Origin: Hericium rajendrae
Lineage: Eukaryota; Basidiomycota; Agaricomycetes; Russulales; Hericiaceae
Length of the DNA stretch: 64,000 bases
Assembly: GCA_033439255.1 (NCBI GenBank)
Contig: CM065890.1
Location: 124,001-188,000 of the forward strand
Direction of reading: 5' to 3'
Of this stretch, positions 1 through 64,000 are shown in pieces (the first letter of the stretch is position 1; every line of letters starts with the position of its first letter). The notes under the pieces are model-generated. The model was not told the DNA's origin, did not search any database, and saw nothing but the letters and a program-made list of their open reading frames with translations. The translations under genes were made by a program, and so were the position numbers.

Positions 1-2645
1 TCTCCTTTTCGAAATCGAGTAGAATTTGAGGCTGCAGATTTGCTTTTTCGAGAGATGCCAGTTTCTAAGAAGAAATTTAACCGTCTTATGGGAATGTGGG
101 CCAAAACTACTGATGCATATCCATATGCAAATAAAGATGATCTCCATGCAGTGCTTGATTCAATTGAGCATGGAGATGCTGAGTGGCTTTGTTTTGCAGT
201 AAAATATAAGGGAAAGCTACCTAAAAACCCACCTTCATGGATGTCAAAAGAATTTGAAGTCTGGTATCGCAATCCACATACACTTGTGCATAACCAACTA
301 AAAAATCCTGATTTTGCTAAAGAATTTGACTATGCTCCAAGGCGAAACTTTAAAGAAAATGGTGAACGACAGTGGACAGACTTTATGACTGGAGATTGGT
401 CATGGAAACAAGCTGATACAATTATGGCTGAAGATCCAACTAACAAAGGTGCTATGTTTGTGCCTGTAATTCTAGGCAGTGATAAAACTACAGTCTCTGT
501 TGCTACAGGACACAATGAATTTTGGCCACTGTATGGTTCAATTGGAAATGTGCATAACAATGTTCGTCGAGCTCATAGAGATGCTGTAAGCATCTTGGGA
601 TTTTTATCTCTTGGAAAAACAGATAGACGATATCAAAATGATGTGGCTTTTCGTAAATTTCGTCGGCATTTAATACAACAGTCTTTGCGTACAATTCTTG
701 AGCATTTGCGTCCTGGCATGACTACTCCAGAGATTGTTTGATGTTCTGATGGACATCTTCGTCGTGTTATTTATGGGATTGGACCTTATATTGGAGATTA
801 TCCTGAACAAGTGCTGGTATCTTGTATTGTTTCAGGTTGGTGTCCAAAATGCTTGTCTCGACCAAAAGATCTAGATGATGGAGGTGGTGGAACTCGAAGT
901 CATACACATACAGAATTTTTAATGAATCATGGCACTAAGGCAAAAGATCTCTGGGATAAATATGGCATAGTTCCTGATATCATGGTGAGTACAACTAGCT
1001 AAAATATAAAGTTTTGACTTATTCTAATTTATTTTCTTAGCCATTCACATTTTATTTTCCAAGAGGAGATATTCATGAGCTTATTGTATTTGATCTTTTG
1101 CATCAAGTAATCAAGGGTGTTTTCAAAGATCACTTGGTAGCTTGGGTTGAAGATTATCTGATTCATGAACATGGACCAACTCGTGCTTCTGGAATTATGG
1201 CAGATATTGATCAAAGAATTGCTGCTGCTCCTTCATTTCCAGAACTGCGTCGATTTCCTGAAGGACGTGGGTTTCAGCAATGGACTGGTGATGACTCTAA
1301 GGCTTTGATGAAGGTATATTTGCCTGCAATTCAAGGACATGTTCCAGATCAGATGGTTCGAGCTATTGCTGCATTCATGGAGTTCTGCTATCTTGCACGA
1401 AGGTCAACTATTGATGAGACTGCACTAAATGCTATGGAAGCTGCACTTGCAAAATTTCATAAAGAACGAGTTATCTTTAAGGATGTTGAAATTCGTGAAG
1501 CATTTTCTCTACCTAAACAGCATGCTCTGATGCATTATGTTGAACTTATTCGGCTGTTTGGTGTGCCAAATGGACTTTGCACATCTATAACTGAGGCCAA
1601 ACACATCAAAGCTGTAAAAGAGCCATGGCGACGTTCTAGCAGATTTAATGCACTCGAGCAGATGCTGCTCACAAATCAGAGGCTTGACAAACTTGCTGCA
1701 GCTAAAAATGACTTCATAGCTCGTGGCATGCTTGATTTGCCTCTAGATCTTGTCAACATTGATAATTCTAAATCTATATTAAACTCCTCTGAATCAGAAA
1801 TAGACTCAGACTATGAACCAGACTCCTCTGAATCTGAATCAGATTCAGATCTTGAATCAGATTCAGAACTTGAAGATGAAGATGAACTTAATGAAGATAA
1901 AGAAAAAGCTACAAAGCATCATATAGATGGAGGACCAGCATATGATGTGCCAGAATATATGGCAAATGTAACTTTAGCTAGAAAGAAAGCACCTCATTAT
2001 CCTCGAGAACTTCATAGGCTTGAAGGTCACATTGGTTATCCTGAGCTTTCTGAGATGATTCAAAGATTTGTGTATGATCAACTTCATCCTGATCATTCAT
2101 CAGCAGAATTAGAATTATCTGCACTTCCTCGAGCTCCATATAGAGTTGATGTATTTCATTCTGCTCTTGCTGTATATCGTTCTCCTAGTGATTTGTCAGG
2201 TCTGACAAACATGCATCGTCATCGCATTCGTTCTACACCAGAATGGCGATATGGACCTTCACGTCGAGATTGCATTTTTGTTGAAAGTGGCACAGAGTTA
2301 CCAGGAATGCAGGGACTTTTTATTGGACGAGTTCTTCTATTCTTTTCATTTGAATATCACAAAGTCACATATCCTTGTGCATATGTAGAGTGGTTTGTTC
2401 CTGTTGGAGAAGAGCCAGATCCTGATACCAAAATGTGGATTGTAGAGCGAGAACTTGATGAAGATGGCAACAATATTCGTTCTGTAATCCATGTTGATAG
2501 TATTTTGCGAGGAGCTCACTTGATGCCTGTTTTTGGAGCAGAATTTCTTCCTACTGACTTTAGACATACTTATTCCTTAGATTCCTTTTATACTTACTAT
2601 GTAAATAAGTTTTCTGATCATCATGCTAATGAAATAGCATTTTAA
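1..2645 (+). pseudogene. Plavaka-type transposase, copy 1 (5' end outside window)
   Basis: This is the transposase of a Plavaka-type DNA transposon, a CACTA-related group found in basidiomycetes. It would act in the nucleus by cutting and moving the element. The frame is already open at base 1 (SPFRNRVEFE...) and matches copy 2 from its residue 130 or so onward. A TGA at 739-741 interrupts it where copy 2 has an Arg codon (CGC). The same frame then continues to an intron at 985-1040 (56 bp, GTGAGT...TTAG). The next exon carries the family signature HQVIKGVFKDHLVAWVEDY. An Asp/Ser/Glu-rich linker lies at about 1780-1905, and the protein ends HANEIAF. The family call rests on recalled signatures; the reading frame and intron are seen directly. 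With one stop visible it is probably inactive unless the stop is read through. Confidence 0.85.
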
Positions 2646-3914
2646 ATTGATTGATGTGTTATTTTATATCTTTACAGTGTGATAAGTGCAATTAGGTTAA
2701 GTAATGTTACTATTTCTGTGTAAAAACTCTCATCCTTTTAGATTTTTAATATAAAGTCTCAAGAAAATGACTCAAAAATTTTATCTAACAACAAACATCT
2801 GTTTGAATATATCTGAGATAAGTTGATTGTCTAAAATCTAATACAAACTTTAACAAATTATAAATATACTAAACTCTAAAGTGTCTAAAATACACTTGAT
2901 GATAGAGATTCATCTAATTGTATCTGAAAAGTTATGATTGTCTGAGAAGTTTTTTATTATCTAATATGTTTCTTTATATCTGATAGATATTAAAAGTCTG
3001 AAGTCTCTAAAATATACTTGATAATAGAGATCTGTCTGATTGTATCTAAATAATATTGTTTGTCTGACAAAAACAATAGCATCTGATGAATGTACAATGT
3101 TTAAAGTATCTAAAATACACTTGATAATAGAGACTTATCTGATTGTATCTGAAAAGTTATAATTATCTACAAAGTTTCTTATTATCTGACAAGTTTACTT
3201 ACATCTAACAGATATTAGAAGTCTGAAGTGTCTGAAATATACTTGATGATAGGGACCTGTCTGATTGTATCTGAATAACATTGTTTGTCTAACAAAAACA
3301 ATAGCATCTGATGAATGCAAAATGTCTGAAGTGTCTAAAATATACTTGATGATAGAGACCTGTCTGATTGTATCTGAAAAGTTATAACTGTCTGAGAAGT
3401 TGTCCATTATCTGACAAGTTTACTTATATCTGACAGATATCAGAAGTCTGAAGTATCTAAAATATACTTGACGATAGGGACCCGTCTAATTGTATCTGAA
3501 TAACATTGTTTGTCTAACAAAAACAATAGCATCTGATGAATGCAAAATGTCTGAAGTGTCTAAAATATACTTGATGATAGAGTTTCATCTAATCATATCT
3601 AAAACTTGTAATTGTCTAATAAGTTTTTTATTATCTGACAAGTTTACTTATATCTGACAGATATTAGAAGTCTGAAGTATCTGAAATATACTTGACAATA
3701 GGGACCTGTCTAATTGTATCTGAAACATAGCAATTGTCTGAGGATTTAGTAAATGTCTGACAAGATTAGCTATGTCTAGTAGATTTTCAAAAATCTGACA
3801 GGTCTGATATTTGTCTAATTTTACAAAATGATCTACACACTATTTTATTCATATGTAAATCAGAGAAATGGACCTATCCAGAAATCTCAGACAAGAGTCA
3901 GACAGTCAGACCAG
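2646..3914. repeat. TCTGA(C) subterminal array with 225 bp tandem period
   Basis: AT-rich sequence packed with the pentamer TCTGA and its TCTGAC form. From about 2884 it is a tandem array. A landmark, TCTaAAATAyACTTGA, recurs at 2884, 3006, 3109, 3231, 3334, 3456, 3559 and 3680. The spacing alternates 122 and 103 bp, so the full unit is 225 bp and holds two diverged half-units, in about four copies. There is no credible coding potential. It lies just 3' of transposase copy 1, as the subterminal repeats of CACTA-like elements do, where transposase is known to bind. Binding here is inference. Confidence 0.8.
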
Positions 3915-4748
3915 TCAGAAGATTGCCCTTTTGCTGATGTTGCCTTGCGTTTTTGAGCCTTCTGGTTCTGCTGAGGGTCAAGGTAAGCACTTTCAAATGA
4001 TCAATAAAGACGTTACTGACCTTCTTTGTGCGCGACCTGACTTTCGTCGTCTCCATTAGCTCCTTGCGACTTCCCGTAAATCCTCCTTGGCTTGGGTTTC
4101 GAGGCAGGTGGTGGTGCTGGAATACGGAAAGCGTAAGGTGAGTTGTCTCGAATGACTGATGGATATGGTACTCACCTGCTTTGTTTGTGATCTCAGCATC
4201 ACTGTCTGCGGACGAGCGCTTTCCATTTCCATACGTCGTCTTCGGCTTCGGTTTTGGGCGCGCCGGTGGTGCTGAAGTGCCAAAGCGTGAGGTGAGTACC
4301 TTACTGTCTATAGCTGAAGGTGTTACTTACCATCTGTGGTCTCTATGTTGTCGTTATCTCCAGAGTCCTGTGCCTTCCTGTGCACCCTCTTCGGCTTAGA
4401 TTTCGAAGGGGCTGGTGGTCCTAGAGTGTGAAAGGCATAAGGTAAATAAGTTGTAGTCTATAGATGAAGCCTCGACTCACCGTCCATTGTCTCCACGTCA
4501 CCACCATCATCCCCATCCTTGCCTTGCCCGTTCGACTGTGTACCTTGCCTGCTCGACTTGGTCCCTTGCCCGGTCGACTTCCTGCGTGCTTGCTGGGCTG
4601 TCCGTGCTGCATCCTGTGTAGCCTTCTCAGCTGCCTCATCAGCCATAATATCTTCAGCGGTACGTCGTTTAGACTTTGGCTTGGCTGCCTTGCCTGTCGA
4701 GGCTTTGGCAGAGGCCTTGCTAGTATCAGACTGACGAGTTTTGACCAT
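3915..4748 (-). CDS. Five-exon transposon-associated gene with tandemly duplicated exons, function unknown
   Basis: Predicted 201 aa protein. Exons run 4748-4481, 4420-4331, 4271-4176, 4116-4021 and 3970-3915, separated by introns of 60, 59, 59 and 50 bp. All introns are phase 1 with GTNAGT donors and YAG acceptors, and the frame closes exactly. The N-terminus is basic and Lys/Ala/Ser-rich (MVKTRQSDTSKASAK), followed by KSKRRTAEDIMADEAAEK and a Gln/Gly/Lys-rich segment. Exons 2-4 are copies of one module: G/A-P-P-A, then KPKPRR or similar, then an Asp-rich tail. Such basic proteins can bind nucleic acid, but no domain is recognised. It is divergent from transposase copy 2 (724 bp apart) and ends inside the TCTGA array, so it is probably an accessory gene of the Plavaka-type element. 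No stop or frameshift is seen. Confidence 0.65.
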
Positions 4749-5471
4749 TGACAGGAGTGGAAGAAGGGGTGACACGACAGTAGCGCCAAGTGGTACGAGT
4801 GGGAGACGAGACTTGCCGACTCACTTGCGACCGGCCCTCAAGCTCACGTGAGCAGCTCGGCTCGCGCTGCCTTAGCTGCTGCGCCTCAGATCCTTGTACG
4901 ACTCCCCGTCCCGTCTCGAGCTTCTTGTTCAACAACCTACGCTGCGCTGCTTTTGACAACGTACAACACAGTGCTGCTTGAAATCACCCAACACACTACT
5001 GTATCTTATCATCTCACTTCACCAAGCACACGCTTGGTTGTAACGTGTGTGCGACTTGAGTCGATATCTTGATATCTTGTCTGGGGGCACTCTAGACTTA
5101 TCTTCGTGACCATACACTACTCAGGCTGCCATCACATTGATTGACTATCTTGTGCCTGGATTATCTGGATATTCATTGGCACATTCTAGACTGTTACTTG
5201 GAGCTGTATATGTGCATTGGTGATCTTGCTTGATACAATTTCTTGTCCATTGCTGATCTCTTGTGTGTGGAGACATCATACTGCTGGTGCATTGTTACTC
5301 TGATACTGTGATCTCCTTGACTCTGGAAAACAAATCTTGAAATCTGTTGTTGATTGTGAACTTGTCTTGAACTTTCTAGAGGCACATCTTGGCATATATT
5401 ATAATTTGTTGATTGCCTACTTGCCTTCAATTTGGAGTTGAATCTTGACACATAGTGAAGTTGCTGCACAG
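4749..5471. promoter_or_regulatory. Intergenic region between the divergent accessory gene and transposase copy 2
   Basis: About 720 bp without a supported gene. It must hold the start sites of both divergent genes if both are transcribed. The left third is GC-richer (about 4790-4960) and the right part is rich in CTTG and CTTGACT motifs. No clear TATA box was identified. Confidence 0.4.
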
Positions 5472-8400
5472 ATGGCACCTCCAAGACGAAAATTGTATAA
5501 ACCTCACACATATTTCTGTCCAAAACCTGTGAGTTCCAGGTGTTGACATGGATTCATAAGTGCTGGTGGCTTGGCCCAACATATAAATGCAGTACATCCA
5601 GACTTGCACAGAGATGCTTTATTGGCAGAGCCTTATCTTCCACCTCTAGCTCCACCTCAAGCTTCAACTCGTGTGCTATCTCCAGAACAGCCAGATATGT
5701 TTTATGCTGATCCACATTATGGTGAAGGCTATGATGGAGAAAATTCAAAGGCACAACATGGCACTAAAAATATAATGCACCCAGATCTAAATGGGAGACC
5801 ATGCGATGATGCTGGCAATTATCTTGATGATGATGCAGCTCCACAGCCAGAGAATATTCCTGATTCAAATGATTGGTCTCCATTTCGAAATCGAATTGAG
5901 TTTGAGACTGCAGATCTGTTGTTTCGAGAGATGCCAGTCTCTGAGAAGAAATTTAATCGTCTTATGGGACTCTGGGCAAAGACAACTAATGCAAATCCAT
6001 ATGCAAATAAAGATGATCTTCATGCAGTGCTTGATTCAATTAAACATGGAGATGCTGAATGGCTATGTTTTTCAGTAAGATATAAGGGCAAGCGACCTAG
6101 AGATTCACCTCCATGGATGTCAAAAGAATTTGAAGTCTGGTATAGAAATCCACGCACAGTTCTGCATAACCAGCTAAAAAATCCTGACTTTGCTGGAGAA
6201 TTTGACTATGCTCCAAGACGAGACTTTAAAGAAAATGGTGAACGACAGTGGACAGACTTTATGACTGGAGATTGGTCATGGAATCAGGCTGATACAATTG
6301 TAGCTGAAGATCCAACAAATAAAGGAGCTATGTTGGTGCCAGTGATCTTGGGCAGTGACAAGACTGTTGCTTCTGTTGCTACAGGACATAGTGAATTTTG
6401 GCCACTATATATATCACCTGGAAATGTGCATAATAATGTTCGTCGGGCTCATAGAAATGCTGTGAGCATCTTAGGATTCTTGTCTCTTGGACAAACAGAT
6501 AGACAATATCAAAATAGTGCACCTTTTCGTAAATTTCGTAGACATTTGATACAACAATCTTTGCGCACAATTCTTGAACATTTGCGTCCTGGCATGACTA
6601 CCCCAGAGATTGTTCGCTGTCCTGATGGACATCTTCGTCGTGCAATTTATGGTCTTGGACCTTATATTGGAGATTATCCAGAACAAGTATTGATATCATG
6701 CATTGTTTCAGGCTGGTGTCCAAAGTGCTTGGCTCTACCAAAGGATCTAGATGGTGGTGGAGAAACTCGATGTCATACACATACAGAATCCTTGATAAAT
6801 AAAGGTATCAAGGGAGGAAAACTGTGGGATGACTATGGCATAGTTCCTAATATAATGGTGAGTTTTATGAACTGAAATGAAGATTTAACTTGTTTTAATT
6901 CTGATCTTTTTAGCCATTCACATATTATTTTCCTCGGGCTGATATTCATGAGCTTATTGTATTTGATCTTTTGCATCAAGTGATCAAGGGTGTTTTCAAA
7001 GATCACTTAGTGGCTTGGGTTGAAGATTATCTGATTAAAGAACATGGACCAAGTCGTGCTGCTACAATCATGGCAGATATTGATAGAAGAATTGCTGCTG
7101 CACCTTCATTTCCAGAGTTGCGTCGATTTCCTGATGGACGTAATTTTCAGCAGTGGACTGGTGATGACTCTAAAGCTTTAATGAAAGTGTTTTTACCTGC
7201 CATTCAAGGACATGTTCCAGATCAGATGGTCCGAGCTCTTGCTGCATTTATGGAGTTCTGCCATCTTGCACAAAGGTCTGTTATTGATGAAACTGCACTA
7301 AATGCTATGGAAGCTGCACTTGAAGAATTTCATAAAGAACGAGTCATCTTTAAGGATGTTGAAGTTCGTGAAGGATTTTCTCTGCCTAAACAGCATGCTC
7401 TCATGCATTATGTTGAACTTATTCGGCTATTTGGTGTGCCAAATGGTCTTTGCACATCTATAACTGAGGCCAAACACATCAAAGCTGTAAAAGAGCCATG
7501 GTGACGTTCTAGTCGATTTAATGCACTTAGTCAAATGCTGCTCACAAATCAGAGGCTTGATAAATTGGCTGCAGCCAAAAATGACTTTATTGCTCGTGGT
7601 ATGCTTGATTTGCCTTTGGATGCTGTTGATATTAAATATGACTCTGACTCAAATGACTCTAAATCTGAATCCTCATCTGACTCTGAAGATGAGATTGACT
7701 TTGATGATGAAGATGAAAATAAGGAGAACACTGCAAGGGCTACTAAACACCATATAGATGGAGCACCAGCTCATAATGTGCCAGAGTATATGGCAAGTGT
7801 TTCTTTAGCCAAAACACGAGCATCCAATTATCCTCGACAACTTCATCTGCTTGAGACTTATCTTGATTATCCTGAGTTATCTGAGATGATTCAGCGATTT
7901 TTATATGATCAACTTCATCCTAATCATTCATCTGCATATGTAGAGGAGTCTAAACTGCCTCGTGCTCCATACAAAATTGATATATTTCACTCTGCCATTG
8001 CTGTATATCGTTCTCCTAGCGATTTATCAGGGCTTACAAATATGCACCGTCATCGTATTCGCTCTACACCTGAATGGAGACATGGACCTGCACGTCGAGA
8101 TTGTGTCTTTGTTGAAAATGATTCAGAGTTGCCAGGAATGCAAGGACTTTATGTAGGACGAGTTCTGATGTTTTTTTCATTTGTGCACAATACAGTCACA
8201 TATCCTTGTGCATATATAGAGTGGTTTATTACTGTTGGAGATGAGCCAGATCCTGATACTAAAATGTGGATTGTAGAACAAGAAGTAGATGAAGATGGCA
8301 AGAATGTTCGCTCAGTAATTCACATTGATACTATTTTGCGAGGAGCTCACTTGATGCCTATTTTTGGAGAAGAGTTTCTTCCTTTTGACTTTGAATATAT

Positions 8401-8476
8401 CTACTCCTTAGATGCCTTTCATACATACTATGTAAACAAGTTTTCTGATCATCATGCCAATGAAATAGCCTTCTGA
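5472..8476 (+). pseudogene. Plavaka-type transposase, copy 2, with in-frame TGA codons
   Basis: Full-length transposase copy. The likely start ATG at 5472 opens a C2H2-like finger (YFCPKP...GGLAQHINAVH), as usual at the N-terminus of this family. A TGA at 5544-5546 falls inside the finger. The frame then runs to an intron at 6858-6913 (56 bp, same place and length as in copy 1). It next carries HQVIKGVFKDHLVAWVEDY and meets a second TGA at 7502-7504, where copy 1 reads CGA (Arg). An acidic linker lies at about 7630-7735 and the end is HANEIAF, as in copy 1. Both copies are clearly alike over their whole length but not identical. The second TGA is a direct CGA-to-TGA change. The first could alternatively lie in an unrecognised short intron. 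Confidence 0.85.
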
Positions 8477-9776
8477 TTTAAGTATTTGGATCTTTTTTTT
8501 AGTATACTATATGACAATAGCCTAGGTAAGTGATAAAGTTATTTTTTATCAAAGTAAAATTAGACATCCAATAAATATAACAATTCTAATGATAGACACC
8601 TGTAGAATCTATGTCTGACACTTATCATAGATCTGACTACTTATAAAAGTCTGATGACATTTATTATATCTGACATCTGAATGCATCTGACAATAGACAT
8701 CTACAGAAATTTTGTCTGAACTTTGTAATGTGTCTGATTATATTTTTATGTCTGACTTGATAAAAAAATCTGAAATGTCTGACAATAGACACCTGTAGGA
8801 TTTATATCTGACATTTGTAATATGTCTGATGTTTAATACAAAGTCTGATTATATTTGTTATGTCTGACAATATTTGAAACTCTGAAAGATCTGAGAATGC
8901 CTAACAATAGACACTTGTAAGACTTTGTCTGAACTTTATAATATATCTGACTATATTTTTTGCATCTGACTCGATATAAAAATCTGAAATGTCTGACGAT
9001 AGACACCTGTAGGATTTAGATCTAACCTTTGTAATATGTCTGATGTTTGATACAAAGTCTGATAATATTTGTTGTGTCTGACAGAATTTGGCACTCTGAA
9101 AGGTCTGAGAATGTCTAATGATAGACACCTGTAGGATTTTGTCTGAACTTTGTAATATAGTCTGACTATATTTCTTATGTCTGACTCAATATAAAAATCT
9201 GAAATGTCTGACGATAGACACCTGTAGGATTTAGATCTGACCTTTGTAATATGTCTGATGTTTGATACAAAGTCTGATAATATTTGTTGTGTCTGACAGA
9301 ATTTGGCACTCTGAAAGGTCTGAAAATGTCTAATGATAGACACCTGTAGGATTTTGTCTGAACTTTGTAATATAGTCTGACTATATTTCTTATGTCTGAC
9401 TCAATATAAAAATCTAAAATGTCTGACGATAGACACCTGTAGGATTTAGATCTGACCTTTGTAATATGTCTGATGTTTGATACAAAGTCTGATAATATTT
9501 GTTGTGTCTGACAGAATTTGGCACTCTGAAAGGTCTGAAAATGTCTAACGATAGACACCTGTAGGATTTTTATCTGAAAATTGTTGATTTATCTGAAAAA
9601 ATGTCCAATCTCTGACAAAATTACCAATGTCTGAATATTTTTGAAGATCTGATAGCTCTGATAGCATCTGAAGCACATCTGAAAGTGAAAAGTATCTACT
9701 CATCATTTTATGCATATTTTGGTCCAGACAATTGAAAAAATTCAGACAAATCAGATTGTCAGACAAGTTAGTAAAT
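8477..9776. repeat. TCTGA(C) subterminal array with 215 bp tandem period
   Basis: AT-rich non-coding sequence 3' of transposase copy 2, built on TCTGAC. The landmark GTCTGACRATAGACACCTGTAGG starts at 8777, 8991, 9206 and 9421, a period of 214-215 bp over about four copies. The last copies are nearly identical. The unit differs in sequence and length from the 225 bp unit after copy 1, but uses the same core motif and sits in the same place. The right end (about 9680-9795) resembles the right end of the first array, including TATG-ATAAAAT, GTAGAT and CTTTTGCTGATGTTG, which places the equivalent element boundary here. Confidence 0.85.
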
Positions 9777-9819
9777 ATGGCTTTTGCTGATGTTGGGGAG
9801 CTGCTTCTCGCCACTACAT

Positions 9820-10241
9820 TGTCAAGACTCGGTCGTAGACAGCAGAGAACCACCCAAGTCACCAGCGATGATGAGAGCGAGAGAGCAGAGAGCGACTAGC
9901 AGCGCAGTGACCTGTATTGGAGGTACAGTACGGTACAGACGAAATGGACAATCTAGGGAAATAGGCGAGCGACAGGGAGCCTATAAGTACTGGGACGACA
10001 ATGGGAAAAGAACAATGGACACCATAATGGGTCGAACAATAGAGTGAGAACAATGGTGGCCAAAAGGAGAACAATGGGGGGAGAACAATAGGATGTCCCA
10101 AAGGGGAACAAGGGCATGGGTGAAGGATAGCCCCAGGTCATGTGAGGAAGTGAACATGTGATGGGGCTGCTGGAGCACATGACCGACGCGATGCCTTGAT
10201 GGCAGAGAAGAAGGCGGAGAGAAATGGAGCGATCCGTGACA
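9820..10241 (-). repeat. 3' LTR of the Gypsy element (left copy)
   Basis: A 422 bp terminal repeat that starts TGTCAAGACTCGG and ends GATCCGTGACA. It matches 16489-16911 almost base for base. The preceding TACAT at 9815-9819 is the target duplication. Confidence 0.95.
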
Positions 10242-10249
10242 TCACCCCC

Positions 10250-13200
10250 TCTCTAAGACGCACTTTCGCCTGGAGTGCGTGATGAGCATGGACGGGGTCG
10301 AGGTAGATGAGTCCACAAAGATTGGGAGCCTTGAGTGCATGCGGATGGCGGGTGTAGAAGTCGGTGATTGCACCATGGGCATTGGAAAGGGAGGTACGTG
10401 AAAGCCACTGATTTTCCGAATCAGGGTAGCCTGCCCATTTGACGAGATATTCAATGCCGCGTTTGTTCCGAGTGAGACGAGCATCGAGGACAGACTCAAC
10501 TTCGTACTCTTCCTCGCCCTCCACAAGGTCAGGTGGTGGTGCAGGGAAGTTGGGACCATGAGCATCGGTTTCCTTGTAAGGGGACAACAGGGACGTGTGG
10601 AACACCGGGTGGATACGCCAGGTGGGCGGTAGCTTCAGTCGATAAGAGACTGGGCCCAGGACGTCAGTGATTTCGAAAGGTCCTAGGCGTCGATCAGCAA
10701 GCTTAGCTTTGGGTCGCGTGGTTTTGATGTTCTTGCCATCGAGCCAGACCTTGTCACCAACCTGGAAGTGGATGGTGTCGTGCATATGGTCCTGGTTGTT
10801 GCGCTTCATGAGATCAGCAGCTGTTTGAAGGCTGGCCTGGACCTCAGTGCGAAGTTGTTCGAGGTGACGGAAACGATCCTCGACAGCGGGTGTAGACGAT
10901 GTGGGGTTGACAGTGGGGATGGCAGTGGGAATATAGCCGAGGAGCATTTCAAATGGAGCTCGGTTAGTGGCGCTGTGGATACGGTGGTTGTGCGAGAACT
11001 CAGCGTAAGGGAGCCATTGGACCCAATCATCCTGATGGTAGTTGCAGAAGGTACGAAGGAACTGCTCGAGTTCTTGATTGACGCGTTCTGACTCGCCGTC
11101 GGTCTGTGGATGATAGGCGGTGCTGAGGGAGGACTTGATACCAAGTTTGTCAAAGACGCCACGCATGACTTTGCCTGCATACTGTGGGCCACGATCAGAG
11201 ATGAGGCGTTCCCAGAGGCCGTAGTTCCGATAAATCCTGTCAAAAAGGATGTCGACTGTGCCATCACTGGTAATGGTCTCTTTACAAGGAGTGAAGGAGA
11301 CGTGCTTTGTAAAACGGTCGACGACCACATTGATGGAGTCATAGCCTTGGCATTCTGGGAGTTTGACGATGAAGTCCGAGGTAATGTCTTGGAAGGGACG
11401 GGTAGGGATGGCATTGGGAATTGTTTCAACATGAGGGCGGTGATTTTGAACCTTGGTGGCCTGGCAGGTAGCACAGCCATCAACATAATCACGAACAAAG
11501 ACAGACATACCGGGCCACCAGTAGTTGCGACTGAGGAGCTCATAGGTCTTGTAGCGTCCTGGGTGACCAGCCATGGGGGTGTCATGATGCAGTTTGACGA
11601 TGTCCCGACGAAGGTCCTTGTCAGCAGGGATGTAGACTTTGCCACGAAAGAGGATGAGGCCATCCTCGTAGTTCCATTCTTGGAGGTTCTTGACGAGGGA
11701 GCGAGGACCATTGTTCAGGATCACATCAAGGGCTTGAACAACCTCAATGTCCTTGGTCTTGGCATTGCGAATGCGTTGGCGAAGATCAGCATTGCCAATG
11801 GACTTGACAGCAGCTGGACGTGTAGCACGGATCTGGAAGTACTTGGGGTCGAGGAGGACATGATCGGAGTTGTCGTCGTCCACCCCCTCTCTATGGTCAG
11901 GTCGTCTCGACATGGCATCTGGTCGGTGATGAATACCGGGTTTGTGGATCAGGGTGAAGTCGAAACGAGTGAGGAAGAGAGCCCAGCGAGCTTGACGACG
12001 ACTCAGCTTTTGGGCAGACTTGAAGTATTCCAGGTTCTTATGGTCGGTCCAGATCTCCACAGTATGGGGAGAACCTTCCAGGTAGTGGCGCCAGGCTTCG
12101 AGGGCGCGGATGATGGCCAGGAGTTCCTTGTCATAGATGTCGTAGTTGCGTTCGGGGGCAGTGAAGGCCTTGGAGATGTAAGCAACAGGGTGCCATTGCT
12201 CGTCCTCCCGCGCTGGGATAGGATACCTCCTGTGGCATAGTCTGAGGCATCGACCTCAACCAGGTAGGGTTTGGACGGGTCAGGCATGATAAGGACTGGG
12301 GACGAGGTGAACGCAGCTTTGAGAGCCTCAAAGGCATGTTGACATTCAGCAGACCAGGCCCAAGGATGGTCTTTCTTGGTAAGGTCAAACATGGGATGAG
12401 CGACTTTGGAGAAGTCCTGGATAAAGCGTCGATAGAAGTTGCCAAAGCCAACAAAGGACTGGACGTCCTTGACGTTACGAGGGGCAGGCCATTCAGCAAT
12501 GCCTGCAACCTTGACGGGGTCCATGGCGAGCGTGTTATGGGAGACGATGAGACCGAGGAACTCAACTGAGGGCTGCTCGAATGAGCACTTCTCTGGTTTG
12601 AGGAAGAGGTCATTGTCCTGGAGGCGTTGGAGGACCTTGCGCACAAGGTCGCGATGTTCTTCGAGGGTTTCGGTGAAAATGAGGATATCGTCCATGTAGA
12701 TGACGACTTTGCCCGTATCAATGAGATCCTTGAAAAGTTCATTCATCATTCCTTGGAACGTGGCAGGGGAGTTGGTAAGACCAAAAAACATCACCAGGGG
12801 TTCAAAGAGACCGCGGTTGGTTTTGAAGGCGGCCTTCCATTCGTCGCCCTCCTTGATGCGAACGTTGTTGTAACCCCAACGAACGTCCATCTTGGAGAAG
12901 ACTTTGGCACCCTTGAGCTTGTCAACGAGTTCAGAGATGAGGGGCAGGGGATATTCATTCTTGATGGTGCCTTTGTTGAGGTGCGATAGTCCTGGACGGG
13001 GCGTAGTTTTCCATCTTTTTTCTTGATAAAGAAGAAGGGACTCGCCATAGGGGATTTGGAAGGGCGGATGTAGCCTTTCTTGACCTGGTCATCAAGGAAT
13101 GAATCGAGGTCCTCCTGCTCAGTAGGAGCCATGGGATAGACCTTGCATGAACGGGGTTCAAAACCATCTTTCAGGTCAATGGCGTGATCCCAAGGGCGAC

Positions 13201-14242
13201 GTTCGGGGAGGCGATGGGAGGATTCCTCGTCGAAGACAGGTTGGAAATCCTGATACTGAGGGGGAACCATCTCAGCAAAGGACTTCTCTGCAACACGAGT
13301 GGCCACACGCTCCGCCAGTTTCTGAGCATTGGTGAAAGAGCGACGGATACGGATGGTGTGTCGATAGTCGGGGTCGTCGTCTGGTGGGGGTGGTGTGTCC
13401 CAGTCAGGGAGAACACCAGCTAGACGAAGGCCCTCTTCAACCCAGTCATCATCGACATTAGGTCGGGGGTCATCGTCCTCGGTGAATAGACGTGCAGGGA
13501 CTTTGGACAGGTGGATGCGGCGAAGGCGGACACCTTGGACTTGGCGAGCAGGGATCACGTATTTGGGAAGTGGAGCAGCGACAAATGGTGGGGGCAGTGG
13601 GAGCAATGGAGGGGGGCAAGGTGGGGGGAGCAGTACTGCAGCAGTGCTGAGGACTGGTGGACAAGGGGCTGAGTGGCGACGTTCAGTGCGAGTGGACAGG
13701 TTCTTGACCGGGGGTTTATTCAGAGTGCAAGAGGGAGGGCAGCGAGTCATGTCGACACGACGAGAGACCCAATCGATTTCAGGGTTGTGTTCCTGTAACC
13801 AATCGGTCCCAAGGATAATGTCGTAGTCACCAATGTCAACGAGATAGAACTCAGCTGTCTCCTCATGGAAGGACGTCGAGTCCTTGGCATAAATGCGGAT
13901 GTTCTGGTTGACTGAATAGCGGACCCAGCCCACGATGTTTTCAGAGTTGTCCACATTGCGAACGGGAAAGGGTTTAGGGAGTTTCTTGAGGGGGAACTGG
14001 TGTTTCTTGGCAAACTCGGGGTGCATAATGATGCCTTCTGCACCACTATCGAGAAGTGCCTCAGCGTCGATTTGTTTCTTGATCGGGGTAGTGATAATCT
14101 TGGCCTGGAGCGTAATGGATGGTGTCTGACGGTTGGGCGTGATAGCGGACATGCGCAAAGACGATGGATACGATTGCTCACAGGGGTCGGATAGTATAGA
14201 GAAGCGATTCGACGGATCAAAGAAATGTTTCTTGCCACCCAC
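10250..14242 (-). mobile_element. pol region of the Gypsy element
   Basis: Polyprotein region on the minus strand. From right to left it carries: an aspartic protease around 13.8-14.1 kb (LLDSGAEGIIM, a DSGA-type active site); reverse transcriptase around 12.5-13.1 kb (VIYMDDILIF, the YMDD box); RNase H around 12.0-12.4 kb (VEVDASDYATGGILSQ); an integrase zinc finger and core around 10.9-11.6 kb (H-H-C-C in HHDTPMAGHPG...CATCQATK, then DFIVKLP); and a chromodomain around 10.3-10.5 kb (VESVLDARLTRNKRGIEYLV). The chromodomain is known in this clade to steer integration toward heterochromatin. The region is interrupted in about two places. Confidence 0.9.
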
Positions 14243-14265
14243 GGACGACGTGACCGGGGGGCGCT

Positions 14266-15255
14266 TTAAAAACCCTCAACCATATCCTTTAAAGCAGCTT
14301 TTGCCTCTTCCCTCTCTTCCTCGCTCAAGTCCTTCAACTGCGACGATAAGTCAGCGATGGACCTGTTGATGGCGGGGACAGCGAGGGCGGCGGCTGCATC
14401 TTCTGGAGCTACTCCCGGGGCAGAGCCGGTTTCTAGCGCTCGGACACGAGGGATTGGGGCACGGGGGTTGGAGTCGGCATTGAGGGGGCAGTCGCGGAAG
14501 CCATGGCCCTTCTGGCAGCAGCGGAAGCAACTGCCCTCACGCCTGAGACGCTCACGGTCAGGCTCCGAGAGTTTGGGCAGTGGGGCACCTGTAGCAGCAA
14601 CTGTGCGGGATCGGCCAGTGGACGTGGACTGAGGGGAGCGAGTGCTCACCGGGGTGCGCCCAGTTGTAGGGCGGGGACTCTGGAACCTGGTGCGCATGAG
14701 GTAGGCAGCATTCCGGTCACGCGCCCTCGCCTTCCACTCATCCAGGGTGGTGGGCGTGGGGTAGCTGCACTGGCAATCATCCCGCAAGGCACTGTTGAGG
14801 CCATGCAGGAACCAATCGATCAGGGCCACATCGTTGTAGCCGGTGCGAGGAGCGAAGGACTCGAACTCGGTGATGTAGTCGACTACCGGGCGTGTACCCA
14901 TCTGGAGGGTCTGGATGGCATGGGAGGCGTCCTTGGAGTCATCAAGGGGGGAGAAGTCCAAATTGAAGCGAGTTCGAAGGGCAGCGAGGTTGGCGTAGCG
15001 AGGGACATGGGCTGGAGATGTGGCTGCAGCCACAAGATCGTCATCCTCAAGGATCTCCTCGACACGCTGGGTGGCCCACTGGCCAGCGATAGGGCCCTGG
15101 CAGAGGTCGAGGAAGAGGGAGATCTGGGCGGTATCATCTTTATACCGGGTAGAGTTGGCGCGAAGGAATAAGCGAATACGCAACTGGAACTCCTTGGACT
15201 TGGAACGATCTCCCTGAAAGGGAGCAGGTTTGAGGCCGATCTCGGGGTTGGACAT
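14266..15255 (-). mobile_element. gag region of the Gypsy element
   Basis: Minus-strand capsid/nucleocapsid coding region of about 330 residues. The N-terminal part resembles the retrotransposon gag family (KPAPFQGDRSKSKEFQLRI, then RWATQRVEEI-like helices). A nucleocapsid CCHC zinc knuckle, CFRCCQKGHGFRDC, lies near the C-terminus. It lies upstream of pol, as expected. Confidence 0.85.
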
Positions 15256-16488
15256 GTCGTCGGGCGGCTGAACAGGGGGAGCTGGGGCAATGATCGGTTT
15301 GACGTTGACGGTGGATGTTGATGCAACAGCAGCAATGGGTGGAGCAGGTGAGGGGACTGGTACTGGGGTAGGCGTTGAAACAGGTGGTGGTAGTGGGGCC
15401 CGAAGGGTATCGAGGCGGGTAGCTTGTTGCTGAGCGAGATTCTCTATAACTGCCTGAGAGAGTGCAAGTTCTGCAGTGGTTAAGAAGAGGGTACTGGCCT
15501 GCCAAAACCACAGGTCACTTTCTTCTACGAGGCTGGGTCTCCAACTGACTACAAGCCGATTGGTGTTGGAGCGGTATGCGTAGTAGTTGTTGGTTACCGG
15601 GTTGAAGGTGATACCTGAGGGAACAACAAGTGGTGTGGTGCGAGCAGGGGGAGAATCTGCACTAGGAAGGGCAATGGTGGGAAGCGGTGGGGTAGCGGGG
15701 TGTTGGCGGCGGTGTTCTGTGGCTGCGACGTCGAAGTCATTAAGCTCGAGGTCTGCCTGGTCGTCACGATCAGCGAAGTACCACTGTGCGGGACCGTCGT
15801 CGTCCTCCGGGACAAAGTCTATTCGAACGATGCCAGAAAGGGTGTAGATGAAGTATTCGTCGAGCGAGGCAAAGACGCCGAGTGGGTATGGTTCTGTGGT
15901 CTGGAAACGGGGGTCGGTGGGATCAATGGTGAGGTCTAGAGGAAGTCAGCCGCAACTGGGCGATGACCAAGAGCACGAGGGTACAGGGGGTCCGAGTATG
16001 GGGTTCTGAGGAATCGGTGGCCGAGGCGTTCTCTGGCCCACACAGGCTCAGGCGAGGGTTCCGGGGTGAAGAGACCTAGTGTGCAAAAGGGGAACGAGGT
16101 CAATGGTAGGATACTTGCAGGGGATCCTCGGTTGGGTTGGCGACAGTGGTAAGCAATGTCCGAGGCACCAAACGTGAATTCTTGCAAGTCAACGTCAAAG
16201 GAAACTCGAATTCGAACGTATAAGGCAATGGAGATAGCACCTGCACGTGGTTTCCACGACCTCAATCGAAACCAAACTCCTTCGGCTTCCCAACGCTTCA
16301 CAGCACAATAGCGGAGGAGGGGGATGAGTGCACTGCCCTCGATGGTGTTGGCGATGGGAAAGGGAAGATGAGGTTGATGGAATGGATGTCGAGATTCGGT
16401 GAAGATGTCGGCGGTGAAGGGTTCAAAGAAGAAAGGTATGATGGGCGATAGTAGGGAGGTGAGGCGGGTGTATGAGAGATTGTCCAGG
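15256..16488 (-). mobile_element. Leader region of the Gypsy element
   Basis: About 1.2 kb between the 5' LTR and the clearly recognisable gag frame, with no domain I recognise. A TGG lies two bases inside the 5' LTR border on the minus strand and could begin a primer-binding site. I could not match it to a specific tRNA. Confidence 0.6.
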
Positions 16489-16911
16489 TGTCAAGACTCG
16501 GTCGTAGACAGCAGAGAACCACCCAAGTCACCAGCGATGATGAGAGCGAGAGAGCAGAGAGCGACTAGCAGCGCAGTGACCTGTATTGGAGGTACAGTAC
16601 GGTACAGACGAAATGGACAATCTAGGGAAATAGGCGAGCGACAGGGAGCCTATAAGTACTGGGACGACAATGGGAAAAGAACAATGGACACCATAATGGG
16701 TCGAACAATAGAGTGAGAACAATGGTGGCCAAAAGGAGAACAATGGGGGGGAGAACAATAGGATGTCCCAAAGGGGAACAAGGGCATGGGTGAAGGATAG
16801 CCCCAGGTCATGTGAGGAAGTGAACATGTGATGGGGCTGCTGGAGCACATGACCGACGCGATGCCTTGATGGCAGAGAAGAAGGCGGAGAGAAATGGAGC
16901 GATCCGTGACA
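16489..16911 (-). repeat. 5' LTR of the Gypsy element (right copy)
   Basis: A 423 bp terminal repeat nearly identical to 9820-10241; the visible difference is about one base in a G-run. It is followed by TACAT at 16912-16916, the second copy of the target duplication. On the minus strand it lies upstream of gag, so it is the 5' LTR. Confidence 0.95.
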
Positions 16912-16914
16912 TAC

Positions 16915-17082
16915 ATGAAGGCGATTGATGCTCTTTCTGATCAGAAGTGGGAGTTGATCATGGAGCTGGCTGAGATAGCTTGTGCTTCCAAGCGTAAGAA
17001 GCATCCTCAGACTGAGTCTGGTGTTTTGGATGCAGGTGCTCGTCGTCGGACAGGCCTTGTGGATTATCTGTCTGATGATTAA
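16915..17082 (+). CDS. Short open frame cut off by the Gypsy insertion, function unknown
   Basis: Encodes 55 residues from the ATG at 16915 (MKAIDALSDQKWELIMELAE...), with a Lys/Arg-rich patch (SKRKKHPQ) and the end VDYLSDD. It begins in the target duplication right beside the LTR. In the uninterrupted site the same frame would extend a little into the bases left of 9819. The composition looks coding and unlike the AT-rich TCTGA sequence that follows. It may be the last exon of another Plavaka-associated gene. No family is recognised. Confidence 0.4.
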   Translation: MKAIDALSDQKWELIMELAEIACASKRKKHPQTESGVLDAGARRRTGLVDYLSDD

Positions 17083-18360
17083 GAGTTTGTAATTTTTCTC
17101 TCTTCTTGCATAATAATCTGACCTAAGTTTAAATAGGATCAGACTTGTCTGCATTTGTCTGAGTTTGTACTTTGTCTGCATTTTTTTCTGAGCTGACTTC
17201 TGACTTGCATTCTCTTCTTATGAATAGGATTTGATGCTTCTGAATTTTGTCTGAGTATGTCTGATCTTGTTTAATATTGGTCTGAGCTGACTTCTGATCT
17301 AGTTTTCCTCTCTTCATACATCTGATGTTTTAATGATTTCTAATGCTTTACATTTACTGTTAATCCCTTTCACCTATGGCCTACCTTTTTGGGTTTATGC
17401 TGCATTGGGCGTTTTAGTCGTTTTACCTGCTTAATTTTAGAATGCAGTGGTTCTGATAATTTGGTGTGATTCTAAGTGTCTGAATACTGGTTGAAAGATC
17501 TAATTATGAGCTGAAAGCTCTGCTCATTATTCTGAAAATGTAATTGAGTTGTTCTGACTAAAGTCTGATAGACTAACTTGTATTTTGCAGAAGATGAAAT
17601 ATGTTTGAAATGGCTCTGATGAGTCTGATATAATCTGAATTTCTATCTTGTAAAATTCTGAGATATCTGAATGAGTCTGATACCATTAACTTAGAACACT
17701 CAAGAATATCTAACTGATCTAATAGTACTTCAACTAAGTTAGATATCAATATGAACTGTAGTTCAAAATTAGCTCTAATGAATCTGAGATATTCTGTAAA
17801 CTTTTATAATGTCTGCATTAAGTCTAATAGATCTGAATTTCTAACTTATAAGATTTTGAGATGTCTGACTAATCTGATAGCATCCTATTCAAATCAGATA
17901 TCAACATAGACTCTAATTTTAACAAGTCAAAGATGCTGAAGCTTGTTTGTGTGATAGTAAAAGTTTATCAGAATGACTGACATCAGATTAAATTCTGACA
18001 ATCAGATCAGTTCTAATATCAGATCAAATTCTGACATCAGATTAATAAGTCTGATATCAGGCATTTTCTAACTGTCAGATAATTTCTGACATCATTAGAA
18101 AATCTCTGAGATTATCAGACAATCTCTGACTATCAGACAATTTCTAACTATTAGAGATTGTCTAATGATATCAGAAATTATCTGACATCAGACTTTTGAT
18201 CTGAGAGTCAGGCTTTGATCTGATAGCAGATCAGTTTTTCTGATATAGTCTGATGTAGTCTGAAAAACAGCACCCTAAATGACAGTCCTGATAGAAATCA
18301 GACAAAATCAGATAAAATTAGGTCATTTTCAGGTCATTTTCAGATCAGTCAGGAAATTTG
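17083..18360. repeat. AT-rich TCTGA/TCAGA-rich non-coding sequence
   Basis: About 1.3 kb of AT-rich sequence crowded with TCTGA and its reverse complement TCAGA. The inverted motifs are densest at 17,980-18,350, where both orientations alternate. It has the same motif vocabulary as the arrays at 2.9-3.9 and 8.5-9.8 kb but no clean tandem period. No gene is seen. Confidence 0.6.
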
Positions 18361-18910
18361 AGGTTTACTGATGAACTTGCCTGGCCTGCCGCAGCCACTG
18401 CACCCCTCGCACACTCACGACACACCGCACGCCCTCAACAGGCTCGCATGCGAGCCCCCGCATGGTGTGGATGTGCCAGCATGCCCCACGCCATCGGTGA
18501 CGTGCTTGCGAACACGACACATGGCTGTGCATGTGTGAACGGCCTCGCCAGTACACGCACACACTCCTGCATGTGAGCATGCAGCCATGCACATCTACGC
18601 AGATATGGGTGCGACCATGCACAGTGCGCAAACCTGGGTGAAGTCCCAATGTGCACAATGCCCTGACAGCCTCTCCAAGACCGTGCTCGGCCCAGCGACT
18701 GCACAAAGACCAGGGCCCTGACTGCATGCATGTTCCCCCGGGACGTGCGCGTACGCACGCTCATGTGAGCGTGCAGCCGTGCATGCTCGCACCAAGCATG
18801 CCTGCTCACGCATGCCTTGGAAGGTGTGCTCATTCATGTGTCTGGACAGCCCGTGCCTGTCCGATGCCTCCAGCCTGTGACCTGCTCATGCAGGTTCTCC
18901 TGGCCCCCGA
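18361..18910. repeat. GC-rich TGCATG-type island
   Basis: An abrupt switch to GC-rich sequence full of GCATGC, CATGC and TGTGCA motifs, resembling the island at 20,940-22,075. Long open frames occur on both strands only because stops are rare in this composition. None looks like a protein. Confidence 0.5.
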
Positions 18911-20077
18911 TTTGTTACCCACTAGATAGTTAGTGGTAGTACTCTTATCTGTGGTAGTGTATCTTGAATATGAGATTTTTTTTTGCTTCAATGTCTTGAG
19001 TCCTGGCTAGCTGACAATAGTGAATATAGTAGCCATAGTATCTATACTTTCCCTAAGTAACTATGATACTTCTATACATTTGACACTCCAAGCTATAGAG
19101 GCTATGGCATCCTATGTATTTAACACCTCATGCTATAGGGCCTATCATAGCTCTCCATAGCTCTTCATAGCTAGACAGTTCTGCCTCATAGCCTCTATAG
19201 CTCACTGATAGGGCCCATAATGGAACTTGCTGCTATATAAAAATCCTTTTTCTCAGATGTACAACAAAGCTGTGCATGAGGCATCAGGGTACGATGAGGC
19301 CATGCATGAGATGTCGGGTCACGCGAGGCTTGCGCGAGACACCAGGGTGGTGTACGTGACACAGCCTGTGCGCTGGAAGCACAGCCCAAGGCACGAGCAC
19401 TGTGAGTCATTGTTGTACTGCCGCAGGCTCATGCATGATGCAGCTAGCCTGCATGAGGCACGATGGCCGCACACAAGAGGGCAGCGCAGAGCAGAGCCAT
19501 GGAGCCCACATGTGAGATGTCGGGGTACATACAACACACCCACACATGGCCACGTGCATCTGAGAAAATCCACATGGCTATAGAGCTCTATATAGAATAT
19601 ATAAATGTCATAGGACCATAGCTATGCCACCTATTCTATAGATGGCCATAGAAGGGGATCATCTATAGAGTGCTATATAGCTACCTAAGATAGCTATAGA
19701 GTGCTATGGTAGCTATAAAGCTATAAGAGATGGCTATGATAGCTATAGAGCTACAAGACATAGCTATGAAGCTATGAGAGTAGCTATGTAGAATATATCC
19801 ACTATACACATTATGCAGAATATATTTGCTACAGATGTCATAGATACTCTAACGGTTACAATTAGCTAAGTAATCTATATATTTTTAATAGACTACAATG
19901 TTTTAATTGAAATTCATAGTCATACTAGACTTAGTATGATTCTACAAAAATCTACATATTGATAAAGTAAATCATTCACAAGATCACACAAAAGATAAAG
20001 AAAAGCAAGATATTTTATTGACTGATTACAACATCATCTGAAAAATCTAATTTTTATATAGCAAAAGGTCAAGCTAT
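18911..20077. repeat. AGCTAT-rich modules around a GC-rich core
   Basis: AT-rich sequence with dense AGCTAT/ATAGCT runs at about 19,125-19,215 and 19,575-19,800. Between them lies a GC-rich core bounded by perfect 12 bp inverted repeats: TTTTCTCAGATG at 19,247-19,259 (13 bases with an extra T) and CATCTGAGAAAA at 19,557-19,568. This resembles a small non-autonomous inverted-repeat element. From about 19,850 to 20,077 the sequence is plain AT-rich with nothing recognised. Confidence 0.5.
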
Positions 20078-20666
20078 GGATCATCAGGAAGGTTGACAAC
20101 TTTCTGATTGACCTGACAATTTCTAACCCTACTGACAGCTTCTGATTGACCTGATCCACCTGAAAGCAATCTTGAGAAGCAAATATCTGATCAGACTTTT
20201 ACATTCAAGAAAAGACATTTATTGTCAGATATATAAGTTTTTAATCTCTAACTAATAGATATATCAAAATCTTTGATATCTGAAATTTTTGAAAATCTGA
20301 GAGTGTCTGATTTCAAATCTGGAGGTCAAATATCAGTCAGATGGATCAGACAGTGTCAGACACCATCAGATGCTCTCAGACAGTTGCAGATAATTTTCAG
20401 ATATTTGACCTCCAGATTTGAAAAAATTCTCAGATCAGACACTCTCAGATTTAGAAAATTTCAGATATCAGAGATTTTGTTATATCTATTAGTTAGAGAT
20501 TACAAACTTATATATCTGACAATGAATGTCTTTACTTAAATGTAAAAGTTTGATCAGATATTTGCCTGTTAAGATTGCTTTCAGATGGATCAGGTCAATC
20601 AGGAGCTGTCAGTAGGGTTAGAAATTGTCAGGTCAATCAGAAAGTTGTCAACCTTCCTGATGATCC
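20078..20666. repeat. 589 bp inverted repeat (foldback or MITE-like element)
   Basis: Near-perfect palindrome. The left arm, about 20,078-20,333, starts GGATCATCAGGAAGGTTGAC. The right arm, about 20,400-20,666, is its reverse complement with scattered mismatches and small indels. A spacer of about 66 bp separates them. Imperfect direct repeats, AGGTCAAGCTATGG (20,066-20,079) and AGGTAAGCTATGG (20,670-20,682), flank it. The arms are TCTGA-rich and non-coding. Confidence 0.85.
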
Positions 20667-22075
20667 TACAGGTAAGCTATGGAGTCTATGGCTCTGACTT
20701 GTTAAGCTTTGTAGAGCTATGAGAGTTATCATAGCCTTCATAGCAGACAGTGTGGAATACATAGCCTACATAGCTGCTACTGTCAAATACATCATACTTG
20801 CTAAGAGGACCTATGGCTCCCATCAACACTATGCTGACTATGTTAAGCCAGATATAAGCATCAAAGGTATGAAGTCAAAATCATTAAATTTAAATGTCAC
20901 TAATACTATTAGTTGGTCTGCTAAGTTACAGAAGGGACTAGCTATGTGTCCCATACACACAACAGCACACACTGACGACGTAGTGCCCACTGGGTGCTGG
21001 CACAGTCGTCCGGCACCAGTGTGCATGGCCTCGTGCATGCAAACGCAGCTGTGCACGCACCCTTATCAGCATGCGCAGCCACCCTGTGTACGCCTTCGCC
21101 GGTGCGCATGGCCTCGTATGCACAGATGCAACTGGCCGCACGCAGTAGGCTGGCGTGGTCATCTGCCGGCCTGCGTGACCCTGCGCGAGCAGACGGGGAC
21201 CGTGCTCATATGCACTGGCACGGTCATGAGCGGCCCTGTGCGCAGTCATTGTCCTGCATGGCCCCGTCTCAGCAGACAAGGCTGGGTATGGCCTGGCAGG
21301 TACATGGTTGCCTCGCCATGCATGCGTACACGCACAGGGGTGGTCAGTGCGGCTGTGCACAGGCGAGGCAGGGCTGTGCATAACATCCCACACACTAGCG
21401 GGGCTGTCCACGGCCATGTACTCGCCATTGGGGTTGTCTGTGAGTGCGCATAGCCCCCCACATGCATATGCACTGGCGTGGTTGTCCGTGGCTGCCTGCA
21501 CGCATGTGCATGGCTGGTGTGGTCATCCGCCAGCATGCGTGGTCTGCATGCACAGTGAGAGGCCATGCGTGACAGCTCGCACACTGGCAGGATTGTCTGC
21601 AGCTGTGTGCATGCTGTTGGGGTCGTCCGCAACTGTGCATAGCCCCCAGCATGCATGCATGATGGCGTGGTTGTCCACGGCTGCCTGCACACGTGTGCAT
21701 GCACTGGCGTGTCATCCGCCGGTGTGCGTGGTCCCATGTGCGCAGTCCGTAGCTGCCAGCACAGCATGTGTAGGTGCGCTGGTGACCGTCCACGGCCATG
21801 CGCACGAAGTTGCCGGCACGCGAGGCCCCATGCATGCAGGTGGGGCCACACGCATGCATGCGAGGGCAATGCATGCACTGGCAGTGGGCACATGCATGCT
21901 GGCAGTGGGGGCAATGACAAGGGCAACGGCAGAGTCAACGGCAATGGCAATGGCGGCGGTGATGGTGAGGGTGGTGGGAGAGCGGGAGGGCAGGAGCAGG
22001 GGCAGCGCAGGGGCTTGCATCATCGATTTTGTGGTAGAGCGGGGGAGAGCACGTCAAATGATGTTTAGTCAGGTC
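20667..22075. repeat. AGCTAT run followed by GC-rich TGCATG island with about 190 bp repeats
   Basis: A short AGCTAT-rich stretch lies at about 20,675-20,830. From 20,940 the sequence is GC-rich and full of TGCATG, GTGTGC and GGCGTGG. Diverged tandem units are visible: TAGCCCCC followed by a GCATG-rich block starts near 21,451 and again near 21,640, a period of about 189 bp. The end (21,900-22,000) becomes a GGCAAC/GGTGGG-rich low-complexity tract. No protein is supported. Confidence 0.55.
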
Positions 22076-22619
22076 TCGTTGCCACAGCAACCCGACCCGA
22101 TGGCGTCGTCGTTGACGGCATCATCAAGGGAGCAGAATGGGGTGGTCTCGTGGGTTGGTGGTGGAACAGTACAAGTATCACTCGTTGCAAACGAGCGATA
22201 CTCGTTTGATTAGCACGAAGATCAAAAAGAATGTATAATTACTTACCTAGAGGTCCTCAGTCCTCCTGCTGGCCCTCCCGACTGTTGAACGACATCGCAT
22301 GTTGCTTGTGTAAAGAACGAGGGGTGGTGAGAGTCGAGGCGAGATGAGACAAAGTAGGGGATGAAGACGAGAGATGCACCAAGTCGCGCATCGAGTGCTC
22401 GACTCGTGCAGCTGGCAGTTTCGAGTCCAACAAATCAAATAAATTGTATTAAAATCCGAAAAAAATGGCATGAACATAGAATTATCAGTGCTACACAATT
22501 AGCGAGCTACAAAAGTACCTATTGTACTATATGGTGTTGCACATGCAAGCCGACTTAGTGAAATCTAAGTCACCAGCCTCTGGCGTGGCACTCGGCAACA
22601 CCCGGCAGTCACATTTCGA
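22076..22619. other. Unassigned sequence with a 27 bp hairpin
   Basis: No gene is seen. The only distinct structure is an imperfect palindrome at 22,175-22,201 (12 bp arms with one mismatch around GCA). The rest is mixed-composition spacer before the TATAAGG-type promoter at about 22,640. Confidence 0.3.
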
Positions 22620-23445
22620 GCTCCACTCTGTGCTGGCAATATAAGGTGTGTGCGATGTGCGACCTCTCTTTCCTCTCAACCACTACCATCTCCCTTCGAC
22701 ATTTTCTCGTCTTTCTCTTCCCTCTCTGCTATATTACTTCAACTTTTGTATGTTGTTGGTAAGTCTACTGTCTCCTTTATTGTTGATAGTACTAATGTCT
22801 TGATTTTGTAGACTTCATTTTCGCTTTTATGATCTTTAGGTAAGTCTTTAGTTCTTTCTTATGTTTGTTGTTACTTCATACTAATGATGTGTCATTGTAG
22901 TAGATAATTTTTGCTTTTTCTTAATGTTTGGTAATGTTGCATAGCTTTTCTTATAGTTTGTATATTAGTATTGGATCCTTGTAGTCTTTTGTGATGTTTG
23001 TATTAGTACTATGAAAATTAATGTAATGTTTTAAAATTTCAATGTTTTATTTGTCTGAGATATAACAAAACAATTAAGCCTCTAAAAAAGTTCAGATACT
23101 TTAAAGATAGTTATAGTGTTTCTAAGTAATATATCAGTTAGAGATAATATAGAATAGATAGCAATCCTATTAAGCTAGATATAATATGATAATGGACATA
23201 CATAGCATAACTGACATAGTCATTATAGCTACCATAGCTATGCCTTATGCTATGATAGCCATGATAGCTATCATAGCAGTGCATAGCAATCCTATCTGGC
23301 TATATAGCTCACCATAGACTGCTCTTCAGCTATGAGGATCCTATGTATAAAAGGGGATTGCTATGGAGCTATGCCTTCTATATAAGTTATATAGAGCAAT
23401 ATAGCACTGGTACATTTTTCAGATGTCTGCTACAGCCTTTCACTC
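22620..23445. repeat. Promoter-like block, mini-intron series and AGCTAT module upstream of the Myb-like gene
   Basis: In order: a TATAAGG box near 22,640; a pyrimidine-rich stretch; a series of intron-like units around 22,760-22,920 with GTAAGT donors, TACTAAT branch-like sites and TTGTAG acceptors; plain AT-rich sequence; an AGCTAT array at about 23,205-23,415; and TATAAAAGG/TATATA before the ATG at 23,446. The same order recurs at 26,380-27,425. It may be the long 5' region of the Harbinger gene or a terminal module. Confidence 0.5.
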
Positions 23446-24659
23446 ATGGGCAAGAGCAAGAAAGTGAAAGCGGGTGACGACACTGCCTCTGTCACACCAC
23501 CTGCACCACAGATCAAGTGGACATCAGCCACTGATGCTGACATGGTCACTTATCTTCTCGGTGAACACCGCAGAGGCAACTTGTCTGAAGGTGGCTTCAA
23601 AGGATCTGTTTATACCAGCTGTGCTATCAGCTTGACAAAGGGTGGCTTTGCCTGCAAAAATTCTCAAGTCAGGACTTGGTATCAGACGGTACTTAGCCTA
23701 TGCTTTGTGTTTTTTTCACATCGTCTAGACTGACTGATATTGTTGTCCAGCTCAAGGCACATTACAAGACCTTCTGCTTCATTCAACATGATGCATCTGG
23801 ATTTGGCTGGGATGAGGTTGCGAGCAAGCCCACAGCTGGCCCTGATGTGTGGAACAATCTAATCAAGGTGAGTATTCTATACTCGTGCTTGATTGTGCAG
23901 CGCACCGAACTCAGAGCTCATCTTTCATTCAGAGCAACCCGAAGAGGTTCGGTCCCTTCCGAGATGCATCATTCCTGCTATATGACCAATTTGCAGAGCT
24001 TGTCGATGGCTCATTGGCAATGGGCGCTTTTGCCCTGTCATCTGAAACTAGTGCTGCCGCGACAAATGATGAGCAGCAATCTGATTTGGAATCATCGGTA
24101 GATGGGAATGGTGGTGACCCATCTGAGGGTGAGAGGGCTAACTCTGATATTGCAGCACCTGAGGACAATCAGGTGTGCTTTTTTCACCTCCAAGTTCGAT
24201 TTAATTTTATCATCCTTCTATGTTCAGGAATCACAGGAACTGGCCCCGTCGACTCCTGTATCAAAGACCAAGTGCCAGTCTGCTGATCCTCTCTCCATGT
24301 ATTGTCCTCCAAAAAGGAAGCGTGCATTAGTCGCAGACTCCATGGCCATGTTGACTGGTCACATCGGTGACCTTTTAGGCACGCTTTCTGATCCTGATCC
24401 CACTCCTGCGACATCTGCATCTGCTCTCGTGGTGATGTCTCCCCGTACACAATGCAAGAATGATGCTTTTTGATGTGCAGTAGATACTGTACATGAAGCT
24501 GGCATCAGTAATGCTGTACTCTTTGCTGATTATTGTAGAGTCTTTCGTGGGTCGGTGGAACTTGCAGAGGAGTATATGAGCTTTAAACTTACAAATCCTA
24601 AGGAGAAGGAAGCTGCTACGGAGTGGATGAAGGGGGAGCTAGCACGTATGACATGTTGA
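23446..24659 (+). pseudogene. Myb/SANT-like DNA-binding protein of a PIF/Harbinger element
   Basis: Exons 23446-23688, 23751-23867, 23933-24172 and 24228-24659, with introns of 62, 65 and 55 bp, all phase 0. The N-terminal part (KWTSATDADMVTYLL...NSQVRTWYQT...LKAHYKTFCFI...GFGWDEV...PDVWNNLI) is a Myb/SANT-like domain of the kind encoded by the second gene of PIF/Harbinger transposons. There it helps bind the element ends. The middle is acidic and Ser-rich; a basic PPKRKRAL patch could be a nuclear signal. A TGA at 24471-24473 stops the frame early, but it continues with protein-like sequence (LFADYCRVFRGSVELAEEYM) to 24659. The transposase lies convergent, on the other strand. Confidence 0.75.
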
Positions 24660-24817
24660 ATTCATTTTAATTTGTTCTAAATTCTTCATTATATTTTCCT
24701 TCATTATATTGCCCTTTGTTATACCGCCCTTCATTATACTGCCCTTCATTCACATAATGTCTCCTGATAACTTTTCCACATTGCTGTAGCAATCTCATCG
24801 TGCTGCCTTTCTGCCCA

Positions 24818-25925
24818 TCAACTCTCCTCTTGTGTGACCCCACTCTTCGGAAACTCATCTTCCTCTAAATCCTCCATATGTCGATGCTCTTCGAGTACCT
24901 CATCAATTTCCTCCTCTTCAAATTCTCCATATTCATCAGGATCGTGAATCATGATAAAGTTGTGCAGAATACAAAGAGCAAGAGCCACCTTTGCTTGAGT
25001 CTGCATGGAATAGTGGCATCCATGACGAAGCATAAGAAAATGTTTCTTGGTGACACCAAAGATATGCTCAATCACATTGTGAAGTTGAGCGTGTCGTAGA
25101 TTGAATAATTCCTCCTTCATCTGAGGTGTCAGCCTATGATAACAAATATACAGATTAGCATAAAATTTGACCAAAATAAAAATCACTCAACCCTTGTTCA
25201 GCTGCCTGCCATTCATGTAAATGATACCGCACCCCTCGATATGGAACCAGGAGTTCATCGCAGCCAGCAAAACCTGCATCAGCAAGGTAATATGATCCTT
25301 CAGGAACCTTGAACCCAGCACCTCGAGCTTGATTGAATAAAAAGCTGTCAGAAACACTTTCCTCTCATCCTGCAAGAACATAGCAGAAAAGCAGGTCAAA
25401 GTCACAGGCTGCTAGAATATTCTGGGTAATGTTGCCATCTCGGTCCCAACATGCAGGACATGCCCACCAAGGTGGATGTACTGGCTTGTGTGTCTCATCT
25501 ATGGCACCTTTTGCATCTTTGAAGAAGGGAAAGAACTTGGGATTGGAGAAAATCTTCTGCATGATTGGAGTCGCAGCTGTGGGAAGACACATGTAGTGAT
25601 GCTGAAATCCAGGTACAACAATTGCATTGAGTACACGATGAAACATGCTATAAAACTGTTCAATTGCTTGATCTTGGACAAGAGAATACAAAACCTACAG
25701 GGAAATAGTCTCACCACTACGCTGAAACCTCTCTGCCAGCTGACAGTTGGAGAGATCAGTGACAGCAGCATACAGGAATAGTGCAATCTGCTCGACCATA
25801 TGGACATGACGTGTTGACTGTAGCCATGATCGATGCTGTAATTCGAAAAGCAGCTGTCGGAAGACATGTTTCCGTACACCGAGGATATCTTTGATATGCT
25901 GTCTATGGCCGTCAAGCAGCTCCTA
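24818..25925 (-). pseudogene. PIF/Harbinger transposase (DDE_Tnp_4 type)
   Basis: Minus-strand transposase. From the right: VEQIALFLYAAVTDLSN and LAERFQRSGETIS (helical N-terminal part); GAIDETHKPVHP with the first catalytic Asp; DRDGNITQNILAACDFDLLFCYVLAG; YYLADAGFAGCDELLVPYRG with the second Asp; and NLRHAQLHNVIEHIFGVTKK with the catalytic Glu. The end is acidic. An intron lies at about 25,133-25,190. Another is likely near 25,690, but its borders are unclear, as is the start. An in-frame TGA at 25365-25367 replaces the Trp expected in AGWE, consistent with a G-to-A change. The DDE triad is otherwise present. The family is certain; activity is unlikely. Confidence 0.85.
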
Positions 25926-26379
25926 TACTCATTCGAGACCGGAAAGCTTCAAAGTATGGTAGGGCTTTGGGGTACTTGCTGAGACTGAGTATAAGACCCC
26001 AAGTGCACTGGCAGCAAGGCCTGCAGCTGCAAGCAGCTGACAGCATCATCAAAAAGGGTTGTCGGATAGCTTAAGATGGACAAGAAGACGATCTCAGGCA
26101 GCCCTGGTGACTACCATAGCATAGCAGTAGTCTGGAGTGCACAGAGCACACGCGACGAGGCAGCAAAACAGAGCTGCTCTATATTCCCATGATTGTGGCT
26201 GAACGTCTGTTTACATTATCGAGACAGATCTGTTTTGAACTTAGAGTTCCCGAATGCACTCTAATGTGCCATAAACACCTGAGCAACCCCACCAATGCAG
26301 TAAAGTCTGCCAGCCCAATCCTTGATACAGCGCTCAGCAATGTCCAGCAGCTACGAATCTCGGCTTCACCTGGGATTCG
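25926..26379. other. Spacer right of the Harbinger transposase
   Basis: About 450 bp of mixed composition in which I see no gene, repeat or clear terminal inverted repeat. Confidence 0.3.
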
Positions 26380-27423
26380 TATATAAGGCAACAGATGACG
26401 CGTGTTGCTTGCTCTTTAACCCCCATCATCTCTTGCCACGTTGGTACCATTATCGCTATTTTTTGCTTGCTCGTTGATGTTTCTCGCTTGCTCGTCATCG
26501 TCCCTTGCTTGCTCGTCGTCATTGTTTCCTTTTTTGTCATCATTGCTTCTTCCTTCGTTATTGTTGTCTATATAAAAGTAAGCTTTTATTCTTAGTCTTT
26601 TATATCTTACATTAATACTAATGTTCTTGTATCCTTTATATACTTATTAGGTAGTCTTTTACCTTTGCTTTCTTGTTAGTCTAGTTAGTTTTTCTTTGTT
26701 GACTTTTTTGCTTTTTTTTATCAGCTTAGGTAAGCCTTTGTTATTTTTTGTTTTGTCATACTAATGCTTGATAATAGATTTTCGCTTTTCTAATATCTTG
26801 GTAAGTGTCAATGTTTTATCTTTGGTTATATTCTTATATCAATAGCTTTATTCTTTGTAGATTTTGCTTTTTTTAATATCATGTTCACCTGTATAATTGT
26901 AGTCTTTTTGTAGTATCATATAGTTGTAGTCTTTTATTGTAGTGTGTAATATATGTTAGCTATTTAATAAAATCTTCTTTTGATCCTTCATTCTCAATGT
27001 GATCTTTCGTGAATAGTTTGTATTATGTATGAGTAGAAATTTGTAGCCTTCTATTAAGTCTATAAGGTAAAATTATAACATTTTAGTTTATCAACAATCT
27101 ATAGAGTATTTTGCTAATTGAAGCTATTAGACTATCTATGGCATCTGTAGTAAATATATCTTATGTAGCTATCATAACTACCCTCATGACTTCATAGCCA
27201 TCCCTTATGACTCTATAGCCATCTCTTATGGCTACATAGCTGCCATAGCTATGTCTTACAGCTCTATAGCTGTCATAGCACTCTATAGCTGTCCTAAGTA
27301 ACTCTATAGCACCTTATAGCTGATCTGCTTCTATGGCCAGCTATAAACATAGGGGTATAACTATGGACATATGACAGATATGAAGCCTATATAGAGCTTT
27401 ATAGCTATGTGAGTTTTCTCAGA
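26380..27423. repeat. Second promoter-like block with mini-intron series and AGCTAT module
   Basis: Same layout and orientation as 22,620-23,445: TATAAGG (about 26,382); a TTGCTTGCTCGT pyrimidine-rich stretch; intron-like units at about 26,577-26,880 (GTAAGC/GTAAGT, TACTAATG, TAG); AT-rich sequence; an AGCTAT array at about 27,125-27,415; and the terminal TTTTCTCAGATG at 27,414-27,425. The short exon-like piece ATTTTCGCTTTT between two intron-like units occurs in both blocks. The gene expected next is replaced by a Gypsy fragment. Confidence 0.5.
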
Positions 27424-27956
27424 TGAATGAATATCAAGATTTGGTGAAGACGTCGGCAGTAAAGGGTTCAAAGAAGAGAGGTATGATGGACGATAGTAGG
27501 GAGGTGAGGCAGGTGTATGAGAGATTGTTCAGGTGTTAAGACTCGGTCGTAGACAACAGAGAACTATGCAAGTTACCAGCGATGATGGGAGTGAAAGAGC
27601 AGAGAGCGACTAGCAGTGCAGTGATCTGTATTGGAGGTACAGTATGGTACAGACAAAATGGACAATTTAGAGAAATAGGCAAGCAACAGAGAGCCTATAA
27701 GTACTGAGACGACAATGAGAAAAGAACAATGGACACCATAATGGGTCAAACAATGGAGTGAGAACAATGGTGGCCAAAAGGAGAACAATGAGAGGAAAAA
27801 CAATAGGATGTCCCAAAGGGGAGCAAGGGCATGGGTGAAGGATAGCCCCAGGTCATGTGAGGAAGTGAACATGTGATAGGGCTGCTGAAGCACATGACCG
27901 GCATGATGCTTTGATGGCAGAGAAGAAGGCAGAGAGAAATGGAGTGATCTGTGACA
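27424..27956 (-). mobile_element. Old relic of the same Gypsy family (LTR plus adjoining internal bases)
   Basis: Positions 27,534-27,956 are a 423 bp LTR of the same family as the young element. The bases 27,424-27,533 match the internal sequence next to its 5' LTR. It is about 10% different from the young LTRs, mostly transitions, so it is much older. Only this end survives; it is a truncated fossil. Confidence 0.85.
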
Positions 27957-28018
27957 ATTTATCAGATCATCAATAATAGTACTATCATATATTTAAATAA
28001 AGTGTAAAGATAGTTAGG

Positions 28019-28093
28019 CTTGAACTGGAATTGAACCTGCAAACTCATCAAATTGAAGATGTGTGATTATATAAGCCAACTGCCTAATGGGCA
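28019..28093 (-). ncRNA. Degenerate tRNA-like sequence, possibly a SINE head
   Basis: The reverse complement has a B-box-like GGTTCAATTCC and an A-box-like TAGGCAGTTGG at roughly tRNA spacing over 75 bases. The acceptor stem does not pair and the anticodon arm is weak, so this is not a working tRNA. It could be a decayed tRNA gene or the head of a tRNA-derived SINE. Confidence 0.3.
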
Positions 28094-28164
28094 TAATTAT
28101 CATTCACATGTCGTTTTTACTATGAAAAGACAGTATAGAGTAAATGATTTTAGAAAAATCATAA

Positions 28165-28368
28165 CAGTGGACTGGTGATGATTTCAAGGCACTTATAAAG
28201 GTTTGGCTGCCTGCAATTGAAGGTCATGTGTCTCCACAGATAGTTTGAGCCATTGCAGCTTTTCTAAAATTCTGCTACATTGCACAAAGATCTGTTATTG
28301 ATGAAGACAGCTTGGCTGAATTAGATGCTGCTTTGGAGACCTATTATAAAGAGCATGTAATATTTGTA
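28165..28368 (+). pseudogene. Fragment of a third, divergent Plavaka-type transposase
   Basis: Translates as QWTGDDFKALIKVWLPAIEG and onward to YYKEHVIF, matching the FQQWTGDDSKALMKVYLPAI...FHKERVIFKD segment of copies 1 and 2 at about 60-65% by eye. One in-frame TGA lies at about 28,246, where the others have Arg (DQMVRA). About 68 codons survive. It is more diverged than copies 1 and 2 are from each other, so it is older or from another subfamily. Confidence 0.75.
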
Positions 28369-28941
28369 TTGCTATATTTCTCAAGAGAGTGTGTAAGATA
28401 ATAATAAAAATTAGTTAGTATTTTTTTTTCTTGAAAAATATGATAGAAATGACTTTGCCCAGCTTCTTGAGAATTAGAAAGAGAGATGTGATGGTAAAAG
28501 TTGCTGAAATTTTTGATTCACATTTATTTGTTCTGTTCTCAAGAAAACAGTGTGGAGAGAGATAGCCCCTTTCTCAAACTAATTTCTTGAATGAAAGACA
28601 TGGAAATTGGATCATCTACTTCTAATAAAATTTTCAAACTTTTTCCTAGGACATATTGTCTCGTGCAGCCAGTGTTTCGGACACGATTTTAGTGAGATGC
28701 GATCGATGCCTTCATGTAACAGCTTCGGCAGCAAATGTCATGCAGTGGCAGACAATAGTCAGGTATTGACTGTTGATGGCACTGGGGCCAGGCACACAGC
28801 TGTGATAGCGCTGACTTAGCATTGACAGTCGTCGATCCAGTGCGGGGAGCAGGACGAGAATGAACTCAGATTAACGAACTCAGATTAACGAGCGACAAGG
28901 TATGTATTTCCGAATATGCGAACGATAGTGCTCCTACTTAT
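28369..28941. other. Boundary spacer between transposon nest and gene-rich region
   Basis: About 570 bp. AT-rich up to about 28,640, then more balanced. No gene is seen. A short direct repeat, AACTCAGATTAACGA, occurs twice at about 28,862-28,890. Confidence 0.4.
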
Positions 28942-31900
28942 TCAATAATCTCCCCCAATAGCATCAATCACATACAGCACCTGCTGCGGCCTTACGAACA
29001 AGCCCCTCGACTCCGCCGTCGTAACGTCCGATACCGCGGGGCTCGCGCTCCGCAGCCTCTTCACACGCTCCCCCGTGCCCAGCTGCTCACCCTCGCGCTT
29101 CACGCCCTTCGAGCCCGCGCCCGCCCACTCCGTCCGCCGGCGGCGCGACCCGCGCTCCTCGCCAAAGTCCCACTCCGACGCGGCGCCGTTGCCTCCGAGC
29201 TCGAAATAGCGCACGCCGCCCCACGTCCCGTCGTGCCACACGCGCGCGTCGCGCTCGAGCTTCTCGCCGGGCCACGTATCGCCCATCGGCACCTCGACAC
29301 CAACCCATGGTCCCGCTTCGCCCTCCACCTCGCCGATGTACCGCGCGAACGCGCGGAAGCGCGTGCGCTTCGACGAGATGATGCACGGGATGCCGATCTC
29401 CAGTGTCGCACCTGGCGGCGTGGGGAGCAGAATCCCGCTGGGCGGCGGTGGCGGCGGCGGCAACTGCAGCTCGACGGGACCGCCCTCTGCAGGCCCGCTG
29501 GACAAGGAGTGCTTGATGGTATCGGCCGAGGACTTGCGCTTCAGCTCTTTCGTCTTGGCGCCGTCCTCCACGGCTGGAGTATCCTTTGGTTCTTTTGCAC
29601 CCGCAGGTGCCTTCGCCACTGCGGGCGCCTTGCCCTTGCCCTTAACCCCCGTGGGTATTGGTGGTATCTTTACCTTCACAGGCTCGTTCTTCAGACTGCC
29701 CGCGACCGACTTGCGCACCGTGACCTTCTTCAGCGTCGAAGGAGACGCCGATGCCGTTGAGCGGACGGACGCAGCCGATGAGACTCTCTCGCGCGGGGTT
29801 GTCTTGTCCTGCAAGAGTCCCGCGGCAGCTTTCTTTGTCCGCGCAAGGGTGCTCGTCGTCGATGCCATGGACCCAGCGGATGGCCGTCGGGGCCGTGCAG
29901 CCGTAGGTGAAGGCCGCGTAGCTGTCGTGGACTTCGTCGATGCGCCGGTCGTTCGCGCGCTCACGGCTGACACGGTCGAGGACGACGAGGTCTTGCGCGT
30001 GCGTAAGTTTGCATCTGGAGAGGACAGTTCTGATTTCGCTGTCTTGAAAGCCGTCGACTGATCCGATCTCGCTGACTTGAAGGCTGAGGAACTGTCACTT
30101 GTGCTCGTCGTTGAGACCGATGAAGACGGCCGTGAGGGCACATTCGTGACTCGGAGAGTGGGTGTGCTCGTCATTGGTTTCCGTACAGTGGACGCTCGTG
30201 ACTTCACAGATGAGACAGAGGGTGCTTGTGACTTCGGCCGCGGTGCACTGTCTGCCCCATTGCGCGGTACTCTCACCGGACTGCGTTGCCCAGCTGTCGC
30301 TGACGAATCTGTTGTCGACGGCGTAGGCGAGGAGGACGTAGTGGTGGGCGGTTCTTCTGAGATGGTAGATGCGGCAGGCGAGGTGGGCCGTGAACCGTTT
30401 GTGGATGGGGTAAGCTTCGAGTCGGGCCGCAAGTTCAGAGAAGGCGTTGAGCGACGGGGAGCCGGGGTAGAAGTGGAGGTGGAAATCGCGCTCGTTCGGG
30501 ATGCTGTAGATTGCACACTACGAGCGACGGATCTGATGGATGTACTCGACGACGCGACCGGTTCCTTGCGTGTAGCTGGGACATGGTACTTCGCCATATT
30601 GCGATTCAATACGCTTGCACGAAGGGAATGCATGCTGATGGTGTCGCCATCTCCGTCGTTGTTCCTCCCTGCGATGGAGCGAACGCCTGATCGCGCAGCC
30701 GACCCCTTCGACATTGACGGCGACGGCGGGGAGGTGAGGTCTTCGACAGCCACTTCAATCTCTGCAAACCAGCTTAGAAAAAGTGAAGCCCGGACGGAAG
30801 ATACACGTACCATGGCTGATCTCTTTGAGAGCCCACCCCTCCAAATTATCGAAGCCGCCTTCTTGTCGAATTCCAACCCATCGCTTGCGCATCCATCGAA
30901 GTAGTTCAACCCGAGTCTCCTCGACTTGGACGTGTATATGGGAGGTGCCAGATAGCATCGTAGCGTTAACATCAGTGGGGTGAGGCCGCAGCAGTATAGA
31001 AGATACCAATGTCTGATGGAATGGATTAACTGCAGCCTGAATATCTGTTGAGGAAGATACTCACCTGATACAACAAGCCAGCAGACTTGTCCGAGAATCC
31101 ACGCTTGACCGAGCTCATGATGGTTTCCACTTTCTCGCCATCCTCGAACCGAGCTCCATTGGCCTCCATCAGCTCCAGCCATTCTGGCTGCTCGAAGCAC
31201 TCGGCCGCCTCCATGGTCAACACCTGGTCAATCACCCTCCTCGCATCCCGGATTATATCTCCCACTGTATCCGCCCACACATCAACGATGCTTTCGAGCT
31301 TCTTCAGCGCCACCTCTGCGGCAAACAAAAGCGGAAAGACATTCAGTGGCGTCGTGCGCTTCGCGACGCCCTTCAGCGCCGTCTCGCGAATCTTCTTGTC
31401 GAGCCGCCCAAACTCCGCTGTGCACCAGCCCTCGCCGAACAGACCGACGAGCGCGCGCCGCGCGCCGCGCTCGAGGTGCTGGTTCTTGACGTCGTCGAGG
31501 AGCGCAAACTCGATGATGCGCGGCACGCGCCGCGAGCACTGCTTGCAGCGGCAGCCGCCCAGGCCCCACTTCCCGCCCGTGACGCGCTCGTACTCCCCGA
31601 ACTCAAGGAATGCATGGAAGAGCCCGTGCATCATCTCCTGCACGAGGCGCGCCTGGATCTCGTCGACGAGCTGGTCGAGGCCGAGGTACATCGCAGAGCG
31701 CAGGATGTGGAAGCCGGTGTCCAGGTCATAGGACCGGTTGGAAAAGATGAGCGTGCCGGTGTAAATGTATCCAAGGATGAAGTGCAGGGCGGGCGGGGTG
31801 AATGGCGGGGACGGAAGGCTGAGAGTCTGTATCTCCGAGTCATCATCGGATCGGTTGGGATTGGGCCATGCGCTCAGGGCAGTGTGGAAGTAGGAGCAGC

Positions 31901-33024
31901 GAGAGACGAGAATGAAGCGGTGTGTCGAGAAGACGGCTGCGGTGTTCTCATGGTTGGACGAGAAGCTGCCGTCGATGGCAACGCGGACGTCGGAATAGAG
32001 GCGTGAGCGCCACATGAATACGAGATCCTTTCGAAGCTTGTCTATTCTGCTTTCTTCCTCATCGCCCTCTTCGCGAAACCTGTGTTCTTTCGAGTCGAAG
32101 AGAAATTCGAAGGCTTCTCCGAAACCCTTCCCGGTGTACAGATATTCGAGTTCTTTAGAGAAGAGAGTGGGGTTAATGGACGTTGTAAGGCGAAGGATGC
32201 CATTCTGGTTTGTCGATCCTACGGGAGATGCTGGTCTGAATCCAGGCGATGGTGAGCGTGACTGCAATTCGACATCTAGGGATAGCGATAAAGCTGATTG
32301 TGCTGGGTAGCCGGAGGGTAGATATGGACCGGGGGATGCAATTGGTGCAGGACGAAAAGAAAAATATCGCGCTTGGAAGCTGGGTGGTGCGCGTGCATAG
32401 ACGATGGCTATGTAACAGAATAATCAGTATTTGTAGACATCACGGAGACAGGTTAGCAAGAAGCAGCAACAAGTCATATGTCAGCATAACGCCAGCATCT
32501 GCCTGCGGCATGAAAAGAGAAAGATGCGCCTCGGCGAAAGAGAAGGACTGTCGTGTAGACAAACAGATCTCACAGCACTCTGAACTTAAACCCGGCCTGT
32601 CGAACCCCACAATCCACTAACCACCCCATGCTGCCGCTCACAATTGCTTACAGCTGCGGCTCGGACTCGGTGCTCCACCAGTGGAGTGGAGGGACCAGTC
32701 AGACGGTTGCGAAACCTATGTGATACAGCAGGGGCTGGACAGCTCAGTCCATGTGAGGGCCAGGGCTCAGTCGAACGCGTGCCAGACGAGAGGCCAGATG
32801 ATAGATTTCCGAAAGTTCGAAGACTCACCCTTATGACCCCACACCTCTTCACCCTTTCCTTCTGCATCTTCGTCTGGCAGAAGATCCCAAACGACGTCGG
32901 GAAAGCGATCTTTGGCCATGTGGAACAGGGACTCGAGATCTCGTTGCCACGCCTGTGTCGAGTTCTCGGTCGCTTCCTTCAGACCCGGCGGACTCGCCTG
33001 CGGTGTCGCCAGCACCAAGGCCAT
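28942..33024 (-). CDS. BTB/POZ domain protein with C-terminal CAP-Gly-like domain
   Basis: Predicted 1,186 aa. Exons 33024-32829, 32407-31065, 31012-30811 and 30761-28942; introns 421, 52 and 49-50 bp; the frame closes exactly. The N-terminal half is a conserved basidiomycete BTB-type module: FPDVVWDLL, VWGHK/AIVYARAPPSFQ across intron 1, NPTLFSKELEYLYTGKG, LVFMWRSRLYSDV, TLPSPPF-like strands, YIYTGTLIFSNRSYDLDT, then VWADTVGDI and ILLRPHPTD. BTB domains mediate dimerisation and often serve Cullin-3 ligases or cytoskeletal scaffolds. The middle is a very long Ser/Thr/Pro-rich, probably disordered region. The C-terminus has a CAP-Gly-like fold (GPWVGVEVP...GTWGGVRYFELG), usually a tubulin-tail binder; the classic GKNDG motif is not seen. 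A microtubule role is inference. The first intron is long for this genome. Confidence 0.85.
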
Positions 33025-33786
33025 CTTATTCTGAGTTAGCTGGTATCGAGATGCTATAGAGGGTTGTGGAAAAGAAACGAAGCGAACACGAGGTTGAGGT
33101 CAGGGCAGTCCAGTTTAGTTAAGACAGAAACAACACGAGATGACACCGAAAGCTGAGAAAAAGAAGACGAGTGTGCTCGCCGGTCACTACAGCAACGAGA
33201 GAGCCTGGGTATATGTCGCGCTGAGCGATGAGCGATGGTGGTCGAGACCGTTAGATGCAGCGAGCGGGGATATGGCGGAGTCGTCGGCGACCGTCCGAAT
33301 CCCGTCATCCTCCCCCGAACGCCAGCCACGCCACGAGCCATGACCTGATCTCGCATATCCCTTGCCCAAATTTACTAAAATCAATTCCGTCAGACGGTAA
33401 CGGGCTTCAGAAATTCCCAAAATTAAGTCTTCCATAGCACGAAGTGTAAGTTCTGGTATTTTGTTTCATATGCAGCTGTTGGACAATCATGTATGGCCTG
33501 AGTTCAAGTCGCGAACAGGCTCGAGCTCCTACTGCAAAGCGTTTTGCGCGTGCGCACTGGGACAAATGGTAGGTCGGGCTATTTATTTACTTGATGCATG
33601 CATCTCGCATGTTCCATCCTTATGAACTTCCGAGACCTAGGAAGACCAGAGCTGTCCACGGGATGAAGATCGATCCGTTCCGGACGTCGGGCCTCACAGC
33701 TTTAAATTCACAGCTTTGAATAATCTCGAGCACACACCCTTTTGCATCGACAGACCTCAGATTAAACCGTCGTGCCTTTCCCCATA
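33025..33786. promoter_or_regulatory. Shared upstream region of the divergent BTB and dehydrogenase genes
   Basis: About 760 bp between two divergent starts. It holds no convincing gene; short open frames on both strands overlap and lack coding character. It presumably contains both promoters. No clear TATA box was found. Confidence 0.4.
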
Positions 33787-35410
33787 ATGTCCGATTCACT
33801 ACCATCGACCCAAACCGCTGTAAAGTGGTACCCACCATCGTTTGATGTTCGCGTGGAAACCGTCCCGGTCCCACAGTGAGTATCCGATAGCTTCATCATC
33901 AGTCTCGTAGCAACAGCGCCCCTAATTCTGCATTGCACATCCAAGAATCGAGCATCCAGACGATGTGATCGTCAAGATACAAGTAAGCTGAAAAGCATCC
34001 CTTCTAAAGACGGATGGCTGTTTAACCCTGTTCACATTTCCATCTCAGCTCGCAGGTCTCTGCGGCAGCGATCTCCATGTTTATCGCGGGCTAGAGGACG
34101 TCCACGAACCGTACGGCCCTGCTCTTGATTCATTTTTCGCGTTATTTATCATCCTGATGATTGCAGCCATATCTGCGGCCACGAGTTTGTCGGGCACGTC
34201 GTCACTCTGGGCTCCTCCTTCAACCCTGAGTCGCCGACGACGCGACCGCCGCTGTATCGCACCCTCCGCATCGGAGACAAAGTTGTCTCGCCCTTCACAA
34301 CCTCCTGCGGCGAGTGCCAGTGCGTGTGACCCCTCTGCCCCCGTCTGCGCAGTGCACAAATCACCCGCAGATTCTGCCGCCTCGGCTTCACAGCGCGCTG
34401 CACGTCTTCGCTGCTCTTCGGCTCGCCGGCCCTCCCGGGCGCACAAGCGCAATACGTCCGCGTCCCGCACGCCGGCGGCACGCTGCTCGTCCTCCCCGCG
34501 CAGGCAGGACCCGCGTCGCCGCTGAGCACGCTCCCGGACCGCGCGCTCCTCTTGCTCGCGGACATCCTGCCCACCGGGCTCTTCGTCGTGCTGCAGGCGC
34601 TCGCGCACCCAAAGCTCGCGCCTGTGCTCGGCGGGCGCGCGTGGCCGCACAGTGCGTTCGCGCAGTTTGCGAGCGCGGATTATGGCGCGCAGGCGGAGGA
34701 CAGCGGTACCGCGCCGCCGACGGATGAGGATAGGGTGTTGACTGTCGCCGTCGTGGGCCTCGGGCCTGTTGGTCTCGTGCGTCGTGTCACACATCTTCAC
34801 GCGTTGTGCTCACGCGTCGCAGTGCGCCGTCATTGCGTTGTTGGACTTCTTGACCACGGCGCATCGGCCGCCCGTTCCCTTCCGGCTGCTCGCCGTCGAC
34901 CCGAATGCGTCCAGAGCTGCCAAAGTGCAGCAGCTTCTCTCACACCTGACGCACGAGGGCCAGATCTTCATAGGTGCACCAGACGAGGCGCAGCATACCC
35001 TGCAGCAATGGCGCGCGGAGGGGTGCCACGCCGTAATCGAGGTCAGCACCAATCATTGTCCCCCCACTCCGCGACTAATCCCAGCACGACAGGCCGTCGG
35101 CAACCCCCCCGCGCTGACGCTCGCCCACGCGCTGCTCGCGCCCGCCGGTGTCCTCTCGTCGTGCGGCGTGCACCAGGCGCCGCCGCTCCCCTTCACGGGC
35201 GCGCAGATGTACAACAGCAACGCGACGCTCGAGTTCGGGCGCTGCAGCGTGCGCGCGCTCCTCGGCGCCGCGCAGGGCCTGCTCGTGCGCAGGCTGGACG
35301 TGCTGGGCGAGGTCGTCGAGCGGGTGCTGCCGCTCGCGCAGGCAAAGGAGGCATATGAGCGCTTTGAGCGTGGGGAGTGCGGGAAGGTTGTGTTTGATCC
35401 ATGGGCTTGA
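33787..35410 (+). CDS. Zinc-dependent alcohol dehydrogenase-like protein (MDR superfamily)
   Basis: Predicted 427 aa. Seven exons: 33787-33875, 33946-33982, 34049-34110, 34167-34319, 34371-34776, 34823-35041 and 35093-35410. Introns are 46-70 bp and the frame closes. The medium-chain dehydrogenase fold is clear: a GroES-like domain with GLCGSDLHVYRG (catalytic-zinc Cys about residue 47) and HICGHEFVGHVV (GHE motif, His68-Glu69); a structural zinc lobe CGECQFCRLGFTARC (four Cys); and the Rossmann motif VAVVGLGPVGL for NAD(P). It would oxidise an alcohol or reduce an aldehyde in the cytosol. The substrate is unknown; the S-(hydroxymethyl)glutathione/formaldehyde dehydrogenase-like branch is possible. 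An insert of about 30 residues before the Rossmann motif is unusual. Confidence 0.9.
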
Positions 35411-37124
35411 GGCGATGGCGCGAATGGGGCAGGACCATGTACGAGCAAGTTCTAATGGTGGTCATAGAGGTGATTTCATTGATACAATGACATGGCCGCA
35501 TCGTAACAAAGATGCGAAAACGGAAAATGCGCTCGGCGAGGCACAGCGAACCCCGCATGAAGTGAAGAGGACGAGCGCAGTTTTTTTACACACTATCGCA
35601 CCACGCCGTCGGTCGTATCGTCGTAATTACGCTCTGGCGGTCCAGAGCGCGAGCGTGAAGTCCGGTCCCAGCATCAGAATACAGAGATGTCTGCAGATGA
35701 AGCAAGCCGCACGATCATGAAGGCTGTGCCGATGAGGCAAGGGGCCGCCCATGCAGCGCTGGCTGGCGCGGCATACAATCAGTGAGGCAAGGGCTTTGTT
35801 TGACCTCGCGGGCGATCCGGACGACGGGGCTCGGAGTCGGACGATCGCGCTGAGAGGCACGCGCAGCCCCGATGCTCATGACACAGCGCACGGAGGGCAG
35901 AGGACCGGTGTGACCAGCTGCGGTGAGGAGGTCGGATGCACGAGGGGGTAAAAGCACCAGCTGATCTGCAGGATATGGCAGTGGAAATGGGCGGTGGGCG
36001 CTGCGATGGGAAAACACTTGCGCTGCAGTCGGCTGTTGGGCGAGGTGAGCACTTGCTGTATCGGATTTTGCAGCGTACGAAAATGAGGGGCGAAAGAACG
36101 GCGATGGCGTCGAAAGTTGAGATGGGAAGAAGTGCTTCAGCACGTTCATATGGCTTACGAACGTCATGGACAGTTTCGCTGTATGTCTAATTGACGGATA
36201 GAGGAACGTGCATGCCTTGGGATGGATTATCGATCTGGCCTGGGACTTCCTTTCCGGAGCTATGTTTTTTATTCTGGGCAGTCCCTGTGCCCACGGGCGC
36301 GAGCGTTTGCGAGTATGTACCTCACATCTGATCATCGCCAACAGTAACGCGACTTACCGATGTAAATGCAGGGCTGCAGCTTCGCTGGCGTCTTGCTACA
36401 GAAGCGTACAGCGACGAAATATGTGGGCCGCGCAGCAATCCAGGCAGACAGATGGTGAGCAGGCAACGGAAGGCACCTATAGATCTGTCATTTCGGTATT
36501 AATTCACATCAACCGCACATTCCTCGGCGGCACGATCCGCGGTGGACTGATCCGTCTAGCTGAGGGAAAGAGGCATCAATCTTCAAGCAGCCCGCCCGAG
36601 TCGGCGTCAAGGGGACGCGTCGATTGATCAGATGCCGGTGGCTCGTGCGTGGTCTCCTTAGGGCTATAATTACGACGGATGAGCCGGGCCTTTCCCGCAG
36701 AGCATGACAGGTATATAAAGGCTTACCATGCTGTTGGGAGAGATGCCGAGCGAGAAGACTGCAAGGGAAATGAGGACATGGGCACCCTAGAAGATGACAG
36801 AATACGAAATGTAAGTGCGTATGTTTGCCGAATGATGACGAAGAGGCTTGGCTGCAATAGCAAACTTGATGCCTCCAACGCTAAAAAACCGGGAAAAACT
36901 CAGTGACATAAACCAACATCGCCAGAATTGTCATGTTGAAGGCGGTGTAGGTGCTCGTATGATGGACAGATATAAAACCAGTGGCAGCGTCCGTGGGAAG
37001 CACAGGCTTTGTCTGTGAATTTATAATGAAAGTCTCATCGATGGTTGGCCGCAGCACCATCATCCTGTTCTCCTCCTCCACAGCGGCGCTCGACTGTGGA
37101 ATATAACTGCGTGCTTTATGTTTC
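35411..37124. other. Intergenic region between dehydrogenase and Skt5-like gene
   Basis: About 1.7 kb. Open frames such as 35,715-36,341 on the minus strand have no domain, odd composition and no splice support. A TATATAAAGG box sits at about 36,711, followed by a short open stretch, which could mark an unrecognised small transcript. Otherwise nothing is seen. Confidence 0.4.
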
Positions 37125-39815
37125 ATGGCGACCACCCAGTACAACACTATCCCACCCCCGCCTCCGATCCCACCGCTTCCGCCCAACTATCACGCCCAGC
37201 AGGAGCAGGAATCCTACATTTCCCCGCCGCACTTTGAAGATCCCCTTGTTGCCCCCCGCCCGACGAAAGCACAGCCAGATTTACCCGCAGACGTGCGTAC
37301 GATGAATTACGTCTCAGTCCATCTATGCGACGCTTACGTCTATCCGTCCCGATTCTAATGAATTACAGATGGCGCGCTCTCTCGATGTGCAAGTCGGCAA
37401 CACTCCTGGTAGCTTGCCTGTCCCGAACAACGCACCCGATTACTTTGGACGTCCTTCTCCAGGCCCCCCTCCTGGTGCCGCTTTAAATATTACGCCGGGC
37501 TTCGCTTACCCAAACCCCAACGCACCTTCACGCGGCCCTTCACCTCTGCCTCCCCCTCAGGGTTCTTCTTGGTCCCCTTGGAACGTGCCTCAGAGCAACT
37601 CTCCTCCCTCCTTTTCCCAACCATTGCCTGCTCCGAACGGTGCTGCTCGTCCTAGACAGCCCTCATACCCTTCCGCCTACTCACAGCAGCAGAGCCTCTC
37701 TCCGCAACCTCAGCCAGGTTACGCTTCGCCTCCAATAGGACACGCCTATTCTCCGCCAGCGCAGCATACTCGTACATACTCCGAAGTTCCATACTCAAAC
37801 TCCCAGCCCGCCTATATCTCCCCACGCCAGTCACGTCCCATGTCCAGCGCAGTAGACTCATTGGGCCCCGCCATGGCCGGCATGGGCATCTCACAGCCCT
37901 TGCGCCAAAATAGCAATCCTTCACCCGGGATCCCCGGTCCTCCATCCCTGACTGCGCCTCTTCCCACCCTGACGACGCTGAACGCCGCGCTACCGTCGAT
38001 CCAAAATCCGAACGGTAACCCTGCGTCCAAACTCGCGTGGTGCCGAGATGTCCTATCCCTCGTGGACCGCATGCAGGCGGCCTCGTCGTCCTCGAGCGCC
38101 GCGCAGCCCACGGGCGTTGCTGACGCGCCGCCGCCGGGGCCGATCGACATCGCGGACCCGGTGCTCGCGCGGCTCGTGCAGATCGCCGTGCCGCTCGTCG
38201 TGCAGATCTCGAACCCGCAGCCGGCGCCGCCGAATCCGCTGCCGCCGTATGTCGCCGAGGCGATCTATTTGCGTGCGACGTTTGCGGCATCGGGTAATTA
38301 TCCGCAGTTCGTACAGCATAACCCGCGGTCGGCGTTCCGTGACTATGAACGTGCGGCGCGGTCGGGGATCTACGCTGCGTGGTTCCGGCTCGGGCGGGAC
38401 TACGAGACATTTGGCGACTTTGCGCACGCGAAGGATTGCTTCGAGCGCGGGATGAAGAACAACAATGAGAGCTGTCTCTATGTAAGTTCCTTCGCATGCT
38501 CCGTATGGCATCGTTCTCATGCGATCTACTCGTCCAGCGCTTGGGCATGGCGCACCTGATGGGCCAGCTGTCGATGCCCGCCAACCCCGAGGTTGCCCTC
38601 CCACTGCTGCAGCGCGCTGCCACACTCGCCACCGTCGAGGTTCCGCAACCCGCGTACGTCTACGGCCTCCTGCTTCTGAACGAGTTCTCGCACGTCGCCA
38701 TCCCTCCACACCTCTTCACACCATTCATACCACCTGGCTCAACCCGCGAGACCGAGGCGCGGCGACACCTCGAGCGCGCCGCGTACCTCAACTTCGCGCC
38801 GGCGCAGTACAAGCTCGGGCACGCGTACGAGTTCGCGCAGACGCCGTTCCCCTTCGACGCACTCCTCAGCGTGCAGTACTACTCGCTCGCGAGCCAGCAG
38901 GGCGAGATCGAGGCGGACATGGCGCTCTCCAAGTGGTTCCTCTGCGGCGCGGAAGGCAGCTTCGACAAGGACGAGGCGCTCGCATTCACCTTCGCGGAGA
39001 AGGCCGCGCGCAAGGGCCTCCCGAGCGCGGAGTTCGCGATGGGGTACTACATGGAGGTCGGCGTCGGCGGGCCGAAGGACCTCGACGCGTCGTGCCGGTG
39101 GTACCAGCGCGCGGCGGAGCACGGCAACGCGGACGCGCAGGAGCGCCTCGCGGCGCTCTCGCAGCCGACGCCGCAGTCGCTCTCGCGCCAGGAGCACGAG
39201 AACCTCGCGGAGACGACGCTCGTGCGCAAGCGCACGCAGGCGAAGCAGCGCTCCGATGCGCGCCCCGACGGGCCCGAGCAGGCGCCCGCGCCCGGCGGCG
39301 GGCGGCAGCAGGTCATGGCGCATGCGCGGAAGGCGTCGCTCGCGTACGCCCCTGGGCCCGGACAGACTGCGTACCCGCCGCCCGCGGGTGGTGCGCCCGG
39401 CCCCGGCCCCGGACCCGGCTACGCTCAACCGCAAGGCCCGCCACCACCACAGCAGGGCTCGCCGCCGCGCCAGCAGGGCCCGCCACTACAGCAGCAGGGC
39501 CCGCCGCTACAGCAGCAGGGCCCGCCACCGCAGCAGTATTCGCCGCAGGCCCGCCCGCCGCTGCAAGGCGGCGCGGGATCCGCGCCCGGACCTGGACCTC
39601 AGCCGGGGCGGCAGTTCGCCGACCGCCCGCGGTACGGGCTCACCGATCCCGGCGCGAACTCGGCGCGTACGCAATCGCCGCTGCGCCAGGGCTCGGGTGG
39701 ATCCGTGGGCCCTGCGCCTGCGCCTGTGACGCCGAAGCCGAAGGGCCCGCAGACGTTCCAGGAGATGGGCTTCCAGAGCGCGAAGCTCGAGGAGAAGGAG
39801 TGCGTGATCATGTAG
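37125..39815 (+). CDS. SKT5: Chitin synthase regulator Skt5/Chs4-like, Sel1-repeat protein
   Basis: Predicted 852 aa. Exons 37125-37292, 37369-38481 and 38538-39815; introns 76 and 56 bp, both phase 0. The N-terminal third is Pro/Ser/Gln-rich and disordered. The core (about residues 280-600) holds Sel1-type helical repeats: PRSAFRDYERAARSGIYAAW, HAKDCFERGMKNN, ALPLLQRAATLA, EARRHLERAAYLN, DEALAFTFAEKAARKG and DASCRWYQRAAEHGNADAQ. A Gln/Pro/Gly-rich tail follows. The last four residues are CVIM, a CaaX box predicted to be farnesylated. Yeast Skt5/Chs4 activates chitin synthase III at the bud neck and is also prenylated, so the same membrane-linked role in septum or wall chitin is likely. The name rests on this architecture. 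Confidence 0.88.
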
Positions 39816-40238
39816 GCGAATCGCGGAACACCAAATGCACTATAGCTTGGATGGATTGGTTTGCAGTGTCCCATGCATGGATCGCACAGACAGTTTTCGC
39901 TTTACTTCAAGATCGCATACCCTAGTTTCGCTCTTTTTCGCTGCTTTTTTGATTCGTTCATATATATCTAATACCACAACTACAACGTACCCGCTTGGCA
40001 TCGATATCTATATGTGGTTCGCAGTATATGGCTGCTTTATTAACGCATGGTGTTTTTGGTCGTAAAGGTCGTCACTTGGTTGATACATCCTATCATTACG
40101 ATAACGCGAGAGGTTTCTAGCCAGATATTACTTTGGAAGTTATGGAAATCAAGGAAATGGTATTCACAATAACATCATTCATTATATGGCAAACGAAATC
40201 TTGTTGAGTAAAATGCCTCTCAAGCTACGCGCAGGCCA
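39816..40238. terminator. 3' region between convergent Skt5-like and xylosidase A genes
   Basis: About 420 bp of AT-rich sequence between two converging genes. It must hold both 3' ends and poly(A) signals. No gene is seen. Confidence 0.4.
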
Positions 40239-42713
40239 TCACGCCTGCTGGTCCGGGGGAGGCTGAGGGAACGTCTGGATCTGCTCCTCCTTGCCGGTGA
40301 GCACGAAGCTGCGCTTGATCTGCCCTGTGGTGTCAAGCCATAGATTGTATGTCCCAGGGTACAGGATCCTGTTGCCCTTCTCGTCGACGCGGGCGATGGT
40401 CCCGAGCGTGACCTCGAGCGACGCAGTCTTCGTCTGTCCGGCCTTCACGCCCTTGACGCGGTCGTACGACGTGAGCTGTTTGAGCGGCGCGGGCGACGGC
40501 CCGGCGGTGGTGTTGGAGAAGAGCAGCGCGACGTAGTCCGACGCCGCCTTGCCCGTGTTATGGACGTTCACCTTGAACGTATCGAGAACGCCGAGGTCCG
40601 CGTGCGCTTTGCCCTTCGCGGCCGCGACGAGCTGCTGGACGTTGTATGACTTCTTCGGCCCGCCGGACGCCCAGGACACGGAGAAGTTCGTGTAGTGCAG
40701 CCCGTGGCCGAACTCAAAGACGGGCGTGCCCGTGTACCACTTGTAGGTGCGGCCGGGATTGCCGCTCGTCGTGTTCGGACGGAGGTTCATGTCGGTCATG
40801 GGGACCTGGTCGGCGTATGCGGCGGGGTATTGAGTGGTGGAGAGGCGGCCGGCAGGGGCCTGCTTGCCGGTGATGATGTCAACGAGGGCTTGGCCGCCGG
40901 ATTGGCCGGGATACCCGCCCCAAAGCAGCGCGTTCACCTGGATAAAGATGGGTAAGTAGATTGTGACGTGCTGAGTTGGAGGACAACTGCTTCACCCTGC
41001 TGTCATTCTTGAGCGAAGAGCTGTCCACTTGGCCACCGCCCATCTGGAGCACAACCAGCGGCTTCCCGGCTCCTGCAAGCTGTTGGATCCAGTTGAGCTG
41101 TACGCCAGGCCAGATGATATTCATGCGATCCAGTCCCTCTTTCTCGACTGTCTCGTCCAGACCACCTGCGAAGACGACCAAGTCGGCAGTCTGTGCGGCA
41201 GCAATGGAGGGCGCGAAGCCACTCGTATCATTCGAGTTCAACGTGCCGTTGACGAAAGTGACGTTGAAGCCGGACGACTGGAAGGCATCGAGAGGAGTGA
41301 TGATGTATGGCGCGACGCCCTGGTAGTTGCCCTGCATCTGGAAGGTCGCGTTGCCCCACTCGCCGACGAGCAACATGTTTTTGATGCCTTTCTTGAGGGG
41401 AAGCGTGCCATCGTTCTTGAGCAGGACGATGCCTTCTACGGCGGCCATGTAAGCAGTATTCTGGGCCGTCTTCGTGTTGACGTCTGACCAAGTGTACTTG
41501 CGGTAGGACACCATCTCCGGCGGATCGAAGTAGCCGAGTCTGCATAGAAACAAAGAAGTTTAGACGCGAAGGTCGGAAAGCAATTGCTACTGACCTAACC
41601 AGAGACGCATACTGGCGGTACAGCGCCTGTTGCAGATCGGCCTTGGTGACGAGGTTCTGGTCGATAGCATCGCCAAGGCTTGTCGAGTACGTTGTACCAC
41701 AATCGATGTCCGTACCGGCCTTGAGGGAGAGCGCAGATGCGTTGGCGTTGGAGGTCGTGTAATTATGAGGAGTGAAGACGTTGTTGACGGCGTCGCAGTC
41801 GGATGTGATCCACTGGTCATTTCCGAGACCGTAAAAATCGCGCACGAGGTCCTTAAGGAAGTACTCGTTGGCGCATGACGGGACGCCGTTGACTGAGTTG
41901 TATGAACACATGACGGAGCCCACCTTGGCGTCACGGACACAGGACTGGAAACTGGGCGTGTAGTACTCGCTCAGGTCCTGCGTGGTGATGATGGCATTGA
42001 ACCCCTTGCGATCGTTCCCGTTCCAGTTCTCAAGATCGTACCCAGCGAAGTGCTTGCAGTCGGCGACAACCTTGAAGTAAGGGTCCGGTCCGAGACCGCC
42101 CTGGAGACCCGTGACGAGCTGGTACACGTAGCGGGAGAGATGGTACGGATCCTCTCCGGGCGTTTCTTGGCCACGACCCCATCGAGGATCCTTGAAGGGG
42201 TTAATGTTTGGCGTCCAAAAGTCAAGGCCGGCCCGGTCGATGTTGTTGAAAGCCCGCCCCTCTGTAGAGATGATCGTAGCGACTTGGTGGATGAGGTCAT
42301 CGTCAAATGCCGCACCCATAAGGATGGGCTGGGGGAAGGAGGTGGCGGAACTGAAGTCGCCAACCGCGGAGAAGTTGACCCCGTGTCTAGACGCAACACC
42401 ATGCTGGCTCAAAAAAAAATTTCATGGAGTTCACGCAGAAGAAAAGCAAGATACTCACCAACGCTTCACTCCACCAGTTGTAAGGTGGCAGACCCGGGCG
42501 AGGCACGCCTGGGGAGTCGTTCACAGTATTATTTATGAGTTCCTCGAGGGTGAACTCGTTGACAACGGCCTTGGCCCTGTCCCTAAAGTTGGCATGAGGG
42601 TTGCAGACGATGTTATCCTTCAGTGGACCGAGGTTACAATCGGGGAAGAAGGCATGGGCACTATGAGCGAGAGCGATGACGCCGGCAAGGAGCCGCGCAG
42701 AAGTGAATGGCAT
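40239..42713 (-). CDS. Secreted GH3 exo-beta-1,4-xylosidase, copy A
   Basis: Predicted 768 aa. Exons 42713-42459, 42403-41595, 41539-40996 and 40937-40239; introns 55, 55 and 58 bp. It starts with a signal peptide (LLAGVIALAHSAHA, cleavage before FFPDC), so it is exported. The GH3 N-terminal barrel carries FWTPNINPFKDPRWGRGQETPGEDP, KHFAGYDLENW and ITSDCDAV, whose first Asp is the expected nucleophile. The alpha/beta domain has VLLKNDGTLPL and VLQMGGGQVDSSSL, and a fibronectin-III-like domain with HGLHYTNFSVSW closes it. Length and motifs fit fungal beta-xylosidases that release xylose from xylo-oligosaccharides; activity on arabinosides is possible. Many N-X-S/T sites suggest N-glycosylation. 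It is head-to-head with copy B, 6.4 kb away. Confidence 0.93.
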
Positions 42714-42760
42714 GGTAAACTTGTCTCCAAGACGTCTAGCTCAGCCCTTCAAAGCACTCC

Positions 42761-42770
42761 ATTTTATATT
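42761..42770 (-). promoter_or_regulatory. TATA box of xylosidase A
   Basis: AATATAAAAT on the minus strand, about 48-57 bases upstream of the ATG. The spacing is nearly the same as for the TATA-like box of copy B. Confidence 0.5.
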
Positions 42771-45700
42771 CCTCACATCGAGGAATGACAGCGGGAATTG
42801 GCCCAGCAGATGCACGGAAACGAAGGGAGGGCGGGCCGTCGGTTGGCTGGCCCTGGTCACTGGGTGTGGTGGACTTCTCGAACATGATGGTGAAGAAGAT
42901 AAATAGACTCCTAGACACGAGACCATGATCAAGATACAGAAACGTCTGATTTGCTGCTTGGCCTTGAGCTCAAAACCATCGTGATCGCCGTTGCGAACAG
43001 CGAGCAACTTGACGAACGGCGGAAGCGAGCGGAAGCGTCGACAGTCCGCTACGCGATCACGTGGCACCGCCACAGATGTCATCGAAGATCGCGCTAGATC
43101 TCGCGTCTCTGACCACCACCATGTTCACCAAATGTTCACCAACGTGGACATTGACGACGTAGCAACTTGAACTGGTCGACCGGCGGTAGACTATAGAGGA
43201 CAATGTCAGGGCTGGTGCGGTGTCGCTCCTCAAATATCTCATTACTAACTCGCCTACTTTGGCTGGCAGATATCGTTTTCCAGCTGACAGCTTACGGTCT
43301 TCAACGCAATTCCGGACTTTGCTGTGCCAGCGGTGCCAAACATTCGTCTTTGATGGCCTTATGCGATGCGCCTCTTCCTCTCTGGAAAATCAATGTGTGT
43401 CACCCCCATCGCGCTGACGGTCTGATCAACTGGATCAACTGCAGGCGTCATGTCCTGATCATCTGCCATAGCGGTCCTCCGCCTTGTCCTTCCGCCGCCA
43501 TTTCTAAAGTGAGTCCGACGATAAATCCGTATCCACTCTTGAGCCATTTTGTTAACGTCACTGACGGACCTCAAGGTGCTGTTGGCTGCCTAATCCTCTG
43601 ATTGACCGACATAAAGGCACGTCGCCTCAACCCATTCTACGGAATTTTACGGCCCACTGTATATTTCAGTAAGACGTGATAGCGTTAGTGGAGCGACGTG
43701 CGTAAAACACTGGAACGTAAGTAGATTCCACCAGAATATGTATAAGAGCTGAACTACTTGACTTGTTCTACAGGGAAAAGTGATACAGTGTCTTGCAGTT
43801 ATGATGGCAGACAACCATGCAAGAACGATAAGTAACGCAGCTTTTTGCTGAGCCGATTTCTACCGGTGCTCGAGGTGACACTGTCGGGAGATATGCGGCC
43901 GTCGCGGACAGGAACGGCGCTCGCCACTGAAGCAGATCTAGGTTGGTTTCAGTCTCCTTAGTTTATGGATGCATTCAAAGCGGCTTCGGTGTACGTTTCT
44001 TTATGTTTATTCGCATCCAGAAACTATACTGCCCCCTGATAATCTCGCAGGCATGAGGTGGATAGACCGTAACCCGGCAACGTCTGGGTTTGTATTTGAC
44101 TGGATCACTGATCCAGTCGGGGTCTATCATACTCTTTATCATGACTCGTTATCTGGAGACGTGTTTTGGGGTAAAACTTAATGTCTCTGAACAGCCCTGA
44201 ATGTCGTACAGTTATTTTGCAGGTCCCAAATGATCGAGATAATTCAACTGTTTCAAAATGTTCTAGAGGCCAGAATGGCAACGCCCGCCATCGATCTATT
44301 GTCTTGGCCGAACGCGACTGCGCAGTTACAGCAGGCGGCTTGGTCCTTCGGGAATTCTTGAGATCGGTACAAGGCGTCAATTCAGTCTGAACGCATCCAT
44401 TTTTCGTCAAGCGGTTGCTGATCGAAGCCCTTGCCGGTCTCTCTTCCCCTAAAGTGCCTGACGACTTATTTCCAGGAAGCATCTATGAAGAGTCTGACTA
44501 GAGAGGAAACACGTCTCGTATTCACGTTCCCCGGGTTCGGCCCCCATTTTAATCATCTGTACTGCCCAAACCGGGTTCCTTCCGTTCCGAGGACCCAAAC
44601 GCCAGCACTGTCCTACACTGTCCCTCAATCAGCTCCGAGAGCATCTGACAAGCACTGGGACTTAACGCATATCGCGCGCTTAAGAGCACAGCCCAACGGA
44701 GCGCCCGCTCATGGTGGGCATGGCGAACGCCACCCGCTGTAAGAGGTGACTCACGTGTCCACCGATCGACGTCTACTCTTGCTTCAAGCTTCAAGCCTGT
44801 GTAAGGCATATCATGTACATTCATATATCATCGGCTGTCAAAGTCACGTCGATTGCTTTAAATCGATCTTGTGATTTAGCGCCGGCGCAAAGGCAACCCT
44901 TTCCCTGCATCCCGGTGTTCAAATACTACTTACGCGCCTGACGATGAGAATTCTCTGCCCCGCTGACGAGAAATATTGCAGCGGAGCGCTCATGTCCGGT
45001 TTTATCTCCTTTATTTGACATGCAGGAAGACAACTATTGGGGTTTCGGAGAACAGGAAGGCAGAGGTGGAGAGATAGGAGTTCGATGAAGATCAGGGGAG
45101 GCCCCGCGAGCGGTCAATAACACAGTCTGGTCCTTTTTAGACCGCGCGTCGTCGTGTCCGGCGTGTATAGTCAGCTCAACCGCGTTACAAACGTTTTGGA
45201 CATATTGAGGTCGTCCTGCAGGCGACGATTGTACCGCGGATGTCTATCTCCTGCTTGATGCCAGTAACGGAGACTAACGAGACGACCGTTAACAGATCAG
45301 CAAGCACGCTCTCAAGGGAGAAAGGTACTTTCATGGCGCACCTTGAATAAAGAGTATAGTGATAGTGATGGCCGTTGGTGATCTGTGCATCTTCTTTACA
45401 ACGCCATCGAAAAGGCACCACGGAAGGTCTGGGGCTACGATCCCCGGATGCCTGAAACATGCCGTACAGTTGGTATCCAACTCTAGCCAAATAGTGCTCT
45501 GGCGCCTACTGGCAGGAGAGGCTGTTTTGCTGCAGCTCGCTCGCTGGCGCCTAAATAGCAAATGTCGTATGGGCTGCCGAAATAGACGAAATAAGACCTA
45601 TGCGCACACCTTGAAGGAGATCCCGGTCCACAGACTGAAGTCACAGATGATCTGATCGCATCCTAGACGACCTCCGAGTTGCACATCCCTGTGCGATATA

Positions 45701-45806
45701 ACATTTAGCCGAATCTCCCGCACATAAATATGGCTTGGGACGAGCCTTCATCGAATACATTTCATTCTTGTCTTTTCACACCTGGTCTTCACTTCCTGTA
45801 TCCTCA
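42771..45806. other. Intergenic region between xylosidase A and the peroxygenase gene
   Basis: About 3 kb of balanced composition. Open frames stay under about 135 codons, overlap on both strands and show no domain or splice support. A TATA-like ATAAATA at about 45,724 precedes the peroxygenase. Nothing else is recognised. Confidence 0.4.
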
Positions 45807-46600
45807 ATGTCGTCTGCCGAAGCCCATTCCCATGCCGAAGGCATCTGTCCGGTTACAGGCAAACATGGCTGGTGTCCTGCTCAAGCCGGCGACTCGCGGT
45901 GTCCTTGTCCCGCTCTCAATACCCTGGCCAACCATGGGTACCTGTGAGTTTCCTGTCTCCAGTTCGTCTACATTTTAGGGTAGTACACTGATGCACTCAT
46001 GTCGTCAGCCCACGCGACGGAAAGAACATCAGTTCATTCACGCTCACCAAAGCGTTAATGGAGGGATATGGCTTGTCCGCGCCGCTGGGCTATCTGCTCG
46101 GATACGGCGCCATCATCCTCATGCGCAAAATGCCTCCATTCGATCTGTATGACTTCGCGGAGCACGGCGGGATCGAGCACAACGCATCGCTGTACCACGA
46201 CGACGCGGACGGGGAGAAATACGCGCCCGTGTTTGCCAACGAGGAGAAGCTCGAGGACTTCCTGAGCAAGCTGCCGGCGAAGATCAGAGCGGAGGATATC
46301 GCAGCGGTGCGCGTCGCGAAGGAAGATGCATACGAGACTTCCCCCCTGGACGCGTTGCATGGGGAAATCGCACGCGGAGAAGTCTCGATTTCGCTCGGCG
46401 TGTTCACGGAGAAGGGGAAGGAGGCGGAAGGAGTTCCGTTGGAGCGCTTTCGGGAGTGGCTCTCGAAGGAACGATTTCCGGAGGGCTGGACGCCGCATCA
46501 TGTGCATGGGCTGTTGGAGACGGTTATGACGGCACGGGATATCCGGCTTGGGATGGAGAAGATTAGAAAGGAGAAGAAAGAAACGAAGAAGGCGGCATAG
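45807..46600 (+). CDS. Short heme-thiolate peroxygenase/chloroperoxidase-family protein
   Basis: Predicted 242 aa. Exons 45807-45943 and 46009-46600; intron 65 bp. It belongs to the fungal chloroperoxidase/unspecific peroxygenase family. The PCP motif (CPCPALNTLANHGYL) supplies the heme-ligating Cys34. Downstream, GIEHNASLYHDD matches the EHD-x-S motif of short peroxygenases (Glu102 acid-base, His103), but with Asn104 where the family usually has Asp, a residue near the Mg site. The helical C-terminus is basic (KIRKEKKETKKAA). Unlike many relatives it has no N-terminal signal peptide, so it may act inside the cell. Such enzymes use H2O2 to oxygenate or halogenate organic compounds; the substrate is unknown. 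It lies between the two xylosidases, 3.1 and 2.6 kb away. Confidence 0.88.
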
Positions 46601-49107
46601 CCCCCGGGCGGTGAAGCATATACAGTACCTTATGCATAATAGACAATATCTAGTGTTGCAATGTCATCTTGATGTCATCGCAACCAGACCGGAAGAATCC
46701 CCATCTAGGTGAGAGTCGGAAAAGCGTGGTGTAACACTCCTTTCTCGGGATGAAATGGTAGATCTGCTTGACGCATGTTGGGATAAGCTGCTAGCCTCGA
46801 CTATTCATTGTTGTCACGGTGGCGGGGACCGAGTAGAACATCGAGGTACCTGGCAGTTAAGTATGTTCTTAGATAACTTCCTTTCCTGGACGTTTGCAAG
46901 TTCAACAATAGCCTCCGTTGGACGGAAGCTGCTACTTTCGCAACCTCAGATCTCCATCTTCAGCATTCAGTTTGAGACCTTTCTTTCACTATTTGAGAAC
47001 GAGAATTACCGACCTTGATTTGGAGTATACTGGTTCCGCAGAAGAAATGTCGGTGTGGTTCTCGCGCGCCGGCACATGATCATCGATATATGTGGCTTCT
47101 GCGTGACTGCCCCGGACGCCGGTCATCGACCTGCAGAAGGGCAACACATCTGTTGAACGGGAGGTTCGACAAAGCGGCAGAAGACATCATTTGAAGCCCC
47201 TTATTTCTTCTGACTTGGCTAGCAGTTCGGGAACAACCAGACCCGGAAGGCTGATAGAAACGAGATTATTCGAAGCTTCTGCATTTCCGATCGGCATGTT
47301 GTGGTTGGGCTCTCGGCAGAGAGCAATGCCCGGGCAGGTGAATATTTGCCAGTCGATGTATACAATCCACCGCCTGTCCATGCCGATGCTAATGACCTTC
47401 GTCAAAAAGTTCCCGCCAGTGTTTTGAGATTTTTGACAAGTTGTTGCGAGGCATGGCGCTACTGGCGTCCGTACTGCCAGATTCTATCTCTGCCTCGATG
47501 CTAATTGAAAACTGTCGAGCTGTGCGTATGAATTAAAGTGGAGCGTTCCACAAAATTCCATCGTGCCCAAAACGTCCTTGACACGGTTCTAAGATATTGT
47601 CTCCGTTAATCTGCGGATCCGTGAGATAGAGTTGAAAAATCTAACGGACTTGGAAGTAAAAATAGCTTATCTGTTGATAGTTGACGAAGCTGTACGGATA
47701 GAGCCATACAACTCGACACCGGATTTGGGATTACTGTGTATTGTCATTTCTAACCGGCCGGGGGGGTCAGGAGTCATGAGGGTGTTCATTCGTTCTGTCA
47801 AAATTTGACACCGTGCGACAGAAGAACTTGTTTTGAAATTTAAGAAGCAGCGATAGCGAAAGGGGTCGGTGCTGGAGTCTGAGCGCAGTAATGTCGGCCA
47901 AGTGCTTGACAAAGCAAAGAAGCACTTGGCCTTACTATCAATAGTCGTCATGTAAGTGTCATTCCGGCTCGGAACAATCTGCTATGAACTGTACCGGTCC
48001 TTGGAAGCTTCTAAGCAGTTTACAGTGTTCATTGTCGGAGCGGCAGTTGGACAAAGAAGTCAAGTCGGATGATCCTACGAAGCAACAAACTTGGTTCCTA
48101 GCTAGACGTAAACGTGGGCACAAGACCTAGAGGTCGAGGTTAGACGGCACTCCGGAGTTCGAGGACGTCGACTTATGTATGATGCAATCGTGGAGACACG
48201 ACGTTCTTTGACGGACCGCCGGTAGGTGCAACCACATGCAAGTAACTTCTTCCTTCCTCTGTCTCAAGGATCAGTAGAAGATCGTGACGAGATTATGACG
48301 ATCTGGGGTCGATGCGGTCAACTGACCTTTTTGTGCAGGCAGTTTCTGACATGGAGAACGCTATGTATCATGAGCACATAATCATAGGCCTATAGACAGT
48401 ATATTGTCTCAATACGAGAATAAGAACGGAGATTGTACCGCGAGAAAACACACTGCAATCCATGTCCGAGGTCGACAGGGAGGTCCGGATCCGGCGGGGA
48501 CATCCTGCAGGCAAAAATATAAAGCATGCTGACGAACATCAGCGTACGGACCTAATTCAGCCAAGACCGCATGAGCAAGTCAGTAAAAATAGCCAAACCG
48601 GTGAAAACTGGCCTCAACGAAAACCGCAGACGGTGTCAGTAACGGTGGCTTGCAAACAAAACGTGGAAGCGACGTGAAGGGGGTGACACTGTGTGCCATG
48701 GCGGGCTAGATGGTTGCTGAAGACAGCAGTCAAACCAGGGAATATTAAATTGTGGGCGAAACGGAAGACATCGGGCAATGTCGTCGTGTCCTTCGGCGTC
48801 GGGAGAAAAACCCAAACAGGAAATGCGCGCTTCCTTCATCTGCCGTGACGCAGCTCCGCAAGCATCTTGCCATCGCCCGCGTGCGCCCGTCATGCGGCCA
48901 GTACGCTTGTTGAGAGAGCGTTGCAGCTGCTTCTCTTCCTTGTATCTGCTCATCGTCGTGTGTGTGCTCGTCATCGGTCTTCTGGCCGCTCTTTTGCCAT
49001 GCGGCACACCTGATCTCATAGCCATAACGTGGTGGTATGTCCGGACCGCGCCGTGTTCTGCTCGTGTCCAATGCCAGGTAGAGTCGCGTAAGTCCCTTTC
49101 TGAGTTG
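46601..49107. other. Intergenic region between peroxygenase and xylosidase B
   Basis: About 2.5 kb without a supported gene. Small open frames have no recognisable domains. It should include the promoter of xylosidase B at its right end. Confidence 0.4.
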
Positions 49108-49116
49108 AATAAAAGG
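49108..49116 (+). promoter_or_regulatory. TATA-like box of xylosidase B
   Basis: AATAAAAGG, 47-55 bases before the ATG at 49,163. An in-frame ATG at 49,121 lies too close to this box to be the usual start, which supports 49,163. Confidence 0.45.
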
Positions 49117-49162
49117 CGCCATGGGGACATGGTGTATCTCGTCGCTCAGTCGAGGTCTCACC

Positions 49163-51629
49163 ATGGCCCCCACGTCTGCTCAGCTCCTCACAGTGCTCGC
49201 TGCGCTCGCATCCAGCGCGAAGGCGGCTTTCCCTGATTGCCAGAATGGTCCTCTCAAGGATAACCTTGTTTGCAATCCCCATGCGAACCACCTCGATCGC
49301 GCAAAGGCCGTCGTGAACGAGTTCACACTGCAGGAACTCATCAACAACTCGGTCAACACATCGCCTGGCGTTCCCCGTCTCGGACTTCCTCCTTACAACT
49401 GGTGGAACGAAGCTCTCGTGAGCCGTTATCTCTAATTCACACGCGCTATGACTGACCTTGATATCAATAGCACGGCGTAGCAGCGAGTCCCGGCGTGACG
49501 TTCGCCGAGTCTGGCAACTTCAGTTCAGCAACGTCTTTCCCTCAACCCATCCTCATGAGCGCGGCGTTCGACGACGACCTCATCCATCAGGTTGCGACTG
49601 TCGTGTCCACCGAAGCGCGCGCGTTCAACAACGGGGGCCGGGCCGGACTCGACTTCTGGACGCCCAACATAAATCCTTTCAGAGACCCGCGCTGGGGGCG
49701 TGGGCAAGAGACGCCTGGAGAGGATCCGTACCACACGTCCCGCTACGTCTATCAGCTCGTCACGGGCCTCCAAGGCGGGCTCGGCCCCGGCCCCTTCTTC
49801 AAGGTCGTCGCCGACTGCAAGCACTTCGCGGGCTATGACCTCGAGAACTGGAACGGCAACTCGCGCCTCTCGTTCGACGCGAGAATTTCAACGCAGGATC
49901 TCGCGGAGTTCTATACCCCGAGCTTCCAGACATGTGTGCGCGACGCTAAAGTCGGCTCCATTATGTGCTCGTACAATGCCGTCAACGGCATCCCGTCGTG
50001 CGCGAGCGAGTACTTCCTCAAGGACATCGTCCGCGACTACTTCGGTCTGGGCAACGACAACTGGATCACGTCCGATTGCGATGCCGTCGAAAATATCTAC
50101 AGTCCACACAATTATACCAAGACGGAGGCGGAGGCGTCAGCTGATGCCCTCAAGGCCGGCACCGACATTGACTGCGGCACGACGTATGCTAGGTCGCTCG
50201 GCGACGCGGTGAACCAGAACCTCGTCACCCAGGCGGACATCCAGCAGGCGCTCTACCGCCAATTCTCCTCTCTTGTCCGGTGAGCTCCTCGTACTTTCTT
50301 TGTTAGAACATGCATTGACATCGTGCATGCAGCCTCGGCTACTTCGATCCCGCAGAGTCGCAGCCTTACCGCCAGCTCGGCTGGGCAGATGTCAACGTCC
50401 AGTCCGCCCAGCAGCTGGCATACACCGCCGCCGCCGAGAGTATCGTGCTTCTCAAGAACGATGGCACGCTCCCGCTGCAGGCCAACGGCACCAAGACCGT
50501 CGCGGTCGTCGGGCCGTGGGCGAACGCGACCACGCAAATGCAGGGCAACTACCAGGGCGTCGCGCCGTTCCTCATTAGCCCCGTCGACGCGTTCCAGAGC
50601 GCGGGCTACACAGTCAACTTCGCAAACGGCACGGGTATCAACTCGGACGACGCGAGCGGGTTCGGCGCCGCGCTTGATGCGGCGCGGGGCGCGGATCTGG
50701 TGGTGTATGCGGGCGGGATTGACGTCACGTATGAGGCGGAGAGCATGGACCGCATGGACATTGCGTGGCCTGGCAACCAGCTGCAGCTCATCCAGCAGCT
50801 CGCGGGCGTCGGCAAGCCGTTCGTCGTGCTCCAGATGGGCGGCGGCCAGGTCGACAGCTCCGCGCTCAAGAACGACAGCAGGGTGAGCGCATTTCCGCTC
50901 TTTTTTGATTCAGCTTCTTGATGCTGGCGTGTCAAGGTGAACGCGCTGATCTGGGGCGGATACCCTGGCCAGTCGGGCGGGCAGGCCCTCGTCGACATCA
51001 TCACAGGCAAAGTCGCGCCCGCGGGCCGCCTGCCGACCACGCAGTACGTCGCGGACTTCGTCAATCAGGTACCCATGACCGACATGGCTGTCCGCCCGAA
51101 CGCGACGAGCGGCAACCCCGGGCGCACGTACAAGTGGTATACCGGCGCGCCCGTGTACGAGTTCGGCGCGGGCGAGCACTACACCACGTTCAAAGCGTCG
51201 TTCGTGGACAGGCCGAAGTTGTACGACATCCAGACGCTTGTCAAGAACGCGCAGACACAGCAGCACCTTGATCTGGGTGTGCTCGACGTTTTCAAGGTTA
51301 GCATCCAGAACACGGGCAAGGTCGCCTCGGATTACGTCGCACTGCTTTTCTCGAACACGACCGCCGGGCCCACGCCCGCGCCGCTCAAACAGCTCGTCGG
51401 GTACGGCCGCCTCAGCGCGCTCAAGCCCGGCGAGACGCAGGAGAAGCAGCTCGAGGTCACGCTCGGGAGCATCGCGCGCGTGGACGAGCAGGGCAACAGC
51501 GTGCTGTACCCCGGAACGTACATTCTGTGGCTGGACACGACCGGTGCTGCGCGCACGAGCTTTACGCTGACGGGCGAGAGCTACACGATTGCTCGCTTCC
51601 CACAGCCGCCGCCGAATCAGCAGCCGTGA
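49163..51629 (+). CDS. Secreted GH3 exo-beta-1,4-xylosidase, copy B
   Basis: Predicted 768 aa, the same length as copy A. Exons 49163-49417, 49471-50279, 50333-50882 and 50937-51629; introns 53, 53 and 54 bp, at the same codon positions as in A. The signal peptide is MAPTSAQLLTVLAALASSAKA, followed by AFPDC; I chose this start because it gives a clean signal peptide. GH3 landmarks match A: FWTPNINPFRDPRWGRGQETPGEDP, KHFAGYDLENW, ITSDCDAV (nucleophile Asp), VLLKNDGTLPL, MGGGQVDSSALK and a fibronectin-III-like end. It is more GC-rich at third positions than A, suggesting different codon pressure or expression. It probably acts outside the cell on xylo-oligosaccharides. A and B are paralogues facing away from each other. 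Confidence 0.93.
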
Positions 51630-52129
51630 GGAGGGCTTACTTGGTGTGACTTGCACTTTATATTAAATCGTTTGTTGGATTGATATAATGGAATTGATAT
51701 ACCCAGCGAGGGGCGCTATATCTCTAGATGTTACAGGAAAATATACAAAAAGTTATACAATGGTTTTGAGATTCATTCGACTACCCTTAGATCATTCTCT
51801 GGTAGAAGTCGAAGTCAGCATCAGCACCGGTACCGCACCATGATCACCCCCTATTGTCTCCGTCCTCAAACCATGTCATAGTCGTCCTCCCGAACATGAT
51901 GAGCATGAGGAGTTCCATTTTTTAATTGATGTTCCAGAAAGACATTCAACATACTTATGAACAATGGGCTTCGAGATTTAGCCACCCAGGTCCGAGATAT
52001 TCTGAGCATTCCTTCATAGGGCAAAAAGCAGACGTATGCCGTACTTAGTCGAAGTCAATTTCGGCTTGAACATAGACAAGAGAATATATGTGAGGAAGCT
52101 GCTCTTCTACGAGACATGCTCAGCCACTA
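51630..52129. terminator. 3' region between convergent xylosidase B and the next gene
   Basis: About 500 bp between converging genes. It should hold both 3' ends. An AT-rich stretch (51,655-51,790) follows the xylosidase stop. No gene is seen. Confidence 0.35.
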
Positions 52130-52959
52130 TCAAAAGATCGAATCAAGTGGGTACGAGTCTGGCTTGGAGTGGCCTTCAATTTTGAGCTTCTTCCGTACGA
52201 GCTCCAGCGTAGTTTCATCTGGGAGCCCTTCCTTCCACATCATCCCACTACGTTGAGTAAAAAGTGCCCAGATGTTAATCTTCTCGCCGTGGCCGCCGAT
52301 GCATTGTCGGAGTTCCAGAGACTCGAGGCCCTTCTGCTTGCGTAGTTCTGCGACAACGTGATCATAGTTGTGCGGGTCGGAGCTGGCCCGGAAACCAATA
52401 GCAATGCCATTCCGTTTCTGTACAAGACAGGTTCATGTCGATCATCGTCGAAGTCAGATGTGGGCGAGGTCTAGGCATTAAAGGTAAGAGAACATACAGA
52501 AAGCAACCACTGGTACGGTGTATTGATGCCTTTCCTACCGTCTCGCTCGGGGGATACAAGTCTAAACCACCGTGGCTTGTCTTCGCGGGCCCACACCTTC
52601 TTCCGGAGTTTCTTCGCGGTCTCTGTATCGAGGAGATTCGACGTGTCCACTTGCTTGTATTCTTCCAGCGAGGCTGTGAAGAACGACCAGACCTGGACAG
52701 GTTCGCCATCTTCGTCGATGCACTTTTTGAGGTCCAGAGAGTGGAGACCCGGCAGGTCCAGCACGTCATCGAGGAAGTCGGGACAGCGAGGCCAAAAGTA
52801 TGCCCGATGACCATAAGTGTAGGAGATATCGGATGGTTGACGAAGGACTCTACGGGCGAGAGGGTCGGACTCGAGCCCGGGAAGTCCCAGCAGTTCTGCG
52901 AGGAACGGGTAATAGTTGCGCGGCCAGCCGTAAGACCCATTGGTGGACGAAATGCTCAT
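52130..52959 (-). CDS. Unknown protein with an internal duplicated module
   Basis: Predicted 249 aa. Exons 52959-52498 and 52417-52130; the intron is 80 bp, phase 0. No family is recognised and there is no signal peptide or membrane segment, so it is probably cytosolic. The protein contains two copies of a module of about 70-75 residues. Copy one reads LPGLHSLDLKKCIDEDGEPVQ, VWSFFT, LLDTETAKKLRKKVW; copy two reads QKGLESLELRQCIGGHGEKI, IWALFT, LPDETTLELVRKKL. The shared pattern is GL-SL-L--C----GE-----WA/S-FT, then L-DE/TT, then a basic helix RKK. A partial third copy may precede the first (YYPFLAELLGLPGLESDPL). The start follows the longest open exon. It is convergent with xylosidase B. Confidence 0.7.
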
Positions 52960-54103
52960 TGCTGGGCAGTGGGATGTGGGAAGGAAAATGAGAAGAAGGT
53001 GTAGACGGGCTTTATAACCGAATTGCTTGTGGCAATTGCCCGGTCCACAAGTTGAGGCAACCGATACAAGAACAAAGCACAAGCACAATAATTTTGCGCT
53101 TTGGCGAGCAGTGTGTCTACCAAGGGCTGGAATACTGCGATCAATACCATGCACAGCGCCCGCGGCCCACTTCATGGCGAATGCACTTCCGTGGCGCATT
53201 GACAGTTGTATATGAAAATATCGTCACGATGGGCGATCGTGTGGCACCGAGGTACTAACACGCTGTTAGATATGCGGGCGCTTTGATGAAATATGCTGGT
53301 AGACCCACTCTGCATGTGAGAAGCTCAGCATCCCCCCTTCTTGCTATGCGAGATGGTGGTGATCTCCAAGCTATGCGAATATCCATGGGAGACGAGCCAG
53401 TTCGGACCATCAGTAGCCTGCCAGCGTTGGACAGCTCTGGCTGCTTTTTTAGTATACAATGCAGCGTAGATTCTTCTTAAGAGGGAAGTGTCAGAAGTGA
53501 TGTCGGTATTTCGATGAGCAGTCGGCACTGTTCAGACGACGAAGACGAGCAGGAAGAGGTTGGAAACACGGCGTAACATTGGACTCAAAGCGCTCAACAA
53601 GAAATGATAGGCGCCCACGACGCGTCGACGCGTCGACGGCCCGGCGGACGTTGGCGTCCTTCAATCCTGCCTTCACCTAGACCGTCGGTGACAGTCTGTC
53701 TACGACATTGAAAGGCAAGCATCCTGTCGTAGAATGCTCACCTTTCAAAATTTCAACATCGACTCAGATAGCCTTGTTACGAGGCCAGCCATCACCCCGT
53801 GTCATCATGATACTGTAGTCATCGCCCGAGGCTCAATGATCAGACCTACTACACCCATAACTATGCTCTCGTCCAACTGTCTTGATTCAGTATTCTGGTC
53901 TGTTTCAAACTTGCGATGTAGGAATGGCGATGCAATAACACAAGCTGAAAGTCTTATTTAGAACCATCACAGGTTGTTTTGAAAGTCTCAGACTCAGGTG
54001 AGAATCCAACGGGTCTTTAACTACTCGCTTTCGAATGTCTGGGATATCCCAACGAGATTTTGTTTCTTGTTCTGGACTATCATCCAATCCCCTTGATTAT
54101 AAC
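52960..54103. other. Intergenic region
   Basis: About 1.1 kb upstream of two divergent genes. No supported gene. Short open frames overlap on both strands. A small CGACGCGTCGACGCGTCG repeat lies at about 53,620-53,637. Confidence 0.35.
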
Positions 54104-54942
54104 ATGTCTGTTCACCGCCCCCCCACTATCACTCTCTTCAATCCCTTTTCCGATTCAAAGCCGATCAATGAGAGGCTTGTGAACGGTCGGCGGTCCCTCC
54201 CTCCAGCCAAAAACTCTTTCAAGAGCAGGCTCAGGGGCAAAGCGACCGGCTTCGTCAGTGAGTCTGCTTTATCCACCTTCGTACTGCCCAATTCTCACAG
54301 GTATTGTGTTATCTCTGCTCAGGCAAGCTGATCGACTTGGGGAAGAGCAAGGGTCGTCATGTGTCTGACCCGTCTACGCCGTCTACCCCCATCCCCCAGA
54401 TCTATGTGATCACCGAGGCGGAGCGCGTGTACCCTGCTGACCTCCGTCCTCTCTACCGTCGGGTTGGACACCGCACGCGCGTCGAGCCGGTGGAGAGCAC
54501 CATGGACACGCTCACTGTTCCCGGTATGATGCGGCTCAGCGACCGGCGCGCGGCAGACGTGTCGCGCGCTGCGTCCGTCTTTGGGCTCATCGAGACCGTG
54601 GATACTCCCCTGCCCGCCATCTCGCAGATGCTCGCCGAGCTCGATGCAGAGATCAACTTTCTGAGCTCGGACAAGTCCATCGTCACGCACTCTGACTCCG
54701 AGTCCAGCGGCAGCACCTCCGCGTCCAGCGACCACACCTTCGAGTCTAGCGGCAGCACCGAGTCCCAGACCACGGCTGACGACGACTCAGACGACGACGA
54801 TAAGTCGGTCGAGATCGACATGGCGCTCGACGAGGATCCCATTGGGCGGATGATGCTCAAGATGTGGCTCGAGACGAAGGACTTCGAGGCGGCATATCAG
54901 ATCGCGCAGGTCCTCTGCGAGCTCGGCGTCCTCAACTTCTGA
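54104..54942 (+). CDS. Acidic, Ser-rich fungal protein of unknown function
   Basis: Predicted 257 aa. Exons 54104-54257 and 54323-54942; the intron is 65 bp with a GTGAGT donor, and the frame closes. I do not recognise the family. The N-terminus is basic (RRSLPPAKNSFKSRLRGK), the centre has EAERVYPADLRPLYRRVGHRTRVEP, and a long Ser/Asp/Thr-rich acidic tract follows (about residues 165-215). The C-terminus is probably helical (GRMMLKMWLETKDFEAAYQ...VLCELGVLNF) and could be a small interaction domain. No signal peptide or membrane segment. An upstream in-frame ATG at 54,035 is possible; I prefer 54,104 because the sequence before it looks less protein-like. Confidence 0.65.
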
Positions 54943-57579
54943 AGCTCTGAAGACCCGAGCCCGCGTGCCTGCAGCTGCTAGGCGGACTGCCGGTCGCGAC
55001 GGCAGTCCGTTTGGCATCTGTGGGTGGGGCCGAACTGTGCGTGGTATTTCGGTTTCATCTCATTTTCTCTTGTCGGGTCCCATTGCATTCCGGCCTGCTT
55101 CGTTGACCTCCTTCCATTTCAGTTTCTCATCACCGAACAGAAACCAGATAAAACAAATAAACCCGTTCTACAAAAATCGAAAAAGCATTAAAAATCCCAA
55201 AAACATTTCTATTTGATCTTTCTTATCTTCCATTTGTCCCATCCTATGTCTCGTCTTGCACTTCCGTTTCGTTGCGAGGCCATCGCCAGCTGTATCTGGC
55301 TAGGTGAGTACTTGCTATGCACACCTACCGTCCAACTGCTTATGTGCTGGTGACTAGCTGAAGCTATGCACTTTGCTGATATTACCATCGGAGGCGGTTC
55401 CTGACCGTGATCGTCGTCGGTTGTCGTCGGTGATGGTGTCGCATTGTTGCACCTTCATGCGCTCTGCTTCAGAGTCTCGGTAAGCTGACCCTCATTCTTT
55501 TCTTGCCGTATTCTGACTTGATCGGAAAATTTCCTTGTCGTTTCCCTGGATCCCATCGATATCTCGATGTTTCCCATGATCTATGTCATCTTCATGTGAG
55601 TTGTCACCTCTGTTCGCCGCAGAGCCGCATTGACTTTCTGGCTTTTGTCTCACGTGGGCTTAAGTCTCTCGCCCGTACTCCTTGTACTACCATCGACATG
55701 ACCACCAGGATTATCTCCGTCGTCACTTCGTCACCTTCTAGGCTCCTAGGCTCCTACCGTCCCTCAACGCCGCTGTCGCCCTTGTACATCCGACAGTTGA
55801 CACCAGACGCACATTTTCCTCCTCAACTACAAGGTCAAGGTCCATCAACGTCAATTCAGATCTGTGACTCGTTGGATAGCCGATTTTGTTTCTTCGTCGT
55901 CCATTTCGACAGCATTCAAGGGTAACAGCCGTAGTTTGGCCGGTTGTCTCAAGCCTCAGCAACCATGCAGCCGGTCCCTGTTAGCATTTCGCCTGCTCGT
56001 AGGGACCACCCTCGTCTATGTTTCCAGCTTCCATGTCCCGACTCTGATGGTATGTTTCGTACCATTCTGCCCTTCGGTTGTCCGACTGATGTTGATCTGG
56101 TCCGTTATCAGCTGCAGTATTGTTCACGGTCGCACATCTCATGCTAATCATGCTTTCTGCTGAAGATCGTACTTCTATCTGTCAGCCATGTCTTGGATTG
56201 CTCGATGGGCTCGCTGCCCGTCTCTCTGTTGCTCTTGGGCTCCGGGTCTCTAGGATCTCGCTCGTTGGTCCCGAACTGCTTCTAGGGTCTTTGCTCTGTG
56301 CTTGCACCTGGTCGCTCTTCTGGGTTATCTCTAGGTTCCTGTTTGCCTTCCGGACTATCTCTCTTGGTCTGAGCCATGTGACATCTGACGAGGTGTTGGA
56401 TGTGCTTTAGTATTCCTCATCCGGTCTCGTTTCGTTTCGTCTCTTCCTTCTATCTTTCCTTTCTTTCTTCCTTTTTTTTCCCTCATCTCTTCCTTCCTCT
56501 GTCTCTTGCTCCATCTATGTGTTTTTTTTTCTTTCCTTCCTTGTTTCTCTATTGTTTTCCACCTTTTTTTCCCCTTCCTCTTTCTTCTTTTCCACTCTTT
56601 GACTCCCTCTTTCCACTTGTTCCTCTAATTTCTTTCATCTTGCTTCATCTCTTTCTATTGATCCATTCTCTCATTTTCTTATCCTCTTTCTTCTTTGTTC
56701 CTGCCATCCTTGCTTTTTATTTTTTTTTGTTATGTTCTCAGTTTTCTCTGCCTATCTTGCATCATATTTGCTGCTATTCTCTGTCACTGTTCTCTCTAGT
56801 CTCTTATTTTTGCTTTTCTTTCTCTTTTCTGGCTTAAATTTCTAACATTTTTCTGAAGGCTATATGTCCTCATTTTATCAACTCTTTTTCATTTTGAACT
56901 GTAACACCCAGAACAAGAAAGCTGCTGGCAGAGACTCTACAATGAACTCCACAGACTCTGGCTTTTTTGAATCTCCATATCCAGTGGACTGTCACAGGCA
57001 TCAAGATTATCTTTGGGAGGCACTGAGTTTTTCACCTTCATCACTTCAAGAGTCTGCACATGCAGCTGGTATTGCCGAGTGCTGCACCACAGTAGCCAGA
57101 CTGCTCTACTCCTGGGTGTCATCTTCCATTCCTCAATTGCCTGCTTCACCCACTCTATAGGGTCCTGAGGCAGGATCATGGGCATGCAGAAAAAGAAATC
57201 GACAGAGGGATCACCCACGAAGGTGCTGTCAGGTACAGTGAGGGTACCTTGAATAGGCACCTCTCGCAGCCGACACGCATGTGCACGTTAGATTTTTCTC
57301 GGCTGAGTGGGCTCAAGGACTTGTAGAAATCCATCATCCCAACAACGCGCATTCAGACGACAGCTCGAAGGGATCTCATGACAACCGGCGCAGCAAAAAC
57401 GCGGCATGTGCGTGCAAAAACAGTGCATTATACGTGTACGAACAGCAAGCACGGTCGGAACATTGACTTTACATAAGTTAGCGGTATATCGGTCTATGAT
57501 CTAATGGGATAATGTAAAAGTACATGATCATGATGCAAACAATCGGCCCCAGGAAGTGCGAAATGGTATGACGAGCAGC
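54943..57579. other. Long intergenic region with a polypyrimidine tract
   Basis: About 2.6 kb. Positions 55,200-56,400 are CT-rich on the plus strand with scattered splice-like signals but no coherent protein. Positions 56,400-56,860 are an extreme pyrimidine tract (TTCCTTTC, TCTCTT). A minus-strand open frame of 107 codons at 56,937-57,260 (DPIEWVKQAIEEWKMTPRSR...) looks protein-like and may be a remnant of a gene or transposon; no family is recognised. Confidence 0.4.
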
Positions 57580-59306
57580 TCAGGCGGCGACGGCGTACTT
57601 GCGGCGGTTCATGGAGTCGATGCTCTCGAGGTAGTAAGCGCCAGACCAGACGTTCTCGACGGAGCCGACGGGCGTGTACGGCGCCGCGTTGTGGTTCTCC
57701 TCGCGCAGCTGCACGGCACAAGTATGGGCAACGTGCGGAGGAATAGAAGAACGAGGCACGCACCTTCAAGCCGGCGACGAACTCCTCGCAAGGCACGACC
57801 TTGACGGCCTCGAGGCGGCTGAGCAGGTCCATCTTCTCGCGGATCGCGCCCGTGTCGCCCTTGACGCGCAGCGTGAAGAAGCTGCTCGCGCACCCGGAGC
57901 CGTACGCGTACATCGAGATGCGCTTGCCGAGGAGCTCCTTGGGCTCGACGACGGAGACGAGGGACGTAAGCCCGCCGTAGAGCGACGCGGTGTACATGTT
58001 GCCGCAGCGCGCGGCGCAGCGCATCGATGGGCCGACGCGCTTCGCGTAGTCCGCCTTCGTGAGGCCCATGAACGTCTTCTCGACGGCTTTGTCGGAGAGC
58101 GTCGCGGCGTAGGGGAGGTCGAGGAACTCCGCGGGGACGGACGCGAACTCGGGCTTGTGCGGTGCCGAGAGATAATCGTTGAACAGCTGTCAGAGGCGTG
58201 AGCACGCAATCTCGAGGTGGCGGAAGACGTCAGCGTACCATGCGCGCGTGGCCCTTCTGCACCTGCTTGCCGTACGGCGAGTGGTACACAGGGTAGTCCA
58301 CGTCGTCGAGGCTGAAGACGGCCTTGGGATCGGAGGTTTTGCCCTTGGCGTCGCCGTTGACGCCCTTCGAGAGCGCTTTTGAGGCGGCGGCGATCTTCGC
58401 GCGGTACGCGGAGTATGCGCCGTCGATGGCGGTGATGTAAGTCGAGACGGAGAGCGGGCCGTCGACGACGGGGTACTCCGACGAAAGCTTGGGCTTGTAA
58501 AAGTCATACACGTTCGCCATGTACGTGCCGTGGATGGCTGCACGACTGACGTCAATTGCGTCCGGGAGGGTCGTGTAGAACGGTGCTTACGCTCAAAGAC
58601 GATGGGCGCGTCGGGACCGATGAGGAGCGCGCAGGCACCGGCGCCTCCGGCGGGCCGGGCGGCGCCCTCGGCGTAAACGGCGATGTCGCCGGAGAAGACG
58701 ATCGCGTTGCGGCCGTCCCAGGAGCGGCTCTCGATCCAGTTCACCGCGTTGAAGAGCGCGGCGGTGGAGCCGTAGCACGCGTTCTTCGAGTCGAGGCCCT
58801 CGATGTCGTGGTTGCCCGACGACTCGAAGAGGTCCATGAGCACCGTCTTCACTGACTTGGACTTGTCGATGATCGTCTCAGTGCCGACCTCGAGGCGGCC
58901 GATCGACTTGGGGTCGATGTTGTAGCGCTTGAGCAGGCTTGACACGACTGGGGGCGCCCGGGGGCGGTTGAGGGGGTATTCAGTTTGCGGGAATGATGGC
59001 GCTTACCGGTCAGTGCAATGGAGTTGATGTCCTCGCGGTCGTCGGCGAACGCCATGTACGATTGCCCGAGACCAATAGTGTACTTGCCCTTCGGGACGCC
59101 ATCGAATACCTCCAGCTCCTCCTCAGAGATGCACTGAAAACGCGACACGTCAGGATGGAGACATTGACAGCGCACAAAATGCTCACCCTTTTCGGGAAGT
59201 ACATGTCCATGGCAAGGATACCGACATCCTTGGGACGGGGACGCTCGGTTTGCGCGTCGAAGATGGAGGGGATGGTAGGGGTGGTGGAAGACGCTTCAAT
59301 GGCCAT
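57580..59306 (-). CDS. ERG13: Hydroxymethylglutaryl-CoA synthase
   Basis: Predicted 484 aa. Six exons: 59306-59187, 59133-59007, 58947-58591, 58537-58239, 58186-57764 and 57708-57580; introns 52-59 bp; the frame closes. It condenses acetyl-CoA with acetoacetyl-CoA to HMG-CoA, the first committed step toward mevalonate, sterols and terpenoids, in the cytosol. Family landmarks: [41 protein letters not shown] (general acid Glu about 106), [16 protein letters not shown] (catalytic Cys about 140), [32 protein letters not shown] and [15 protein letters not shown]. Length is typical of the fungal enzyme and no targeting signal is seen. Regulation by sterol level is known for the family but no site was identified here. 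Confidence 0.95.
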
Positions 59307-60584
59307 TGTTGGAGATGGAGACGACCGGGGGTGCAGTGGGGGAAAGGCTTGGATGATAGGGGGATATAGGGATGGAAGGTTGACGTCTTGAACCTCGAAT
59401 GAGCGTTCCATTAAATACACGTAGAATGGCACGATATGCGGAGCTTAATAATCGGACGGCAGAGAAAATGATACAACTGGCCCCATCCACCCTCTGATAG
59501 CGCTCCAAGCCGACCATATCTGCTCTTTTAAATCCTCCGGTTCTTTCGAACAAAACAATCTCGAGGTTTGCGTCCAAAGCGCTGCTGTCTCCTGCCGCCG
59601 AAGGCGAAAACTGCACGAAAAAACTCACCGCGCGGCATATACAGTTTCACTCTTCACAACGCGTCCCCTGTACATTCCGTGCTGTCTGTACTTGCAGGTA
59701 GTTCGCTCGCCAGCATATCTCGAGTTGACGCTAATCGGGAATGAAGCAATGCAGAGAATGACCCAACTGCCGGTCCCACCGGCTGCAAGGCGAGGAACAA
59801 GGCATGTTTTGCTTAGTCAGCGCCTCAAAAGGAGCTATCCACCACTATCCACCGCTCGCAGAGCTGCCGTATCTCAGTGATGGTCCCCATATGTTCGTGC
59901 TGTGTCAACTTCCGAGTGCTCGCAAATATCGGATTCTGCAGGTAACGTCCATGGTGGCAGGTTATTCCCAGGGCAAACTCTTTGTCTGGCATCGAGGTTT
60001 ACGGCCGCTTGCCATGCGCACATGCGCGTAATAAGGGCGCTTCGATATCGTGACATGAGATGCATGTTCGTGGAGGATCTCGCCGGTGATTAGGAAACAC
60101 GATGCGCAGAGAGTTGGCAGAGAGGCATCTGTGCCCAGCATCCATAGATTGAAGCGAGCAGAGATCACCGGATCGCAGATTGTATGTCAGTGGATCTGTC
60201 GTCTCTGGTCTTGCGACCATTCTTCTCGCTCTCATCGGAAACTTGACTGCCCTTTGGCACGACTCGAGACGCAGTAGACATTGAGTAAAAGCCTGTGTTG
60301 ATTCCGTGAAATTACAATAGCGTGGCGAAGAGAGTGGATCAAACGTTTCCGGTAAGTGCTGGTATCATACAAACAAAACCCTTCCATGTGCATAAAAGCT
60401 TCCTGTGACCTCGACAACATTAGGAATTACACAATACTGATACACAAAAGCTGCTCCACGTCGAATCAGCACCGTTACGGAACCAGAGCCAGGGATGGCA
60501 CTCACATTCCGCGTGCGAGCGAGCCAAACGTGAGCGTTCCAAACAAGGTGCGATGACGACAGGATATACGAAGAAAGCGCATCA
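59307..60584. other. Intergenic region upstream of HMG-CoA synthase
   Basis: About 1.3 kb. The first few hundred bases must contain the synthase promoter. No gene is supported; short open frames on both strands have no domain. Confidence 0.4.
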
Positions 60585-60818
60585 TCAGACATTAAACGGT
60601 TCCGTGTCCTTCAACGCTGCGCGATCATGAGCGATAGACTCCAAGTCGACAGGGGACTGCGACTCACGTTTGCTCGGCATGTAGTACTTCCAGTACCCCG
60701 CGGCCGCTAGCGCAGATAGCACAAGCAAGCCTATGCGCAGCAGGGCCGTCTGTGCAGCCGCCTTGTCCCCGTCGTTCAACTCGAAGGTGGGGTGCTCGTA
60801 AACGTCGAACATGCGCAT
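60585..60818 (-). CDS. Small single-pass membrane protein, function unknown
   Basis: 77 aa from the ATG at 60,818, single exon. A short N-terminus (MRMFDVYEHPTFELNDGDKAA) leads to one hydrophobic helix (LLRIGLLVLSALAAAGYW), then a basic KYYMPSKRE and an acidic C-terminal tail ending TEPFNV. The frame is also open up to an ATG at 60,893 (102 aa, Pro-rich extension). A CTATATAG box at 60,908-60,915 sits only 15 bases before that ATG, so the inner start is more likely. The size and topology resemble small mitochondrial inner-membrane or ER proteins; no family is recognised. Confidence 0.55.
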   Translation of the reverse strand: MRMFDVYEHPTFELNDGDKAAAQTALLRIGLLVLSALAAAGYWKYYMPSKRESQSPVDLESIAHDRAALKDTEPFNV

Positions 60819-60907
60819 GGTGGCAGGAGGCAGGGAACGTGAAGATGGAACAGGCGGCAGGCGTGGGGGTACTCGTGGCGGGTGTCCGCTCAACCGTAGC
60901 TCGACGG

Positions 60908-60915
60908 CTATATAG
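60908..60915 (-). promoter_or_regulatory. TATA-like box of the small membrane protein gene
   Basis: The palindromic CTATATAG lies 90 bases upstream of the preferred start and 15 bases upstream of the longer one. Confidence 0.35.
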
Positions 60916-63047
60916 TACTATAGCGGGCTGCTAGCGAAACACGTTTCGGGCACAATCACGATTCGCCTGGTTGGCGACGGGTGCGGGGGGTGGATGAGGA
61001 CGCGGATGGCTTCGCGGGCGTTAGAGGCCCTGGAGGCCGGACGATACGCGCGTCTTGACACGTAGCGCCGGTCCCGATTGGGCCAAAAGACATGTCTCTG
61101 CTGACCGCCTCGGGCGGTGCAGCGGCCAGCGCCGCCCCTTTCTTACCAGGTTTCAAATCCGGCGTCGAACAGATCGGAATGACATCTCCACGCGAACTCC
61201 ACGGTGCAAGGAACCTGCGTGCTTCTCTGTCCCCACGAAGAAGTCGACAACATATCATATGCTTGGTTGTACGGTAAACTGCTATCCGCGGCCCCGGTCT
61301 CCCTCAGCGTTTACGCCGAGGTGACGATAAGAAAGTGAAACGATGAACGATCTCGCAAATCAGACATGGCGTCAGGAGTTATGAGCGAACCTGTCATCTC
61401 AGTTAAAATCCCGGCATACTAAAAGATGTGCTGCTAAACCCGCGTTATCACCCACTCAGCATTTGACAGCAACGAATCCACGTAGCAGAGATACCAGATG
61501 ATAGCCCCTGCAGCTAAACCGGGATATAATCAGAGCGTCGGGACCTGAACGGCATTGTCATCCCTCATGGGATCTATAGGTAAGTTACCGAGGGTAGCTC
61601 CCTCCGCGCCGCACCACATCTTCGCCGTGCTCTGTCGTCAGTTGACTGGGTTGGACGCAGCGTTCGAAATCCAGAAGAGCAGGAAGGCTGCTGGCACTCC
61701 GTGGACTGTCTAGATTCGTTCCACGTTGCAAGAGAAAGCTGGTGATCATAATTATAGTCAAGGCATTCACAAGATGGGCGGAGTAGCTTGTCATGATCTT
61801 CACTTTATTCCTGAGATCGTTTGGTATTTGCGAAGCTTCCTAGTGCTGGTGGGAGAATCAGCCTTATATGTTATGGGGCACACAATCATAAGCAAACAGA
61901 ACGGCTTACAGCAATGGAACGGTTAATAAAATCCAGAAACCCGATGGCCTTCTGCGTCACAGAGTAAAGAAAGGTAACCATACCAAAATCTTGAACGGAA
62001 TCCGGACGCAACAGATACAGCGCTCATTTGTTGCCCGTTGTTAGGCGTCACAAAACATTGCTGGCTTGCGAGTGAGCGGATCCTGGCACCTAGTCCACTT
62101 GACTCCAAGAAAATGAGCAAGTGCGAACGATTAGGGCCGTCAGAGGTAATGTGAGCATTCATATTTCACGGAAGATACTCGTAGAGAACCCAAACTAGTG
62201 CAATCAAGTCCACAACAGGCCATCGAATTTGATGGCTGGTCATGACGGCGAAAGGTAACTGTAGCCTACGCCAAAGCTGATACGTCAAAGAAGTAGCTGT
62301 TACTGCGGCCCCCAAGGTTACTCCGTCTATAAATCACAATGTCATGCTAAACAGAATGTAAGATGCTTACTGATGTCCTTTAGTTCCTTCCTCGAAATGA
62401 CTCTTCGGAACCGGAGTACACAAAAAGGGCAGAGCATGACCGAGGAAGGATCATGTCAGATCATGTTGCAATAATTAGTATGCATGGCAAGTATCAAATC
62501 AGTAAGCAATGTTTCAGAGAGAGGTCTACAGACCCGTCTACTCCACAAAGATCAGGCAGAAATGTTGGTTGATACCGACACAATATCGTGCGCCAAGTGA
62601 GGGAGTCGTCCAAGACTCTTAAGTCGTCGATGAGCAGGAACGGCAGGTCGACAAGCCCTTCCTGACGTCATGTCTTAGCTGATTAGAGCATCGTCCACGG
62701 ACTTGCTGCATAACCGTCTTCCGGTACCGGATACCCACCGCAGTCCGTGGGACAGCCTCGGCGCCTATGTAAGTGGCAAGGGCTTTACTCAGCAGTGGTG
62801 TTTGTCATCGCCTCACAGTCGGTCAAAAAGGGCACCTCTTGTCCATCTCCCCACCACCCCCGACACCCACCACTTGTGAGTCCCGTTTTCTTGCCCCAGC
62901 TGCGTCCGTTGCGTCCGTTGCAGTCGTTTTGGCCCATTTTGTAGGCGGAAACCATGCTGAATGGCGTTGGATGGAGGCGCTGGAGGGCGGATGACGCTAG
63001 AACTGGAGTACTGACTTTGTTTTGCCTTCTCTTCTGCAGCAGTCGCC
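60916..63047. other. Intergenic region and 5' leader of the L10 gene
   Basis: About 2.1 kb. No supported gene. The right end holds the L10 promoter and leader: a GTGAGT donor at 62,876 and a CTTCTGCAG acceptor ending at 63,039 fit a 164 bp intron in the 5' untranslated leader, common in fungal ribosomal protein genes. Confidence 0.4.
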
Positions 63048-63864
63048 ATGGGTCGCCGTCCCGCCCGCTGCTACCGCTACTGCAAAAACAAGCCGTACCC
63101 CAAGTCGAGGTACAACCGTGGTGTGCCCGACTCCAAGGCGAGTCTTGCCCCGCCGCCCGTGCAATTGGGCACACTTTGCTCATAGCGGTCTTGTCTTTCA
63201 GATCCGCATTTTCGATCTTGGCCGTAAGCGTGCCTCCGTCGACGAGTTCCCCTTCTGCTGCCATCTCGTTTCCGATGAGTACGAGCAGCTCTCCAGCGAG
63301 GCGCTGGAGGCCGCCCGTATTTGCGCCAACAAGTACGTGACCAAGACTGCCGGCAAGGATGCGTTCCACATGAGGGTCCGCGTCCACCCCTTCCACGTTA
63401 TCCGTATCAACAAGATGTTGTCGTGCGCTGGTGCCGATCGGTGAGTGTCGTTGGCGGATAGGGAACGTGCAAATGTTTATCTTCTATACATAGTCTGCAG
63501 ACCGGCATGCGTGGCGCCTGGGGCAAGCCCTATGGCACTGTCGCCCGCGTGAACATCGGCCAGATCATCCTCTCCATCCGCTGCAAGGATGCGAACGCCC
63601 CCGTCATTCAGGAGGCTCTCCGCCGTGCGCGCTACAAGTTCCCCGGTCGCCAGAAGATCATCGTCTCGCGCAAGTGGGGCTTCACCAACGTCAACCGCGA
63701 GGACTACCCGAAGCTCAAGGAGGACAAGCTTGTGGTCCAGTACGTGACCTGTTTCGCTCCGCTCGATTTGTTCTGACAATTGGTTCAGGGATGGCGCTTA
63801 TGTGCAGTTCATTCGCCCCAGAGGTCCCCTCGAGAACAACCTTAAGGCTCAGCTCAGGGCATAA
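63048..63864 (+). CDS. RPL10: 60S ribosomal protein L10 (uL16)
   Basis: Predicted 216 aa. Exons 63048-63137, 63202-63440, 63494-63739 and 63789-63864; introns 64, 53 and 49 bp; the frame closes. It matches eukaryotic uL16/L10 end to end: [77 protein letters not shown]-type helix [16 protein letters not shown] and a final [16 protein letters not shown]. It sits at the large-subunit tRNA and factor site and its late loading, known in yeast, completes 60S maturation. The first coding intron starts with GC, not GT (AAG|GCGAGT), and ends TTTCAG; exon phase and protein continuity (PDSK|IRIF) require it. Confidence 0.96.
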
Positions 63865-64000
63865 GATGCCTGTCGTTGATCTCTTGTGTACCGTATCTGC
63901 TCTGATTCTATAAGATATCCGTTGTAAGCTCATTGTGTGAAGTGTGATTTCCCCTTTTATGCCTCTATATTCACTACATCATCCGATTACAATGGACGGT
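63865..64000. terminator. 3' untranslated region of the L10 gene
   Basis: The 136 bases after the stop are AT-rich and contain no open frame of note. The window ends here. Confidence 0.4.

Follow-up and report, generated by a model that had tools for sequence, protein, structure and literature searches.

The locus analysed here raises the question of how a gene of small, similar exons came to stand back to back with a Plavaka transposase, and of what such a gene does in a transposon. The question was addressed in a 64,000-nucleotide stretch of the Hericium rajendrae genome (C13:124001-188000, referred to here as the window) and by searches of the genome, comprising 46.8 Mb on 19 contigs. The gene, designated gene X, is located on the minus strand and is divergent from the Plavaka transposase, both being contained within a PlavakaB element, element A (C13:111855-133792), the right end of which lies at window position 9792.

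An array of phase-matched exons

In the window, gene X starts with a 268 bp exon 1 (4481-4748), which has its ATG at 4748 and contains KSKRRTAEDIMADEAAEKA; a similar motif is present in the exon-1 frames of all nine copies of the gene that were modelled, in degenerate form in L029. Three module exons follow, namely exon 2 (4331-4420; 90 bp; GPPAPSKSKPKRVHRKAQDSGDNDNIETTD), exon 3 (4176-4271; 96 bp; APPARPKPKPKTTYGNGKRSSADSDAEITNKA) and exon 4 (4021-4116; 96 bp; APPPASKPKPRRIYGKSQGANGDDESQVAHKE), and these are delimited by intron 1 (4421-4480; 60 bp), intron 2 (4272-4330; 59 bp), intron 3 (4117-4175; 59 bp) and intron 4 (3971-4020; 50 bp). Exon 5, like all of the preceding features on the minus strand, is represented by its start (3940-3970), severed by a nested element, TE1. 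The exon model is free of stops and confirmed the lengths that a sequence-only reading of this DNA had assigned to exons 2 to 4, as well as their phase 1 at both start and end (phase 1-1). Splicing of the gene is predicted from conserved frames and splice sites.

The same reading had proposed a tandem repeat composed of intron plus exon, which was borne out by pairwise comparison of the units. Intron+exon pairs yielded z-scores of 7.3, 8.4 and 8.6, and exon+intron pairs 8.1, 9.5 and 7.1, while none of 500 dinucleotide shuffles scored as high for any pair. The module exons by themselves are identical at 61/108, 66/98 and 63/99 aligned positions (z 3.9, 7.2 and 5.2; again 0/500 shuffles for each pair). 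Exons 2 to 4 and their introns constitute a diverged tandem repeat of intron+exon units. The array was not reported by Tandem Repeats Finder or by a second repeat search, as its copies are only ~56-67% alike.

The resemblance that had been noted among the introns holds for part of the pairs. When introns alone were compared with shuffles, the scores of i1-i2, i2-i3 and i2-i4 were never reached (0/500), those of i1-i3 and i3-i4 were reached once each (1/500) and that of i1-i4 was reached 33 times (33/500). A control of 337 between-family pairs was assembled from 28 other introns of the gene X family, including a misjudged fifth intron of L029, which is followed by stops, and one L011 intron from a 3' exon model begun in the wrong frame; this control is conservative, since near-orthologous introns of L026 and L028 form part of it. 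The fraction of control pairs scoring as high was 0.033 for i1-i2, 0.021 for i2-i3 and 0.098 for i2-i4, and 0.136, 0.276 and 0.617 for i1-i3, i3-i4 and i1-i4, respectively. Intron homology on its own is clear for i1-i2 and i2-i3 only, i3-i4 and i1-i4 being ordinary. Furthermore, among the 32 modelled short introns, 27 contain CTCAC and 17 the longer CTCACCT, so that the block shared by the introns is partly a common, branch-site-like splicing signal.

Gene X of the window is split by a nested PlavakaB element

Gene X had initially been drawn as an apparently intact gene ending at 3915, and neither statement could be upheld. A DNA search of the genome identified a twin of window 3940-4695 and 4694-4790 at C13:57015-58078 (L011), the two copies being 99.7-99.8% identical over window 3940-8712. 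The likeness stops at 3940, and window 2614-3940 is identical to the end of another Plavaka copy (L013). In the twin, exon 5 is followed by several kb more of coding sequence, with exons up to a C-terminal domain, and the remaining exons of the window gene were located outside the window, at C13:113040-116865 (L019). TE1 (C13:116866-127939; 11,074 bp) starts with CATCAG, ends with CTGATG and is flanked on both sides by TT, one copy being located at window 3940-3941 and the other preceding C13:116866; the matching site of the twin has a single TT. Exon 5 is cut by TE1 at window 3939/3940, and the last exon as first drawn runs into the terminus of this element. What the window contains of gene X is the 5' part; the full gene is longer, has been split by the nested PlavakaB element TE1 and is dead as a result of this insertion in exon 5.

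The right part of TE1 occupies window 1-3939 on the plus strand, its transposase extending to 2645 and its TCTGA-rich subterminal repeats covering 2646-3939, with the terminus CTGATG at 3934-3939. TE1 also carries a divergent gene X homologue of its own (L018). Within its right subterminal part, a 225-bp unit is repeated in tandem ~3.2 times (89% matches) at window 3000-3724.

The twin is damaged as well. Its exon 1 harbours a 211-bp palindrome (91%; L011 4771-4981) with CATCA..TGATG ends and a CT duplication; this palindrome is interpreted as a small PlavakaB relative that is non-autonomous. In addition, a stop codon occurs in the acidic-repeat exon of the twin, whereas the outlying half of the window copy has none there. 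PlavakaB ends also interrupt another gene X on C13 (L027/L025), which has parts at ~64.4-69.3 kb and 81.2-81.6 kb and misses ~280 bp relative to L022. In L035, a GC-rich stretch with a short tandem repeat, GTACGCGAGGCGCGCAGGTC (~5550-5640), interrupts yet another gene X.

On the other side of gene X, the intergenic region between the divergent start codons (window 4749-5471), which is part of a block differing between elements, is followed by the transposase of element A (5472-8476, plus strand), the PF18759 domain of which was detected by profile search at 5571-6875 (E 1.7e-104; 350 bits vs a cut-off of 26.3). This transposase is broken, as had been recognized at the outset, by a premature TGA at 7502-7504, and the open frame listed here measures 196 aa vs 520 aa in the twin. 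The transposase of TE1 reads CGA at this position; likewise, the premature TGA of L011 (2019-2021) corresponds to CGA in another repeat of the exon concerned. A premature TGA facing CGA in a sister sequence is a possible trace of CpG-directed mutation.

The right subterminal repeats and terminus of element A (8477-9792, plus strand) end with CTGATG at 9792. Element A was inserted, with a TT duplication, in a third gene X, the one belonging to L021. The exon hit is c4, a short piece of which is located at 9793-9819 and the remainder at 16912-17079 (plus strand), beyond an LTR retrotransposon. The latter (9820-16911) lies inside the same c4 exon, 27 bases from element A, and has 424-bp repeats that are 99.8% identical and a TACAT duplication.

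Exon number differs between gene X families

For nine copies representing seven families (the window copy, L012, L022, L023, L018, L028, L026, L030 and L029), a model was built that reaches at least as far as the exon bearing the signature 'EVVI....KR.R.E.E'; each model starts at the ATG, except for that of L018, which starts inside the exon-1 frame. L020, L037, L021, L025, L027 and L035 were left out as near-copies, partial copies or copies read by eye. Ahead of the signature exon, three module exons were identified in the window copy and in L029 (72 bp each), a single one in L012 (99 bp), L022 (81 bp), L023 (81 bp) and L030 (99 bp), and none in L018, L028 and L026, while tblastn indicated three modules in L011. 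The signature exon itself is doubled in L022 and L023 (270 and 315 bp), and further small 1-1 exons follow it in L028, L026 and L030. Modelled internal exons are 1-1 up to the exon preceding a long late intron, and that exon ends in phase 2 in L012 and L018. Stop codons are present in modelled exons of L023 and L030.

The long intron before exon e7 measures 200-258 bp (L011 3169-3368, L012 2555-2812 and L018 5011-5224) and holds GGCGCTCG or GGGCGCT motifs in these three families examined. Exon 1 of L022 (6670-6391) includes an in-frame 60-bp stretch of the form GTAAGT..CTCACC..CAG, the 3' part of which alone occurs in exon 1 of L029; it looks like a former or optional intron.

Because each module exon is 1-1, any number of modules leaves the frame open. 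The proposition that copy number is free to change in frame agrees with the presence of zero, one or three modules in different families. The near-identical pairs compared showed no difference in module number (three in both the window copy and L011, one in both L022 and L023), so that no recent change has been caught.

The modules of L029, compared using a second model of this copy (L029b) with other acceptors, are identical to each other at 45/75, 50/75 and 58/75 positions (z 4.4, 7.4 and 11.6), the last value being that of exons b and c. The nine pairs of L029 and window modules are not clearly alike (z -0.6 to 2.0), indicative of arrays that arose apart or drifted beyond recognition. The single module of L012 is nearest to exon 3 of the window (70/103; z 8.8), and the intron that follows it matches introns 2 and 4 of the window at 42/60 positions.

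Convergence could in principle produce such likeness, the exons resembling each other as KP-rich and D-rich low-complexity sequence and the introns through a splicing signal or the spread of introners. The ordinary scores of the intron-4 pairs and of i1-i3 relative to other introns of the family, together with the frequency of CTCAC, would fit this explanation; the unit scores that shuffling never attained, the correspondence of L012 with exon 3 and with the introns, and the separate, more similar array of L029 speak against it, and convergence is regarded as improbable. Introner elements were rejected, as the genome search with gene X revealed no further intron places among the matches listed, the intron sequence occurring there in the window copy, its twin and L012 only; short diverged copies could escape such a search. 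Descent of exons 2 to 4 from one unit copied in tandem is the preferred reading, in which unequal recombination would add and remove units, within a region that is probably disordered and tolerates length change.

A constrained C-terminal domain resembling DUF6532

The N-terminal region of the gene X protein is rich in repeats, alternates between basic and acidic segments and is built of small phase 1-1 exons. It is followed by acidic and KTPAK-type repeats and then by a conserved domain of ~300 residues. To judge by composition, the N-terminal array is probably disordered, and composition together with a basic motif suggests a nuclear protein.

The C-terminal domain was aligned for eight of the gene X copies that carry it. 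Pfam DUF6532 (PF20149) matches five of these eight members at E up to 1 (best 7.3e-4), and the sole score seen, that of the L028 member, was 17.3 bits, below the curated cut-off of 24. The profile search gave no DUF6532 match for the C-terminal domains of element A, L018 and L029. The protein, initially described as unknown, can thus be narrowed to a family distantly resembling DUF6532, of which it would be a remote relative with unconfirmed membership. A search of solved structures with the C-terminal domain returned four rows at E 0.75-1.6, none of them credible, and a pattern search of viral contigs gave 36 matches, none of which is a relative. The dN/dS ratio (NG86; seven copies, three exons of the domain) was 0.03-0.56 in 21 of 21 pairs, and dS approached or exceeded 1 for most comparisons of distant families; these ratios indicate that the domain is under constraint.

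Association of gene X with Plavaka loci across the genome

The PF18759 search yielded at least 132 rows, merged by script to at least 79 Plavaka loci (best candidates scored), and the rows of the gene X and DUF6532 searches were merged by hand to 51 loci, with one row per locus and with pieces of one split gene counted apart (e.g. C13:111592 and C13:140903). A gene-X/DUF6532 locus was found head to head, i.e. upstream, on the opposite strand and within 14.5 kb, at 35 of the 79 listed Plavaka loci, which substantiates the earlier proposal of a tie between this gene and Plavaka. The pairs comprise 37 upstream-opposite, 8 upstream-same, 5 downstream-opposite and 2 downstream-same arrangements. 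Head-to-head pairs involve 32 of the 51 partner loci, three of them twice; in this count, the element A transposase was paired with the gene X of TE1, its own partner being split. Direct DUF6532 matches (E up to 0.01) define 17 loci, 11 of which are head to head upstream of a Plavaka transposase. These arrangement counts were relied on instead of a random-placement control (mean 1.1/79), because the latter used guessed sizes for C2, C5, C8 and C18. An exon-1 match at C10:1440894 (L036) was dropped, as no exon-1-like frame was seen on inspection.

The gene X/DUF6532 searches found no partner for 44 of the 79 listed Plavaka loci. Some of these loci appear to be fragments, and others may belong to other Plavaka groups or have partners too diverged to find.

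The 19 of 51 gene-X/DUF6532 loci that have no head-to-head Plavaka locus, some being pieces of split genes, and the occurrence of PlavakaB ends inside gene X copies would be expected of a family of host genes that Plavaka inserts into or next to. Such an origin is nevertheless highly improbable, given the near-identical whole units at different genomic places, and a host gene was rejected on the grounds that gene X lies within the CATCA/TGATG termini of both TE1 and element A and keeps a fixed order relative to the transposase at the 35 listed loci. The CATCA..TGATG termini were confirmed in TE1 and element A, both with TT as target-site duplication, and candidate termini of this form were identified at L012, L022 and L028. 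According to PMC12730594, PlavakaB elements have 5'-CATCA..TGATG-3' termini and target-site duplications of 2-3 bp; the elements described here share with this group (CMCT clade, CACTA-like; PF18759) the transposase domain, the termini and the 2-bp duplications.

Mosaic structure between elements

Elements that are 87-100% identical in transposase and C-terminal domain were found to have an intergenic and N-terminal block that barely aligns. Between L011 and L012, identity was 95-99% over the C-terminal exons and their introns, then 85-68%, then 34-70% over the N-terminal half and the intergenic region, and 89-95% rising to 99-100% in the transposase. The profile of L011 vs L022 has the same shape (87-93%, 65-78%, 32-58% and 88-97%, successively). 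Between L028 and L030, identity fell from 91-94% on the C-terminal side to 40-57%; in the transposase, alignment was confined to a single window (95%). The control pair L022-L023, belonging to the same subfamily, was 96-100% identical in 23 windows, the last three windows (42-49%) lying beyond ~8.9 kb of L022. Around exons e6b-e7, L012 is 72-75% identical to L022, L025 and L023, the flanks being nearest to L011; for this stretch, no L011 match was present among the matches listed.

Because intron identity varies along the elements as well, the mosaic cannot be due solely to selection on the protein, and exchange or gene conversion between elements would be its simplest reading. Assembly error is unlikely for blocks present in two or more copies and possible in the middle of L012, a block found once.

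The ends of the elements were compared with the N-terminal half. Element A and L012 have similar ends (88.9% identical on the left, 96.4% on the right) and an N-terminal half that is barely alignable, whereas the ends of element A and L022 differ too (79.5% on the left and, over 1091 bases, 70.5% on the right), again with an N-terminal half that barely aligns. A role of the N-terminal array as reader of the ends is disfavoured by the former comparison and compatible with the latter. Should the ends be read by gene X, this task would more likely fall to the conserved C-terminal domain.

A possible, if somewhat doubtful, interpretation is that the shared promoter and the N-terminal array form a cassette for diversity, which turns over by duplication and exchange and confers a subfamily-specific regulatory identity, while similarity is maintained in the transposase, in the C-terminal domain and often also at the ends. 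That identity might serve, for instance, to evade silencing by the host or cross-control exerted by sister elements.

Gene X as a putative cofactor of transposition

The dense subterminal TCTGA repeats and the presence of a second gene in both element A and TE1 make a cofactor role the leading idea. The subterminal parts of these two elements contain 30-47 TCTGA per kb, compared with 3.6 per kb in the interior of TE1 and ~2 per kb after base shuffling of three of the four parts. By analogy with the system discussed below, these repeats could be binding sites for the gene X protein. Taken together, gene X is the second gene of a PlavakaB element, with exons that probably derive from tandem copying of a unit and with a product that, we infer, acts as a cofactor of transposition. 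The protein would be a nuclear accessory factor working with the transposase, its conserved C-terminal domain performing the specific work and its exon array providing a flexible charged tether.

The main rival to the cofactor role is a role against silencing. As an anti-silencing or regulatory factor, gene X would act in an element whose 5' region, once changed, is no longer subject to homology-dependent silencing or to cross-repression from sister elements. This would account for a variable block that spans the shared intergenic region and the N-terminus while the ends of element A and L012 stay alike, and a precedent may be seen in the PlavakaB elements of two Agaricales species, which carry a TET/JBP dioxygenase that has been read as a means of methylation escape (PMC12730594). 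The constrained C-terminal domain, matching no known protein besides the weak DUF6532 resemblance, argues against it, and such a role is considered rather unlikely. In the PlavakaB elements described there, the extra gene is of the TET/JBP type, whereas the extra gene described here is DUF6532-like and has an array of phase 1-1 exons.

For the cofactor role, the closest parallel is TNPA of the CACTA element En/Spm, which works beside the transposase as a DNA-binding protein recognizing the subterminal repeats; proteins of this type diverge quickly between elements (PMC2613891). The two systems are alike in having a two-protein element, a fast-diverging multi-exon partner, a conserved transposase and dense subterminal repeats. 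They differ in that TNPA is a splice product of one transcript, whereas gene X is a separate divergent gene.

In the tandem duplication of symmetric (1-1) exons, a phase-matched exon is copied along with its flanking intron, so that the frame is kept. Gene X shares with such cases adjacent homologous exons of matching phase and homologous introns; unlike the usual cases, its arrays are found in the second gene of a transposon, at different exons in different families and inside a mosaic block. Tandem exon duplication is a known process, and its setting in a DUF6532-like partner of PlavakaB was not met in the portions of the literature searched. Those portions contained no link between DUF6532 and Plavaka, both being merely named among the additional domains of two Ganoderma species, and the PF20149 matches of five out of eight gene X members do not include the domain of element A itself.

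These findings add a second gene to a group of mushroom transposons that is common but little studied, and indicate where its function may be sought. Families with zero, one or three phase-matched units in one genome represent a natural series for the growth and shrinkage of exon arrays, and the mosaic structure makes it possible to test in other fungal genomes whether DNA transposons evolve in a modular way.
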